Shown: positions 1 to 46,181 of the stretch, in pieces
How positions within the stretch are numbered: the stretch's first letter is position 1
Layout of the letters: each line of letters opens with the position of its first letter
IMG/VR virus record: IMGVR_UViG_3300046616_000483
Span: 1-46,181 of that record
Strand: one strand, 5' to 3'
Length of the DNA: 46,181 nucleotides
Origin: a virus
Made by a program: the position numbers and the translations under genes
The notes under the pieces: generated by a model
Databases searched by the model: none
What the model was told of the DNA's origin: nothing
What the model saw: only the letters and a program-made list of their open reading frames with translations

Positions 1-2
1 GA

Positions 3-614
3 TTGGCGGCGATCGTGGCGTCCGGGGTGGCCGTTAGCATGTGCGTGGCCACGGGTTTGGACAACAGCGCCTTCGACGTTATCGATACCGGTCGGTCGCG
101 CACCGGTGCGGACGTGCTGGTCATCGAGGGCGTGGGATTGCGTGAGTCTTCGACCGTCGCCGCGGCGATGCCTCTGATCCTCAACTATCAGCGCGGTTTG
201 ATCCCGCACAGTCGAACACGCTATCCGAACCAAGAACTGATCGAGGCGTGGAGCACCCAGGCCACGATCCGGCGCAGCAGCCAGTTCGTCACCAAACTGC
301 CGCGGAAGGTCATGCCGATCGGGCACTCCAAGGCCTTGTTCCTGCACTGGGCGTTCTGCCAGCGCGACATCGATGCCGCAGACGAATTCATCGAAAGACT
401 GTTTACCGGCGAGCATCTTGGCAAGTCCGAGCCGCTGTATCACCTGCGGCAACGGTTGCTGCAACTGCGCATGGAGGGCCAGTCCATTCCGGACACCGTG
501 ATGCTGCATGCCGGCATCAAAGCCTGGAATGCGACCCGAGCCGGGCGGTCCTATGCGACTTGGCGGCCGGTGTTCCCGCGCTCCGATGAAACCTTCCCGG
601 AGATCGCACGATGA
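3..614 (+). CDS. Conserved phage protein, 5' end outside the window
   Basis: The frame is open from the first bases of the window and its apparent first codon is TTG, so the gene most likely begins upstream. The visible 203 residues contain no motif I can tie to an activity. The C-terminal half (PRKVMPIGHSKALFLHWAFC, then a run ending IKAWNATRAGR) looks like a conserved phage protein that I associate with ParB-like neighbours, but I cannot name it. Its stop overlaps the start of the ParB-like gene by ATGA, so the two are translationally coupled in the replication operon. Function unknown; a role in replication or partition is inference from position only. Confidence 0.6.
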   Translation: MAAIVASGVAVSMCVATGLDNSAFDVIDTGRSRTGADVLVIEGVGLRESSTVAAAMPLILNYQRGLIPHSRTRYPNQELIEAWSTQATIRRSSQFVTKLPRKVMPIGHSKALFLHWAFCQRDIDAADEFIERLFTGEHLGKSEPLYHLRQRLLQLRMEGQSIPDTVMLHAGIKAWNATRAGRSYATWRPVFPRSDETFPEIAR

Positions 615-1459
615 GCCTGTTGTTCCATCCTCTTTGCCTGGCCCTGCCGGACATGCCGTTGGAGGCGTTCAAGGGTCTGGTGGAAGACGTTCGCCGCAAC
701 GGGCAGTTGCGGGACATCGTTCTGCACGAAGGAATGATCCTCGACGGTCGCCATCGTTACCGTGCCTGCCTGGAGTGTGGTGTCGAACCCCGTCTGGTGG
801 AGTTCGGTGGAAGCGATCCGGTTGCATTCGTGATCAGCGAAAACGTGGCCCGGCGGCATTTGAACGAATCGCAGCGTGCGATGCTCGCTACACAGCTTGC
901 GGTCTGGGGCAGGGGCAAGCCTCGTAAATCGGAAAATTTTCCGATTAACACCCCAACTCAACCGCAAGTGTCTGAAATGCTGGCTGTTTCTGATCGTACG
1001 ATCCGGAAAGCTTCGGAGGTGCGTAAGCATGGAACGGCCGATCTGGTCGCTAAGGTGGAAAGCGGTGGGATCACCGTCAGTGAAGCCGCCAAGATCGCGT
1101 CGCTCGGACCAAAGTCCCAAGATCGGCTTGTGCAAATTGATGATCACCGTGAGCGCAAACGCGAACTTTCCAAGGCGCTGAGCATCAGCCAGGGTCGGAA
1201 ACATCATGCACCTCGCACCGATTTCATTGAGCCGGTAGAACAGCCACCTTGGCTGGTGACGTTCATGGCGCGGCTGGAGAGCTTGATCCAGTGCGCGACC
1301 GACGCTGGGATCGAGCCAGCCACATTACGCAGTCGTTTCATGGAGGACGCGAACTGGACCGACTCGCGGTTCGTGGGACGCTACGGTCGGGCCGCGCCTT
1401 GGTTGGATGCCATTGGTCGGCTGCCAGTCGAAGCGGATGCGCGAAGGCGGTCGGCATGA
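611..1459 (+). CDS. ParB/Srx-fold DNA-binding protein
   Basis: A 282-residue protein with a ParB/sulfiredoxin-type N-terminal domain (about residues 5-90). ILDGRHRYRAC corresponds to the family's GxxR nucleotide-binding box and ISENVARRHLNESQRAML to the following helical segment. A central helix-turn-helix is likely around VSEMLAVSDRTIRKASEV. Proteins of this type bind DNA as CTP-dependent clamps or serve as phage regulators and nucleases; which applies here cannot be told. Start ATG 611 overlaps the upstream stop, and its own stop overlaps the primase start (ATGA), so it is in the middle of a coupled operon. The C-terminal third (PPWLVTFMARLESLIQ) has no recognised domain. Confidence 0.8.
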   Translation: MSLLFHPLCLALPDMPLEAFKGLVEDVRRNGQLRDIVLHEGMILDGRHRYRACLECGVEPRLVEFGGSDPVAFVISENVARRHLNESQRAMLATQLAVWGRGKPRKSENFPINTPTQPQVSEMLAVSDRTIRKASEVRKHGTADLVAKVESGGITVSEAAKIASLGPKSQDRLVQIDDHRERKRELSKALSISQGRKHHAPRTDFIEPVEQPPWLVTFMARLESLIQCATDAGIEPATLRSRFMEDANWTDSRFVGRYGRAAPWLDAIGRLPVEADARRRSA

Positions 1460-3750
1460 TCGACTTCAATGACGCAGAGCTGCCGGAGCATAACCGGCAG
1501 CCTGAGCGCTCATCTCGCGATGAGGTCCAGGCGCAGCTGATGCTGCGCCTGGACGGCGTACTGAAATCGCTGTATCCCGAAGGCCGCGTGCGCCGCGGTA
1601 AGTTCAATATCGGTGATGTTCAAGGCTCAGCGGGCGACAGTCTGGAGATTGCACTGAGCGGCGAGAAAGCCGGTCTGTGGATCGACCATGCCACCGGCCA
1701 GGGCGGCGACATATTCGATCTGATCGCGGCGCACGCCGGATTGCACGCACGTCACGACTTCTCTGTCGTGTTGGAACTGGCTGCTGGACTGGCAGGTCAC
1801 GTGCCTGCGCCATCTTCGGGTTCGGCGCCGAAGCGGCGGCGGTCGGAGCCTGCGCTGGACGATCTCGGCCCGCACACTGCGCGCTGGGATTACCTCGGCG
1901 AGGACGGCGAGTTGATCGCGTGCGTTTACCGCTACGATCCGCCCGAGGGCAAGCAGTACCGCCCTTGGGACGCGAAGCGGCGCAAGCTACAGGCGCCGAC
2001 GCCCCGACCGCTCTACAACCAGCCGGGCATGGTGGCGTCGAACGAGGTCGTCCTGGTCGAAGGCGAGAAATCGGCCGATGCATTGATCGAGCGAGGCGTC
2101 TGCGCCACGACCTCGATGAACGGCGCGAACGCGCCGATCGACAAGACCGACTGGGCACCGCTGTGCGGTAAGCACGTGCTGATCTGGCCGGACAAAGACA
2201 AGCCCGGCTGGGAGTACGCGATGCAGGCGGCGCAGGCCGCGTTCAAAGCGGGCGCCGACTCGTGCGCGCTGCTGCACTTGCCCGACGACAAGCCGCAGGG
2301 CTGGGACGCTGCCGATGCCGCCGAGGACGGCTTCGACATCGACGGCTTCCTGCGCGCGGGCGAGCGCACGTTCCTGTCGCCCGGCAACGATGCCGCGCCG
2401 CCCAACATCGACTTCGACGGTCTGGATTGGAGCAGCGACGACGGTCTTGGCTTGGCCTTCACCCGCCACTATGCCGACGACTGGCGCTACTGCGCAGCCT
2501 GGGGCCAGTGGCTGAGCTGGACCGGCACGCGCTGGAACCCGGATCGAACGCTGGTTCTGCAGCACTTGGTGCGTGGCGTCTGTCGTGCGGCGCAAGCGTT
2601 TGCCGATAAACCCACGCAGCGCTCCAAGCTGGCCTCGGCGTCGACCGTCGGCGGCGTCGAACGCCTGGCCCGTAGCGATCCGCGCCACGCTTCCTGGGCC
2701 GAGGAGTGGGACCGCGATCTGTGGGCGCTGAACACGCCACAAGGCATCGTGGACCTGCGTGACGGGGAACTGCGTCGTCATGCGCGTGGCGAGCACATGA
2801 CCAAGCTGACCACGGCCAGTCCGCAAGGGAACTGTCTGACGTGGCAGCGCTTCATGGGTGATGTGACCGGCGGTGATGGCGAATTGGCCGCGTACCTGCA
2901 GCGCGTCGTCGGCTACTGCCTGACCGGCATTACCCGCGAGCACGCGCTGTTCTTCCTGTACGGCACGGGCGCCAACGGAAAATCCGTGTTCGTGAACACC
3001 CTGGCCACGATCCTGGGCGATTACGCCACCAACGCACCGATGGATACGTTCATGGAGAGCCGCGGCGATCGTCATCCCACCGATCTGGCGGGGTTGCGCG
3101 GCGCACGCTTCGTGGCCGCCAGCGAAACCGAGCAGGGACGGCGCTGGAACGAGGCCAAGCTCAAGGCGATCACCGGCGGCGACAAGATCAGCGCGCGTTT
3201 CATGCGGCAGGACTTCTTCGAGTACATCCCGCAGTTCAAGTTGGTCATCGCTGGCAACCACAAGCCGGCCATCCGCAACGTGGACGAAGCGATGAAACGA
3301 CGCCTGCACATGATCCCGTTCACCGTGACCATTCCGCCGGAGCGGCGCGACGGCCGCCTGACCGAGAAGTTGCTGGCCGAGCGCGACGGGATCATGGGCT
3401 GGGCTGTGCAGGGTTGTCTGGACTGGCAGCACGGCGGGCTGCGGCCCCCCCAGTGCGTGATCGATGCGACTGAAGAGTATTTCGAGGAAGAAGACCGCGT
3501 CGGTGAGTTCGTCACTGAGGACTTCTACATCCACCGCGACGCACGGGTGACCATCGAGGATGCCTTTCACCGTTGGCGCGAACGCGGCGAGCAACGCGGC
3601 GAGTACATCGGCACGTCCCGGTGGTTGGTGCAACAACTCCTGGCCCGAGGGTTCTCGCGGTTGCGCCTTCCTGGTGGTGCGAAAGGCTTGGCCGGGCTTT
3701 CGCTCAAGCCGCGCCAGCAAACCACTCGTCTTCCTTACGCCGACAACTGA
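1456..3750 (+). CDS. Bifunctional TOPRIM primase / D5-like SF3 helicase
   Basis: A 764-residue replication protein of the phage/P4 type. Residues 1-120 form an N-terminal region of the DnaG/DUF3854-like kind (GLWIDHATGQGGDIFDLI). A TOPRIM domain follows at about 197-275, with EVVLVEGEKSADAL and the metal-binding WPDKDKPG. The C-terminal half is a D5_N plus SF3 helicase with Walker A GTGANGKS at 503-510, a Walker B/sensor region around ASETEQGRRW, and IAGNHKPAI as the family's motif C. It should prime and unwind DNA at the phage origin. Start ATG 1456 overlaps the ParB-like stop. A longer upstream extension of the same frame only re-reads ParB DNA and is ignored. The intergenic palindrome just after the stop is an origin candidate. 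Confidence 0.92.
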   Translation: MIDFNDAELPEHNRQPERSSRDEVQAQLMLRLDGVLKSLYPEGRVRRGKFNIGDVQGSAGDSLEIALSGEKAGLWIDHATGQGGDIFDLIAAHAGLHARHDFSVVLELAAGLAGHVPAPSSGSAPKRRRSEPALDDLGPHTARWDYLGEDGELIACVYRYDPPEGKQYRPWDAKRRKLQAPTPRPLYNQPGMVASNEVVLVEGEKSADALIERGVCATTSMNGANAPIDKTDWAPLCGKHVLIWPDKDKPGWEYAMQAAQAAFKAGADSCALLHLPDDKPQGWDAADAAEDGFDIDGFLRAGERTFLSPGNDAAPPNIDFDGLDWSSDDGLGLAFTRHYADDWRYCAAWGQWLSWTGTRWNPDRTLVLQHLVRGVCRAAQAFADKPTQRSKLASASTVGGVERLARSDPRHASWAEEWDRDLWALNTPQGIVDLRDGELRRHARGEHMTKLTTASPQGNCLTWQRFMGDVTGGDGELAAYLQRVVGYCLTGITREHALFFLYGTGANGKSVFVNTLATILGDYATNAPMDTFMESRGDRHPTDLAGLRGARFVAASETEQGRRWNEAKLKAITGGDKISARFMRQDFFEYIPQFKLVIAGNHKPAIRNVDEAMKRRLHMIPFTVTIPPERRDGRLTEKLLAERDGIMGWAVQGCLDWQHGGLRPPQCVIDATEEYFEEEDRVGEFVTEDFYIHRDARVTIEDAFHRWRERGEQRGEYIGTSRWLVQQLLARGFSRLRLPGGAKGLAGLSLKPRQQTTRLPYADN

Positions 3751-3755
3751 CCCGT

Positions 3756-3848
3756 GTGACCGAATGGGTCCGCAGAATCGTAAGTTCCTTACATGTGCGC
3801 GCGCGCACACGCGTATAGACATACGATCTTACGGTCTCATTCGGTCAC
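3756..3848. promoter_or_regulatory. Inverted repeat enclosing a Z-prone palindrome; origin or operator candidate
   Basis: GTGACCGAATG (3756-3766) is repeated in inverted orientation as CATTCGGTCAC (3838-3848). Between them lies the perfect 16-bp palindrome TGTGCGCGCGCGCACA (3794-3809), inside an uninterrupted alternating purine/pyrimidine run from about 3791 to 3817. Shorter inverted matches (CGTAAG near 3780, CTTACG near 3830) extend the dyad. This is the only real gap in an otherwise overlapping replication operon and it directly follows the primase/helicase. A replication origin, a Z-DNA-forming element or an operator for the ParB-like protein are all possible; none is shown. Confidence 0.5.
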
Positions 3849-3874
3849 AATGACAAAGAATAAGAGACAAAACA

Positions 3875-4477
3875 ATGGCTTACGAAGAAACTTCGCTGCG
3901 CGTGGACGCCCGCGTCAGCAAACCGAGCGTGTTTGGCGGAGGTCTGGACAAGATGTCCAGCGACGGGTTGAGCGGCCAGCACGCCGCGATGTCCATCTCG
4001 CCGATGGATATCGATACGCCGGCTATCCTTGCGCTTGATCTGGGCACCGCGCTGGGCTGGGCGTTGCGGTTGTCCGGCCAGGCCATGAGTGGCACCGAGC
4101 ACTTCAAGGTCGGCCGCTTCGAGGGCGGCGGCATGCGCTACCTGCGCTTCGTGCGTTGGCTCAATGAACTGTGGAGCTTTGCCGGTCGGCCTTCGGCGCT
4201 CTACTTCGAGGAGGTGCGCCGACACCGGAGCGTCGATGCCGCGCACGTCTACGGCGGTTTCCTGGCGCAGCTCACTGCCTGGTGCGAGCGCCACAGCGTT
4301 CCGTACCAGGGCGTCCCGGTCGGCACGATCAAGAAGTTCGCCACCGGCAAAGGGAACGCCGACAAGGCGGCAATGATCGAAGCGGCGAAGCGATGGGGCC
4401 ACCGACCCGAGGACGACAACGAGGCCGACGCCCTCGCGCTGCTGCATTGGGCTATCGCACGGGAGGCGAAGGCATGA
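3875..4477 (+). CDS. RuvC-like Holliday junction resolvase
   Basis: A 200-residue RNase H-fold nuclease. The acidic set expected of RuvC-like resolvases is visible: Asp55 in ALDLGTALGW, Glu112/113 in LYFEEVRRH, and Asp181, Glu183 and Asp185 in DDNEADAL. Lys residues of GTIKKFATGKGNADK match the family's KxxxTGxGxAxK segment. It would cut four-way junctions or branched replication intermediates before packaging. ATG 3875 is used as start. The first 45 or so residues precede the fold, and an internal ATG at the MSISPMD segment is an alternative. Its stop overlaps the next start (ATGA), so it is coupled to the two small genes downstream. Confidence 0.82.
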   Translation: MAYEETSLRVDARVSKPSVFGGGLDKMSSDGLSGQHAAMSISPMDIDTPAILALDLGTALGWALRLSGQAMSGTEHFKVGRFEGGGMRYLRFVRWLNELWSFAGRPSALYFEEVRRHRSVDAAHVYGGFLAQLTAWCERHSVPYQGVPVGTIKKFATGKGNADKAAMIEAAKRWGHRPEDDNEADALALLHWAIAREAKA

Positions 4478-4683
4478 TCGCGCCCGAGTTCCGATATCGA
4501 TCGCCGCTGGGGCGCTTCGTGCCGCAGACGCTGGATCTGGACCGGCTCAAGCGCGAGGGCTGGCGCGAGCAGGGCCTGCTCGTCGTGTCCGCCGAGGACA
4601 CGCGCCTGGACTGGGTCGAGCGGCAACTTCTGAGCCAGATCGCCGAGCGCCTTTACGGCAAGCGGGAGCAGGCACATGGCTGA
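4474..4683 (+). CDS. Small phage protein of unknown function
   Basis: A 69-residue protein fitted between the resolvase gene (ATGA overlap) and the DUF6362 gene (8-base overlap). It is rich in Arg and Leu (LDLDRLKREGWREQ, DWVERQLLSQIAERLYGKRE) and probably mostly helical, without membrane segment or signal peptide. No family is recognised. The tight spacing supports expression as a real operon member rather than a shadow frame. A small replication or recombination accessory is a guess from location only. Confidence 0.6.
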   Translation: MIAPEFRYRSPLGRFVPQTLDLDRLKREGWREQGLLVVSAEDTRLDWVERQLLSQIAERLYGKREQAHG

Positions 4684-5101
4684 GTGGACCGTGCAGAAGG
4701 TCGCCGATCAGTTCCAAGAAGCCGCCATCACGGCCCGCAGGTTGCCGGCGGCGAAGGTCCAGGGTTATGCATCGTACTGGCCGGACATCCAGCGACAATC
4801 GTGGGAGGGCTATGCCGACGAACGCATCATCTTGCGCTTTGCGGCGTCACCGGCCGCCATCGACCGCTTCGGCGAGACCGTGCGTTGGTTGCGGTGGCTG
4901 GACGAAGAGCAACGTCGCTTGATCTGGCTGCGCGCCCAGCTTGTGCCCTGGCGTGAGGTCTGCGTGCGGACTGGACTGATCCGCAAGACGGCCTGGCGTC
5001 GCTGGCAGCATGCATTGGTGCTGGTCGTGGCGCATCTCAACGGGCCGTTGCCGCGCTTTGCTCAGCCATCACCGGTGCTTTCGGAAGCGAAATCGACATG
5101 A
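4676..5101 (+). CDS. DUF6362 family phage protein
   Basis: A 141-residue protein that I recognise as DUF6362, found late in the early-gene operons of many proteobacterial phages. Characteristic parts are the N-terminal WTVQKVADQFQEAAITARRL, the middle WPDIQRQSWEGY, and the C-terminal helix-turn-helix-like segment ending RLIWLRAQLVPWREVCVR, then TGLIRKTAWRRWQHAL. The C-terminal part resembles a sigma-factor or terminase-like HTH, so DNA binding is plausible. It is the last gene of the rightward replication operon; the strand changes after it. Confidence 0.78.
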   Translation: MAEWTVQKVADQFQEAAITARRLPAAKVQGYASYWPDIQRQSWEGYADERIILRFAASPAAIDRFGETVRWLRWLDEEQRRLIWLRAQLVPWREVCVRTGLIRKTAWRRWQHALVLVVAHLNGPLPRFAQPSPVLSEAKST

Positions 5102-5186
5102 CTTTGTGCCGTTGAGGGCGAGTGGGGGTGATTGGGGGCTAATGCGAAAACCGGGGGTGTCCCAAAATCCCCGGTTTTACCCTAGC

Positions 5187-5426
5187 CTAGTCGGAAAGCT
5201 GATCGCGGTGCGTCGGTTCTTCGATCAAGTCAGCGCAGTCCAATTCATCGGGTAGATCCAGAATCTCTAAGCTCACCCAGGTCAACCCGAAGTGATTGAG
5301 ATGACGTTCCGGAACGCATGTAAGTCGATCCGCGTCAGCCCAGAACGATGCTTCAACTCCGATCTCCGAGCGACCGACTATCTCGATGCCTGAACATTCC
5401 GGAATCTCTCTCAGGGCAAGCGTCAC
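5187..5426 (-). pseudogene. Member A of the five-gene paralogous family, N-terminally broken
   Basis: The readable frame starts with GTG 5426 and gives 79 residues. The core GIEIVGRSEIGVEASF followed by HLNHFGLTW aligns with the C-terminal half of the other four members (pattern: beta-strand V-x-SF, then L-x-R/H-F-G-L). Upstream of GTG the same frame continues as VTIQRNRRKLGEADMG, which matches the N-terminal part of the siblings, but an in-frame TAG at 5430-5432 interrupts it and no start codon is present. I read this as a sibling broken by a nonsense change. It could still be a short protein started at GTG. It also has a C-terminal extension the others lack. Confidence 0.5.
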
Positions 5427-5615
5427 CAGCTAACCCATATCCGCCTCACCCAGCTTTCTGCGGTTTCGCTGGATCGTTACTCGGTAATGTTGCTTAAGTG
5501 AGCAGGTAGAAGTAGACGCTCGATTGGTATCGCTGCTCAAGCCTGAAGTCATTGGAAGTTCCCATGGTTTACAACCGTGGCTGCGTCAAGTTCCAAACAC
5601 ATCGCACAGAGAAGC

Positions 5616-5837
5616 TCACTCCACGCAAGTTAGACCGTGCCGATTCAAATGGCTTTCGACATCATCGAAATGCTGGATGTCGCCGTTGTACTCAACGCGG
5701 ATCGCATCCACCCGAGCAAGCAGGACCGCCACGCAGGTTGCACTTGGAAGCTCGTCCATGGCTGCGACCGCAGCTTCTCGCACAGACGTAGAGCATGACC
5801 CATCAATCGATAGACGTTTGATAATCAGTTTTGGCAT
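5616..5837 (-). CDS. Member B of the five-gene paralogous family
   Basis: A 73-residue protein, the most divergent intact member. The shared tail is clear: VDAIRVEYNGD, a short acidic stretch, then ESHLNRHGLTCVE, matching the L-x-R-F-G-L ending of its neighbours. The N-terminal MPKLIIKRL corresponds to the basic V-L-R-R strand of members C, D and E. No signal peptide or membrane segment; predicted cytoplasmic. The Shine-Dalgarno before ATG 5837 is weak. Function unknown; see the family finding. Confidence 0.5.
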   Translation of the reverse strand: MPKLIIKRLSIDGSCSTSVREAAVAAMDELPSATCVAVLLARVDAIRVEYNGDIQHFDDVESHLNRHGLTCVE

Positions 5838-6087
5838 GCCACTTGCCTAGCACCTGTCGTGCGAAAAGCGTAGCAAAGCAGTCTAGAAAATCAACATTTC
5901 TAAAACATGAGCAAGTAGTGCAGACGCGTGACGATCGTCAAAGAAGCTTCACGCGCTGATATTGCGTGAACGGAAGTTTGCTGTGGGGCGGTCAGGTGCT
6001 AAGCAGTTCTATGAACGAGCCTGCTTCGCCAAAACGTTTGCATTGCACAGTCAGCATGGCGCTCGCGGTGCGTCGAGCGAGAACAGT

Positions 6088-6318
6088 TCAATCCCCTCGC
6101 TCCAAGCCGTATCTGTCGAGGTAGTCCTCGGGGATGGTCGGCTCGACCTCACCGTCCCATTCAAAGCTCAGTTCGACCTCGGTATTGCTGCGTCGCTCTA
6201 CTCGCACGTGCTCCAATCCCTCGATGGATTGAAAATACGCCAGGGCGCAGTCTCGGAGAGGCAGTACATCTAGCAGCGAGCCGGGTTTACGCCTGAGTAC
6301 CACTGAGCGCCGAGCCAT
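6088..6318 (-). CDS. Member C of the five-gene paralogous family
   Basis: A 76-residue protein. ATG 6318 is chosen because AAGGAT lies just upstream and because MARRSVVLRRKPG then lines up with MHRVSLVLRRSPG of member D. Layout: basic strand, short loop, DVLPLRDCALAYFQ helix, a variable linker, the VELSFEWDG strand pair, and the terminal YLDRYGLERG. The conserved DVLPL, W-x-G and YGL positions define the family. No export signal. Function unknown. Small size, acidity and tandem diversification would suit immunity or antitoxin-like proteins, which is inference only. Confidence 0.6.
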   Translation of the reverse strand: MARRSVVLRRKPGSLLDVLPLRDCALAYFQSIEGLEHVRVERRSNTEVELSFEWDGEVEPTIPEDYLDRYGLERGD

Positions 6319-6583
6319 GTCGATCCTTTTTCTTTGCATCAAATCGCATCCGGTCTCAGCAAGCCAGCCTCGGACGCAATGGGATTCCGGCACCGTGATA
6401 CATACCTCGATCTAAGACAAAACTGGTCGGCAATTCAAAGTCAGCAGCGCACACGATCACACGTGTGCGCACGAGTTAACCAGCGACAACTTAGGCGTTG
6501 CCGCAATCGACTCGCTGTGCTAACCACCGTGCGTCGTGAACTCCCATGCATTGATATTTACGGAACCTCGCCAATATAGCGGG

Positions 6584-6832
6584 TCAGGTACGAGCCAATG
6601 CCCTGCCCAAGGAAAGTCCAAAGCGAGCCAGGTAGCTATCTTGTATGTCAGGCGGCACACGGCCGGCCCAAGAGAACGAGACATCAATGTTTCCGTCTTC
6701 GATCGGCCCAATGCGTACATCACTCACGCCTACAGCAGCTCCGCTAACGACGGAATCGATGAGTTCGGGCAAGGGAATTAGGTCAAAGCTGGTCCCGGGA
6801 GATCGACGCAGTACTAGCGAAACGCGGTGCAT
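6584..6832 (-). CDS. Member D of the five-gene paralogous family
   Basis: An 82-residue protein, closest in plan to members C and E: basic strand VSLVLRRSPG, FDLIPLPELIDSVV helix, VRIGPIEDGNIDVSFSWAG, PPDIQDSYLARFGLSLG, and a short basic tail. ATG 6832 is chosen because it aligns with the starts of C and E; the same frame extends upstream only through non-ATG codons. The motif IDVSFSWAGRVPPDI corresponds to VFVSYCWTGTSPPVI in E, and the same core recurs in C. Cytoplasmic by composition; function unknown. Confidence 0.6.
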   Translation of the reverse strand: MHRVSLVLRRSPGTSFDLIPLPELIDSVVSGAAVGVSDVRIGPIEDGNIDVSFSWAGRVPPDIQDSYLARFGLSLGRALART

Positions 6833-6954
6833 CAATAACTCATTAGTGCGCTGAAAGATCAGCAAGTGCCCTAGGTTACTGTTCTAGTGGCCCCCGCAGC
6901 GTGACGAGCCTTTCGCTAGAAAGGTGGGCAATCGTATCGGACCCTCGGCACGAT

Positions 6955-7230
6955 CTATCTCACGCAGTGGGCATTCGCACTCATCTGGGCTGCCACGTCT
7001 ATGTCAGCAAGACACAGGCCGAAGCGATTAAGTGAGGCGTTGTCAATGACGGGTGGGCTCGTACCCGTCCAGCAATACGAAACGAACACCGTGTCCCCTT
7101 CAATGCGCTCCCTGCGGGGGTTAATGACTCCCGGTACGCCATCGATGACGCACTCAGCGAGTTCGCCCAGAGGCAGATCATTGAAGCCTGTGTGTCCAAA
7201 ACGCTTCAACGCGAGCAGCTGCCGAGTCAT
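6955..7230 (-). CDS. Member E of the five-gene paralogous family
   Basis: A 91-residue protein, first in transcription order of the minus-strand array. ATG 7230 is preceded by a strong Shine-Dalgarno (GGGAGG, about 7 bases away), which overrides the longer upstream frame. It carries all family marks: basic first strand, FNDLPLGELAECVIDG, VFVSYCWTG, PPVIDNASLNRFGL, plus a C-terminal tail (about 16 residues) absent from C and B. The good ribosome binding site suggests this is the best-expressed copy. Function unknown. Confidence 0.62.
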   Translation of the reverse strand: MTRQLLALKRFGHTGFNDLPLGELAECVIDGVPGVINPRRERIEGDTVFVSYCWTGTSPPVIDNASLNRFGLCLADIDVAAQMSANAHCVR

Positions 7231-7571
7231 GGTCAACCTCCCTCGGGCGCCAAGCTGTGGGGAAGCGATACGACTTGGGGCATCGCTATGGAACAGCGTG
7301 CTTACGATGGCACCGGAACTGTGAATAGTTAATAGACCCACGCAGGCGCGCGACGAGCGGCGCGTATGGCTGTGGAGTCACGGTGCGGTGAAGACCCCGG
7401 CCTCACTGACCGCGGCCCACAGGGCGCCGCATGTCGCGCTGTTCAGCGAGAAATCGCGGGTCCTTCCCCGCCGTTCAGGCGAGCGGGGGGCAAGGCCGCA
7501 AAACCCCGCTAGCGTCAATCCTTTTCTTCGGGTTTGCAGTCCCTGCAACCCGGTTCGCACTCGGACATCTC
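7231..7571. other. Divergent intergenic region between member E and the methyltransferase operon
   Basis: About 340 bases between divergently read genes. It must hold promoters for both directions but I cannot place convincing -35/-10 boxes. A C/G-rich hairpin (CCCCGC 7466-7471 with GCGGGG 7483-7488) lies upstream of the methyltransferase. The methyltransferase frame stays open back to ATG 7431, but that translation is Arg/Pro/Gly-rich and unlike protein. Confidence 0.4.
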
Positions 7572-8819
7572 TTGAGCCTTCAGATCGAACAGCGCCCGAT
7601 CGAGGCGCTCATTCCGTTTGCGCGAAACGCGCGCACGCACTCCGATGCGCAGGTCGCGCAGATCGCTGCCAGCATCGTGGAATTCGGCTGGACCAATCCG
7701 GTACTGGTCGATGGCGACAGCGGCATCATCGCGGGCCACGGTCGCCTGCTCGCCGCGCGCCAGCTCAAACTCACGCAGGTGCCAGTGATCGAACTGGCCC
7801 ACCTGAGCCCGGCGCAGAAGCGCGCCTACGTCATTGCCGACAATCGGCTGGCTGAGAACGCAGGCTGGGATGAAGAACTGCTCCGATTGGAACTGGCCGA
7901 GCTTCGCGACGCCGAGTTCGATCTGGACCTGCTTGGTTTCACCGATGCCGAGTTGGAGGACCTGCTCATCGATGACCAGGCCGGGCTGACCGACGACGAC
8001 GAAGTACCTGAACCGACCGAGCACCTCGTATCGCGCCGCGGTGACGTCTGGATCTGCGGTGGTCACAAATTGCTCTGCGGTGATGCCACCAGCGCCGAGG
8101 ACTACGCCGCGTTGCTGGGCGATGAGTTGGTGGATATGACCTTCACTGACCCGCCCTACAATGTCGACTACGCCAACAACCCGAAGGACAAGCTGCGCGG
8201 CAAGCACCGTCCAATCCTCAACGACAACCTGGGTTCGGACTTCGGCACATTCCTGGAAGCTTGGTGCACGCACATGGTGGCGCTGACCAAGGGCGCAATC
8301 TACATCGCGATGTCGTCATCGGAACTGGACCGCCTACAGACCGCATTCCGCGCGGCCGGCGGTCGCTGGTCCACTTTCATCATCTGGGCCAAGAACAAAT
8401 TCACGATGGGCCATGCCGACTACCAGCGGCAGTACGAGCCCATCCTCTACGGCTGGCGCGACGGCAACGACCGCTTCTGGTGCGGCGCGCGCGATCAAGG
8501 CGATGTCTGGTTCATCGACCGCACCAGTAAGAACGACCTGCATCCGACGATGAAGCCGGTCGCGCTGGTAGAACGGGCGATTCGCAATAGCAGCAAAACC
8601 CGCGACCTGGTCCTCGATCCCTTTGGCGGATCGGGCACGACGATGATCGCGGCCGAGAAGACTGGTCGCCGCGCGCGTCTTATCGAGCTGGACCCGAAGT
8701 ACGCCGATGTGATCGTCCGGCGCTGGCAGGATCACACTGGCCAGGCCGCAGTCCGCCAGAGTGATGGCGCGTCATTCGATGATGCCGCACGCGAAACCGA
8801 TATAGCCGGAAGCGAATGA
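7572..8819 (+). CDS. ParB-fused site-specific DNA methyltransferase (N4-cytosine/N6-adenine type)
   Basis: A 415-residue fusion when started at TTG 7572. The N-terminal ParB/Srx domain (about 5-110) has GIIAGHGRLLAARQL with the GxxR box at 55-58 and ADNRLAENAGWDEELLRLEL. The methyltransferase follows with catalytic DPPY at 193-196 and the AdoMet loop DPFGGSGTT at 349-357, the motif IV-then-I order of the beta class. It should methylate an exocyclic amine in phage DNA, probably as protection against host restriction. The upstream ATG 7431 is possible, but the extra 47 residues do not look like protein and the ParB domain starts naturally at SLQIEQRPIEALIPF. Its stop overlaps the cytosine methyltransferase start (ATGA). 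Confidence 0.87.
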   Translation: MSLQIEQRPIEALIPFARNARTHSDAQVAQIAASIVEFGWTNPVLVDGDSGIIAGHGRLLAARQLKLTQVPVIELAHLSPAQKRAYVIADNRLAENAGWDEELLRLELAELRDAEFDLDLLGFTDAELEDLLIDDQAGLTDDDEVPEPTEHLVSRRGDVWICGGHKLLCGDATSAEDYAALLGDELVDMTFTDPPYNVDYANNPKDKLRGKHRPILNDNLGSDFGTFLEAWCTHMVALTKGAIYIAMSSSELDRLQTAFRAAGGRWSTFIIWAKNKFTMGHADYQRQYEPILYGWRDGNDRFWCGARDQGDVWFIDRTSKNDLHPTMKPVALVERAIRNSSKTRDLVLDPFGGSGTTMIAAEKTGRRARLIELDPKYADVIVRRWQDHTGQAAVRQSDGASFDDAARETDIAGSE

Positions 8820-9883
8820 TCCGGCCCGCGTACTACAACGAGATTGATCCCTACCTGTGCGATTGGCTGCGTAATCTGATCGCTGCCGGTCTAATCCCAC
8901 CCGGCGACGTCGATGACCGAGACATCCGATCTGTTTGCGCAGACGACCTGCGCGGCTACCGCCAATGCCACTTTTTCGCCGGCATCGGCGGCTTCGCCTA
9001 CGCCTGCCGACTGGCCGGCTGGCCCGACGATGAAGAAATCTGGACGGGCGGCTTCCCGTGCCAGCCGTTCAGTGTCGCGGGCCGACAGCGCGCGCAGGCG
9101 GATGACCGTCACCTCTGGCCGGAACTGCATCGCCTTATTGCATCGGCGCGACCCGCTCTATTCCTGGGTGAGAACGTGTCTGGTCTCATCCCGCTGGGGC
9201 TCGACGGAGTTTTGTCTGACCTGGAAAGCGAAGGCTACGCCAGCCGGGCGGTTGTTGTTCCAGCTTGTGCCGTCAACGCTCCGCACCGACGCGACCGGGT
9301 CTGGATCGTTGGGCACCGTTTGGCCGACCGGGACGGCGAACGACCCGGAGAAACGCGGCAACTTTGCGGCCGAGCGACGCAATGGTCTGCCGGGCGTAGT
9401 GAAGGCGGTCTGGAGCACGCCCGCGCCAGCGACGGCGCGAAAGGCAGTCCCGGTCAGCGGTTCGGCAGCGGAACCATGTTGCCGCTGCCGGCGCAGGCGG
9501 TGTGGGCGACGCCCACGACGCGGGATCACAAGGACGCATCGAGCATTGGCAGCGCACCGGAGAATGCGCTGCTTGGACGACAAGTCAAACCCTCGCCGGA
9601 CGGCGGATACCTGAATCCGGAATTCGTCTTCTGGCTCATGGGATACCCGCCAGAATTCGTCGCCTGCGCGCCGCCGGCAATGCGATTGTCCCGCAGGTCG
9701 CCGCAGAAATCCTCCGCGCCTTCCGCCTCTGACGCTGCGCCCGTGCGCAGCGCCGGGGTGGATTCCCCCTCAGCCGGCGTCGGCGAAGCCGGCGTAGCGC
9801 GTGTAGTCGTAGCCCTCCGGCCGGACGTACAAATCAATGCGGGCGGGCGCGCACCACAATGCATTGATCACCGCGCTCCCTAA
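8816..9883 (+). CDS. dcm: DNA (cytosine-5) methyltransferase, C-terminal motif X in another frame
   Basis: The uninterrupted frame gives 355 residues with the C5-methyltransferase motifs: I FAGIGG 54-59, IV PCQ with catalytic Cys82, VI ENV 119-121, VIII RRDRVW 158-163, and a target-recognition region ending LNPEFVFWLMGYP. The expected motif X is absent from this frame. A -1 shift near 9650-9690 would give RLRAAGNAIVPQVAAEIL and a stop at 9730-9732, just before a terminator-like hairpin. I infer that the functional end was 9732 and that the remaining codons to 9883 are read-through of foreign frame. Whether this is a sequencing error, an inactivating shift or a recoding event is not decidable here. 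It is coupled to the upstream amino-methyltransferase. Confidence 0.8.
   Translation: MIRPAYYNEIDPYLCDWLRNLIAAGLIPPGDVDDRDIRSVCADDLRGYRQCHFFAGIGGFAYACRLAGWPDDEEIWTGGFPCQPFSVAGRQRAQADDRHLWPELHRLIASARPALFLGENVSGLIPLGLDGVLSDLESEGYASRAVVVPACAVNAPHRRDRVWIVGHRLADRDGERPGETRQLCGRATQWSAGRSEGGLEHARASDGAKGSPGQRFGSGTMLPLPAQAVWATPTTRDHKDASSIGSAPENALLGRQVKPSPDGGYLNPEFVFWLMGYPPEFVACAPPAMRLSRRSPQKSSAPSASDAAPVRSAGVDSPSAGVGEAGVARVVVALRPDVQINAGGRAPQCIDHRAP
9733..9752. terminator. Hairpin between convergent genes
   Basis: Perfect 8-bp stem CGCTGCGC/GCGCAGCG with a 4-base loop, directly after the TGA that ends the motif X frame. No T-run follows, so it may be a bidirectional or factor-assisted terminator. The same hairpin is kept in the second copy at 11116-11135. 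Confidence 0.55.
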
Positions 9884-9915
9884 GCCGGCGATTCAGTCCA
9901 GAGCCTTGGATAGAG
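9770..9915 (-). pseudogene. Decayed second copy of the 106-residue gene at 11150-11470
   Basis: Reading the minus strand, the C-terminal segment PEGYDYTRYAGFAD matches PEGYDYARYAGFAN of the intact gene. Two lesions separate it from a working copy: a two-base deletion in the run of CG dinucleotides, which shifts VVRAPARIDL out of frame, and a TGA in place of the Trp codon in QDWIAG. The 5' half of the gene is missing. It faces the methyltransferase tail across the 9733-9752 hairpin, as the intact copy faces its own methyltransferase remnant. Confidence 0.7.
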
Positions 9916-10350
9916 CAGAACATCGCAACCGTTAGCGAATGATCATACAAGTTTTAACGAGATAATCGATCCTTGTTCTAACCCGGCTGGCCAGTTTCAA
10001 TGGCAGCGATCCGCAACTGGTCACGCACTTAGCTGATCGTCCGGTTCACGCCATTCATTGTGACGCCACGAGACAGGATTCAACACTTCGTGCACACCGT
10101 GCTGGCCGCATCTTAACTTCGCCACGTGTAACCTCATCCCCAGGCGCAAACGCCTGATCACCATAGTAAAAGGGCCAACATTGTCGGTCGGATCATGATT
10201 CAAGGTCGCACATCTAGCGTCCGCGTATAGCCATCAGGACGTAGGTTTCTGCGCCGAACTTGAAGTGGGTGAAGCCCTTTTCGGTTGCTGATCGCGTCCT
10301 CAATGGAGCAGATGCAAATCCTTTCCGTCGAATGCCGCGGGAGCCGCAAG
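9916..10350. other. Mostly empty intergenic stretch
   Basis: About 435 bases with no convincing gene apart from the weak minus-strand frame at 10021-10203. No repeats, hairpins with T-runs or tRNA features were seen. Confidence 0.4.
10021..10203 (-). CDS. Doubtful small ORF
   Basis: Sixty codons from an ATG without a clear Shine-Dalgarno. The C-terminal VSWRHNEWREPDDQL is reminiscent of the end of small DUF2158/YodC-like proteins, and a neighbouring frame (FAPGDEV) recalls their start, so this could be a frameshifted relic of such a gene. Equally it may be noise. Confidence 0.22.
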   Translation of the reverse strand: MNHDPTDNVGPFTMVIRRLRLGMRLHVAKLRCGQHGVHEVLNPVSWRHNEWREPDDQLSA

Positions 10351-10656
10351 ATGACAAAGCTCGCCGATCGTGTATATACCGAATCCTCCGATATCGGCCG
10401 ATTGAGTCTCTTGATCGAGAGCTTGCCGGATGAAGCACAAGTTGATCTGGTTCTAATCGACGGAAGCCGTCAAGTCGGAGTGGTAACGACTCGTCCGAGT
10501 CTTCAGACCTTCCTCGACCCTGCTGGAAACGAGGGCGTCAATGCTGTCGTTCGATTGGACGACCCCAACATCAAAGATCGCACGCTCTACTTGTGGCTCG
10601 ATGAAATTCTTGAGGTCCGACCAATCCACAGTGCGGACCGGCCGTTTGCCCGCTAA
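10351..10656 (+). CDS. DUF3247 family protein
   Basis: A 101-residue protein that I recognise as DUF3247, a small family known from Xanthomonadaceae. Diagnostic stretches are ADRVYTESSDIGRLSLLIES, VDLVLIDGSRQVGVVTTRPS, QTFLDPAGNEGVNAVVRLDD and LYLWLDEILEVRP. The Sm-like beta-barrel feel of the central strands is my impression only; the function of the family is unknown to me. ATG 10351 is preferred over ATG 10303 because GGAG lies about 8 bases upstream and the family begins close to the ADRVYT motif. It sits with the cysteine-rich gene between the two copies of a duplicated segment, so the pair may have arrived together. It is useful as a marker for the host group. Confidence 0.85.
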   Translation: MTKLADRVYTESSDIGRLSLLIESLPDEAQVDLVLIDGSRQVGVVTTRPSLQTFLDPAGNEGVNAVVRLDDPNIKDRTLYLWLDEILEVRPIHSADRPFAR

Positions 10657-10711
10657 TACGGACTCTGATTCTTAAATCCAGTCGACGTCCGAACAATCAA
10701 GGAGCCTTGAC

Positions 10712-10945
10712 ATGGCCACATGCGATGTCTGCGGAAATTCCTACGACAAATCTTTCACCGTCTCGATGCCCGGCCGCTCCGGTACGTTCGATTCGTTTGA
10801 ATGCGCTATACATGCTATGGCTCCACGATGCGAGCATTGCGATTGCCGCATCGTCGGTCACGGCATTGAGTACGATGGTCACTTCTTCTGCTGCGCACAT
10901 TGCGCTCACCACGCAGGCGTCGCAGCTGTGAAGGATCGCGTTTAA
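10712..10945 (+). CDS. Small cysteine/histidine-rich probable zinc protein
   Basis: A 77-residue protein with a CxxC pair at the start (CDVCGN), then FDSFECAIHAMAPRCEHCDC and GHFFCCAHCAHH. The Cys/His spacing predicts two treble-clef or ribbon zinc sites. Similar small proteins are widespread in bacterial chromosomes as uncharacterised cargo. AAGGAG lies 8 bases before ATG 10712. Probably cytoplasmic, with metal binding or a DNA/protein adaptor role; no specific function is claimed. It lies 55 bases after DUF3247 on the same strand and may share its transcript. Confidence 0.7.
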   Translation: MATCDVCGNSYDKSFTVSMPGRSGTFDSFECAIHAMAPRCEHCDCRIVGHGIEYDGHFFCCAHCAHHAGVAAVKDRV

Positions 10946-10950
10946 TAGGA

Positions 10951-11115
10951 ATGGCTCTGGCCAAGCCAATAAGGCTGAAGGTGTTGCGCGCTGACGTACA
11001 AACGATTGACGGTTCGTCGATAACTGAAATCGATGGATATACTTTCCGGTGCGCGGCCGGATACAAGATCGCCCCGCAAGTCGCTGCCGACGTCCTCCAC
11101 GCCCTGCGCCGCTGA
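10951..11115 (+). pseudogene. Orphan C-terminal fragment of a cytosine methyltransferase
   Basis: A 54-codon frame from ATG 10951 to TGA 11115. Its last 22 residues (RCAAGYKIAPQVAADVLHAL and two Arg) match RRLRAAGNAIVPQVAAEILR of the methyltransferase motif X region. The essential Gly-Asn-Ala has become Gly-Tyr-Lys, and nothing before it resembles the enzyme. The differences from copy 1 are mostly conservative in this reading frame, which argues that the motif X frame was once coding in both copies. Confidence 0.5.
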
Positions 11116-11299
11116 CGCTGCGCTTGCGCGCAGCGCCAGGGAGGCCCCCTCAGTCAGCGTTGGCGAAGCCAGCGTAGCGCGCGTAGTCGTAGCCCTCGGG
11201 TCGGATGTACAAGTCAATGCGGGCGGGCGCGCGTACTACAATGCATTGATCACCGCGCCCCCTGGAGCCAGCGATCCAGTCCTGCGCTTTGGTCAGATC
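11044..11299. repeat. Duplicated segment, copy 2
   Basis: Diverged direct repeat of 9660-9915. Here the methyltransferase tail is the decayed half and the minus-strand 106-residue gene is intact, the mirror image of copy 1. Confidence 0.8.
11116..11135. terminator. Hairpin, second copy
   Basis: The same 8-bp stem as at 9733-9752 (CGCTGCGC/GCGCAGCG) with loop TTGC instead of CCGT. The stem is unchanged while the surrounding sequence diverged, suggesting it matters, perhaps as a terminator between convergent genes. Confidence 0.55.
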
Positions 11300-11470
11300 G
11301 CGTACATACGCGTCGTACTCGACGGCGGTCATGATCTTGATTGAAGTCACGAACACGCGCTCCTCTTCGATGTAGTAGCCGCCGTGCTCGCGCAGCATCG
11401 CGCGCAGACCGGTCGGCTTGCACGAGAATCGAACGTTGACGGGGTAGGGCCTGCAAATCGTGATGGTCAT
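11150..11470 (-). CDS. Small phage protein behind shared leader 1
   Basis: A 106-residue protein without a recognised family. Features: N-terminal MTITICRPYPVNVRFSCKPT, central REHGGYYIEEERVFVTSIKI, and a C-terminal PEGYDYARYAGFAN rich in Tyr. No membrane segment or signal. Start ATG 11470 overlaps the stop of a ten-codon leader reading frame (ATGA), so translation is probably coupled to the leader. A partial decayed copy exists at 9770-9915. Position among phage early accessory genes suggests a non-essential or regulatory role. Confidence 0.65.
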   Translation of the reverse strand: MTITICRPYPVNVRFSCKPTGLRAMLREHGGYYIEEERVFVTSIKIMTAVEYDAYVRDLTKAQDWIAGSRGRGDQCIVVRAPARIDLYIRPEGYDYARYAGFANAD

Positions 11471-11582
11471 GACGCGCTCCGTGGTGGGTGTGGCGTCATG
11501 AACACTTCATTCCCAACGTAAGCCAAGCGGCGAATCGCGATGAATTTTCAGTCAGCGAAAGCCGTTTAAGTGTCGGACAAGA
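11467..11582 (-). promoter_or_regulatory. Shared leader element, copy 1
   Basis: Upstream of the 106-residue gene. Order in gene direction: TGTCCGACA (near 11577), CTTGGCTT, GGAATGAAGTGTTCATG with the ATG at 11499, then a leader frame MTPHPPRSAS whose TGA overlaps the gene's ATG. One of six related elements between here and 14322. Confidence 0.7.
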
Positions 11583-11607
11583 TCAATCATTCTCTTTGCC
11601 ACAACGC

Positions 11608-11627
11608 GGCCGGGCAGTGGCCCGGTC
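11608..11627. terminator. Hairpin after the DUF3489 gene
   Basis: GGCCGGGC (11608-11615) pairs with GCCCGGTC (11620-11627) around a 4-base loop, with one G-T pair. It lies just downstream of the minus-strand DUF3489 stop. No T-run follows, so terminator function is uncertain. Confidence 0.4.
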
Positions 11628-11637
11628 GCGCGCTGTA

Positions 11638-12261
11638 TCACTCTTCTTCGTCGGCGGCGGCCTCGGTCGTCGCTGTTTCCTCGGTCTTGATCCGGTAGAC
11701 CCGGTCCTCCTTTCCGCTCTTCTCATTGATCACTTCGTAACCCTTCTTCTTCAGGGTGCCGGCAAAGAATCCACGCACCGAGTGCTGCTGCCAGTCGGTT
11801 GCCGCCATCACGTCCTTGATGGTCGCGCCCTGTGGGCGCATCAGCAGGGCCACGACTTGGTCGAGGCGGGTCTCTTTGCGCTTCGTCGGCGGCGCTGCGG
11901 CCTCCAGGCTTGCATCGTCAGTGTCGGCGCCGCCGCTGTCTTGCTCGACAGAATCATCCACGTTGCCCGAATCGTCGGCCTCATCGACATCCGCCGCATC
12001 GGTATCGGTGCTGTCGTCATCGCCAGAAGCGACCACATCGTTGTCGCCGCTTGCCGGCGGGATCTGGTCGACCGCCTCGTAGCCGGCGGCGGTAAGGGCG
12101 TAGCCCGGACCGTCAGTGGCAATCAGGTCCTCGCGCAGCAGGCCGCGCACCACTGCCGCGCGTGCGCCACCTTTGAGGTTGTCGGGATACTGCTCGATGC
12201 GACCGCCGGTCTGGACGGCGAGGACGAGGAGCGCGCGCTGGGTTTCGGTGATATGCGTCAT
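11638..12261 (-). CDS. DUF3489 domain protein
   Basis: A 207-residue protein in three parts. Residues 1-65 form a winged-helix-like N-terminal domain (ITETQRALLVLAVQTGGRIE, ALTAAGYEAV). A long Asp/Ser/Ala-rich acidic linker (about 70-125) probably is disordered. The C-terminal DUF3489 domain (about 130-195) shows RLDQVVALLMRPQGATIKDV, then TDWQQHSVRGFFAGTLKKK. DUF3489 proteins are common phage-linked putative transcription factors. The AAGGAAA Shine-Dalgarno sits before ATG 12261. Unlike its neighbours it lacks the shared leader, so it may be the regulator rather than a member of that group, which is inference. Confidence 0.8.
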   Translation of the reverse strand: MTHITETQRALLVLAVQTGGRIEQYPDNLKGGARAAVVRGLLREDLIATDGPGYALTAAGYEAVDQIPPASGDNDVVASGDDDSTDTDAADVDEADDSGNVDDSVEQDSGGADTDDASLEAAAPPTKRKETRLDQVVALLMRPQGATIKDVMAATDWQQHSVRGFFAGTLKKKGYEVINEKSGKEDRVYRIKTEETATTEAAADEEE

Positions 12262-12327
12262 GGAAATTTCCTTTTTATTAGGTTGGGATTTGAGCGCGCC
12301 CGCACTGACGTGGAGCGCGCGGGTAAA

Positions 12328-12558
12328 TCACTCGGCGAGCACTTCTTCGATGGCTCGGTATGGATTGAGCTCGCCCTTGGCGATCGCGAGCATCACGTCG
12401 TCGTTAAAGGTGTTGAGGACGAGATAGGCCCTGCGTTGAAGTTCGCGCTGCGCAGCGGCGTGCCAGTCGTTGATGCTGAGCAGCTGGTTCAGTGCGTTGC
12501 GGTTGTGCTTCTTCATGCCGCCGATGTAATCCTTAAACGCTTCGGTCTGGTCTTTCAT
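12328..12558 (-). CDS. Small helical protein, paralogue of the gene at 12741-13001
   Basis: A 76-residue, predicted all-helical protein. NRNALNQLLSINDWHAAAQR, ELQRRAYLVLNTFNDDVM and AIEEVLAE align across their full length with NRASFAELIALEDWREVAMM, ELQRRAARALRAIPSDLLEM and AMTEVFAE of the next gene. No family recognised, no export signal. ATG 12558 overlaps the TGA of a 12-codon leader frame (ATGA), part of shared leader 2. The pair therefore arose by duplication with its leader or was assembled from modules sharing the leader. Confidence 0.65.
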   Translation of the reverse strand: MKDQTEAFKDYIGGMKKHNRNALNQLLSINDWHAAAQRELQRRAYLVLNTFNDDVMLAIAKGELNPYRAIEEVLAE

Positions 12559-12678
12559 GCTGGGCCTCCGTGGCCGTGTTGGTGTGGGGACATGAACGCT
12601 TCCTTCCCCGACGAAGCCAAGCGAATCAGTCGATAAAGAACGCTCGTTCTCGGTTGCAGACAGGTGCCGGACAGAAAC
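12555..12678 (-). promoter_or_regulatory. Shared leader element, copy 2
   Basis: In gene direction: CTGTCCGGCACCTGTC, the palindrome AGAACGAGCGTTCT (12637-12650), CTTGGCTTCGTC, and GGAAGGAAGCGTTCATG with the leader ATG at 12593. The leader frame MSPHQHGHGGPA ends in a TGA overlapping the gene's ATG. The most complete copy together with copy 3. Confidence 0.75.
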
Positions 12679-12740
12679 GGCGTGCAGAGACGAAGACGCC
12701 CCCGCACAGCGGAGGCGTTCAGTCGATTCGCAGCAGGGAA

Positions 12741-13001
12741 TTAGCGTGGTGCTGTGCGGAACTCGGCAAATACTTCGGTCATCGCCTGCCGAGTATCGAT
12801 CAAGTCGAAGGCCATCATTTCCAGCAGATCAGAGGGAATGGCCCGAAGCGCTCGGGCGGCTCGACGTTGCAGTTCCATCATCGCAACCTCCCGCCAATCT
12901 TCCAGGGCGATGAGTTCGGCGAACGATGCTCTATTTGCTTGCCTGACGCTACGTAGACACATCTTCAGGTGTTCCAAGCTCGTGTCATTACCGTCGTGCA
13001 T
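12741..13001 (-). CDS. Small helical protein, paralogue of the gene at 12328-12558
   Basis: An 86-residue helical protein sharing the DWREVAMMELQRRA core and the AMTEVFAE end with its neighbour, plus a ten-residue C-terminal extension (FRTAPR). ATG 13001 is the start giving the paralogue alignment. Behind shared leader 3, where the usual leader ATG is replaced by ATT. No known family. Its upstream region faces the divergent gene at 13245, so the two leaders lie back to back. Confidence 0.65.
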   Translation of the reverse strand: MHDGNDTSLEHLKMCLRSVRQANRASFAELIALEDWREVAMMELQRRAARALRAIPSDLLEMMAFDLIDTRQAMTEVFAEFRTAPR

Positions 13002-13122
13002 TCTGAGTCTCCGGGCTCAAATTGGTGTGTGGCAATGAACACTTCCTTCCGCGACGAAGCCAAGCGGTTGTGCCAAGAAAGAACGCTCGTTCTCGGGTTC
13101 GGACAGGTGTCGGACAGCTTCC
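13002..13122 (-). promoter_or_regulatory. Shared leader element, copy 3
   Basis: In gene direction: AGCTGTCCGACACCTGTC, the palindrome AGAACGAGCGTTCT (13080-13093), CTTGGCTTCGTCGC, GGAAGGAAGTGTTCATT. The leader start codon is ATT instead of ATG, and the frame (IATHQFEPGDSEC) runs across the gene start instead of stopping at it. Confidence 0.7.
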
Positions 13123-13159
13123 GCGCTGGACCGAAATATTTCTTTCGCCATCGCGGCGT

Positions 13160-13244
13160 GGACTGCGACCTAGTGCGCTTGGCTTCCCGTCCGAAGCACG
13201 CGTTCATGCCGTCGCCGCACCAACGCGGTTTACGGAGAGAGAGT
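13160..13244 (+). promoter_or_regulatory. Shared leader element, copy 4
   Basis: Plus-strand copy: GCTTGGCTTC, then GCGTTCATGCCGTCGCCGCA with ATG at 13206. Here the leader frame MPSPHQRGLRRESV is in frame with the gene, so it could add 13 residues to the protein. The upstream palindrome is not recognisable. Confidence 0.6.
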
Positions 13245-13772
13245 GTGAGCGAATTGCTACAGCCGGCGCTGGCCGGAGACTTGCAACGGTGCGCGGGACG
13301 ACTGGATTTTCTGGTCAACCATGCGCGCGTAACGTTGGTCGCGGACTGCGAGTTCGAAACCCTGACGACGCGGCGGTGCGAGGCACTGTGCGCCGTGCTG
13401 TCGCATTGCGTGTCATCCCACCGGTCGCAGCGCATCCGGCCGGACACGCTACGCGAACTGCTCGACGGCGCGGATGCTGAGCTGGGCGCATGGGAGCGTC
13501 ACATCCTGCCGCGCCACAACACCGCCAGACGCCGACCCACTGGACCCTTGGCGCCGGTGGAACATGCCTTTCGGGACGTGCTGGCGATGATTGACCGCTA
13601 TCTCGACGGGCTAGACCCGGCCGAGCCGGCGCATGCCATCGCGCGCGCCATCGAGCGGGTGGAGCGGTTGATGAGCTGCTATCCGCGCGATGATGAGTTT
13701 CAGCACGGACTGGCGCATGCGATCAGCGGCTTGGAGCAAGCCAAGGCCGCCGCCGAATTTCAAACGGCCTGA
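13245..13772 (+). CDS. Phage accessory protein, paralogue of the gene at 14323-14862
   Basis: A 175-residue protein from GTG 13245, with GGAGAG just upstream. ATG 13206 in the shared leader would give a longer form. The C-terminal half, FRDVLAMIDRYLDGLDPAEP followed by HGLAHAISGLEQAKAAAEF, matches LRWLLAVIERYFDGLEPEFS and VLRNAISSIENAILAAM of the other gene. The N-terminal half has a Cys-rich segment (TRRCEALCAVLSHCVSSH). No domain recognised. Predicted helical and cytoplasmic. It is transcribed away from the 12741-13001 gene. Confidence 0.65.
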   Translation: MSELLQPALAGDLQRCAGRLDFLVNHARVTLVADCEFETLTTRRCEALCAVLSHCVSSHRSQRIRPDTLRELLDGADAELGAWERHILPRHNTARRRPTGPLAPVEHAFRDVLAMIDRYLDGLDPAEPAHAIARAIERVERLMSCYPRDDEFQHGLAHAISGLEQAKAAAEFQTA

Positions 13773-13787
13773 TGCAAAGGCCGGCGT

Positions 13788-13905
13788 TGAAGCTGTCCGA
13801 CACCTGTCAGGTTAAGAATGTTGTTCCGAAAGCTCTTGGCTTTTCGCCGGAAGGAAGCGTTCATGTCCTCGCCGTAACGACGCGGCAATACCAGGGAGAA
13901 CAACG
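13788..13905 (+). promoter_or_regulatory. Shared leader element, copy 5
   Basis: Plus-strand copy: AGCTGTCCGACACCTGTC (identical over this stretch to copy 3), a weakened GAAT-GTT-GTTC version of the palindrome, CTTGGCTTTTCGCC, GGAAGGAAGCGTTCATG with ATG at 13862. The leader frame is only MSSP before TAA. Confidence 0.7.
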
Positions 13906-14154
13906 ATGGCGAACATGTCTTACTGCCGCTTCCAGAACACCGCGCAGCATTTGGAGGATTGCCAGTGGGTCTTGGAGGACATGGCCGGCGGCGACCCGGA
14001 ACGGCTGAGCGAAGAGGAATTGCAGGCGGCGAAGCGATTGGGGGCGACCTGCGTGGGTATCGTGCAATTGCTGGCCGAACGCGGCTCGCTGGCCTTTGAG
14101 CCCGACATGGACCTGGATTCGGTGCTGAACAAATTAAACGAAGCGGCGGGCTGA
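13906..14154 (+). CDS. Small conserved phage protein (MSYCRFxNT type)
   Basis: An 82-residue acidic protein. The opening MANMSYCRFQNTAQHLEDC is a pattern I know from many small uncharacterised phage and prophage proteins. The rest (LSEEELQAAKRLGATCVGIV) is helical. GGGAG precedes ATG 13906. It sits behind shared leader 5 and is followed by a strong terminator, so it forms its own transcription unit. Function unknown. Confidence 0.7.
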   Translation: MANMSYCRFQNTAQHLEDCQWVLEDMAGGDPERLSEEELQAAKRLGATCVGIVQLLAERGSLAFEPDMDLDSVLNKLNEAAG

Positions 14155-14170
14155 TCCGATGAGAGGCCAC

Positions 14171-14203
14171 ACCCCAGCGCCCTTCGGGCGCTGGGGTATT
14201 TCC
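14171..14203 (+). terminator. Rho-independent terminator
   Basis: ACCCCAGCGCCC (14171-14182) pairs with GGGCGCTGGGGT (14186-14197) in a near-perfect 12-bp stem with a three-base loop, followed by ATTTCCTCTTCT. It closes the transcript of the gene at 13906-14154. Confidence 0.8.
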
Positions 14204-14261
14204 TCTTCTACTTCGAAAGATCTAGCGTTATCGAAGGAGGCAGAGAGTCGTTCAAAACTGC

Positions 14262-14322
14262 TTGATATTGCGGCAGAAGGAAGCGTTCATGCCGTCGCCG
14301 CACCGATGCGGCCTACCAAGGA
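14262..14322 (+). promoter_or_regulatory. Shared leader element, copy 6
   Basis: Plus-strand copy with the downstream half only: GAAGGAAGCGTTCATGCCGT with ATG at 14289. The 21-codon leader frame (MPSPHRCGLPRNVHERATSY and one Arg) overlaps the gene start out of frame and stops at 14354. Confidence 0.65.
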
Positions 14323-14862
14323 ATGTCCATGAACGAGCAACATCTTATCGCTGACGCCGAACTTCGCAGCCTCGGGGATTATCTGGAATGCATACTGCGG
14401 TCCAGCTACCCGGTTCCCGAAGAACCGAACCAGAAACTGAGCATGATCGCCTGTTTTGGACTGGCCAGTGCGCTGGCCAAGCGCACCGAAACCTACCGCA
14501 CCGCGCGATTGCCTACGGACGTGGTTGTTCATTTGGTGGAGGCCTGTCGGCAGGAATTGGTGCCGCTGGCGCATGCGATTGATCAGGCCAAGGGTTGGTC
14601 GGTTAAGCGGCGGGTACCGAGCGAGATGGGCGAGGACGAAATGACGCTGCGCTGGCTGCTTGCCGTCATCGAGCGGTATTTTGATGGACTGGAGCCTGAG
14701 TTCTCGGCACTGCCTGTGCATCAGCTCAACCGAGTGTTACGCAATGCGCGCCTGATGCAAGTGTGGGATGTCGCGGATCATAACTATCCGCGCGTGCTGC
14801 GCAACGCCATCAGCTCTATTGAGAATGCAATCCTCGCAGCGATGTGCGCGCCTCGTAACTGA
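14323..14862 (+). CDS. Phage accessory protein, paralogue of the gene at 13245-13772
   Basis: A 179-residue helical protein. The C-terminal half shares IERYFDGLEPE and AISSIENAILAA with the paralogue; the N-terminal half (DYLECILRSSYPVPEEPNQK) is different. A second ATG lies two codons in, closer to a spacing of 8 bases from AAGGAA. No catalytic motif, membrane segment or signal peptide. Last gene before the late operon and followed by a hairpin terminator. Function unknown. Confidence 0.65.
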   Translation: MSMNEQHLIADAELRSLGDYLECILRSSYPVPEEPNQKLSMIACFGLASALAKRTETYRTARLPTDVVVHLVEACRQELVPLAHAIDQAKGWSVKRRVPSEMGEDEMTLRWLLAVIERYFDGLEPEFSALPVHQLNRVLRNARLMQVWDVADHNYPRVLRNAISSIENAILAAMCAPRN

Positions 14863-14882
14863 CCGCTGCTGCGCGAGAGCGC

Positions 14883-14913
14883 ACACTCTTGCTCCCAATG
14901 GGAGCAAGGGTGT
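14883..14913 (+). terminator. Hairpin terminator before the packaging genes
   Basis: CTTGCTCCC (14888-14896) pairs perfectly with GGGAGCAAG (14900-14908) around AAT. The stem extends outwards as ACAC/GTGT after one mismatch and is followed by TCCCTCTTCCC. It separates the accessory genes from the late operon, so the late promoter should lie near 14910-14942. Confidence 0.65.
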
Positions 14914-14942
14914 TCCCTCTTCCCTTCACCTGATCTGCGCCG

Positions 14943-15539
14943 ATGGCCGGCGGTCGCGGAGGCTGGCCCGAATCGAATCCTGACGTGGGAATCTCCATCC
15001 GTGCTTACGGCCGCCATCGCGGCGTGTCCGACACCGCCGTGCGCAAGGCCATTGCCACCGGCCGCATCACCGCCGAGGCGGACGGCACCATCAACGCGGT
15101 GCGCGCCGATGCCGAATGGGCCGCCAGTACCCGCGCGCCAGACCCGCCGCCCCTGGTGGCGACAACGCGCCCGACGCGGGCGCGCGCGGCCAACGGACCG
15201 CTCGGAGACGACCTCGGCGCCGTAGCGCCGGCCAGTGCGGCGGGTGGCGGCAATACCTACGCGCAGGCCCGCACCGCCAATGAGGTGCTGAAGGCCCAGC
15301 ACCACAAGCTGCGCATCGCCCAGCTCAAAGGCGAACTGATCGACCGGTCGCAGGTGATGGCGCAGGTCTTTGCGCTGGCGCGCTCCGAACGCGACGCCTG
15401 GTTGAACTGGCCGGCACGCATCAGCTCGATGCTCGCCGCCGAACTGAACATTGATCCGCATGTCGTGCATGTCGCGCTGGAGCGCGAGGTGCGACAGCAC
15501 TTGACCGAACTCGGCGAATTCAACGCTCGACTGGATTGA
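14943..15539 (+). CDS. Terminase small subunit (Nu1-like)
   Basis: A 198-residue protein opening the late operon. The N-terminal MerR/Nu1-like winged helix (IRAYGRHRGVSDTAVRKAIA) would bind the packaging site. An Ala/Pro-rich linker follows, then the helical segment ANEVLKAQHHKLRIAQLKGE and ERDAWLNWPARISSMLAAEL, typical of small terminase subunits of the lambda and elements-of-external-origin type. It should recruit the large subunit to concatemeric DNA. The stop at 15539 lies three bases before the TTG start of the large subunit. Confidence 0.82.
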   Translation: MAGGRGGWPESNPDVGISIRAYGRHRGVSDTAVRKAIATGRITAEADGTINAVRADAEWAASTRAPDPPPLVATTRPTRARAANGPLGDDLGAVAPASAAGGGNTYAQARTANEVLKAQHHKLRIAQLKGELIDRSQVMAQVFALARSERDAWLNWPARISSMLAAELNIDPHVVHVALEREVRQHLTELGEFNARLD

Positions 15540-15542
15540 CGC

Positions 15543-17489
15543 TTGTACGACGGGTTCGACCACGTTGCGCAGGCCTGGCGCGACGGCCTGACGCCCGATC
15601 CTTTTCTGGACGTATCCGATTGGGCCGATCGCGACCGCGTACTATCGAGCACGTCGTCGTCGGAGCCCGGCCGCTGGCGCACCGCGCGCACACCGTACTT
15701 GCGCGACATCATGAACGATCTATCGCCGGCTTCGGCGACCGAACGCATCGTCTTCATGAAGGGCGCGCAGGTCGGCGGTACCGAGTGCGGCAATAACTGG
15801 ATCGGCTACGTTATCGCCTGCGCGCCAGGTCCGATGATGGCGGTAGCGCCCACGGTCGAGATGGCCAAGCGCAACTCCAAACAGCGCATCGATCCGCTGA
15901 TCGAGGAATCGCCATCGCTGCGCGAGCGCATTGCGCCCTCGCGTGCGCGCGATGCCGGCAACACGATCCTCGCCAAGGAGTTTCGCGGCGGCGTCCTGGT
16001 CCTGACCGGCGCAAACAGCGCGGTCGGCCTTCGCTCAATGCCGGTGCGGTATCTGTTTCTGGACGAGGTGGACGGCTACCCGCGCGACGTCGAGGGCGAA
16101 GGCGATGCGGTCGCACTGGCAGAAGCCCGCACGCGTACCTTCACGCGTCGAAAGATTCTGTTGGTCTCGACGCCGACCATTGCCGGCGCCTCGACCATCG
16201 AGCGCGAGTATCTGGCGTCCGATCAGCGCCGCTACTTTGTTCCGTGTCCGCATTGCCGGTACGAACAATGGCTGCGGTTTGAACAACTGCGCTGGACCTG
16301 GGGTGACCCGCGTTCGGCCCGGTACATCTGCGCCGGCTGCGAGCAGCCGATCGGCGAGCACCACAAGGCCGCGATGCTGGCGGGCGGACGCTGGATCGCG
16401 ACCGCACCGAAGAACAAAGGCAAGACGGCGGGGTACCACCTCTCGTCGCTGTACTCCCCGGTGGGCTGGCGCAGTTGGGCCGACATCGCCGCCGCGTGGG
16501 AATCGGCGCAAGGTTCGGCGACCGCTCTGAAGGCGTTCAAGAACACCGAACTGGGCGAGACCTGGGAAGAGGAGGGCGAGGCTCCGGACTGGGAACGGTT
16601 GTTGGAGCGCCGCGAGGACTACCGGATCGGCACCGTACCGGCCGGGGGCTTGCTGCTGGTCGGCGGCGCCGACATCCAGAAGGACCGCATTGAGGTTTCG
16701 GTGTGGGCGTTCGGGCGCGGCCGGGAGACTTGGCTGGTCGAGCACCGCGTGCTGATGGGCGATACGGCTCGCGCCGCCGTCTGGAATGAGCTGGGCGCGA
16801 TCCTGTCGGAGCACTGGACCCACGCCAGCGGCGCGCTGCTGCCGCTGACCCGGCTGGGCCTGGACACCGGCTTTGCGACGCAGGAAGCCTATGCGTTCGC
16901 GCGCGCGGCCGGCGATCCGCGCCTGCTGCCGATGAAAGGTGTCGGCAGTGGCGCCGCATTGATCGGCACGCCGACCGCGGTCGATGTCAGCGTGCCGGGC
17001 AAGCGCATCCGGCGCGGCCTGAAGCTGTTCGCAGTGGCCGGCGGTATCGCCAAGCTGGAGTTTTACAACGCGCTGCGCCTGTCAATAGAGATCGGACCGG
17101 ACGGGCAGCCGGCCTTCCCGGTGGGCTATGTCCATCTGCCGAGGATCGATGGCGAGTTCTTGCAGCAACTGACCGCCGAACACCTGATTACTCGCCGCGA
17201 CCGGCACGGCTACCCGCAGCGCGTCTGGGAAAAGTGCCGCGACCGCAACGAAGCACTCGACTGCTACGTGATGGCGCGCGCCGCCGCGATGCAGGCCGGT
17301 GTCGATCGATTCGAAGACCGCCATTGGCGGGAACTGGAACGGACGTTGGGTGTGCTGCCCTCCGATCCGCCACCGGCGCCCCGACCGCCACCGCCGTATC
17401 CCTCTCCACAGGCCGCCCATCAGAGCGGCCTTTCTGTTTCTGATCCGCGCCGTGGGCGTCGGGTCATTTCGAGCCGTTTCATGCGATGA
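15543..17489 (+). CDS. Terminase large subunit, GpA family
   Basis: A 648-residue packaging motor and nuclease of the lambda gpA family. ATPase: Walker A-like MKGAQVGGTE at about 72-81, Walker B LFLDEVDGYP at 171-180 with catalytic Glu175. A zinc-binding insert has CPHC (235-238) and CAGC (263-266). The nuclease half includes GADIQKDR (375-382) and GLDTGFATQEAYAF. TTG 15543 is used because no ATG gives the N-terminal conserved AWRDGLTPDPFLDVSDWAD. A Pro-rich tail follows the family domain. It overlaps the gpW gene by four bases (ATGA). Confidence 0.93.
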   Translation: MYDGFDHVAQAWRDGLTPDPFLDVSDWADRDRVLSSTSSSEPGRWRTARTPYLRDIMNDLSPASATERIVFMKGAQVGGTECGNNWIGYVIACAPGPMMAVAPTVEMAKRNSKQRIDPLIEESPSLRERIAPSRARDAGNTILAKEFRGGVLVLTGANSAVGLRSMPVRYLFLDEVDGYPRDVEGEGDAVALAEARTRTFTRRKILLVSTPTIAGASTIEREYLASDQRRYFVPCPHCRYEQWLRFEQLRWTWGDPRSARYICAGCEQPIGEHHKAAMLAGGRWIATAPKNKGKTAGYHLSSLYSPVGWRSWADIAAAWESAQGSATALKAFKNTELGETWEEEGEAPDWERLLERREDYRIGTVPAGGLLLVGGADIQKDRIEVSVWAFGRGRETWLVEHRVLMGDTARAAVWNELGAILSEHWTHASGALLPLTRLGLDTGFATQEAYAFARAAGDPRLLPMKGVGSGAALIGTPTAVDVSVPGKRIRRGLKLFAVAGGIAKLEFYNALRLSIEIGPDGQPAFPVGYVHLPRIDGEFLQQLTAEHLITRRDRHGYPQRVWEKCRDRNEALDCYVMARAAAMQAGVDRFEDRHWRELERTLGVLPSDPPPAPRPPPPYPSPQAAHQSGLSVSDPRRGRRVISSRFMR

Positions 17490-17704
17490 GCCAACTACCT
17501 TACACCCACGAACAATTGCAGGCGCTGCGCGGTGCCCTGGCGCGCGGCGAACGCCGTGTCAGTTTCGGCGACCGTCTGGTCGAGTACCGCAGTGTCGGTG
17601 AATTGCTGGCGGCGATCCGTGAGATCGAAGCCGCGCTCGCCGGCACCGAGGGCCAGCCCCGGCGACCACGCCGACTGCTGACCACTACGTCCAAGGGTTT
17701 CTGA
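17486..17704 (+). CDS. Head-tail joining protein, gpW family
   Basis: A 72-residue protein with the lambda gpW pattern: YTHEQLQALRGALARGERRV, FGDRLVEYRSVGELLAAIRE, a short linker and a basic tail with RRLLTTTSKGF. gpW fills the portal exit after packaging and forms the base for tail attachment. Position between the large terminase and portal genes is exactly that of lambda W. Both ends overlap neighbouring genes by one to four bases. Confidence 0.9.
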   Translation: MSQLPYTHEQLQALRGALARGERRVSFGDRLVEYRSVGELLAAIREIEAALAGTEGQPRRPRRLLTTTSKGF

Positions 17705-19200
17705 TGGGCTGGTGGTCGCGCGTCCGAACCGCGATGTTCGGCGGCTCGCCCGTGCATGAGGTCGCAGGCTATGGCCGGCGATCGACCGCATGGCAACCCA
17801 GCAACCCCGGCGTGATCGCCGCACTCGTAGCGACCGGCGATGCGTTGCGCATCCGGTCGCGCGATCTGGTTCGTCGTAACGCCTGGGCGAATGCCGCGAT
17901 CGAGGCATTCGTAGCCAACGCGGTCGGCACCGGTATCAAGCCGCAATCGCTGATCGTGGACGCCACGCAGCGCGAGGCGCTGCACGCGCTGTGGCGCGAC
18001 TTCGTGGACGAGGCCGACGCCGCCGGTCTGACCGATCTGTATGGCCTACAGGCGCTGGGCTGTCGGGCGCTGCTGGAAGGCGGCGAGTGCCTGGTGCGTT
18101 TGCGTCCGCGTCGCCCCGAAGACGGCCTGGCGGTGCCGCTGCAACTGCAAGTGCTGGAGCCCGAGCACTTGCCGCTGACGCTTAACCGCGAGGAACCCAA
18201 CGGCAATGTCATTCGCGCCGGCATCGAGTTCAACCGGCTCGGACGGCGGGTGGCTTACCACCTATATCTGTCGCATCCGCAAGACGGCGCGATGGCCCCA
18301 ATGAGCCGGCAGGGTGGACTGGAAACCTTCCGCGTCCCGGCCACCGAAGTGCTGCACATCTTCCGACCGCTGCGGCCAGGCCAGATCCGCGGCGAGCCGT
18401 GGTTGGCGCGCGCGCTGGTCAAGTTGAACGAACTGGACCAGTACGACGACGCCGAACTGGTGCGTAAGAAGACGGCGGCGATGTTCGCCGGGTTCATTAC
18501 CCGCAACGGCCCGGAAGATCCGCTTCCGGGAGATGCACCACCGGACGACCACGGCAATGCGCCACTCGGCCTGGAGCCGGGCAGTCTGCAAATTCTGGAG
18601 GCGGGCGAGAGCGTCACGTTCGCACAGCCGGCCGATGTCGGCGCCAGCTACGACGCCTTCCTGCGCTCGCAGTTCCGCGCGGTTGCTGCCGCGATGGGCA
18701 TCACCTACGAGCAGTTGACCGGCGATCTGACCGGGGTGAACTACTCGTCCATCCGCGCCGGCCTGCTGGAGTTTAGGCGCCGCTGCGAGATGGTCCAGCA
18801 CTCGGTGCTGGTGTTCCAGCTGTGCCGGCCGATCTGGAACGCGTTCGTGGATGCCGCGGTGTTGTCGGGCGCAATTGACCTTCCCGGCTACCGACGCCGC
18901 AAGCGCCAGTACCGCGCCTGCAAGTGGGTTCCCCAAGGCTGGAGCTGGGTCGACCCGGAGAAGGAGTTCAACGCGATGATCCTGGCGATCCGCGCCGGCC
19001 TGCTGTCGCGCTCGGAGGCCATCGCCAGTTCCGGCTACGACGCCGAGACCATCGACCGCGAAATCGCGGCCGACGCGCAACGCGCCGATGGCCTCGGCCT
19101 GGTCCTCGACACCGATCCGCGCGCTGTCGCGCGCAACGGCGTCAAGCACGCCCCACCGCCGGCCGCCGCGCCGGCTCTTTCATCGAACGGTATCGAATGA
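17704..19200 (+). CDS. Portal protein, lambda gpB family
   Basis: A 498-residue portal protein. Diagnostic stretches are RSRDLVRRNAWANAAIEAFV near the N-terminus, LHIFRPLRPGQIRGEPWLAR, MGITYEQLTGDLTGVNYSSI, and the C-terminal DPEKEFNAMILAIRAGLLSR with SSGYDAETIDREIAAD. Twelve subunits would form the DNA gate at one capsid vertex and bind terminase. The C-terminal tail is Pro/Ala-rich. It overlaps the protease gene by ATGA. Confidence 0.93.
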   Translation: MGWWSRVRTAMFGGSPVHEVAGYGRRSTAWQPSNPGVIAALVATGDALRIRSRDLVRRNAWANAAIEAFVANAVGTGIKPQSLIVDATQREALHALWRDFVDEADAAGLTDLYGLQALGCRALLEGGECLVRLRPRRPEDGLAVPLQLQVLEPEHLPLTLNREEPNGNVIRAGIEFNRLGRRVAYHLYLSHPQDGAMAPMSRQGGLETFRVPATEVLHIFRPLRPGQIRGEPWLARALVKLNELDQYDDAELVRKKTAAMFAGFITRNGPEDPLPGDAPPDDHGNAPLGLEPGSLQILEAGESVTFAQPADVGASYDAFLRSQFRAVAAAMGITYEQLTGDLTGVNYSSIRAGLLEFRRRCEMVQHSVLVFQLCRPIWNAFVDAAVLSGAIDLPGYRRRKRQYRACKWVPQGWSWVDPEKEFNAMILAIRAGLLSRSEAIASSGYDAETIDREIAADAQRADGLGLVLDTDPRAVARNGVKHAPPPAAAPALSSNGIE

Positions 19201-20369
19201 TCGGACTGCCCCATTTGGCGGCGCGTGTGTTCAACACGCCGCTGCTGATCCAGCGCGCCAAGCTGGACGTGATCTTGAGCGTACTAGCACCAAAATTTGA
19301 TCTACAAACCTTGCCGCCGCCGCAGGTGGGGCCGTCCACCAGCGCGCCGACATTGGCGAACGAGCAGGGCATTTACGTGCTTCCTATCCACGGCACGCTG
19401 GTGCAGCGGGCCAGCGGTCTGGATGCGCTGTCAGGACTGACCAGCTATTTGTCGATCGCGCGGCGCCTGGACGCGGCGCTGGCAGACGAGTCGGTGCGTG
19501 GCATCGTGCTGGACATCGACAGCGCGGGTGGCGAGGCGTCCGGTGTTTTCGACTTGGCCGACCAAATTCACGCGGCTCGCTCGGTTAAGCCGGTGTGGGC
19601 GGTCGCTAACGATGCGGCGTTCTCGGCGGCCTATGCGCTGGCAAGTGCCGCCGGCAGGGTCTACCTCACGCGGACAGCGGGCATTGGATCGATTGGCGTC
19701 ATTGCCCTGCATGTCGATCAATCGCAGAAGGATGCAAAGGATGGACTGATCTACACGCCCATCCACGCGGGCGCGCGCAAGAACGATGGATCGCCCCACC
19801 ACGCCCTGAGCGAGGGCGCGCAGACCGCGATCCAAACCGAAGTCGACCGGCTCTACGAACTGTTCGTCCTGACCGTGGCCGACCAGCGCGGCGTCGCGCC
19901 CGAGCTGATCCGTCAAACCGAGGCCGCGCTGTACTTCGGCCAAGACGCCATCGACGCCGGCTTGGCCGATCGCGTCGGCACGCTCAGCGATGCCGTGCAG
20001 CACCTAAACACCGAACTGGACGCCGCGCGTCCGCCTATTTTGGAGAACTTCACCATGTCTACCCCCGATGCGACGGCGCCTGCCGTCGACGCTGATGCCG
20101 TGCGCGCGCAAGCGCATAGCGACGCCTTGGCGATCGCCGAACTGTGCGAGCTGGCGGGCCAACCAACCCTGACGGCGAGCTTCCTGGCCGAAGGCGTTAC
20201 CGCTGCCGTCGCGCGGCAGCGCCTGCTCGCCGCCAAGGCCGAATCGCCGGAAATCACCAGTCTCTTGTCGCCGACTGCGGCGGCGCCGACGACGGCCACG
20301 TCGCTGGCTGACAACCCGCTGATCCAAGCGGTGAAGACGCGCGCCGCTGCGGCACGGAAGGAACGCTGA
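19197..20369 (+). CDS. Prohead protease, S49 (SppA/ClpP-fold) family, lambda gpC-like
   Basis: A 390-residue protein. The S49 peptidase domain is at about 55-280: GIVLDIDSAGGEASG near 102-116 (oxyanion strand), then NDAAFSAAYALASAA with candidate nucleophile Ser143, and TAGIGSIGVIALH. It should cleave scaffold and portal termini during prohead maturation. The C-terminal about 104 residues (Ala/Thr-rich, with a helical core) are the scaffold region, which also has its own internal start at 20055. ATG 19197 overlaps the portal stop. Confidence 0.9.
   Translation: MIGLPHLAARVFNTPLLIQRAKLDVILSVLAPKFDLQTLPPPQVGPSTSAPTLANEQGIYVLPIHGTLVQRASGLDALSGLTSYLSIARRLDAALADESVRGIVLDIDSAGGEASGVFDLADQIHAARSVKPVWAVANDAAFSAAYALASAAGRVYLTRTAGIGSIGVIALHVDQSQKDAKDGLIYTPIHAGARKNDGSPHHALSEGAQTAIQTEVDRLYELFVLTVADQRGVAPELIRQTEAALYFGQDAIDAGLADRVGTLSDAVQHLNTELDAARPPILENFTMSTPDATAPAVDADAVRAQAHSDALAIAELCELAGQPTLTASFLAEGVTAAVARQRLLAAKAESPEITSLLSPTAAAPTTATSLADNPLIQAVKTRAAAARKER
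20055..20369 (+). CDS. Internal in-frame scaffold protein (Nu3-like)
   Basis: Within the protease gene, GGAG at 20042-20045 stands nine bases before an in-frame ATG at 20055, and the translation from there (MSTPDATAPAVDADAVRAQA and on) is 104 residues of Ala-rich helix with a low-complexity linker and basic end. In lambda, Nu3 is made the same way from inside gene C and acts as the capsid scaffold. The site is inferred from position, ribosome binding site and composition; expression is not shown. Confidence 0.7.
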   Translation: MSTPDATAPAVDADAVRAQAHSDALAIAELCELAGQPTLTASFLAEGVTAAVARQRLLAAKAESPEITSLLSPTAAAPTTATSLADNPLIQAVKTRAAAARKER

Positions 20370-20761
20370 TGCGACTCACCACCTATCCCCCCATCCATGA
20401 AGGGTTGAACCTGGGTGATCTGCTCAAGTTCGAAGCCGACAACCTCTACTCGCGCGATCACGTCACGATCGCTGCCGGCCAGGTTCTACAACTCGGCAAA
20501 ATCGTCGGTCGCATTACCGCTACCGGTGAAATCGCTGCCCTCGACCCGGCGGCCACCGATGGTCGGGAGGTCGCGGCTGGTGTGGCCATTCTGCCGACCT
20601 CGACCGCCGCCGAGCCCAACCCGGACGGCTTGATCGTCGCCCGCCACGCCACCGTCGCTGACCACGCCCTGGTCTGGCCGCGCGCCATCACCCCTGAACA
20701 ACGCACTGCTGCCGTTGCGCAGCTGCGTGACCTCGGCGTCCTCGTGCGCCACGGAGTCTGA
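20369..20761 (+). CDS. Head decoration protein, lambda gpD family
   Basis: A 130-residue protein that fits gpD: an ordered beta-tulip core with RDHVTIAAGQVLQLGKIVGR, AALDPAATDGREVAAGVAIL, and LIVARHATVADHALVWPRAI. gpD trimers clamp the expanded capsid from outside. Start ATG 20369 shares one base with the preceding stop; the capsid gene starts four bases after its stop. Confidence 0.9.
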   Translation: MRLTTYPPIHEGLNLGDLLKFEADNLYSRDHVTIAAGQVLQLGKIVGRITATGEIAALDPAATDGREVAAGVAILPTSTAAEPNPDGLIVARHATVADHALVWPRAITPEQRTAAVAQLRDLGVLVRHGV

Positions 20762-20764
20762 TCC

Positions 20765-21772
20765 ATGTCGATGAATAATCCGTTTCACAACCCCGCGTTC
20801 TCGATGACCGCCCTGACCGCGGCCATCAACATTCTGCCCAATCAGTACGGTCGCCTGGACGAACTCGGTTTGTTCCCTATCCGGCCGGTGCGAACCCGAC
20901 AGGTGACGGTTGAAGAACGTAACGGCGTTCTGTCCCTGTTGCCGACTCAGCCCGTCGGCTCTCCGGGCACGGTGGGCAAGCGTGGCAAGCGTTCGCTGCG
21001 CGCCTTCAACGTTCCGCACATTCCGCACGAGGATGTCGTGCTGCCGGAAGAGGTGATCGGGGTCCGAGCGTTCAGCACGGAATCTGAGCTGGAAACAATC
21101 GCAGGCGTAGTGGCGGATCACCTGCAGGCGATGCGAAACAAACACGCCATTACGCTGGAGCATCTGCGAATGGGGGCTCTTAAGGGCGTGATGCTGGATG
21201 CAGACGGCAGCGAGCTTGCGAACCTGTTCGATATTTTTAATATCACGCCGAAGACCTTCGATTTTCAGCTAGGCAACAAGGACACGGATGTTCGACAGAA
21301 GTGCATTGACCTGAAACGCTATATGGGTAATGCGCTGAAAGGTGAGCGCATGAGCGGAGTGCACGTGCTCGTTTCGCCGGAGTTCTTCGATGCCCTGTCT
21401 GGTCACGATAAGGTTAAAGAGGCCTATCACTTGTGGCAGGAGGGTGCTGCTTTGCGCGACGATATGCGATCCGATTTCCGGTTCGCCGGCGTACGCTTCG
21501 AGGAATACTCGGGCGAAGCCAGTGATATGGACGGCAAAAGCCGTCGCTTCATTGCCGCCGGAGAAGGACACGCGTTCCCGCTCGGTACGCTCGACACGTT
21601 CGCTACCTACGTGGCGCCGGCCGACTTCAACGAAACCGTCAATACGCTGGGGCAGTTGCTTTACAGCAAGCAGGCGCCGCGGAAGTTCGATCGCGGCACC
21701 GACCTGCACACCCAATCCAACCCGCTGCCGATGTGCCACCGCCCGGCGCTGTTGGTGAAGCTGAAGGCGTGA
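20765..21772 (+). CDS. Major capsid protein, lambda gpE family (HK97 fold)
   Basis: A 335-residue capsid protein. Recognised stretches: TAAINILPNQYGRLDELGLF, VTVEERNGVLSLLPTQPVGS, the E-loop region KRSLRAFNVPHIPHEDVVLP, QAMRNKHAITLEHLRMGALK, and the C-terminal GTDLHTQSNPLPMCHRPALL. This is the gpE subclass of the HK97 fold. A second ATG two codons in (MNNPF) is an alternative start. Confidence 0.94.
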   Translation: MSMNNPFHNPAFSMTALTAAINILPNQYGRLDELGLFPIRPVRTRQVTVEERNGVLSLLPTQPVGSPGTVGKRGKRSLRAFNVPHIPHEDVVLPEEVIGVRAFSTESELETIAGVVADHLQAMRNKHAITLEHLRMGALKGVMLDADGSELANLFDIFNITPKTFDFQLGNKDTDVRQKCIDLKRYMGNALKGERMSGVHVLVSPEFFDALSGHDKVKEAYHLWQEGAALRDDMRSDFRFAGVRFEEYSGEASDMDGKSRRFIAAGEGHAFPLGTLDTFATYVAPADFNETVNTLGQLLYSKQAPRKFDRGTDLHTQSNPLPMCHRPALLVKLKA

Positions 21773-21776
21773 GCGT

Positions 21777-22067
21777 ATGGACGTGTTCTCCACGGCCGAC
21801 GACGTAATCTTCGCCACGCTCGGCGTCGTCGCGCAGATCCAGCGTCTGCCTAACCCCCCGGCGCCGATCACCCTTGTCGTGCGCGATGGCGTCGAGCGTC
21901 TTGGGGAGTTCCAGCAGGTCGTCGGTCGCGCCCGGCACGTTTCCGCCCGCAATCGTGAATGGGTGTTCCGCCGCGGCGATGAGGTGATGCTGCCTGATCG
22001 TACCCAGACGGTCGAAGCACTGGTGAAGGACGATGGCCTAGTCAACGAGGCGGTCCTGCATGGCTAA
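21777..22067 (+). CDS. Probable head-tail joining protein (FII-like position)
   Basis: A 96-residue protein directly after the major capsid gene. It has alternating beta strands (PITLVVRDGVERLGEFQQVV, EWVFRRGDEVMLPDRTQTVE) and ends VKDDGLVNEAVLHG. Size and place match the neck proteins found between capsid and tail genes in lambdoid phages. Sequence alone does not let me separate FII-like from other connectors. It overlaps the next gene by eight bases. Confidence 0.7.
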   Translation: MDVFSTADDVIFATLGVVAQIQRLPNPPAPITLVVRDGVERLGEFQQVVGRARHVSARNREWVFRRGDEVMLPDRTQTVEALVKDDGLVNEAVLHG

Positions 22068-22488
22068 TCCCGCCCCGAGCTGGACCTTACTGGAGCGGGT
22101 AGCTGGGCGGCTGGGCGAAATCCGAATCGACCGCGGGTATCGAACTGAAGTCGGATCGGCGGTGGCACTGGAGCCGGCCCAGCACCCTGACGAAACCTCG
22201 GTCGGGCTGACCTTGGCTGCGCTGGGAATACAGCGCGATACCAACAAGCCGCATGGCCGGCACCGTCTTCTCCAGGCCCTGGCCGAAGCCACGCTGCCGG
22301 CATCGTTGACCGATGCCCACGCGCTATCCCATGCGATCGCGGCCGACATTGAGGACGCGCTCGATGAGTGGATTCCGCTGCCGAATGCCCTGCCGGTGCA
22401 GGTCGAGGACATCGTATTCCTGGATCGCCCCGAGGGGCTGCCGGTAGTCGCCGTCCAGGTCGCCCTGACGATCCGCTACCGCCGCTGA
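22060..22488 (+). CDS. Probable tail terminator / minor tail protein (gpU-like)
   Basis: A 142-residue protein with an alpha/beta plan: LLERVAGRLGEIRIDRGYRT at the start, a middle region with ALSHAIAADIEDALDEWIPL, and a terminal strand VVAVQVALTIRYRR. The ending on a Tyr-Arg-rich strand after a DI-hydrophobic helix is common to tail terminator proteins that cap the tube. Assignment rests on gene order (between joining protein and Z-like protein) and plan. Confidence 0.62.
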   Translation: MANPAPSWTLLERVAGRLGEIRIDRGYRTEVGSAVALEPAQHPDETSVGLTLAALGIQRDTNKPHGRHRLLQALAEATLPASLTDAHALSHAIAADIEDALDEWIPLPNALPVQVEDIVFLDRPEGLPVVAVQVALTIRYRR

Positions 22489-23036
22489 TGGACCTGTCCA
22501 TCGATGCGGACGGGGTGCTGGACGCGGCCAAACGCATCAGCGAAATCTCGGCGAAGGTGGCTGTGGCACAGCGCCGCGCGTTGGGCACCCTGCGTCGTCG
22601 TTGGCCGGTCATTGCCCGCCGCGATATCCAGACCGAGTACGCCTTGTCGGCCCAACGCATCCGGGCCGGCGTCAGCGTGCGCACCACGCGCGAGGGCGTC
22701 GAACTGGTCGGCGTCGCGCGCGGGGTCGGGCTTCGCAACTTCGCCTCCAAGCGCAGCGCCGATGACCGGGGCCTGGACTTCACCGCCCTGCGCGGCCGGC
22801 GCGGCTTCAAGCGCTCCGGTTTCCATCGCCGCCACGGCGGCGCCGACATTGCCTTCGAACGCACCCCCGTTGCGGGTGCCAAACGCGTGCCGCGCACGCC
22901 GATCCGTCGCCTGTACGGGCCGTCCCTGGCGCAGATGTTGCGCAAAGGCGATCGGCCCGAGCGCCTGGGGCAAGCCGCCCTGGACGTGATCACCGCCGAG
23001 ATCGACCGGTTGCTGCTGCGCTCGCTGCGCGCCTGA
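22488..23036 (+). CDS. Minor tail protein, gpZ-like
   Basis: A 182-residue, very Arg-rich protein starting MDLSIDADGVLDAAKRISEI. Conserved points of the Z family are visible: AQRRALGTLRRRWPVIARRD, then VPRTPIRRLYGPSLAQMLRK near the end. gpZ-type proteins act at the tail-to-head joint and affect tail stability. ATG 22488 overlaps the previous TGA. Confidence 0.78.
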   Translation: MDLSIDADGVLDAAKRISEISAKVAVAQRRALGTLRRRWPVIARRDIQTEYALSAQRIRAGVSVRTTREGVELVGVARGVGLRNFASKRSADDRGLDFTALRGRRGFKRSGFHRRHGGADIAFERTPVAGAKRVPRTPIRRLYGPSLAQMLRKGDRPERLGQAALDVITAEIDRLLLRSLRA

Positions 23037-23040
23037 ACCC

Positions 23041-23088
23041 GCTGCCGTTCGGCAGCCCGATACCATATATATAGGAGCAACGCGACCG
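23041..23088 (+). promoter_or_regulatory. Hairpin and ribosome binding site before the tail tube gene
   Basis: GCTGCC-GTTC-GGCAGC (23041-23056) forms a perfect 6-bp hairpin. It is followed by an A/T-rich ATATATATA run and GGAG about ten bases before ATG 23089. Tail tube protein is needed in many copies, so this may be a site of mRNA processing, attenuation or a secondary promoter; the choice is open. Confidence 0.45.
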
Positions 23089-23847
23089 ATGGCCGCGCAG
23101 GACCTGTTTTCCTTTCAGGGCAAGGTCTACCTCGCCCAACGCCAGTCCACCGGCAAGCCCGGCCCGCTGCGGTGGGTCGGCAATGCGCCCCAGCTACAGC
23201 TCGCGCTGGAGGTGCAGAACTCGGACAAGACCGAGTCCTTCAGCGGCAACCGCATGCTGTACGGCCGCCTGGTCCAGAGCAAGACCGCCAACGTCAACCT
23301 GACCTTGGACGAAGCCACCCCGGAGAACATCGCCGAGGGGCTGTACTCGATTCCGGCGACCTTGCCGGCGGGCGCGGTTAGCAATGAGTTGCTGCCGCCG
23401 GGCCTGAAGGCCAACGACCTGGTCGCCCTCGACCGCGGCTGGATCAGCGAACTATCGCTCACCGACAGCGCTACGCCGCCGGTCACGGTACCGGCGGCCA
23501 ACTGGTGGACCGAATCGTCCTCGGCCGGGGTGATCGGCTTGCGCAAGGTCGAGGGCTCGACCCAGCCGTTCAAGGCGACGTATCAGCATGGCGAGACGGT
23601 CAACATCGCCTTGTTCAACACCCCGCCGCCGGAGCGGATGCTGTTTCTGGACGGCATCAATACCGTCAACGGTCGCCGCGCCAAGGTCACGCTGTACCGG
23701 GTCGCGTTCAATCCCATTGAGCAGTTGGATCTAATTTCGGAAGAGTGGGGCAGTCTGCAATTGTCGGGCGCGGCGTTGTTTGACGAGACCCGCGCGCTGG
23801 ACCCTAACCTGGGCGGCTTCGGCCGCATCGAAATGGTGAGGGCGTAA
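23089..23847 (+). CDS. Major tail tube protein
   Basis: A 252-residue protein beginning AAQDLFSFQGKVYLAQRQST. The stretches KTESFSGNRMLYGRLVQSKT, LYSIPATLPAGAVSNELLPP and VTLYRVAFNPIEQLDLISEE fit siphoviral tail tube proteins of non-lambda tails. It would stack as hexameric rings around the tape measure. It overlaps the chaperone gene by TAATG. Confidence 0.85.
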   Translation: MAAQDLFSFQGKVYLAQRQSTGKPGPLRWVGNAPQLQLALEVQNSDKTESFSGNRMLYGRLVQSKTANVNLTLDEATPENIAEGLYSIPATLPAGAVSNELLPPGLKANDLVALDRGWISELSLTDSATPPVTVPAANWWTESSSAGVIGLRKVEGSTQPFKATYQHGETVNIALFNTPPPERMLFLDGINTVNGRRAKVTLYRVAFNPIEQLDLISEEWGSLQLSGAALFDETRALDPNLGGFGRIEMVRA

Positions 23848-24281
23848 TGGCGCGCAAGGTCAAACGTCCCGACACGTCGCCGGCTGATGAGCTGACGGTG
23901 TTGCAGCCCAATCGCGTGCTTCCGCTCGGCGATCACACCGTGACCGTCCGCGAGATCGGTTTCTTCGAAAGCCTGCACTTGCACGCACAGATTGCCGCGC
24001 TGGTCGCGGACCTAATCGAGCACACCGACGACGGCAACATCGATTTTGGCCGTCTGCATCGGGTCTGCGCGCAGCACCCAGACGCCACCATCGAACTGTT
24101 GTCCCAGGCCAGCGATCAATCGGTCGAGTTCGTGCATTCGCTCAGCGCCGCGCACGGCGACCTGTTGCTGCTGACGTTCTGGGCGGTCAACGCCGATTTT
24201 TTTCTGCAGCGCGTGATCGCGGCGCTGGAACTGCGGCGCGCGGACCCGGCAACGACTGGCCCAGCGTCCTCGCCACCCTGA
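23847..24281 (+). CDS. Tail assembly chaperone G
   Basis: A 144-residue protein in the position of lambda G. The fold is mixed: TVTVREIGFFESLHLHAQIA at the start and HGDLLLLTFWAVNADFFLQR towards the end. G coats the tape measure protein during tail assembly and is not in the virion. The codons GAT TTT TTT at 24195-24203 contain the slippery heptamer at which a fraction of ribosomes should shift to make the GT form. The residues after the shift site (LQRVIAALELRRADP and the Ser/Pro end) are specific to the unshifted product. Confidence 0.8.
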   Translation: MARKVKRPDTSPADELTVLQPNRVLPLGDHTVTVREIGFFESLHLHAQIAALVADLIEHTDDGNIDFGRLHRVCAQHPDATIELLSQASDQSVEFVHSLSAAHGDLLLLTFWAVNADFFLQRVIAALELRRADPATTGPASSPP

Positions 24282-24445
24282 TCGATCACGGCCACGACTG
24301 GCCGTGGATCGAGCGCGCGACCGCGCGCCAACTCGCCTTGTTCTACCGCGTCGCGATCCAGCGCGAACGCGCGCTGCGCGCCGAGCGCATCGAAGACGTC
24401 AACGCCGGCTTCGCGGGCGGGCGCGACGTCACCGCCTTCATCTAA
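23847..24445 (+). CDS. Frameshifted tail assembly chaperone GT
   Basis: A -1 shift at T TTT TTT (24197-24203) joins the first 119 codons of G to an open frame that continues to TAA 24443-24445. The product is about 199 residues. The T part reads as protein: DWPSVLATLIDHGHDWPWIE, RQLALFYRVAIQRERALRAE, then VTAFI. No start codon with ribosome binding site suits it as an independent gene. In lambda the equivalent GT protein links the G-coated tape measure to tail tube protein. The shift efficiency is unknown. Confidence 0.75.
24197..24203 (+). promoter_or_regulatory. Programmed -1 frameshift site
   Basis: T TTT TTT in the G frame, matching X XXY YYZ, 78 bases before the G stop. The -1 frame is free of stops from here to 24443. 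Confidence 0.75.
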
Positions 24446-24462
24446 TCCCTACGGAAATCCAC

Positions 24463-24684
24463 ATGAGACTGATCGAGAACTGGCGCCAAGCGTGGCGCTT
24501 CGTAAGCGTGCAAGCCATGACACTGGCCATCGCCCTGCAGGGCGTATGGCTGAACCTGCCCGACGATCTGCGGGTCCACGTTCCCGACCGCATTGCGGCC
24601 AGCGTGACCGCAGGGCTGTTGATCCTGGGCCTGATCGGCAGGTTGTTCCAGCAGCGAGGCGCCGATGGCACGACTCTCCGCTGA
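24463..24684 (+). CDS. Probable holin
   Basis: A 73-residue membrane protein opening the lysis cassette. The basic N-terminus (MRLIENWRQAWRFVS) is followed by hydrophobic segments VQAMTLAIALQGVWLNL and IAASVTAGLLILGLIGRLF, and a polar end. Two membrane segments fit a class II holin, which would permeabilise the inner membrane and release the endolysin. ATG 24463 is chosen because longer upstream translation re-reads the GT frame. The end overlaps the endolysin start by 20 bases. Confidence 0.78.
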   Translation: MRLIENWRQAWRFVSVQAMTLAIALQGVWLNLPDDLRVHVPDRIAASVTAGLLILGLIGRLFQQRGADGTTLR

Positions 24685-25141
24685 GCAGGCCGGCGGCCAG
24701 AACGTCGTTGCCTTTCTCGACATGATTGCTCACGCCGAAGGCGTGGAGCGCTTCAGTGAGCACGGTGGTTACGACGTACTGGTGGGTGGCAAAACATTCA
24801 CCAGCTACACCGAGCATCCGCGCAAGCCGGTCTGGCTGCCGAAATACCGTATCAATTCCACTGCCGCGGGCCGCTATCAATTCCTATGGAAGACCTGGAA
24901 CAGTCTGCGTAATCGTCTGCGGCTGCCTGACTTCGGCCCGGCCTCGCAGGACCGTGCCGCCATCGAACTGCTCCGCGAAACCGGTGCGCTGGCCGACATC
25001 AAGAAGGGCTGGATCAGCAGCGCGGTCCGCAAGTCGCGCAAGACTTGGGCCTCGCTGCCCGACGCCGGTTACGGCCAGCGTGAGGTACCGCTGGAAAGCC
25101 TGCTCGCCGTGTACCAGAAGGCGGGAGGCCAGATCGCATGA
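24665..25141 (+). CDS. Endolysin, lambda R-type lytic transglycosylase
   Basis: A 158-residue enzyme that parallels lambda R along its length: FLDMIAHAEGVERF with catalytic Glu25, YDVLVGGKTFTSYTEHPRKP, INSTAAGRYQFLWKTWNSLR, DFGPASQDRAAIELLRETGA and TWASLPDAGYGQREVPLESL. It should cleave the glycan strand of peptidoglycan with formation of a 1,6-anhydro end. No signal peptide, so release depends on the holin. It overlaps both neighbours. Confidence 0.92.
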   Translation: MARLSAEQAGGQNVVAFLDMIAHAEGVERFSEHGGYDVLVGGKTFTSYTEHPRKPVWLPKYRINSTAAGRYQFLWKTWNSLRNRLRLPDFGPASQDRAAIELLRETGALADIKKGWISSAVRKSRKTWASLPDAGYGQREVPLESLLAVYQKAGGQIA

Positions 25142-25527
25142 TCGCACTGAAAGTTTGGGCGACCACGGTGCTGACCGCGTTCGCCGCGGTGCTCGCCGCC
25201 TTCGGCTGGGTCCGTTGGAAAGGCCGGCAACGTGAGCGTACCGATACCGCCGCGCGCATCAGCGAGAGCGAGCAGCGAGTACGCGTCGCCGAACGCGAGC
25301 GCGCCGATTCCGAAATCCGCACCGAGGTAGACACCGATGTTCTGCAACTTCCGACCGGCACTACGACGCCGGTGGCGGTGGCTGTGCCTGATTCCGCTGC
25401 TGACCGCTTGTACGACGACTGGTCGCGTGACGGAAATAACGACGGGCTGCGCGTGGACACGCCCGATTCTGGTGTCTCGACAGGATCAACTCACGGATCT
25501 GACAGCACGACAAATCTTGGCCCATAA
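25138..25527 (+). CDS. Inner-membrane spanin subunit, Rz-like
   Basis: A 129-residue protein with one N-terminal membrane segment (VWATTVLTAFAAVLAAFGWV) and a charged helical periplasmic domain (RISESEQRVRVAERERADSE), the plan of i-spanins. The C-terminus (VDTPDSGVSTGSTHGSDSTT) is low in complexity because the same DNA encodes the Rz1 partner in another frame. With Rz1 it fuses inner and outer membranes in the last step of lysis. Starts on the last bases of the endolysin gene. Confidence 0.82.
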   Translation: MIALKVWATTVLTAFAAVLAAFGWVRWKGRQRERTDTAARISESEQRVRVAERERADSEIRTEVDTDVLQLPTGTTTPVAVAVPDSAADRLYDDWSRDGNNDGLRVDTPDSGVSTGSTHGSDSTTNLGP

Positions 25528-25591
25528 CGCAACCGGCCGCCGACTGTGCGGCTGGGGATCGAAGCAACCCATGGCGGTAGAGCAGCACTGA
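25337..25591 (+). CDS. Outer-membrane spanin lipoprotein, Rz1/LysC-like, nested in Rz
   Basis: An 84-residue frame starting inside Rz and running 64 bases past it. A basic start (RPALRRRWRW), hydrophobic CLIPLLTAC with lipobox LTAC, then a mature domain with CAWTRPILVSRQDQLTDLTA and HNATGRRLCGW, the pattern of LysC-type Rz1 proteins. The lipidated Cys should sit in the outer membrane. Overlapping Rz/Rz1 arrangement is common in such phages. Confidence 0.82.
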   Translation: MFCNFRPALRRRWRWLCLIPLLTACTTTGRVTEITTGCAWTRPILVSRQDQLTDLTARQILAHNATGRRLCGWGSKQPMAVEQH

Positions 25592-25594
25592 TTC

Positions 25595-28500
25595 ATGGCC
25601 AACCGCGACACCACGATCACGCTGCTGATCCGGGCCAACGCCGCACAGCTTAATCAAGCACTGGAGCAAGCGGGCGTGCGCGCCCGCGTGTTCGGAAACG
25701 AAGCCGAGGGCGCCGGCCGGCGTGCCGGCAAGGGGTTTGACCAGTCCCGCGCCAGTGTTGCCGCGATCGGCCGACAACTGGACCAAGCCAAGACGCAGCT
25801 GCTGGCCTTTGTGGGTTTGCAGAGCGCGGGCGATGCCGTGGGTGGCTTGGTACGCGCGGCCGATGGCTACGCCAACCTGTCGGCCAAGATCAAGCTCGCG
25901 ACGACCTCGCAGGCCGCTTATAACGTAGCCGAGGACGCGGTCTTCGCGATCTCGCAGCGCACCTCGACCGTGCTCGACTCCACCGCGACGTTGTTCGGCC
26001 GGCTCAGCAGCGCACTGAAAGATCAGGGCGGATCGCAGCGCGAAGTCCTCAGTCTGACCGAGACGATCAACAAGGCGCTGGCCGTCTCCGGCGCCACCGC
26101 GGCAGAAACCTCGTCGGTCATCCTTCAGCTGAGTCAGGCGTTTGCGGCCGGCCGGCTTAGCGGCGACGAGTTCAACTCGATCAACGACGCCGGCCCGCGC
26201 TTGATGAAGGCGCTGGCCGCCAGCATGGGCGTCACGGTCGGCGAACTGAAAGCGTTGGCCGAAGTCGGAAAGCTTACGAGCGATCAGCTTCGTATCGCGT
26301 TCTCCGGTGAGCAGGCGAAACAGATCGCGGCCGAGTTCAATCAGCTGCCGCTCACCATCGAGCGCAGCCTGGTCCAACTGGACAATGCGTTCACGCGCTT
26401 CATCGGACAGCAGGATCGTGCCAGTGGCGTGTCGGCGGCCGTGGCCGGCTCGATCCAAGGCTTGTCGCAGAACTTCGATAGCTTGGCGAGCGTGCTCGGT
26501 GTGGTCGTCGTGGCCGCGCTGGGCCGATTGATCGCGACGCTGACCACGGCCGGCGCGGCAAAAGTCGGCGCGATGCGAAAGACGCAGCAACTGGCACAGG
26601 AGGAGTTGGCACAGGCACGGGCGGCTGAGGTGGCGGCGCAGGCAGAGCTGGCCCGCGCTCGCGCTTTGACACTGTCCGGGGCGGGCGCCGCGCGCGTGGC
26701 CAGCGCAGAGGCGGGGTTGGCCGCCGCGCAGGCCAGAACCGCGGCGGCGACACAAGCGGCGACGGCGGCCGTGGGCGCCAAAGCGGTCGCCATCCGAGGG
26801 CTGTCGTCGGTGCTGACATTGATGGGCGGGCCGCTCGGTTTGGCCATCACCGGCGTCATCCTGCTCGCGAGCGCCTTTGCTACCGCCAGCGCGAATGCGA
26901 GCGCGGCCAAGGCCGAGTTCGAAAGCACCATCAAGGCCGCGCAGCGGTTTCGCGAGCAGCAGGACATCGATGCCGGTGTCGATGCCGGTAAACGACTCAT
27001 TGGGCAGCGCGATCAACTGCGAAAAGAGCTGGAGGATCTGGAAGGTATCCAAAAGGGATGGGGCGGCTTTCATATCAACCAAGGACAGAGCGCCGGTCGT
27101 TGGCTGGATGGCGAAGAGTTGGAAGGCGAGATCAAGCGCGTCCGCTCGCAGTTGGAACGCACCAACAAGGAGTTTGATCAGGTCCGAGGTTCGCTGGGCG
27201 AGCTGCGCGCTGCTCAGGCGAGCGGCGGGCGCACCCGGGTGCAGGTCACCAAGCAAGCCAATGACTTCACCAAGGCGCTTACCGACCAGAGCGAATCGCT
27301 AAAAGTCGAACGCATCGAGCGCGAGAAGGGCCTACGCGCCGCGCTGGAATACCAAGCCGTCAAAGCCGCGGGGGTCAAGGACACCACGCAGCTTACTGAC
27401 GCGATGCGCAAAGCGATCGATGTACAGGTGCGCGAGCGCGAAGCGGCCAAATCGGCCACCGACGCCGGCCGGGCGCAGACCAAGGCCGTTCGCGACGCCG
27501 AACGCCAGCGCAAGGCAGACGAGCGAAAGCTGGCGGCGGACCAGAAGAAGCAAACTCTAACCGACGCGAAAGAGAAGAAGGACGACGACTCTCTAGATCG
27601 TACTGTTCAAGAGGCCGACATCGCGCTGACGCGCAACCGCGGCGATGGCGCGACGGCGCGACAGAAAGAACTGGATCTGGAGTACAAAAAGGCACTCGCC
27701 GATCTGCAGGCCAAAGGCAACACCGCCGACGTCCTGAAGATCCGATTGCGGATCGACACGGAGGTCGCCAAGGTCGAGTTGGAGGACCTGCAGTCGCAGA
27801 TCGATCGCGTGTTCGGTGAGCAGTCCCGGCAAGAGCAATCGATCCAGACACGCCAGCAAGCCGGATTGCTGACCGAGATCGGCGCGCGCCGGGAACTGAT
27901 CGATCTGCACGCACGCACCGCCGCGGAAGTCGAGCAGTTGCTTCCGAAGATGGACGCGCTGGCCGCTAGGACCGGCGCACCGGAATCGATCGAGCGGGTG
28001 AAGGACCTGACCGCGCAGGTCGCTGCGTTGAAAGTCCAATCGAACGAGTTGGTCGTCACGCTGACCAATGGCTTCGAAAGCGGCCTCAGCAATGCGCTGG
28101 AAGGGCTGGCTACCGGCGCGCTGACCTTGCGTCAGGCGCTGACCGGCATGGTGCAGGACATGGCGACGTCGCTGGCGCAATTGGCATCGCAGCAGTTGGC
28201 GGCGATGGCGACGGCGAAGTTGATGGCGGTCCTTGGTAAGGCGGCGGGTGGCAAGGGCACTCCGGATTTGGCCCAGCCCGATCCGGTGCAAGCGGCTGCG
28301 GCCGGTGCGGCCTACGCGGTGCCGATTACCGGCGCATCGATCGCACTGGGCGCGGCAGGTAAGGTGGTGATGAGTGCGGCGGTGGCGATGCAGACCGCGG
28401 CGACGACGATGTTGGCCGCCAACGCCACCAAGTCGATGTCCGGATTCTCCGGCGGCGGCTTCACCGGCATCGGTCCCAAGTATGCGGCGGCCGGCGTGGT

Positions 28501-28849
28501 TCACCGCGGCGAGTTCGTTCATCGTCGGGAGGTCGTTCGACAGCCCGGAGCGCGTTCGTTCCTGGAACGGTTCAACCGCATCGGTATGGCAGCGCTTGAT
28601 GGGCTGCGCGGGTACGCATCGGGTGGCTTTGTCACGCCGGCTCCGCGTGCTCCGGCTCCTTCGCGCGCGCCGATGGCCGAGCGCGGTCCCGCTTCACCGG
28701 ATGCGGGCCAACGCAGATCGCAGATCACCAACGTCCTGTACTTGGACCCACGCGAGATCGTCAACGTCATGAGCACGCAAGCCGGCCGACAAGTGATCCT
28801 GTCCACGATTCGTGCGAATGCGCCGACCGTTCGTCAGGACTTGGGCTAG
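25595..28849 (+). CDS. Tape measure protein
   Basis: A 1,084-residue protein, the longest of the phage part, which sets tail length. The N-terminal region has the tape measure pattern (TTLFGRLSSALKDQGGSQRE, then SVILQLSQAFAAGRLSGDEF and INDAGPRLMKALAASMGV). Long Ala/Gln-rich coiled coils follow, with a hydrophobic segment GPLGLAITGVILLASAFATA at about 410-430. The C-terminus carries the GGGFTGIG and AAGVVHRGEFVHRREVVRQP motifs common to tape measure ends. It is separated from the G/GT genes by the lysis cassette. ATG 25595 follows Rz1 by four bases. Confidence 0.92.
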   Translation: MANRDTTITLLIRANAAQLNQALEQAGVRARVFGNEAEGAGRRAGKGFDQSRASVAAIGRQLDQAKTQLLAFVGLQSAGDAVGGLVRAADGYANLSAKIKLATTSQAAYNVAEDAVFAISQRTSTVLDSTATLFGRLSSALKDQGGSQREVLSLTETINKALAVSGATAAETSSVILQLSQAFAAGRLSGDEFNSINDAGPRLMKALAASMGVTVGELKALAEVGKLTSDQLRIAFSGEQAKQIAAEFNQLPLTIERSLVQLDNAFTRFIGQQDRASGVSAAVAGSIQGLSQNFDSLASVLGVVVVAALGRLIATLTTAGAAKVGAMRKTQQLAQEELAQARAAEVAAQAELARARALTLSGAGAARVASAEAGLAAAQARTAAATQAATAAVGAKAVAIRGLSSVLTLMGGPLGLAITGVILLASAFATASANASAAKAEFESTIKAAQRFREQQDIDAGVDAGKRLIGQRDQLRKELEDLEGIQKGWGGFHINQGQSAGRWLDGEELEGEIKRVRSQLERTNKEFDQVRGSLGELRAAQASGGRTRVQVTKQANDFTKALTDQSESLKVERIEREKGLRAALEYQAVKAAGVKDTTQLTDAMRKAIDVQVREREAAKSATDAGRAQTKAVRDAERQRKADERKLAADQKKQTLTDAKEKKDDDSLDRTVQEADIALTRNRGDGATARQKELDLEYKKALADLQAKGNTADVLKIRLRIDTEVAKVELEDLQSQIDRVFGEQSRQEQSIQTRQQAGLLTEIGARRELIDLHARTAAEVEQLLPKMDALAARTGAPESIERVKDLTAQVAALKVQSNELVVTLTNGFESGLSNALEGLATGALTLRQALTGMVQDMATSLAQLASQQLAAMATAKLMAVLGKAAGGKGTPDLAQPDPVQAAAAGAAYAVPITGASIALGAAGKVVMSAAVAMQTAATTMLAANATKSMSGFSGGGFTGIGPKYAAAGVVHRGEFVHRREVVRQPGARSFLERFNRIGMAALDGLRGYASGGFVTPAPRAPAPSRAPMAERGPASPDAGQRRSQITNVLYLDPREIVNVMSTQAGRQVILSTIRANAPTVRQDLG

Positions 28850-28884
28850 CGGTCGCAGCAAATGCGACGATCGATCCTGATACT

Positions 28885-28959
28885 GCGCCCGGCGGTTTTG
28901 ATCCCCCCTGTTCTCTACCGCTATGCGCGTCCGGCTCCCCCGCCGGGCGCGTTTTTTTT
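28885..28959 (+). terminator. Terminator after the tape measure gene
   Basis: CCGGC-TCCCCC-GCCGG (28931-28946) is followed by GCGCG and eight T (28952-28959). The right arm CCGCCGGGCGC (28940-28950) can instead pair with GCGCCCGGCGG (28885-28895), an 11-bp stem across 44 bases. The two structures exclude each other, so this could be a conditional terminator. Confidence 0.65.
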
Positions 28960-28969
28960 GGGCTGTTCC

Positions 28970-30547
28970 ATGACACTTCGAACCGGCGTTGCCAGCGACT
29001 ACTACGATTTCCTCAACCAACTGGAAGCCGCGCTTTGTCGCGAGGGCCATGTGTGGGGCCTGCTGTACGCGGGCACCGGCAATGGCACGCTGACCGGAAT
29101 TGAAGGCTCGACCGGCGGATATCGCGGTGGCGCCGCGAGTATTGCCGAGGGCTTCAGCCTCACCGCGCTCGACGCTGATCGCTTTGCGGTCGCGGGCGCC
29201 GTCGCAGGCGAGCTGGGCGTCGCGCAAGTCGGGCAGCCGTTCGAATCGGAGCGGCTTCGCTTTCGCATCAACGCCGGCTCCACGCCATTCGCGGCCGGCG
29301 ATCGCTTTACCTTGAATACCTCGCCGGCCTGGACACTGGTCCGCCGGCACGGTGTGCGTAACCTGAACTTTCGTACCAGCAACTTCGCCAGCACGCCCGC
29401 GCTGTTCGATAACTCCATGGACACCTGGACCACGCGTGCGGTCGCCGATCTGCCAGCGTGGGCCGGTATCGAGATGATTGGGCCTGCGTCAGTCAAAGCG
29501 CTGTCGATCGGCATCGGCGATACCGGCGCGCGCGCGCCGGCGACCTTCGAACTGCAGCGATCCGACGACGGTGCGGGCTGGGTGAGGGTGCAGGCGTGGG
29601 CGGGACAGACTTGGCCGTCCGCGCGCGCGCGTCGAACCTTCCTCGTCAATAGTGCCTCGCCGCCAGCCCGATTTTGGCGGGTTCTGATCACCGCGACTGC
29701 GGGCGCGGGTCCGCTGGAATGCAACGATGTCTCGTTCCACACCGATCTCAATGCCGATTACGAACTTGAGGATCGAGCGCAGTGGATCGTGAAGGCGCCC
29801 GGTCTGGATGGTCGGCAGTCGATCTTCATTGGCGCCGAACTGTTCGAAGATTCAGCGCGTGCCGCTTACAACCTGAACTGGTACGGCTTCCGTAGTCACA
29901 ATCCGCTGCTGAGCCTACGCAGCCAAGTCAACAACAGTGGACTGCGGCACCTGCCGCTGCGTAACGGACCGTTCGCGTACTGGCTGGCGATCAACGGCCA
30001 ACGGGCGGTGATCGTCGCGCGCATCGGCACGGTCTATGTCAGCGCCTATCTGGGATTTGCGACCGCCTACGAGCCGCCATCGATCCATGAGTACCCGTTG
30101 ATCATCGGCGCCTGCGGCTCTGTCGAGAACGGCACGCCCGATGCGACGGACGCGAACTTTCGCTGCTTCTTCGATCCGGGCCGCTACGGTCTCGCGGCGA
30201 ACTATCCCGATAACGTATGGCGAATGCATTGCAATCGCTATGCGTCCGGTGCGAACGATTACGGCGATAGCGAAACCTTGGGCAAGGTCTACCCGAGTGC
30301 GATGTCCACCAGCGGGGACCGCGCTTATCTGCGTGACAACCTGGATGGCTCATCGCCACTGTTCCCTCTGATCCTCGGCTCGTCGTCGCCGCGGCACCCG
30401 TGGGGCGAGTTCGATGGCTGCACGTGGACCACCGGATTTTCCACCGCATCGGAGTCGCGCATCGAACGCGATGGCGTGACTTGGCTGGCGTTCCAGAACG
30501 CGTTCCGTATCTCACCCGACAATTACTTCGCCTTGAAGATGGACTGA
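28970..30547 (+). CDS. Tail protein, unknown function
   Basis: A 525-residue beta-rich protein. ATG 28970 is chosen because it lies after the terminator, and the frame before it has no protein character. The start MTLRTGVASDYYDFLNQLEA resembles that of the next gene (ANDPNELLDKLRLFAQSAGW), as do the later WGEFDGCTW-type Trp-rich strands. I know this pair as adjacent tail genes in siphoviruses with non-lambda tail tips. A galactose-binding-like middle (ERDGV, SIGIGDTGARAPATFELQRS) suggests a carbohydrate-contact domain. Likely distal tail or baseplate-like component. Confidence 0.72.
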   Translation: MTLRTGVASDYYDFLNQLEAALCREGHVWGLLYAGTGNGTLTGIEGSTGGYRGGAASIAEGFSLTALDADRFAVAGAVAGELGVAQVGQPFESERLRFRINAGSTPFAAGDRFTLNTSPAWTLVRRHGVRNLNFRTSNFASTPALFDNSMDTWTTRAVADLPAWAGIEMIGPASVKALSIGIGDTGARAPATFELQRSDDGAGWVRVQAWAGQTWPSARARRTFLVNSASPPARFWRVLITATAGAGPLECNDVSFHTDLNADYELEDRAQWIVKAPGLDGRQSIFIGAELFEDSARAAYNLNWYGFRSHNPLLSLRSQVNNSGLRHLPLRNGPFAYWLAINGQRAVIVARIGTVYVSAYLGFATAYEPPSIHEYPLIIGACGSVENGTPDATDANFRCFFDPGRYGLAANYPDNVWRMHCNRYASGANDYGDSETLGKVYPSAMSTSGDRAYLRDNLDGSSPLFPLILGSSSPRHPWGEFDGCTWTTGFSTASESRIERDGVTWLAFQNAFRISPDNYFALKMD

Positions 30548-31482
30548 TGGCTTACGCAACCTCAGCCGCGAATGATCCCAACGAGCTGCTCGACAAGCTG
30601 CGCCTGTTCGCGCAGAGCGCGGGTTGGTCGATCGACGGGCTGCGTGACCGTCCCTCCAATGCAGGCAAGGCACTGAGCTTGCATGCCGGCAATCTGTACG
30701 CGTCGTTCGTGTCTCAACTTACCGGCGGCGACGGCAACAGCCCGGCGCCATTTCTTGGTGCATTCGGCCACACAGGCTACGCCGCCAATGCAAACCCGGA
30801 TATCCAGACCGATGCCAGCAGCATCGTTTGGGCGAACTACGTCCAGGGACCATACAGCGCGGTGCATTTCTTCGGACGCACCACGCCGCAGCCGTATCTA
30901 CACGTCGTGCTGGAGACGCAAGCCGGCACCTTTAAGCATTTCGGCACCGGCCAATTGATTACTGCGGGAGTCGTCAACACCGGTCAGTACATTTACGGGA
31001 GCCAGTGGTATTACTCCGCAACTTACATCAACAGCCCGGATTCGCCGTATCACAGCGTCGCGTTCGATGACACCTATTACAACTACACCGCGCCGTGTAC
31101 GCGCATCCGAGCGGACTTTGAGGGCATCGCGCCACGCTGGCATGCGACGAGCGGCGACAGTAATGATGCTCGGCGGTTGTCGGCAGGTTGGCGCGGCAAG
31201 GCGGCGCCGATCAACCTGCTGAAGGAAGTCGGGCACAGCACGCTCACTGGCCGCGCGCCGGGGCAGCCGCTGTGGTGCGCGGTGCCGCGTGGTGCTGGTC
31301 TGTTCTCGGACGTCGGCCACCCACCGGACATGAGATTCATTCGCATGGACAGCTACGCGCTCGGCGAAGAATTGGCGCTGGGAACTGACCGCTGGAAAGT
31401 CTTCCCCGTTCACCGCAAGAACGGTCCCGCCGGCACGCCCAACAGCGGCGTCTATGGCTACGCCTACCGCATTACTGAGTAA
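30547..31482 (+). CDS. Tail protein, unknown function
   Basis: A 311-residue protein starting at an ATG that overlaps the previous stop (TGATG). It opens ANDPNELLDKLRLFAQSAGW and continues with aromatic-rich strands (YIYGSQWYYSATYINSPDSP). The C-terminal PVHRKNGPAGTPNSGVYGYA is typical of this tail gene. No enzyme motif. Its gene pairs with the preceding one and both probably form part of the tail tip. The next gene starts 12 bases later. Confidence 0.7.
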   Translation: MAYATSAANDPNELLDKLRLFAQSAGWSIDGLRDRPSNAGKALSLHAGNLYASFVSQLTGGDGNSPAPFLGAFGHTGYAANANPDIQTDASSIVWANYVQGPYSAVHFFGRTTPQPYLHVVLETQAGTFKHFGTGQLITAGVVNTGQYIYGSQWYYSATYINSPDSPYHSVAFDDTYYNYTAPCTRIRADFEGIAPRWHATSGDSNDARRLSAGWRGKAAPINLLKEVGHSTLTGRAPGQPLWCAVPRGAGLFSDVGHPPDMRFIRMDSYALGEELALGTDRWKVFPVHRKNGPAGTPNSGVYGYAYRITE

Positions 31483-31494
31483 TCCGATCCCCGC

Positions 31495-33198
31495 ATGCTC
31501 TGGCCCGCCCTCTGGCCGCTGACCTTCAGCGGTCAGGGCGACTATTTCAAATCGCCGCCCTTCTGGGACGGCCAGGCCAGCGGCGCGCTCGGGGCCGAAC
31601 CCGGCTTCGGGCCACGCGTTGTCGATGTGCCCGGCTTCGTGGCAGACCGTCGTGTCGGCGCACCGCAGGCGATGTTCGGCGACGACTTCTTCGACCGCAT
31701 CCATGTCGAGCCGCAGGTGCTGAACCTGGGCAACGTCAGCAGCGTGCAGCAACGTGCGGTGCGCGTCTGGAATGCGTACCGCGCCCGCGCGCTGACGTTG
31801 ACCGATGCCGCCTTGTCGGGCGGTGAAGGCATTGTTCTGGCGGCGCCTGGCGCAACGCCGCTGCCGTTCGCGCCGATGTCGGAGAGGACTTGGCAGATCG
31901 CGGTCGGCACCGACGGCCCGCCAGTGATCTCCGCAACGCTGTCTTTCCGATTCGATGGATTCGACGCGATTGCGGTCGTCATCACCGGCCAACGCATCGT
32001 GGCCTGGGCGTTCGTGCCGGACTGGTCGCGCGGCGTGCTGGAGCGGTTGGCGTGGAAGACCGACATCCTGACCAGCCCGACGCAGGTGGAGCAGCGGCGT
32101 GGCCTGCGCTCCGCGCCGCGGCGCTCGTTCGAAGCGACCATGATCGTCGATGGGCGCGAACGCTTGCTGCTCGATCTGGCGGTGTTCGGCTGGGGAGGGC
32201 GCACTTGGGCGCTACCGATTTGGCCAGATGTGCAGTGGCTGTCGAACGACCATGCACTCGGAGTTCGTGTGATCGCCTGCGATCCCGGCCATCGCGACTT
32301 TCGTGTCGGCGGGCTGGTGCAACTACGCGGCAAGACCGCGTTCGATGTCGAAGTGGCCGAGGTTGAGGCAATTCGAGGCGCATCGATCACGCTGCGCCAT
32401 CCCACGACGAAAGCGTGGCCGCGCGGGACCCGGCTGTATCCGGTGCGGACCGCGCGGCTGGCCGAACCCCCGAAGGTCACGCGCCTGACCGATCAAGCAG
32501 CGTCGGTGAGCGCTCGATTCGATGTGGTGGAAGCCTGCGACTGGCCTGCCCTGACGAATGCCCCGATGTATCGCGGTTCCCCGGTGCTGGCTCAGCGGCC
32601 GGATGAGACCGAGAGGTTGTCGAATGGCTGGCAGCGAGCGCTGCTGACGTTGGATAACGAGTTCGGCCGTCCGTTTGTGATGGACCCGCCGGATTGGGCG
32701 GCGGTCTCACAGTCGCATCAATGGCGTATGCACGGCCGCGTCGAGCGGTCCAACGTCCGGTCGTGGCTGTACACCCTACGTGGCCGACAGCAGGCGGTTT
32801 GGCGGCCCACCCACGCCGACGACCTGACATTGGTCGCCAACCTGGCCGGGACCGCCACGGCGTTGGACGTCGCGAACGTCGGGCTGGCTCGATTCGCCGG
32901 CCTACGGCCGGGTCGCCGCGACATGCGGATCGAACTGCGGGACGGCCAAGCGTTCCATCGCCGGATCACAGCGGCAGTGGCCCTGGACGACGAGATCGAG
33001 CGGCTGACGATCGACAGCGCACTCGGTGTGGACATGCGACCGCGCGATGTCCTGCGCATCAGCTTCTTGGTCCTGAGTCGCGGCGACAGCGACGACGCCG
33101 AAATCGAACACCATACCGATAGCGACGGCGCCGCCGACGCGTCCATCGTCCTGCGCGCCGTGCGCGATCCTGACACCGAGACTCCCGCGCCCGCATGA
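31495..33198 (+). CDS. Tail protein, distal-tail-like
   Basis: A 567-residue protein with a start of short aromatic motifs (WPALWPLTFSGQGDYFKSPP) and a middle rich in strands (SERTWQIAVGTDGPPVISAT). The last third repeats a distal-tail-like pattern (RSWLYTLRGRQQAVWRPTHA, with LARFAGLRPGRRDMRIELRD) reminiscent of proteins that bind a hub to the tube. The C-terminus is acidic. Assigned to the tail by gene order; exact role not known. It overlaps the next gene by ATGA. Confidence 0.7.
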   Translation: MLWPALWPLTFSGQGDYFKSPPFWDGQASGALGAEPGFGPRVVDVPGFVADRRVGAPQAMFGDDFFDRIHVEPQVLNLGNVSSVQQRAVRVWNAYRARALTLTDAALSGGEGIVLAAPGATPLPFAPMSERTWQIAVGTDGPPVISATLSFRFDGFDAIAVVITGQRIVAWAFVPDWSRGVLERLAWKTDILTSPTQVEQRRGLRSAPRRSFEATMIVDGRERLLLDLAVFGWGGRTWALPIWPDVQWLSNDHALGVRVIACDPGHRDFRVGGLVQLRGKTAFDVEVAEVEAIRGASITLRHPTTKAWPRGTRLYPVRTARLAEPPKVTRLTDQAASVSARFDVVEACDWPALTNAPMYRGSPVLAQRPDETERLSNGWQRALLTLDNEFGRPFVMDPPDWAAVSQSHQWRMHGRVERSNVRSWLYTLRGRQQAVWRPTHADDLTLVANLAGTATALDVANVGLARFAGLRPGRRDMRIELRDGQAFHRRITAAVALDDEIERLTIDSALGVDMRPRDVLRISFLVLSRGDSDDAEIEHHTDSDGAADASIVLRAVRDPDTETPAPA

Positions 33199-34010
33199 GC
33201 TTTGAACAACTGGAACGATCGACTGCCGCGGGCAATCCGCGGCGGCTGTACGAGTTTGTGCGCGGCGCTCAGCGCTGGCGCTACACCGGCGGCGATCGAG
33301 ACTTCGCACTCGACACGCAGGTCTATCGGGCCGCCGCCATCAGCGACGATGGCATCCGTCAATCGGGCCACACCGCCAGCGACATGCTGACAATCACCGC
33401 GCCCGGCGACTTCGAAGTGGCACGGCTTTATCGCGGCTTGCCACCATCGAGCGAGGTCGCTGTTTTGGTCCGCGATGTCCATGAGGGCGACGGCGATGCA
33501 CGGGTGGTCTGGATGGGCCGGATCGCGGGCGTCAATCGGTCTTCGCTGGAAAGCACCGAGGTGCGGTGCCAATCGCTCGACGCCGCGCTCGGGCAGCCGG
33601 GCTTGCGATTGGCGTGGACACGCGGTTGCCCGTACAGCCTCTACGACCGCAATTGCCGGGTCAATCCCGAGTCGTTCCGCGTGCCGGCGTCGCTGACGAC
33701 GCTCAACGGCAACGTCATCACCGCCGGCATCTTCAGCCAATACCCGGATGGCTGGTTCGCGGGTGGATTTCTGGCGTGGGATCTCGGCGAGGCCGGTTTG
33801 GAGCGTCGCGGCATCCGCGCGCATACCGGCGAGCGGCTGACGCTGCTCGGAGCGGGCGACGGTTTGCGGGTCGGCCAAGCCGTCGTCGCCTATCCCGGCT
33901 GCGGCCGGTCCATCGCGATCTGCAGCACCAAGTTCAACAACGCGCCGAACTACGGCGGTGTTCCCGGCTTGCCCGGCAAATCGCCGTTCGATGGCAGCCC
34001 TCTCTTCTAA
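33195..34010 (+). CDS. Tail hub protein, BR0599 / DUF2163 family
   Basis: A 271-residue protein with the DUF2163 N-terminal half (RRLYEFVRGAQRWRYTGGDR, then ITAPGDFEVARLYRGLPPSS) and the BR0599 C-terminal half. The Cys-containing conserved parts are AWTRGCPYSLYDRNCRVNPE and CSTKFNNAPNYGGVPGLPGK. This family forms part of the tail hub in siphoviruses and gene transfer agents, and its Cys residues may coordinate metal or an iron-sulfur cluster as in lambda gpL; that last point is inference. Confidence 0.85.
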   Translation: MSFEQLERSTAAGNPRRLYEFVRGAQRWRYTGGDRDFALDTQVYRAAAISDDGIRQSGHTASDMLTITAPGDFEVARLYRGLPPSSEVAVLVRDVHEGDGDARVVWMGRIAGVNRSSLESTEVRCQSLDAALGQPGLRLAWTRGCPYSLYDRNCRVNPESFRVPASLTTLNGNVITAGIFSQYPDGWFAGGFLAWDLGEAGLERRGIRAHTGERLTLLGAGDGLRVGQAVVAYPGCGRSIAICSTKFNNAPNYGGVPGLPGKSPFDGSPLF

Positions 34011-34025
34011 TCTTCGGAAACACGC

Positions 34026-34262
34026 ATGGGCATCTGGGTCCAGCTCGCGATCTGGGTTATCAGCTATTTCGTTTCGGTGGCCGCACGGCCGAAGCCCCCG
34101 CAATCCAAGCCGGCAGCGTTCGGTGACTTCCAGTTCCCGCAAAGCACCGAAGGCACGCCGCAGTCGGTCGTGTTCGGCGACGTGTGGACGCCGGATTGGA
34201 TGGTGCTCGGCGTCGGCCAGTACCGCACCCAACCGATCAAGCAAAAGGGCGGCAAGAAGTGA
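34026..34262 (+). CDS. Separated N-terminal piece of a J-like tail tip protein
   Basis: A 78-residue protein: a hydrophobic first segment (WVQLAIWVISYFVSVA), then STEGTPQSVVFGDVWTPDWM, then GQYRTQPIKQKGGKK. In related tip proteins a G-T-P-x-x-V-V-F-G motif, a strand ending R-T-x-P-I-K and a basic GGKK stretch come just before the segment that here starts the 34467 gene (SSKKQTVGHRYLFG). I infer a gene split in two, with the 73-residue gene between. As a separate protein it still could dock to the tip. Confidence 0.65.
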   Translation: MGIWVQLAIWVISYFVSVAARPKPPQSKPAAFGDFQFPQSTEGTPQSVVFGDVWTPDWMVLGVGQYRTQPIKQKGGKK

Positions 34263-34480
34263 TCGTCACCTTGGATCACCTACGCCGTGCGCCGGGCTTT
34301 GGCGCGCGCCCGGGGTACTGCACGCAGGGCGGACGGGAATGGTTCGCCTACTACGGGTTGGACTGGAGCGCGTTCGTGCGAGACGGCATCGATGTCGAGG
34401 TAATCGATGCCTTGGGAGATGCCTTAGGCCTGCATCTCGTCGCGTTCGCACGCGCGGAGGCCGCGCGTGGGCAGCAGTAA
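34259..34480 (+). CDS. Small protein inserted between the tail tip pieces
   Basis: A 73-residue protein from GTG 34259, which overlaps the previous stop; its end overlaps the next start by 14 bases. It reads VTLDHLRRAPGFGARPGYCT, then WFAYYGLDWSAFVRDGIDVE and a helical end. I have the impression of homologues at the same place in other phage tail clusters, without known function. No signal or membrane segment. Confidence 0.6.
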   Translation: MIVTLDHLRRAPGFGARPGYCTQGGREWFAYYGLDWSAFVRDGIDVEVIDALGDALGLHLVAFARAEAARGQQ

Positions 34481-36680
34481 GAAGCAGACCGTCGGACACC
34501 GCTATCTGTTCGGCCTGCACATGGGCCTGTCGCGCGGGCCGCTCGATGAGATTGTCGAGATCCGTGTCGGTGACCGCGAAGCCTGGAAGGGCACGATCAA
34601 TAAGACCAGTCGCATCTTCATCAACAAGCCGGATCTGTTCGGCGGCGACAAGGGCGAAGGCGGCATTAAGGGTTGGCTCGACGTCCTGATGGGCGGCGCC
34701 CCTCAAGCCGTCCTGCCGATGCTAGGTGCGCTGCACGGTACGCCGACGCCAGCTTTCCGTGGAGTCACCACTCAATACTTCGACGGGCAGATCGCGGCCA
34801 ACAACCCCTATCCGAAGCCGTGGAAGATGCGCGTGCGCCGCGCGCTGGCCGGTTGGGACGGCGTAGCGTGGTATCCCGAGAAGGCGGTCATCGCACTGGC
34901 GAACGGCGCGATCCGTGCGATGAACCCGGCGCACATCTTGGTTGAGTGTCTGACTAACCGGGATTGGGGCCGGGGTCTGGATCGTGGCGTGCTGGACGAA
35001 GCCAGCTATCGCGCTGCCGCCGACACGCTGCACGCCGAAGGCTTTGGGCTTTGCCTGCGATGGAATCGGCAGTCCTCGATCGCCGACTTTATGCAGGTGG
35101 TCATCGATCACGTCGGTGCGGCGCAATACACCGATCGCTCCACTGGTCGGTTGACGTTGAGGTTGCTGCGTGACGATTACCGCGTCGAAGACTTGCCGGT
35201 GTTCGACTACGAGTCGGGCCTGCTGGCGATCGAGGAAGACGAAGGCGCGGCTCAAGACGGCTCGATCAATCAACTGATCGTGACGTGGTACGACCCGATC
35301 AAGGACGAAGAACGCCAGATCCGGGTCGAGGACCTAGCCGGCATCCAAGCGACCGGCGGGGTCGCGTCCAGCACCACCGACTACAAGGGCTTACCCACGG
35401 CGGAACTTGCCGGGCGCGTGGCAACACGCGATCTGACCATCGCCTGCTCGGGCTTGAAGCGCCTGAAGCTGCGGTTCGACCGCCGCGGTGGCGTCCTGGC
35501 GCCGGGCGGCGTGTTCCGCATTCGCGATCCTTTTCGCGGCGTGGACAACCTGGTCCTGCGCGTTGGCACATTCGATGACGGCAAGCTGGCCGAGGGTGCG
35601 ATTACTGTCGTCGCGGTCCAGGACGTGTTCGGGCTGCCTGCAACGGCCTATCTGGAACCGCAGCCGCCCGTGTGGACCCCACCGGATCGGATTCCGCAGC
35701 CATCGCCGAACCGGCGATTGATGGAGGCGAGCTATCGAGATCTCGCCACTACGCTGAATGCTGCAGCCCTGGCCGCGGTTCCCGTAGATGCCGGTGCGGT
35801 TCTGGCAGTTGCTGAGCAGGCCACCGGCCTGGCGCTGAACTACGTGTTGACCACGCGCGTAGGCAGCGGCGAGTTCACTGAGGCCGATGTCGGCGATTGG
35901 TGTCCAACCGCGTTGCTGGCGGATGCGATGGACGCAACTGCGACCACGGTGCAGTTGGCGTCGGGCCGTGGACTGGATCAGATCACGGCCGGCACGGCTG
36001 CGCTGGTGGAGGACGAGATCGTGCGGGTGGTTGCGGTCGACCCGCAGGCGCAAACCGCCACGTTGGCGCGCGGCTGCGCGGACACGGTCCCTGTGCCGCA
36101 CGCGGTCGGTGACCGCATCTGGTTCTTTGATGACTTCGCTGCCAACGATCCGACCGACTACAGCGTTGGTGAAACGGTGCAGGCCAAGCTGCTGACGCGC
36201 ACGTCGAGCGCACAGCTGGACCCGGCGCTCGCGCCGGCGGATAGCATCAAGCTGGCCCAGCGGCAGGCCCGACCATATCCACCCGGCGACCTGAAGCTCA
36301 ATGGGCTGCGCTATCCGGCGTCGATCGACGGCGACCTGGTTCTGGCCTGGGCGCACCGCGATCGTCGGTTGCAAGCGGATCAGTTGGTCGACCACGGACA
36401 AGGGTCAATCGGACCCGAGGCTGGCACGGCATATGTCCTGCGGCTGCTGGACGCTATCGCGGGCCAAGCGCTCGACAGCCCAGCGGCAATGACGGGCACC
36501 AGCTATGCGTCCCCATTGCGCGGTGCATATCGCGTGCGCGCCGAGATCGGTGCCACGCGCGACGGCCTGAGCAGTTGGCAGAACGCCGGGCACACCTTCG
36601 ACTTTAAGAACGGCCTATTGCATACCGAGGTTGGCGACGACTTGGTGACCGAGGCCGGCGATTACATTTTGGTGGATTGA
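34467..36680 (+). CDS. Tail tip / host specificity protein, J-like
   Basis: A 737-residue protein from GTG 34467. The start TVGHRYLFGLHMGLSRGPLD, then EIRVGDREAWKG and YFDGQIAANNPYPKPWKMRV, is the core of J-like hub proteins. HILVECLTNRDWGRGLDRGV and the following stretch with FMQVVIDHVGAAQYTDRSTG continue that family. The last third has beta-rich modules (AALVEDEIVRVVAVDPQAQT) and ends with repeated EVGDDLVTEAGDYILVD-type strands, which may bind the cell surface. It probably decides host range together with the next gene. Confidence 0.87.
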   Translation: MGSSKKQTVGHRYLFGLHMGLSRGPLDEIVEIRVGDREAWKGTINKTSRIFINKPDLFGGDKGEGGIKGWLDVLMGGAPQAVLPMLGALHGTPTPAFRGVTTQYFDGQIAANNPYPKPWKMRVRRALAGWDGVAWYPEKAVIALANGAIRAMNPAHILVECLTNRDWGRGLDRGVLDEASYRAAADTLHAEGFGLCLRWNRQSSIADFMQVVIDHVGAAQYTDRSTGRLTLRLLRDDYRVEDLPVFDYESGLLAIEEDEGAAQDGSINQLIVTWYDPIKDEERQIRVEDLAGIQATGGVASSTTDYKGLPTAELAGRVATRDLTIACSGLKRLKLRFDRRGGVLAPGGVFRIRDPFRGVDNLVLRVGTFDDGKLAEGAITVVAVQDVFGLPATAYLEPQPPVWTPPDRIPQPSPNRRLMEASYRDLATTLNAAALAAVPVDAGAVLAVAEQATGLALNYVLTTRVGSGEFTEADVGDWCPTALLADAMDATATTVQLASGRGLDQITAGTAALVEDEIVRVVAVDPQAQTATLARGCADTVPVPHAVGDRIWFFDDFAANDPTDYSVGETVQAKLLTRTSSAQLDPALAPADSIKLAQRQARPYPPGDLKLNGLRYPASIDGDLVLAWAHRDRRLQADQLVDHGQGSIGPEAGTAYVLRLLDAIAGQALDSPAAMTGTSYASPLRGAYRVRAEIGATRDGLSSWQNAGHTFDFKNGLLHTEVGDDLVTEAGDYILVD

Positions 36681-36682
36681 CG

Positions 36683-37123
36683 ATGGCGAACCTGAAACTC
36701 TCGCAGCTACCGGCAGCGACCGGGCTGACCGGCGACGAACTGATCCCGATAGTGCAAGGCGGACAGACTCGACGAAGCACCGCAGCTTCGGTCGCTGACC
36801 TACGTAAAGGTTCATGGCAAGCGCCTAGCCTCAACGCGCCTTGGAGCAACTATGGCGATCCATTCACCGCCGCAGCATATCGGAGAGACGCCAATCGCAT
36901 CCAACTACGCGGCTTGGTCAAAGGAGGTACCGGCAGCAGCGTTGTTCTCACGCTGCCGGCCGGCTTTCGCCCGGGAGGTCAACTGCTCTTTGCGGCCGTC
37001 AGTGATTCCACCGCACCGACACGCATCGACGTTAAGCCGAATGGCGATGTACTGCTATCGACGCCGCAGAGCGGCGTGATGGGCTGGTTGTCGCTCGATG
37101 GTGTGACCTTTGTTGCCGAATAG
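36683..37123 (+). CDS. Short tail fibre-like protein
   Basis: A 146-residue protein. ATG 36683 is preferred to TTG 36677. The N-terminal LKLSQLPAATGLTGDELIPI followed by VQGGQTRRSTAASVADLRK is a fibre-attachment motif seen in many phage tail fibres. The rest is a small beta-domain (GTGSSVVLTLPAGFRPGGQL, VMGWLSLDGVTFVAE). It is much shorter than most fibres. Last gene of the rightward late operon; after it the strand changes and base composition drops. Confidence 0.72.
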   Translation: MANLKLSQLPAATGLTGDELIPIVQGGQTRRSTAASVADLRKGSWQAPSLNAPWSNYGDPFTAAAYRRDANRIQLRGLVKGGTGSSVVLTLPAGFRPGGQLLFAAVSDSTAPTRIDVKPNGDVLLSTPQSGVMGWLSLDGVTFVAE

Positions 37124-37330
37124 CGGGGTAGCAAATGGGGCTGATCTCTGCCTCCTCCCGCACAAGAAAAAGGGCTTCGAATCCGAATCCCTCGTCTTAT
37201 CTTCGATCGCAGTACGATTGCCGCGCGGGCCGTGCTGTCGCCGGATGGCGCTGCCCCTCGTCGAGTCGAACTAACCCCAGGGGTTGGAGTGCATCCAATT
37301 CTCTGGAATCAACTCGCGCCATGAGCGTGA
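37124..37330. other. Junction between phage late genes and the minus-strand toxin locus
   Basis: No gene seen. A TTCGAATCC string near 37167 recalls a tRNA T-loop but no tRNA arms surround it. This stretch is the likeliest place for a prophage or cargo boundary. Confidence 0.35.
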
Positions 37331-37471
37331 CTAGAAACCGACAGCCGCCCGAGATGCGTTGGATAAGTAGTAAGTCCGAATTTTTCCATAGCTGTCGTAC
37401 TAAAATTCTAGGCGCCAGCCTGTAATTGCGGTTTCGGAGGGCGGACTCTGTTCTGAAGGTGGAGGGCTTAT
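37331..37471 (-). pseudogene. C-terminal remnant of a second immunity-like gene
   Basis: On the minus strand the frame EQSPPSETAITGWRLEF, a TAG, then YDSYGKIRTYYLSNASRAAV-GF and a stop aligns almost residue for residue with EKNPPSATAITGWRLGLKYD and what follows at the end of the intact gene 37677-38144. The in-frame TAG and the missing 5' part show that it is dead. It is the relic of a paralogue downstream of the present one, as expected where toxin/immunity modules were replaced. Confidence 0.75.
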
Positions 37472-37564
37472 TCAGGGTGCGCACTAGTTGGCCGGCATCT
37501 TTGAGACGAAAGCCGGCTGATCACACATAGTTAAAGATTTTGGGCCCCATCAAATCAAACTAAA

Positions 37565-37598
37565 AGGGCTGAGCCCCGTGAGTACAGAGCCCAGCCCT
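37565..37598 (-). terminator. Terminator of the toxin locus
   Basis: AGGGCTG (37565-37571) pairs with CAGCCCT (37592-37598); inner GC pairs extend the stem. In minus direction it is followed by TTTTAGTTTGATTTG, a fair rho-independent tail for the locus read from 43034. Confidence 0.6.
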
Positions 37599-37607
37599 CC
37601 CAGCATA

Positions 37608-37676
37608 TTAGTCCTCGTCCAACTTTCCAGTCTTGCGGGCCAGCTCTTTACCGGGACCTTTAGAGCATCGGCGCCA
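37608..37676 (-). pseudogene. Short coding relic after the candidate immunity gene
   Basis: Directly behind and in frame with the stop of 37677-38144, the DNA reads WRRCSKGPGKELARKTGKLD-ED and a stop. The basic, Gly/Lys-rich peptide looks like the end of a real protein, perhaps a lost toxin tip. It is 22 codons only, so chance cannot be excluded. Confidence 0.3.
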
Positions 37677-38144
37677 TTAGAAGCCCATGGGTGCTAGGGT
37701 CGCGTTAGCCAGATAGTAGAGCCTGACCTTTCCATAGCTGTCGTACTTAAGTCCGAGCCGCCAACCGGTAATTGCGGTTGCGGATGGCGGATTTTTTTCC
37801 GAAGGCTCAGAACTCACAAGAGGAGATGCATTTTCCTTTTGCGCAGCTACCGGCGGCCTGAGTGGCACGACGGCGCTGAACAAGCCGTCGTCGCCCTGCC
37901 GAGAAATATCCTTCGTCGAAAAATGAGTGCCGAAGATTGAGTTGATTGTTTCGAGTTCGCATCCTTTGCATATCAACTTTTTATCTATTGCTTCTACGCT
38001 TATGAGCAGCCGTTGCGATTCGTTCTGAGCATTCGCGTACTGTGCCGCTAATTTCGTCGCCTCCGCATTCGATTTGGAGGGTTGGGCAGATGCGCAAAGA
38101 CTCGTCACCAACACGATCAGGCTGGGAATGGTTATATATTTCAT
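37677..38144 (-). CDS. Exported small protein, candidate immunity to the Rhs-type tip
   Basis: A 155-residue protein with a Sec signal peptide: MKYITIPSLIVLVTSLCASA with cleavage expected after ASA. The mature part starts QPSKSNAEATKLAAQYANAQ, has a CKGCELETINSIFGTHFSTK stretch, a Pro/Ser-rich linker, and the conserved end TAITGWRLGLKYDSYGKVRL. AGGTGAG lies before ATG 38144. It begins 39 bases after the large YD-repeat gene on the same strand, the classical place for an immunity gene. A decayed paralogue follows it. Its periplasmic location would suit a toxin acting outside the cytoplasm. No direct evidence of immunity. Confidence 0.62.
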   Translation of the reverse strand: MKYITIPSLIVLVTSLCASAQPSKSNAEATKLAAQYANAQNESQRLLISVEAIDKKLICKGCELETINSIFGTHFSTKDISRQGDDGLFSAVVPLRPPVAAQKENASPLVSSEPSEKNPPSATAITGWRLGLKYDSYGKVRLYYLANATLAPMGF

Positions 38145-38183
38145 TTCTCACCTTTGGCAGCTAATAAGCGGAAGCCCAATTCC

Positions 38184-41100
38184 TCACTTTGTCCGTACCG
38201 CGCAGGTAGTGCAGAAAATCTGCGCAGGAAATTCTTCGGTCGGAGAAATTTGCGTATTGTGCGATGACATGACTTCGATCCTTTGAGGGCCGTTAGCGGG
38301 AACGTCGTCAATTCGGTAGTTCATTATCAGGTATGCCTCTTCATCTAGTAGCCAAGTAATGTAGTTGAAAGCCTCGGCAAGATTTTTCGGATCATTATTT
38401 GACACTCCCTTGATCGAATTTGGCTTGATGTCCGATCTGTCATCGAATCGCCACTCGCCCTGCTTTATCCATACAACATTGTTCTTGCATTCACGAGCCT
38501 TTCGCTCCGCCTCGTCTTGCGTTTTGAAGCATTGTGCCCCAGGCGCATTCTCAGGCATGTTGTATCCCATGCCCTGGTAGATTGAAGCAACCCCGACACA
38601 GCCTCGGTCAAGCTGACGATTAATAGCTGAACTAAAAGGGCCGTAGCGGTCTGTGAACTCTTTGCGGGTGTAGGTTCTGCTGGTGCCGGGCGCCGGCTTG
38701 TCAATTACGGGCGGCTGCAGACCAGACGGATCTGTGAAGGTGTTCGAATTATTGAATGCATAGGCGTAGGTACTTGATCCCCCGTTCAGGCCTATAGGAT
38801 CGCTCTGTAAGTAGCGGCCTACGGCCGGATCGTAATCGCGGTAGTAGTTGTAAACAAATCCGCTGCCAGCGTCGAATCGCTGCCCCGGAAACCGCAGGTT
38901 GAAAACGAATGCGGTGCCGTCCAGGTCGGGGTCCTGGTTAGGAACGTCCTTGCCGAACGCTTCGCCCTTCCCGCTCCAGGTCCAGATCGCGACATTGCGG
39001 GCGGGATCGATGATCACTCGCGGCGTACCGAGGTGATCGGGCTCGATGTATTTCGCAGACTGTGTGGTGCCGCTTCCGACCAGCAGACCGACCGGTACAT
39101 CGCCTAGCCAGACCGCCTGTTGCCTCGCTACCCCGGTTGCCGTGTAGTCGCCGATCCAGTTCCCGGCCTCGTCATACAGCGTGTACGTGTCGATCGTACC
39201 GTCCGGCTTGGTGATGGCCACGCGCTCTCCAATAGCGTTGTAGCGGTAACCCGCTTTGACCATGCCATTGAGCTTGACTTGACTCAGCCGATCATTAGGA
39301 CTGTAGCTAAGCTCCTTCGCCGTCCCCCCAATGCTGACCGTGTTGCCAATCGAGTCATAACTGCGATTAACGGTGCCAACGCGAGTAAGGCGATGCTGGG
39401 TATCTGGATAGGTATAGATCGTCGTTACCGCGCCTTGCAGGACGTTGAGGCGGTTACCGGTGCCGTCGTAGCCGTAAGTCTCCAGCGGCGTGCTAGTCGC
39501 GCCGTCTCGCGTGATCTTCAGCCTGCCCAGTGTGTCGTAGTCGTACTTGGCTTGGAACGCGCTTTGCAGGCCATCCTTTAACTCGGTCAGATTGCCGACT
39601 TCGTTGTAGCCGTACCCCAACGACAGGCCGCCACTGGCGCTGTCGAGGACGGTCTTGGCGCGGTAGTTGAGGTCGTAGGTTCGGGCTAATGTGCGCCCGT
39701 TGCCATAGTCCCAACCCCTGACCGGTCCAAAAGGCTCATAGGATGCGTTGGTCAGCAGCACCGAACGCGCGCTGCCGTTGGGCTTAACGCCAATCTCCTT
39801 GATGCGCGACCTAGTATCGCGAACGTAATCCACAATTGTGCCATCCGGATACGTCAGGCTTTTAAGCTGACCCGCATTGCTGTAAGCGAATCGGAGGGTG
39901 AAGCTCTTGCCGGCTAATGTCTGGATCTTGCGGACGATTTGGCCGAAACGGTCGTAGCAGTACAGCAGTTCCGTACCGTCCGTTCGCATTGCGGTAACGC
40001 GACCGGAAGCGAAGGTTTCGCCCACGGTACAAGCTGGGTTGACAGTGTCGTAGATGTACTCGACGTCAGCGCTTCCCGTGCCATAGGAGACCGTCTTGGG
40101 CCGCCCTAGCGCATCGTAAGTATACGTGTGTGCGGTGGAATCATTGGCGTCCTTCTTCGTCGCCAAGAGACCGGCTGCGTTATAGGTGTAATCCGTAACA
40201 CCCGTATCCGGACTGGTCAGCTTCGTCTGATCTCCGAACCCGTTGTACACGTAAGCCGTGGATAACCCCTTGGGATCCACTACCCCGGCTACCCGATCAA
40301 ATGGGTCGTATTCCAATCGGGTTTCGACAGCCAGCCCACCCACATCCTGCAAGGTCTTCTTGAGACGGCCTAGCCCATCGAAGGTCTGATCGGTTTTGCG
40401 CCCCAGAGCATCGGTCGTTCGGTCGGGATTGCCGCCGACGTCATAGCGGAAACTGGTTGCATTTTGGAACGCATCCTTCAAAGCCTCCAACTGACCCAGC
40501 GCATTGAATGTACGCGACAGGGTGCGCCTGACGGTTGTGCCGTCGGCCTTGACGTCCTCCTGCTTGCGGTTGCCTGCGCTGTCCAGGGTGTAGTGGATAA
40601 CATCTCCGAGGTTGTCGGTGATGTCCGTCAGCCGCAATGCGGTGTCGTAGGTGAACCGAGTGTACGTTCCGTCTGGCAGAGTGATCTTTTTAACCGAACC
40701 ACTGGGGGTGTACTCGAACCGTGTGATTAGGTCATCGGTCTCTACGGAATCATTTGCACCACGGACCTTCTGGGCGGATAGGCGGCCCCGCAGGTCATAC
40801 TCCGAGTTCGTGACGACGCCATTGGTGTCCTTCGACGCAAGGACTCGACCAGCGCCGTCATACGCCAGATACTCCAAGGTCTGACCCATCGGGAAGTTGG
40901 TTTTCCACGGATCTCCCTTTCGGTAAGGGCAGTTCCCGCCGGGCGTCGCGCAGCCCGGCGCGTCACTGACGTAGTAGTCATAACCGGTTATATCGGCGAC
41001 ATCGGCGCGGGGACCGTCCACGGACTTCAATGCACCCACGGTGGCGCAGGTCGAGCCCGGGGCGGGCAAATCAGCCTCTTCGCAGTAGGTCTGCGTGGTG

Positions 41101-43034
41101 ATTCGCTGGTCGCCCGTCTTCGCATCTCTACGAACGACCGAGGTCAATTGTCGGCGGGTGTTGTAAGTGAAGTCGGTCTGAGCGACTAGATTGCTCGTCC
41201 CATCATTGGCTTGAATCCTTATCGGCCGCGACGTCCCGGGTTCAAATGTGGTGACGATAGTCCGCAACACCGCATTGTTCAGCAGGGTCTGAACGGTTTC
41301 CGAGTTGCTGTTGTATTTCCGGATCGTGGTCAAGCCGGTGTTGTCGGTCTCGGTAACGATGTCGTCGTTGCCGGAATAGGTTGTCGAGGTGACCAAGCCA
41401 CCCACGGTCTCTTCGCGCACAGGCCGTCGCCAGACAATTGGCTCGAAGTCCGTGACCTCCACTCGGCCGCTCGGAAAGGTCACCGTGGTCTGGGTGGGTA
41501 GATAGGCATATGTATACTTGGTCGGCCCGTTCGTCGATTCGATCAGGCGGCCTAAGTCGTCGTATTGATACTCGCGAGGGTGCTCGCCACTTTCTAGAAT
41601 CGAGTTGATTAGCGACGTGCCGGGCTTGTAGCTGTATTTGAACAATTCACCACTGTCATCCGCCACCCGATCGAGGTTGCCATCGGGCGTGTACTCGTAG
41701 GTGATCAGCCGCCCATCGGGCATCAGCGCTGCCGAAACCATGAGCGTGCGCTCGCTGTCGGCGTACTCATAAATATACTTGACCGAGCGGCCTAGGTACT
41801 CCGCGCGCTCCATACGGCCATGGGTATCGTATGTAAATCGGACCTCTTGGTTGCCGTTGTACGTGATGCTTATAGGTTTCTCGGCGTTTGCTTCAGCGGG
41901 GTCACGGAACTCGATCGACATGCCCGGAAACTCGACCCGGACTGCATACTTGGAATTCGCGTAGTACTTCATCGCGGTAGCCGAGCGATCATCGGAGCTG
42001 CGATACCGTTGGGCGTTGTCAACAAAACCAGACGATCGCGTCAGATCGATCTGTTTCCCATTGGGGGTCGTTAGAACAAGAGACTGATTGCCATCGCTTG
42101 ACATCATCAAGCGGTAGTCAAAGGGGCCACGCCAACCGCGGCCGAACGTGCCGCCTACATCGGTGGAGTCGTACTGACGAATCAAATCCAACGGGCCATA
42201 GCCACTCGCGTCAGTTACGGTCTCATGCTTTGAGCCTCTGGAGATATCGCAGGGGTTGCCCTTGATCGGCGAGCAGTGATTAGGCTGCCCGACTAGCTTG
42301 GCCGTGTTCCGACTGTGTACGGTCCACTGATCCTGAGTGTAGTAGTCACCATACGGGTCGTGAGCTGGTCCGGTATGCAGGATATCTGGGGGGTCCCGCA
42401 AACCCGTGAATGGCTGTGGGTCTCGAAAGAAATTTCCGTCGAGGTTTTTGACGTAGTCGTGATTGGTGATGCGTTCGCGTGAAACCATTTCAATAATAAG
42501 GTAATCATAGTCCCAATAAGGCCTGCAGGTGGGATCGTCTTCTTCGAAGACGTAGACTTTCGTTCGCCGAATCTGGGAGTCAACGGGATTGGGGTAATTG
42601 CTCCAGCCCTCATCCTCGAAAATAGGGGGGCAAGCACGCCGCGCCGTGCCCCAATTATTGGTCATGCTTTGCTTGAAAGCTGCGACGGCTTCCGATTCAC
42701 TGAGAAACCATTTCACGACGCCATCGACAATCGAGTTATACTGAACTGGACCCGGAGTCGTTGCGAAGTGAGCACCGGTGTACTTGTACTCGGCGCCTGA
42801 GCCATTCAACGCTTTGATGAGCTTGATGTTCTTAAGCGTCGCATTTACAGGCGAGGATGCCCACAAGTATTGCTCGGCGGCACTTCGACTGGTGAACTCC
42901 TTGTTCTCCAACTCATGGCCGGAGTTGTCGTAGATCGTCAGCTTCCAGTTCCAAGGCGTAATTGGGTCCTGTGCCCATGCCGAGTTGAAGCCTGCAATGA
43001 GAAACAGCCCGAAAATAAGCTGCCAGAGTTTCAT
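38184..43034 (-). CDS. Secreted Rhs/YD-repeat protein with variable C-terminal tip
   Basis: A 1,616-residue protein. ATG 43034 is chosen because GGAAGG precedes it and a clear Sec signal peptide follows (MKLWQLIFGLFLIAGFNSAW, cleavage after AWA). A DUF6531-type segment is visible (CDISRGSKHETVTDASGYGP, FGRGWRGPFDYRL). Then come many YD repeats (YDALGRPK, YDTLGRLK, YNAIGERV) that should build a hollow shell. The core closes with YDPAVGRYLQSDPIGLNGG and DPSGL at about 1435-1439. The 177-residue tip after DPSGL is unlike the core: it has five Cys (RGCVGVASIYQGMG, AQCF, REC, CTTC) and no family I know. Composition is less G+C-rich than the phage genes, suggesting separate acquisition. Confidence 0.88.
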   Translation of the reverse strand: MKLWQLIFGLFLIAGFNSAWAQDPITPWNWKLTIYDNSGHELENKEFTSRSAAEQYLWASSPVNATLKNIKLIKALNGSGAEYKYTGAHFATTPGPVQYNSIVDGVVKWFLSESEAVAAFKQSMTNNWGTARRACPPIFEDEGWSNYPNPVDSQIRRTKVYVFEEDDPTCRPYWDYDYLIIEMVSRERITNHDYVKNLDGNFFRDPQPFTGLRDPPDILHTGPAHDPYGDYYTQDQWTVHSRNTAKLVGQPNHCSPIKGNPCDISRGSKHETVTDASGYGPLDLIRQYDSTDVGGTFGRGWRGPFDYRLMMSSDGNQSLVLTTPNGKQIDLTRSSGFVDNAQRYRSSDDRSATAMKYYANSKYAVRVEFPGMSIEFRDPAEANAEKPISITYNGNQEVRFTYDTHGRMERAEYLGRSVKYIYEYADSERTLMVSAALMPDGRLITYEYTPDGNLDRVADDSGELFKYSYKPGTSLINSILESGEHPREYQYDDLGRLIESTNGPTKYTYAYLPTQTTVTFPSGRVEVTDFEPIVWRRPVREETVGGLVTSTTYSGNDDIVTETDNTGLTTIRKYNSNSETVQTLLNNAVLRTIVTTFEPGTSRPIRIQANDGTSNLVAQTDFTYNTRRQLTSVVRRDAKTGDQRITTQTYCEEADLPAPGSTCATVGALKSVDGPRADVADITGYDYYVSDAPGCATPGGNCPYRKGDPWKTNFPMGQTLEYLAYDGAGRVLASKDTNGVVTNSEYDLRGRLSAQKVRGANDSVETDDLITRFEYTPSGSVKKITLPDGTYTRFTYDTALRLTDITDNLGDVIHYTLDSAGNRKQEDVKADGTTVRRTLSRTFNALGQLEALKDAFQNATSFRYDVGGNPDRTTDALGRKTDQTFDGLGRLKKTLQDVGGLAVETRLEYDPFDRVAGVVDPKGLSTAYVYNGFGDQTKLTSPDTGVTDYTYNAAGLLATKKDANDSTAHTYTYDALGRPKTVSYGTGSADVEYIYDTVNPACTVGETFASGRVTAMRTDGTELLYCYDRFGQIVRKIQTLAGKSFTLRFAYSNAGQLKSLTYPDGTIVDYVRDTRSRIKEIGVKPNGSARSVLLTNASYEPFGPVRGWDYGNGRTLARTYDLNYRAKTVLDSASGGLSLGYGYNEVGNLTELKDGLQSAFQAKYDYDTLGRLKITRDGATSTPLETYGYDGTGNRLNVLQGAVTTIYTYPDTQHRLTRVGTVNRSYDSIGNTVSIGGTAKELSYSPNDRLSQVKLNGMVKAGYRYNAIGERVAITKPDGTIDTYTLYDEAGNWIGDYTATGVARQQAVWLGDVPVGLLVGSGTTQSAKYIEPDHLGTPRVIIDPARNVAIWTWSGKGEAFGKDVPNQDPDLDGTAFVFNLRFPGQRFDAGSGFVYNYYRDYDPAVGRYLQSDPIGLNGGSSTYAYAFNNSNTFTDPSGLQPPVIDKPAPGTSRTYTRKEFTDRYGPFSSAINRQLDRGCVGVASIYQGMGYNMPENAPGAQCFKTQDEAERKARECKNNVVWIKQGEWRFDDRSDIKPNSIKGVSNNDPKNLAEAFNYITWLLDEEAYLIMNYRIDDVPANGPQRIEVMSSHNTQISPTEEFPAQIFCTTCAVRTK

Positions 43035-43423
43035 AAGCCTTCCTTTATCGGAGCGAACCATTCGCTCGCTCCAGTGGTTGAATGTCGCACTGTTCAAGAG
43101 CAGCTCCCACGTGAAATTTGTCGATAGGAACCGCGATAAGAATTCGGCTGTAGCCTGCTTCACCGATGCAAAGCATTGCCACGCTTTGTATGGAGGCGCG
43201 ACGGTTGTTTGTGATGGTGCGGAAACCGCCGACGCATGAGGGCGTTCGGCGTCCCGTTGGAGTAGTGGCGCCTCGCGCGCCCAAAAATTCCCTGTACTTG
43301 TCATGCTTCGTCCTTGGCGGTCAGCGGCTGCAGCTGAAACGATTGCAAACCAAGCGCTTCCCGCGCCTTATCCGAGATAATTTCCTACATTACTGTGACA
43401 TGCAACGGTCTCCAGCCGTGAGA
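43035..43423. other. Region upstream of the Rhs-type gene
   Basis: About 390 bases. The Rhs frame stays open to 43304 but the extra 90 codons contain no signal or domain and precede the true signal peptide, so they are not counted. The promoter of the locus should be here; no clear boxes were found. Confidence 0.4.
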
Positions 43424-43747
43424 TCAGCCAGTTGCTGAATACACTGAAGAATCATTTGCGCTTTGTGCAGCCCGCCGGCCCCTATCGGCCGGCGGGTAAA
43501 CTCCTCCACCGCAGTTACCGCTCCACCAACGGGGGATTCGTCGGTGGGCGGAAATCTTCTTTGGTTTTGGATTGCGTGAGCGGTGATCGGCTGGCCGCTC
43601 CAGTAGCTCGCCGCGCAGGATGGCCACATCGCGCGGAGCCGTCAGGCCGAAGCGGACCTCACCGCGGCGACTCACACGCAATACCCGGACTTCGATCTCT
43701 TCGCCGATCAACAGCGCCTCTATCGGAAAGCGCGATAGCTCAAGCAT
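43424..43747 (-). CDS. CsrA/RsmA-like RNA-binding protein with an extended tail
   Basis: The first 50 residues fit CsrA: MLELSRFPIEALLIGEEIEV, then VRFGLTAPRDVAILRGELLE. The RNA-contact positions Leu4, Arg6 and the Arg of the V-A-I-x-R-x-E motif (Arg45) are kept. CsrA dimers bind GGA motifs in mRNA leaders and control translation. The usual RRxGExLxIG loop is changed to RFPIEALLIG. After residue 50 the protein continues to 107 residues with an Arg/Ser/Gly-rich tail of no known type, part of it over a strong hairpin. Another frame over the same DNA (QMILQCIQQLADLTAG) looks more protein-like, so a frameshift is possible. ATG 43747 overlaps the previous stop (TAATG). Confidence 0.72.
   Translation of the reverse strand: MLELSRFPIEALLIGEEIEVRVLRVSRRGEVRFGLTAPRDVAILRGELLERPADHRSRNPKPKKISAHRRIPRWWSGNCGGGVYPPADRGRRAAQSANDSSVYSATG
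43471..43496 (-). terminator. Strong hairpin in the 3' end of the CsrA-like gene
   Basis: CCCGCCGGCC (43471-43480) and GGCCGGCGGG (43487-43496) form a perfect 10-bp stem with a six-base loop. No T-run follows. If the CsrA-like coding part ends earlier, this would be its terminator. Confidence 0.5.
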
Positions 43748-44082
43748 TATCGCGTCCCCAGAATGCGGGGAGACTGCAGGATATAGTCGTCACAGGCGTC
43801 CCGAATTTGGATGCTCGCATCAGACCATCGCAATAAGGCGTCGAGGTGGTCGGGCGACATGAAACGCATAACACATTCGTTCTCTCCGCCAATTCGCGGC
43901 GCCCATACTTCGGTGGCCACCCCATAGGTCAGGTGATGGTGGCGCGCACGCGCCGTGGCGGCGGCTATACATGTCTCGCGGCTGGCGAAGGGGACGTAGT
44001 TCTCCAGGCCGTCGACTGCTACGCGCCAGTTCAACGAGCCACGATAGACAACCTGAAAGATCACAGATGGTTCGGTCACCAT
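43747..44082 (-). CDS. Small protein of the effector operon, DUF2188-like plan
   Basis: A 111-residue protein: IFQVVYRGSLNWRVAVDGLE, then SRETCIAAATARARHHHLTY and GVATEVWAPRIGGENE. The order strand, W-x-V, helix with A-x-x-A-x-x-R-A and a final strand resembles small DUF2188-type proteins, without certainty. No signal peptide. AAGGAG stands nine bases before ATG 44082, and the start overlaps the 218-residue gene's stop. Its stop overlaps the CsrA-like start. Role unknown; a regulator or adaptor of the operon is possible. Confidence 0.6.
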   Translation of the reverse strand: MVTEPSVIFQVVYRGSLNWRVAVDGLENYVPFASRETCIAAATARARHHHLTYGVATEVWAPRIGGENECVMRFMSPDHLDALLRWSDASIQIRDACDDYILQSPRILGTR

Positions 44083-44732
44083 CCTTCATACTCCTTGAGG
44101 ACGCCGATCCGGCGAACGAATCCGTCGCCGACCCATTGCGGACAGTAAGACCGCCCCGGCATCTGATCGGGATGCATGAACAAACTCCGCATCTCGCGCT
44201 CCTCCGCGCAGCTCAGGTCCGGGAACAGTGCCCACAAGCTGACGTCAATAACCTCATGACTCGGCAAGGTGAGCCACGCATGCAGGCTCACGCGCGCGCC
44301 GGGCGCAATACCGGTGCGCAGCATCTGCTCCAGACCTTCGATCGCGGTGTAGCACAGCCGCTGTCCATTCTGGCGAACGTGACCGAGCGTGTAGGACAGA
44401 GGCACCTTCAACTCCGCTTCAAGCAGCGTTCGCACGGCCGCCGTGATACCGAAGCGCTGGGTAGCGACAATGTCCTCGCTGAGATGACCGATGGACCGAT
44501 GCAACTGCCAGCGAATCGCTGCGATAGTCGAAGGTGAGGCGTAACGCACCGGTAGCGGGTCCATCAACGGCGGCCGCAGCCCCCAGAGAATCGAACGCGC
44601 CTGCGCAGCCACGAAGGCGGCTTCGTAGCGGCCATCGGCGTACTGCGATGATCGCTCGCGGCGGGTTATAAAAAGCTCGCGCAACCAAGGCGGTAGCTTC
44701 CAATGCATCGAGGGGGGGTGAAAGTGAGGCAC
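44076..44732 (-). CDS. Protein encoded just downstream of the lipase effector, function unknown
   Basis: A 218-residue protein. GTG 44732 has AGGAG about eight bases upstream; ATG 44708 has none, so GTG is preferred. No signal peptide, lipobox or membrane segment. Readable parts are RYEAAFVAAQARSILWGLRP, PSTIAAIRWQLHRSIGHLSE and GITAAVRTLLEAELKVPLSY. It lies 60 bases after the effector on the same strand, a place where an immunity protein might be. However, known immunity proteins to such lipases are periplasmic lipoproteins, which this is not. A cytoplasmic chaperone or unrelated cargo is as likely. Confidence 0.58.
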   Translation of the reverse strand: MPHFHPPSMHWKLPPWLRELFITRRERSSQYADGRYEAAFVAAQARSILWGLRPPLMDPLPVRYASPSTIAAIRWQLHRSIGHLSEDIVATQRFGITAAVRTLLEAELKVPLSYTLGHVRQNGQRLCYTAIEGLEQMLRTGIAPGARVSLHAWLTLPSHEVIDVSLWALFPDLSCAEEREMRSLFMHPDQMPGRSYCPQWVGDGFVRRIGVLKEYEGW

Positions 44733-44792
44733 AAAGCGCTCCTGGCCGCCCCTTGCGAGGCGGTGCGGATGAGGTCGGATTGATGGAAGCGG

Positions 44793-46151
44793 TTAGGCGG
44801 TACGCGGTGCGGCAGCGCGCGCCTGTTCTTGCGACGGGTTGTCTATGGCGACTGCGCTCTGCCGTTGGTTGACGGCATTGGCTTGCTGGAACGAGTCCTC
44901 AACCGGGATCTGCGCCGCCACCGCTGTATTCACCTGGGCACGTCGATGGCTGGGGTCTTGCAGATCGCCCTGGACGACAAAGATATCGACGCCTGCCTTA
45001 GCAGCATTTCCCGCGACCACGTGGTCGGCGCGATCCAGCCCGCCGAGCTTGGCGCTGGCCAAGGAAGCTGCGACTGTGCGATCCCCTGATTCGTCGAAGC
45101 TCATGCCTTGTCGCGCATAAATCGCCTGCACGCCAGAATTGATGGTGCCGTGCATCTTGTGATCTGGGTGGCCAGGCTGGCGCGGATCGAACGGCTGGTC
45201 GCCATTTACCGGGAGAGCGCCGTGCGCGTTTTTGAACGGACTCTCCGCAGGCTCTTCCGGCAAAAGTCTGCCGATCTCGTCTGCCACGCCCTGAACACCT
45301 CGTAGGCTGGAAGCCCCGACAGAGACCCCGCCCCGGATACTCTCAATGTCGCCTCTGTACTTATTGAACATGGGCCGGTGTTTGTCGGCGAGTTCACGCG
45401 CCTCCGGCTGCGCGAGTATCGACCGGTCCGGCTGGCCTTTCCCATCGACGTCGAGAAAATGATGCATCCGGTGAGAGTCGCCTCCGGTGACTGCCGCCTT
45501 GATTGGGTTTCTGGTGTCCCACTGACTGCCGTTATCTTCGTAGCCCGCAGCCTTCATCACGTTCAACTCAACGGGCTCAGCGTACATCTGCACTTTTCCG
45601 AAGTGTTTGCTAGCTGCGCTGACCACGTCACCGGCCATGACGTGATTAATGATCTGATTTCCACCCTCGGGTATACGATAGCCAAGTTCAGCCGCGCCGT
45701 AGGGGTTGAATGTCTCGCCGTTTAGGTTGAGCTTTGCGGCGGTGATCTGCGCAAGACAGCCCCCTAGGGAGTGCCCCGTAACCGTGACTTGCGGCTCCAC
45801 GCCACCGTGACGATCTTTGTGACCTTTCGCCATATCGATTGCGGATTCGGTAAATTCAAGCGCGTCGGCCGCCTGCGCATTCGCTCGCTTTGCGACCATA
45901 CCTCCATCAGCGATCAACCCGTCTTTGAAAGGTTGATTGTCGAACTCGCTACCCCGGTGGGCGACGATGATCTCGCCGGTGTCTTCCCGCTGATAAATTG
46001 TGCCTTGATATCCCGATGGTTTATCTACGTGATCAAGAATCTTGTACTTGACTCCGTCAATTTCGGTGCGCCGATTGTCGAGTCTGCTGAGGTCTGGCGA
46101 TCGGTAGGCGTCTTGCGCGAGATTCGCATACTGTTGTGTCGTCACGCTCAT
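44793..46151 (-). CDS. Type IV secretion antibacterial lipase effector with XVIPCD domain
   Basis: A 452-residue protein. The N-terminal class 3 lipase domain (about 10-240) has IIVAHRGSEF as oxyanion strand, nucleophile Ser128 in GHSLGG, candidate Asp175 (MAGDVVSA) and His231 or His227 (GDSHRMHHFLD). The C-terminal 130 residues are an XVIPCD: HPDHKMHGTINSGVQAIYAR, then KLGGLDRADHVV at 368-379, DIFVVQGDLQDPSHRRAQVN, and a Gln/Ala-rich tail. XVIPCDs bind the VirD4 coupling protein and send killer effectors into rival bacteria. It should hydrolyse phospholipids in the target. GGAAGG lies eight bases before ATG 46151. First gene of a four-gene operon. Confidence 0.9.
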   Translation of the reverse strand: MSVTTQQYANLAQDAYRSPDLSRLDNRRTEIDGVKYKILDHVDKPSGYQGTIYQREDTGEIIVAHRGSEFDNQPFKDGLIADGGMVAKRANAQAADALEFTESAIDMAKGHKDRHGGVEPQVTVTGHSLGGCLAQITAAKLNLNGETFNPYGAAELGYRIPEGGNQIINHVMAGDVVSAASKHFGKVQMYAEPVELNVMKAAGYEDNGSQWDTRNPIKAAVTGGDSHRMHHFLDVDGKGQPDRSILAQPEARELADKHRPMFNKYRGDIESIRGGVSVGASSLRGVQGVADEIGRLLPEEPAESPFKNAHGALPVNGDQPFDPRQPGHPDHKMHGTINSGVQAIYARQGMSFDESGDRTVAASLASAKLGGLDRADHVVAGNAAKAGVDIFVVQGDLQDPSHRRAQVNTAVAAQIPVEDSFQQANAVNQRQSAVAIDNPSQEQARAAAPRTA

Positions 46152-46181
46152 GGCTGCACCTTCCTGGCCGTAGTGATCGTG

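Follow-up and report, generated by a model that had tools for sequence, protein, structure and literature searches.

In the 46,181-nucleotide viral sequence analyzed here (the window), six small genes of a Lysobacter-type phage are each headed by the same rigid 30-base element, which also heads more than 30 unrelated small-gene families in more than 100 other viral contigs and prophages. Judged from its sequence, this element is probably (at a rough probability of 0.6) a DNA-level transcription-start element, representing an undescribed class of rigidly spaced promoters with operator features of their own.

The element has the form CTTGgCTTc-N6-gAAnGAAGCGTTCATg, of which the window contains six copies, compared with none in 100 shuffles. 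The pattern GGAAGGAAGCGTTCATG yields six matches at up to 3 mismatches versus 0.19 expected, with six reached in 0 of 100 shuffles, and CTTGNNNTN8AANNAAGNGTTCAT (up to 2 mismatches) retrieves precisely the same six sites at an expectation of 0.00. Three matches of the positional weight matrix (PWM) were deleted by hand as false, namely window position 7198 and one each in two relatives, in apparent portal coding sequence. The motif CTTGGCTT is present in five of the six window copies, the sixth reading CTTGATAT. All copies point to a gene start 29-43 nt downstream, which bears out the earlier note in its claim that six genes on both strands have a common upstream sequence. The features of the region are as follows.

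11150..11470, minus strand: family F3 gene, 106 aa (phrog_21303, E 8.5e-6)
11498..11527, minus strand: element copy 1, CTTGGCTTACGTTGGGAATGAAGTGTTCAT, heading the 11470 gene (fuller-pattern search and PWM scan)
11638..12261, minus strand: gene of a DUF3489 protein with two predicted winged-helix domains (PF11994, E 2.3e-24; AlphaFold model, fold matches)
12328..12558, minus strand: family F2 gene, 76 aa (family clustering)
12592..12621, minus strand: element copy 2, CTTGGCTTCGTCGGGGAAGGAAGCGTTCAT, heading the 12558 gene (fuller-pattern search)
12659..12674, minus strand: CTGTC-N6-CTGTC direct repeat, 11-base period, upstream of element copy 2
12681..12708, minus strand: terminator-like hairpin that follows the 13001 gene and immediately precedes the repeat of the next unit
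12741..13001, minus strand: family F2 gene, 86 aa (family clustering)
13035..13064, minus strand: element copy 3, followed by T (ATT, without a start codon), upstream of the 13001 gene
13102..13117, minus strand: CTGTC-N6-CTGTC direct repeat upstream of element copy 3
13178..13207, plus strand: element copy 4, heading the 13245 gene; its right half, GAAGCACGCGTTCAT, is the most diverged
13245..13772, plus strand: family F1 gene, 175 aa, GTG start (family clustering)
13793..13808, plus strand: CTGTC-N6-CTGTC direct repeat upstream of element copy 5
13835..13864, plus strand: element copy 5, heading the 13906 gene (fuller-pattern search)
13906..14154, plus strand: family F0 gene, 82 aa, MANMSYCRF (phrog_8760)
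14171..14207, plus strand: terminator-like hairpin with a T-rich tail, following the F0 gene
14261..14290, plus strand: element copy 6, heading the 14329 gene, with the left half CTTGATATT
14329..14862, plus strand: family F1 gene, 177 aa (family clustering)

This divergent array of small accessory genes adjoins the terminase genes. The start of the last plus-strand gene is better placed at 14329 than at 14323, since the Shine-Dalgarno spacing and the homologous N-termini fit the former; Shine-Dalgarno-like sequences of the genes' own are found in most copies.

Beyond the window, we compared two sets of copies, 99 from 14 related phages (the Lysobacter set) and 326 from a wider set. Among sampled genomes of one betaproteobacterial order, up to 20 of 250 carry the element, as do 10 of 395 from the Lysobacter family. 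The sole carrier among 50,697 named phage records is the Acidithiobacillus phage AcaML1 (JX507079), with the element at four places, unmarked in the record's annotation. AcaML1 has the same gene order (methylases, small genes, DUF3489, terminase) but differs in the right half of the element (GAACAGCGCGTTCATA) and in having fewer copies. A plasmid search with the wide consensus gave no convincing match. One-mismatch matches reading CCTGCCCGACCAGCGCGTTCAT, which recur singly in the betaproteobacterial genomes, look like unrelated sequence.

Could the repetition reflect plain duplication of a gene together with its upstream region, without any selected element? The six window genes fall into four families, two of which occur twice, and the element subtypes follow gene families. 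However, the same 30 bases precede 32 gene clusters without detectable homology among the 326 elements, and in the window hhalign relates only F0 to F1, with no relation detected for other family pairs, so that this explanation is barely credible. The element is also better kept than what comes after it, in agreement with the earlier proposals that the leader is more conserved than its cargo and that it forms a transferable cassette, the latter being supported for the element itself. Being common to unrelated families and better conserved than the downstream sequence, it is therefore regarded as a reusable expression module.

The two halves of the element are rigidly arranged. Wherever a right half was accompanied by a left half, the two were the same distance apart (312 of 312 cases); 4 right halves lacking a partner resemble chance matches in coding sequence, and the Lysobacter set holds no good copy with any other half spacing. 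In the proposed promoter, CTTGgCTT would be the -35 contact and GCGTTCAT the -10 region, with a transcription start at the purine of column 36, ~7 bases further downstream. If column 36 is taken as the start, TTG is conserved at 100/98/96% at -35 and GTTCAT at 98-100% at -12..-7, with a 17-base spacer, in a set for which A and T of columns 28-29 were required. Around the putative start, the initiator-like Y35 R36 Y37 reaches 0.92/0.82/0.96 in the AT-filtered set; the full YRY is found at 0.80 at column 36, compared with at most 0.57, and mostly ~0.1, at any other column. Columns -6..-4 are A/T-rich, located where an UP element would be, and from the previous gene to the gene no further block is equally conserved. 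The element thus has the fixed -35/-10 spacing and, at the putative +1, the initiator purine that are general to bacterial promoters. Terminator-like hairpins follow 52 of 98 element genes, compared with 2 in shuffles and 0 inside genes, so that about half of the genes have a putative terminator of their own, as moron-type genes do. Taken together, the TTG/17/GTTCAT/initiator geometry and the terminator-like hairpins make a transcription-start element most likely, each gene being its own unit. Element, gene and terminator would then form an independent unit in the divergent array, and unrelated genes would join one regulon through carrying the same promoter.

This promoter would not be of a standard type. 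A sigma-70 scan (TTGACA - 16-18 - TATAAT) of positions 11400-14950 called no promoter, and GTTCAT is a poor sigma-70 -10 (3/6 match, without the -11 A); we therefore infer a dedicated non-standard factor. By inspection, neither sigma-54 (TGGC-N-TTGC) nor the sigma-32 spacing fits. A tyrosine-recombinase core site is not favoured either: the 6-base middle differs among copies and the wide class lacks inverted arms.

Within the promoter reading, the "leader ATG" of the earlier note would lie inside the promoter and be untranslated. That note had proposed a translated leader peptide from which ribosomes couple to the gene start. Its details were correct as read: two leaders, MTPHPPRSAS and MSPHQHGHGGPA, end on the ATGA of their genes, MSSP has four codons, the 13001 copy has ATT, and the 13245 leader is in frame. 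Many copies carry the Shine-Dalgarno-like GGAAGGAAG five bases before the ATG, and in 24 of 99 cases the leader stops no more than 20 nt from the start of the gene. The ATGA overlaps, however, arise mechanically wherever a +2 frame meets a gene whose first bases are ATGA, and 28 of the 99 leaders run into the gene out of frame. Most of the variation in the putative start codon is at the third base (165 ATG, 24 ATA, 9 ATC and 1 ATT in a set filtered to keep AT, from which seven sites were excluded, their one GTG lying in coding sequence). ATG occurs in only 111 of the 326 copies of the wider set, and GTG and TTG in 0. Column 18, within the Shine-Dalgarno, is variable. The synonymous fraction of leader codons (0.27) is close to that of random sequence (0.29) and far from that of real genes (0.57), all three frames relative to the gene occur (modulo 3, 43/25/24 and 121/104/98), and leader lengths range from 4 codons to 100 or more. 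Coupling of translation through the leader ATG is thus highly improbable. Caution is warranted in similar cases, since an ATG that is conserved and follows a purine-rich stretch may belong to a promoter instead of being a start codon.

A transcription start near the CTTGG block would put the element inside the RNA, a counterpoint to the promoter reading. The element would then belong to a structured 5' UTR in which CTTGGCTTC pairs with GAAnGAAGCG and GUUCAUG can pair with the gene-start region, translation being controlled by an RNA switch, an sRNA or an RNA-binding protein. Single-sequence folds of many Lysobacter copies give a CGCTT/AAGCG hairpin together with GUUCAUG-CAUGAAC pairing. There is also a GC stem, GCCGC-loop-GCGGC or GGCC-ANGGA-GGCC, that precedes or overlaps the Shine-Dalgarno. 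However, the first hairpin is without covariation, its pairing being that expected for independent columns, and its loop never changes in length; columns 19-21 of the wider class read AGC instead of GAA while CTT is invariant, which breaks the stem; and the second stem shows no significant covariation. We consider this explanation unlikely. An Rfam search gave no match, and hence no membership in a described RNA family. The GUUCAUG-gene start pairing was rejected: CAUG is self-complementary, and the bases after the gene ATG vary, but TTCAT does not. The RsmA/CsrA motif ANGGA is found in the minus-class hairpin and is not general.

The same bases may be read as an operator that is not itself a promoter and is bound by a regulator of the phage, for instance a repressor or an activator recognizing the dyad GAAC-N5-GTTC. 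The sequence of the wide class, GAACAGCGCGTTC, is nearly palindromic; a second palindrome, GAACGNNCGTTC, lies upstream in 21 of the 99 Lysobacter copies; and the inverted arm GAAGCCAAG accompanies 70/163 internal wide-class elements versus 5/163 first or other ones. Nevertheless, the GAAC half varies while the GTTC half is unchanged, and the -35-like spacing is combined with an initiator-like YRY at the matching distance, which makes an operator alone improbable.

An additional signal is seen upstream of the promoter-like element in the Lysobacter phages. In the window, the CTGTC-N6-CTGTC pair is confined to three element copies (12674, 13117 and 13793), and in the 99 Lysobacter-set copies 53 of 57 CTGTC pairs are spaced by 11; a reversed-sequence control was disregarded, CTGTC being identical backwards. 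The PhoB box, with the consensus CTGTCAT-N4-CTGTCAT (PMC3511308), likewise consists of CTGTC direct repeats with an 11-base period. In contrast to it, the repeat is missing from the consensus of the wider element class, and its position relative to the proposed start is unlike that of a normal Pho box, which overlaps the -35 (PMC3511308). This upstream repeat suggests that the Lysobacter phages may have a second input via an OmpR/PhoB-type activator.

A candidate for the factor acting on the element is encoded within the element arrays themselves. DUF3489 is a predicted tandem winged-helix protein (AlphaFold model, fold matches), whose gene in the window has no element copy of its own. The gene is present in 12 of the 14 related phages, the two without it being contig fragments, and at 94 of 124 element loci versus 0 of 18 control loci; it occurs in 15 of 20 element-bearing genomes and in 26 of 250 genomes overall. 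This co-occurrence is inflated, because the DUF3489 gene is often itself behind an element. By inspection, there is no visible correspondence between the DUF3489 type and the element variant at columns 19-21, and DUF3489 may be a marker of phage lineage only. What acts on the element would be DUF3489 or some other factor, of phage or host origin. A more specific model, in which DUF3489 reads a dedicated temperate-phage promoter class by replacing normal -10 recognition, and the element serves as a control tag for dozens of unrelated accessory genes in proteobacterial prophages, is put forward tentatively, as a speculation that could well be wrong.

Morons are small accessory genes that lie among phage backbone genes as independent units, with their own promoter and terminator. 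The genes described here are likewise small and accessory and would be independent units, about half of them with putative terminators of their own; however, classical morons have unrelated individual promoters, whereas here one promoter-like element is common to many unrelated genes. The earlier statement that no system of this form has been described was too strong, as the SAS/ESAS of cluster K and EF actinophages are of a similar kind. The closest known kind is the SAS/ESAS of cluster K mycobacteriophages, in which a short conserved non-coding repeat precedes many small non-structural genes of different families, and the ESAS, a proposed promoter, has -35/-10-like hexamers 17-18 bp apart and an inverted repeat (PMC3203893, PMC11373665); motifs similar to SAS occur in Microbacterium cluster EF phages (PMC7302621). 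The present element is likewise repeated before genes of different families, but its sequence is unrelated. The SAS coincides with the ribosome binding site, at 3-7 bp from the start codon, and is nearly restricted to a single orientation in one phage cluster, whereas the ATG of the present element is 24-43 nt upstream, and the element occupies both arms of a divergent array and many phage groups of Proteobacteria. Compared with the SigA-like hexamers of SAS/ESAS, the element has TTG and the 17-bp spacing, but its -10, GTTCAT, is not sigma-70-like. The 13-bp SAS sequence GGGATAGGAGCCC, found near start codons, has one 2-mismatch match in the window, which is at chance level.

Through the element, a likely regulon can be delineated from sequence alone, since the element marks arrays of small genes that are nearly all uncharacterised. 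As bait, it can serve to collect accessory genes, for instance candidates for host takeover or anti-defence, and the question of how these arrays are switched on becomes directly testable in a laboratory lysogen.

A divergent array of small genes lies between the methylases and the terminase-side genes of the 46,181-base window, an IMG/VR virus record, and six of these genes are headed by one element. The flanking landmarks are:

7.4-9.9 kb: methylases
7431-9883, plus strand: fusion of ParB-N with an N6/N4 methylase, followed directly by a C5 methylase
15.5 kb onward: terminase, portal, head protease and major head protein genes

The element is best described locally as CTTGgCTTc-N6-gAAnGAAGCGTTCAT, and a search with a pattern of this form found exactly six sites in the window and none in 100 shuffles. 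The coordinates and leader details given for these copies in the earlier note were correct on re-check. With column 0 set at the C of CTTGG, the supposed leader start codon occupies columns 28-30. Elsewhere in the window, ARAGORN called a tRNA-Ile (gat), real or spurious, inside the late-gene region (33287-33377, minus strand), and the far end of the phage holds a 1706-aa open frame (38184-43304, minus strand) matching phrog_10385, of unknown function.

With thirteen relatives sampled from IMG/VR, a set of 14 phages was scanned by a position-weight matrix, yielding 102 sites and none in reversed sequence; three sites were judged false and taken out, leaving 99 copies. The array of every phage has two arms pointing apart, one made up mainly of gene families F3, F5, F2 and F4 and the other of F1 and F0. 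Between these families, which were split by BLAST clustering, profile comparison detected no relation except F0-F1 (E 5e-6, 40 columns). One relative, L097, carries an intact element at 9375 (minus strand) before an F4-like gene that is cut off by a stop after MNIELFTTIAQ (11 codons), adjoining an intact F4 copy, and at 11199 (plus strand) a shortened element in which CGCTTGGCTTCTGCTTGGAATGAA runs into unrelated sequence, suggesting a recombination or deletion point within the element. The element occurs in 10 of 395 genomes of the Lysobacter family, in several copies per genome, and when each species was represented by a single genome, the scan gave six contigs, two of which, from Lysobacter species, hold true copies.

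Relaxed patterns revealed many further phages and then a second, larger class of the form CTTGGCTTC-N6-GAACAGCGCGTTCAT[A/C/G], matched by at least 120 stretches. Within the order of one betaproteobacterium, up to 20 of the 250 genomes sampled match this wide class, many as clusters (reversed control, 0); a few lone matches with one mismatch there are probably spurious. The 50,697 named phage records gave no match but the three entries of Acidithiobacillus phage AcaML1, at four places each; two DNA methylases adjoin the AcaML1 array, in the same place as the methylase pair of the window. The genes behind the 326 elements gathered form 32 clusters, most commonly DUF3489-like (77), DUF6900 (67) and a family of 122-aa proteins that matches nothing in Pfam (54); when ten cluster representatives were tested, DUF6900 alone had a Pfam name.

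The earlier note had proposed that the element supplies a Shine-Dalgarno sequence and an ATG whose short leader peptide is translationally coupled to the gene. Variation in a start codon should preserve NTG; instead, AT is preserved while changes fall on the third base (165 ATG, 24 ATA, 9 ATC and 1 ATT in a tally that demanded AT, the seven excluded sites holding no true GTG or TTG). The wider set (n=326) has 111 ATG, 89 ATC, 84 ATA and 37 CTA. Single leader-codon differences between nearest relatives are 27% synonymous versus 29% for random placement, and the identical test on real genes gives 57% versus 24%. Leader frames relative to the gene are spread over all three values, out-of-frame leaders ending from 31 nt before to more than 200 nt after the gene start, and the supposed Shine-Dalgarno sequence varies at column 18, in its middle. 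Together these observations contradict coupling as a conserved function, although single leader copies could nonetheless be translated.

Both halves of the element always occur together at one spacing in the wide class (312/312), and the Lysobacter class has no good copy with a different spacing. Were the halves instead the arms of an RNA hairpin, its six-base loop, if unconstrained, should allow length changes, but the spacing is fixed. The proposed stem shows no covariation, and the wide class cannot form it: columns 19-21 there read AGC rather than GAA, with the partner CTT unchanged. A separate GGCC-ANGGA-GGCC hairpin, an RsmA/CsrA-like motif, covers the Shine-Dalgarno sequence at 12555-12590 (minus strand) of the window and in most F2/F4 copies.

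For this rigid DNA element, we infer a promoter nature from its sequence. Column 36 is the sole place with a near-universal pyrimidine-purine-pyrimidine (0.80; next best column 0.57, mostly about 0.1); as the first transcribed base, it would place TTG at -35 to -33 and GTTCAT at -12 to -7. The columns immediately 5' of TTG are A/T-rich. A sigma-70 scan did not recognise the element sites. Terminator-like hairpins follow 52 of 98 element genes (shuffles, 2; within genes, 0), and the element genes look like separate units. One further feature concerns the junctions between them:

Wide-class arrays (e.g. L278, L282 and L289): CTTGGCTTC preceded by an inverted arm GAAGCCAAG, almost exclusively in elements following another element gene

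This arm precedes 70 of 163 elements lying directly after another element gene, versus 5 of 163 others, as though the 3' hairpin of the previous unit shared one arm with the next putative promoter.

In the Lysobacter phages, [CT]TGTC-N6-[CT]TGTC, a possible additional input, lies upstream of 53 of 99 elements; the period is 11 bases in 53 of the 57 repeat pairs, which resembles that of the Pho box (PMC3511308). The window has only three such pairs, all at three elements; the wide class has no such conserved repeat columns. F3 elements (the 11565-11585 region of the window and F3 homologues) carry a TGTCCGACACCTTAACGG-type sequence in place of the CTGTC pair.

A DUF3489 gene is located inside or beside the arrays of 12 of the 14 phages, the remaining two being contig fragments. 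It occurs at 94 of 124 element loci versus 0 of 18 control loci, and in 15 of 20 element-bearing genomes (26 of all 250 in that set), a co-occurrence that arises in part because the gene itself sits behind the element. AlphaFold models two domains with confidence (block pLDDT above 90), and in both a two-stranded wing comes after the helices. Structural alignment matches the first domain to winged-helix domains found in RuvB and in regulators of MarR type (Z about 8-9.6) and the second to winged helices including that of NiaR (Z 8), values near 8 being common; Foldseek E-values are weak (best 0.02). Given these winged-helix-like predicted domains, DUF3489 is a plausible candidate DNA-binding regulator. 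In the literature searched, a single paper mentions DUF3489, and only in passing.

Our literature search did not find the wide-class core string in such a context. Cluster K mycobacteriophages possess SAS/ESAS, a 13-bp start-proximal sequence with an upstream inverted repeat (PMC3203893), later interpreted as holding SigA-like promoters (PMC11373665), and Microbacterium cluster EF phages have similar motifs (PMC7302621). The present element has a like logic but a different sequence, position and -10, and the SAS/ESAS of cluster K mycobacteriophages are its nearest known kind.
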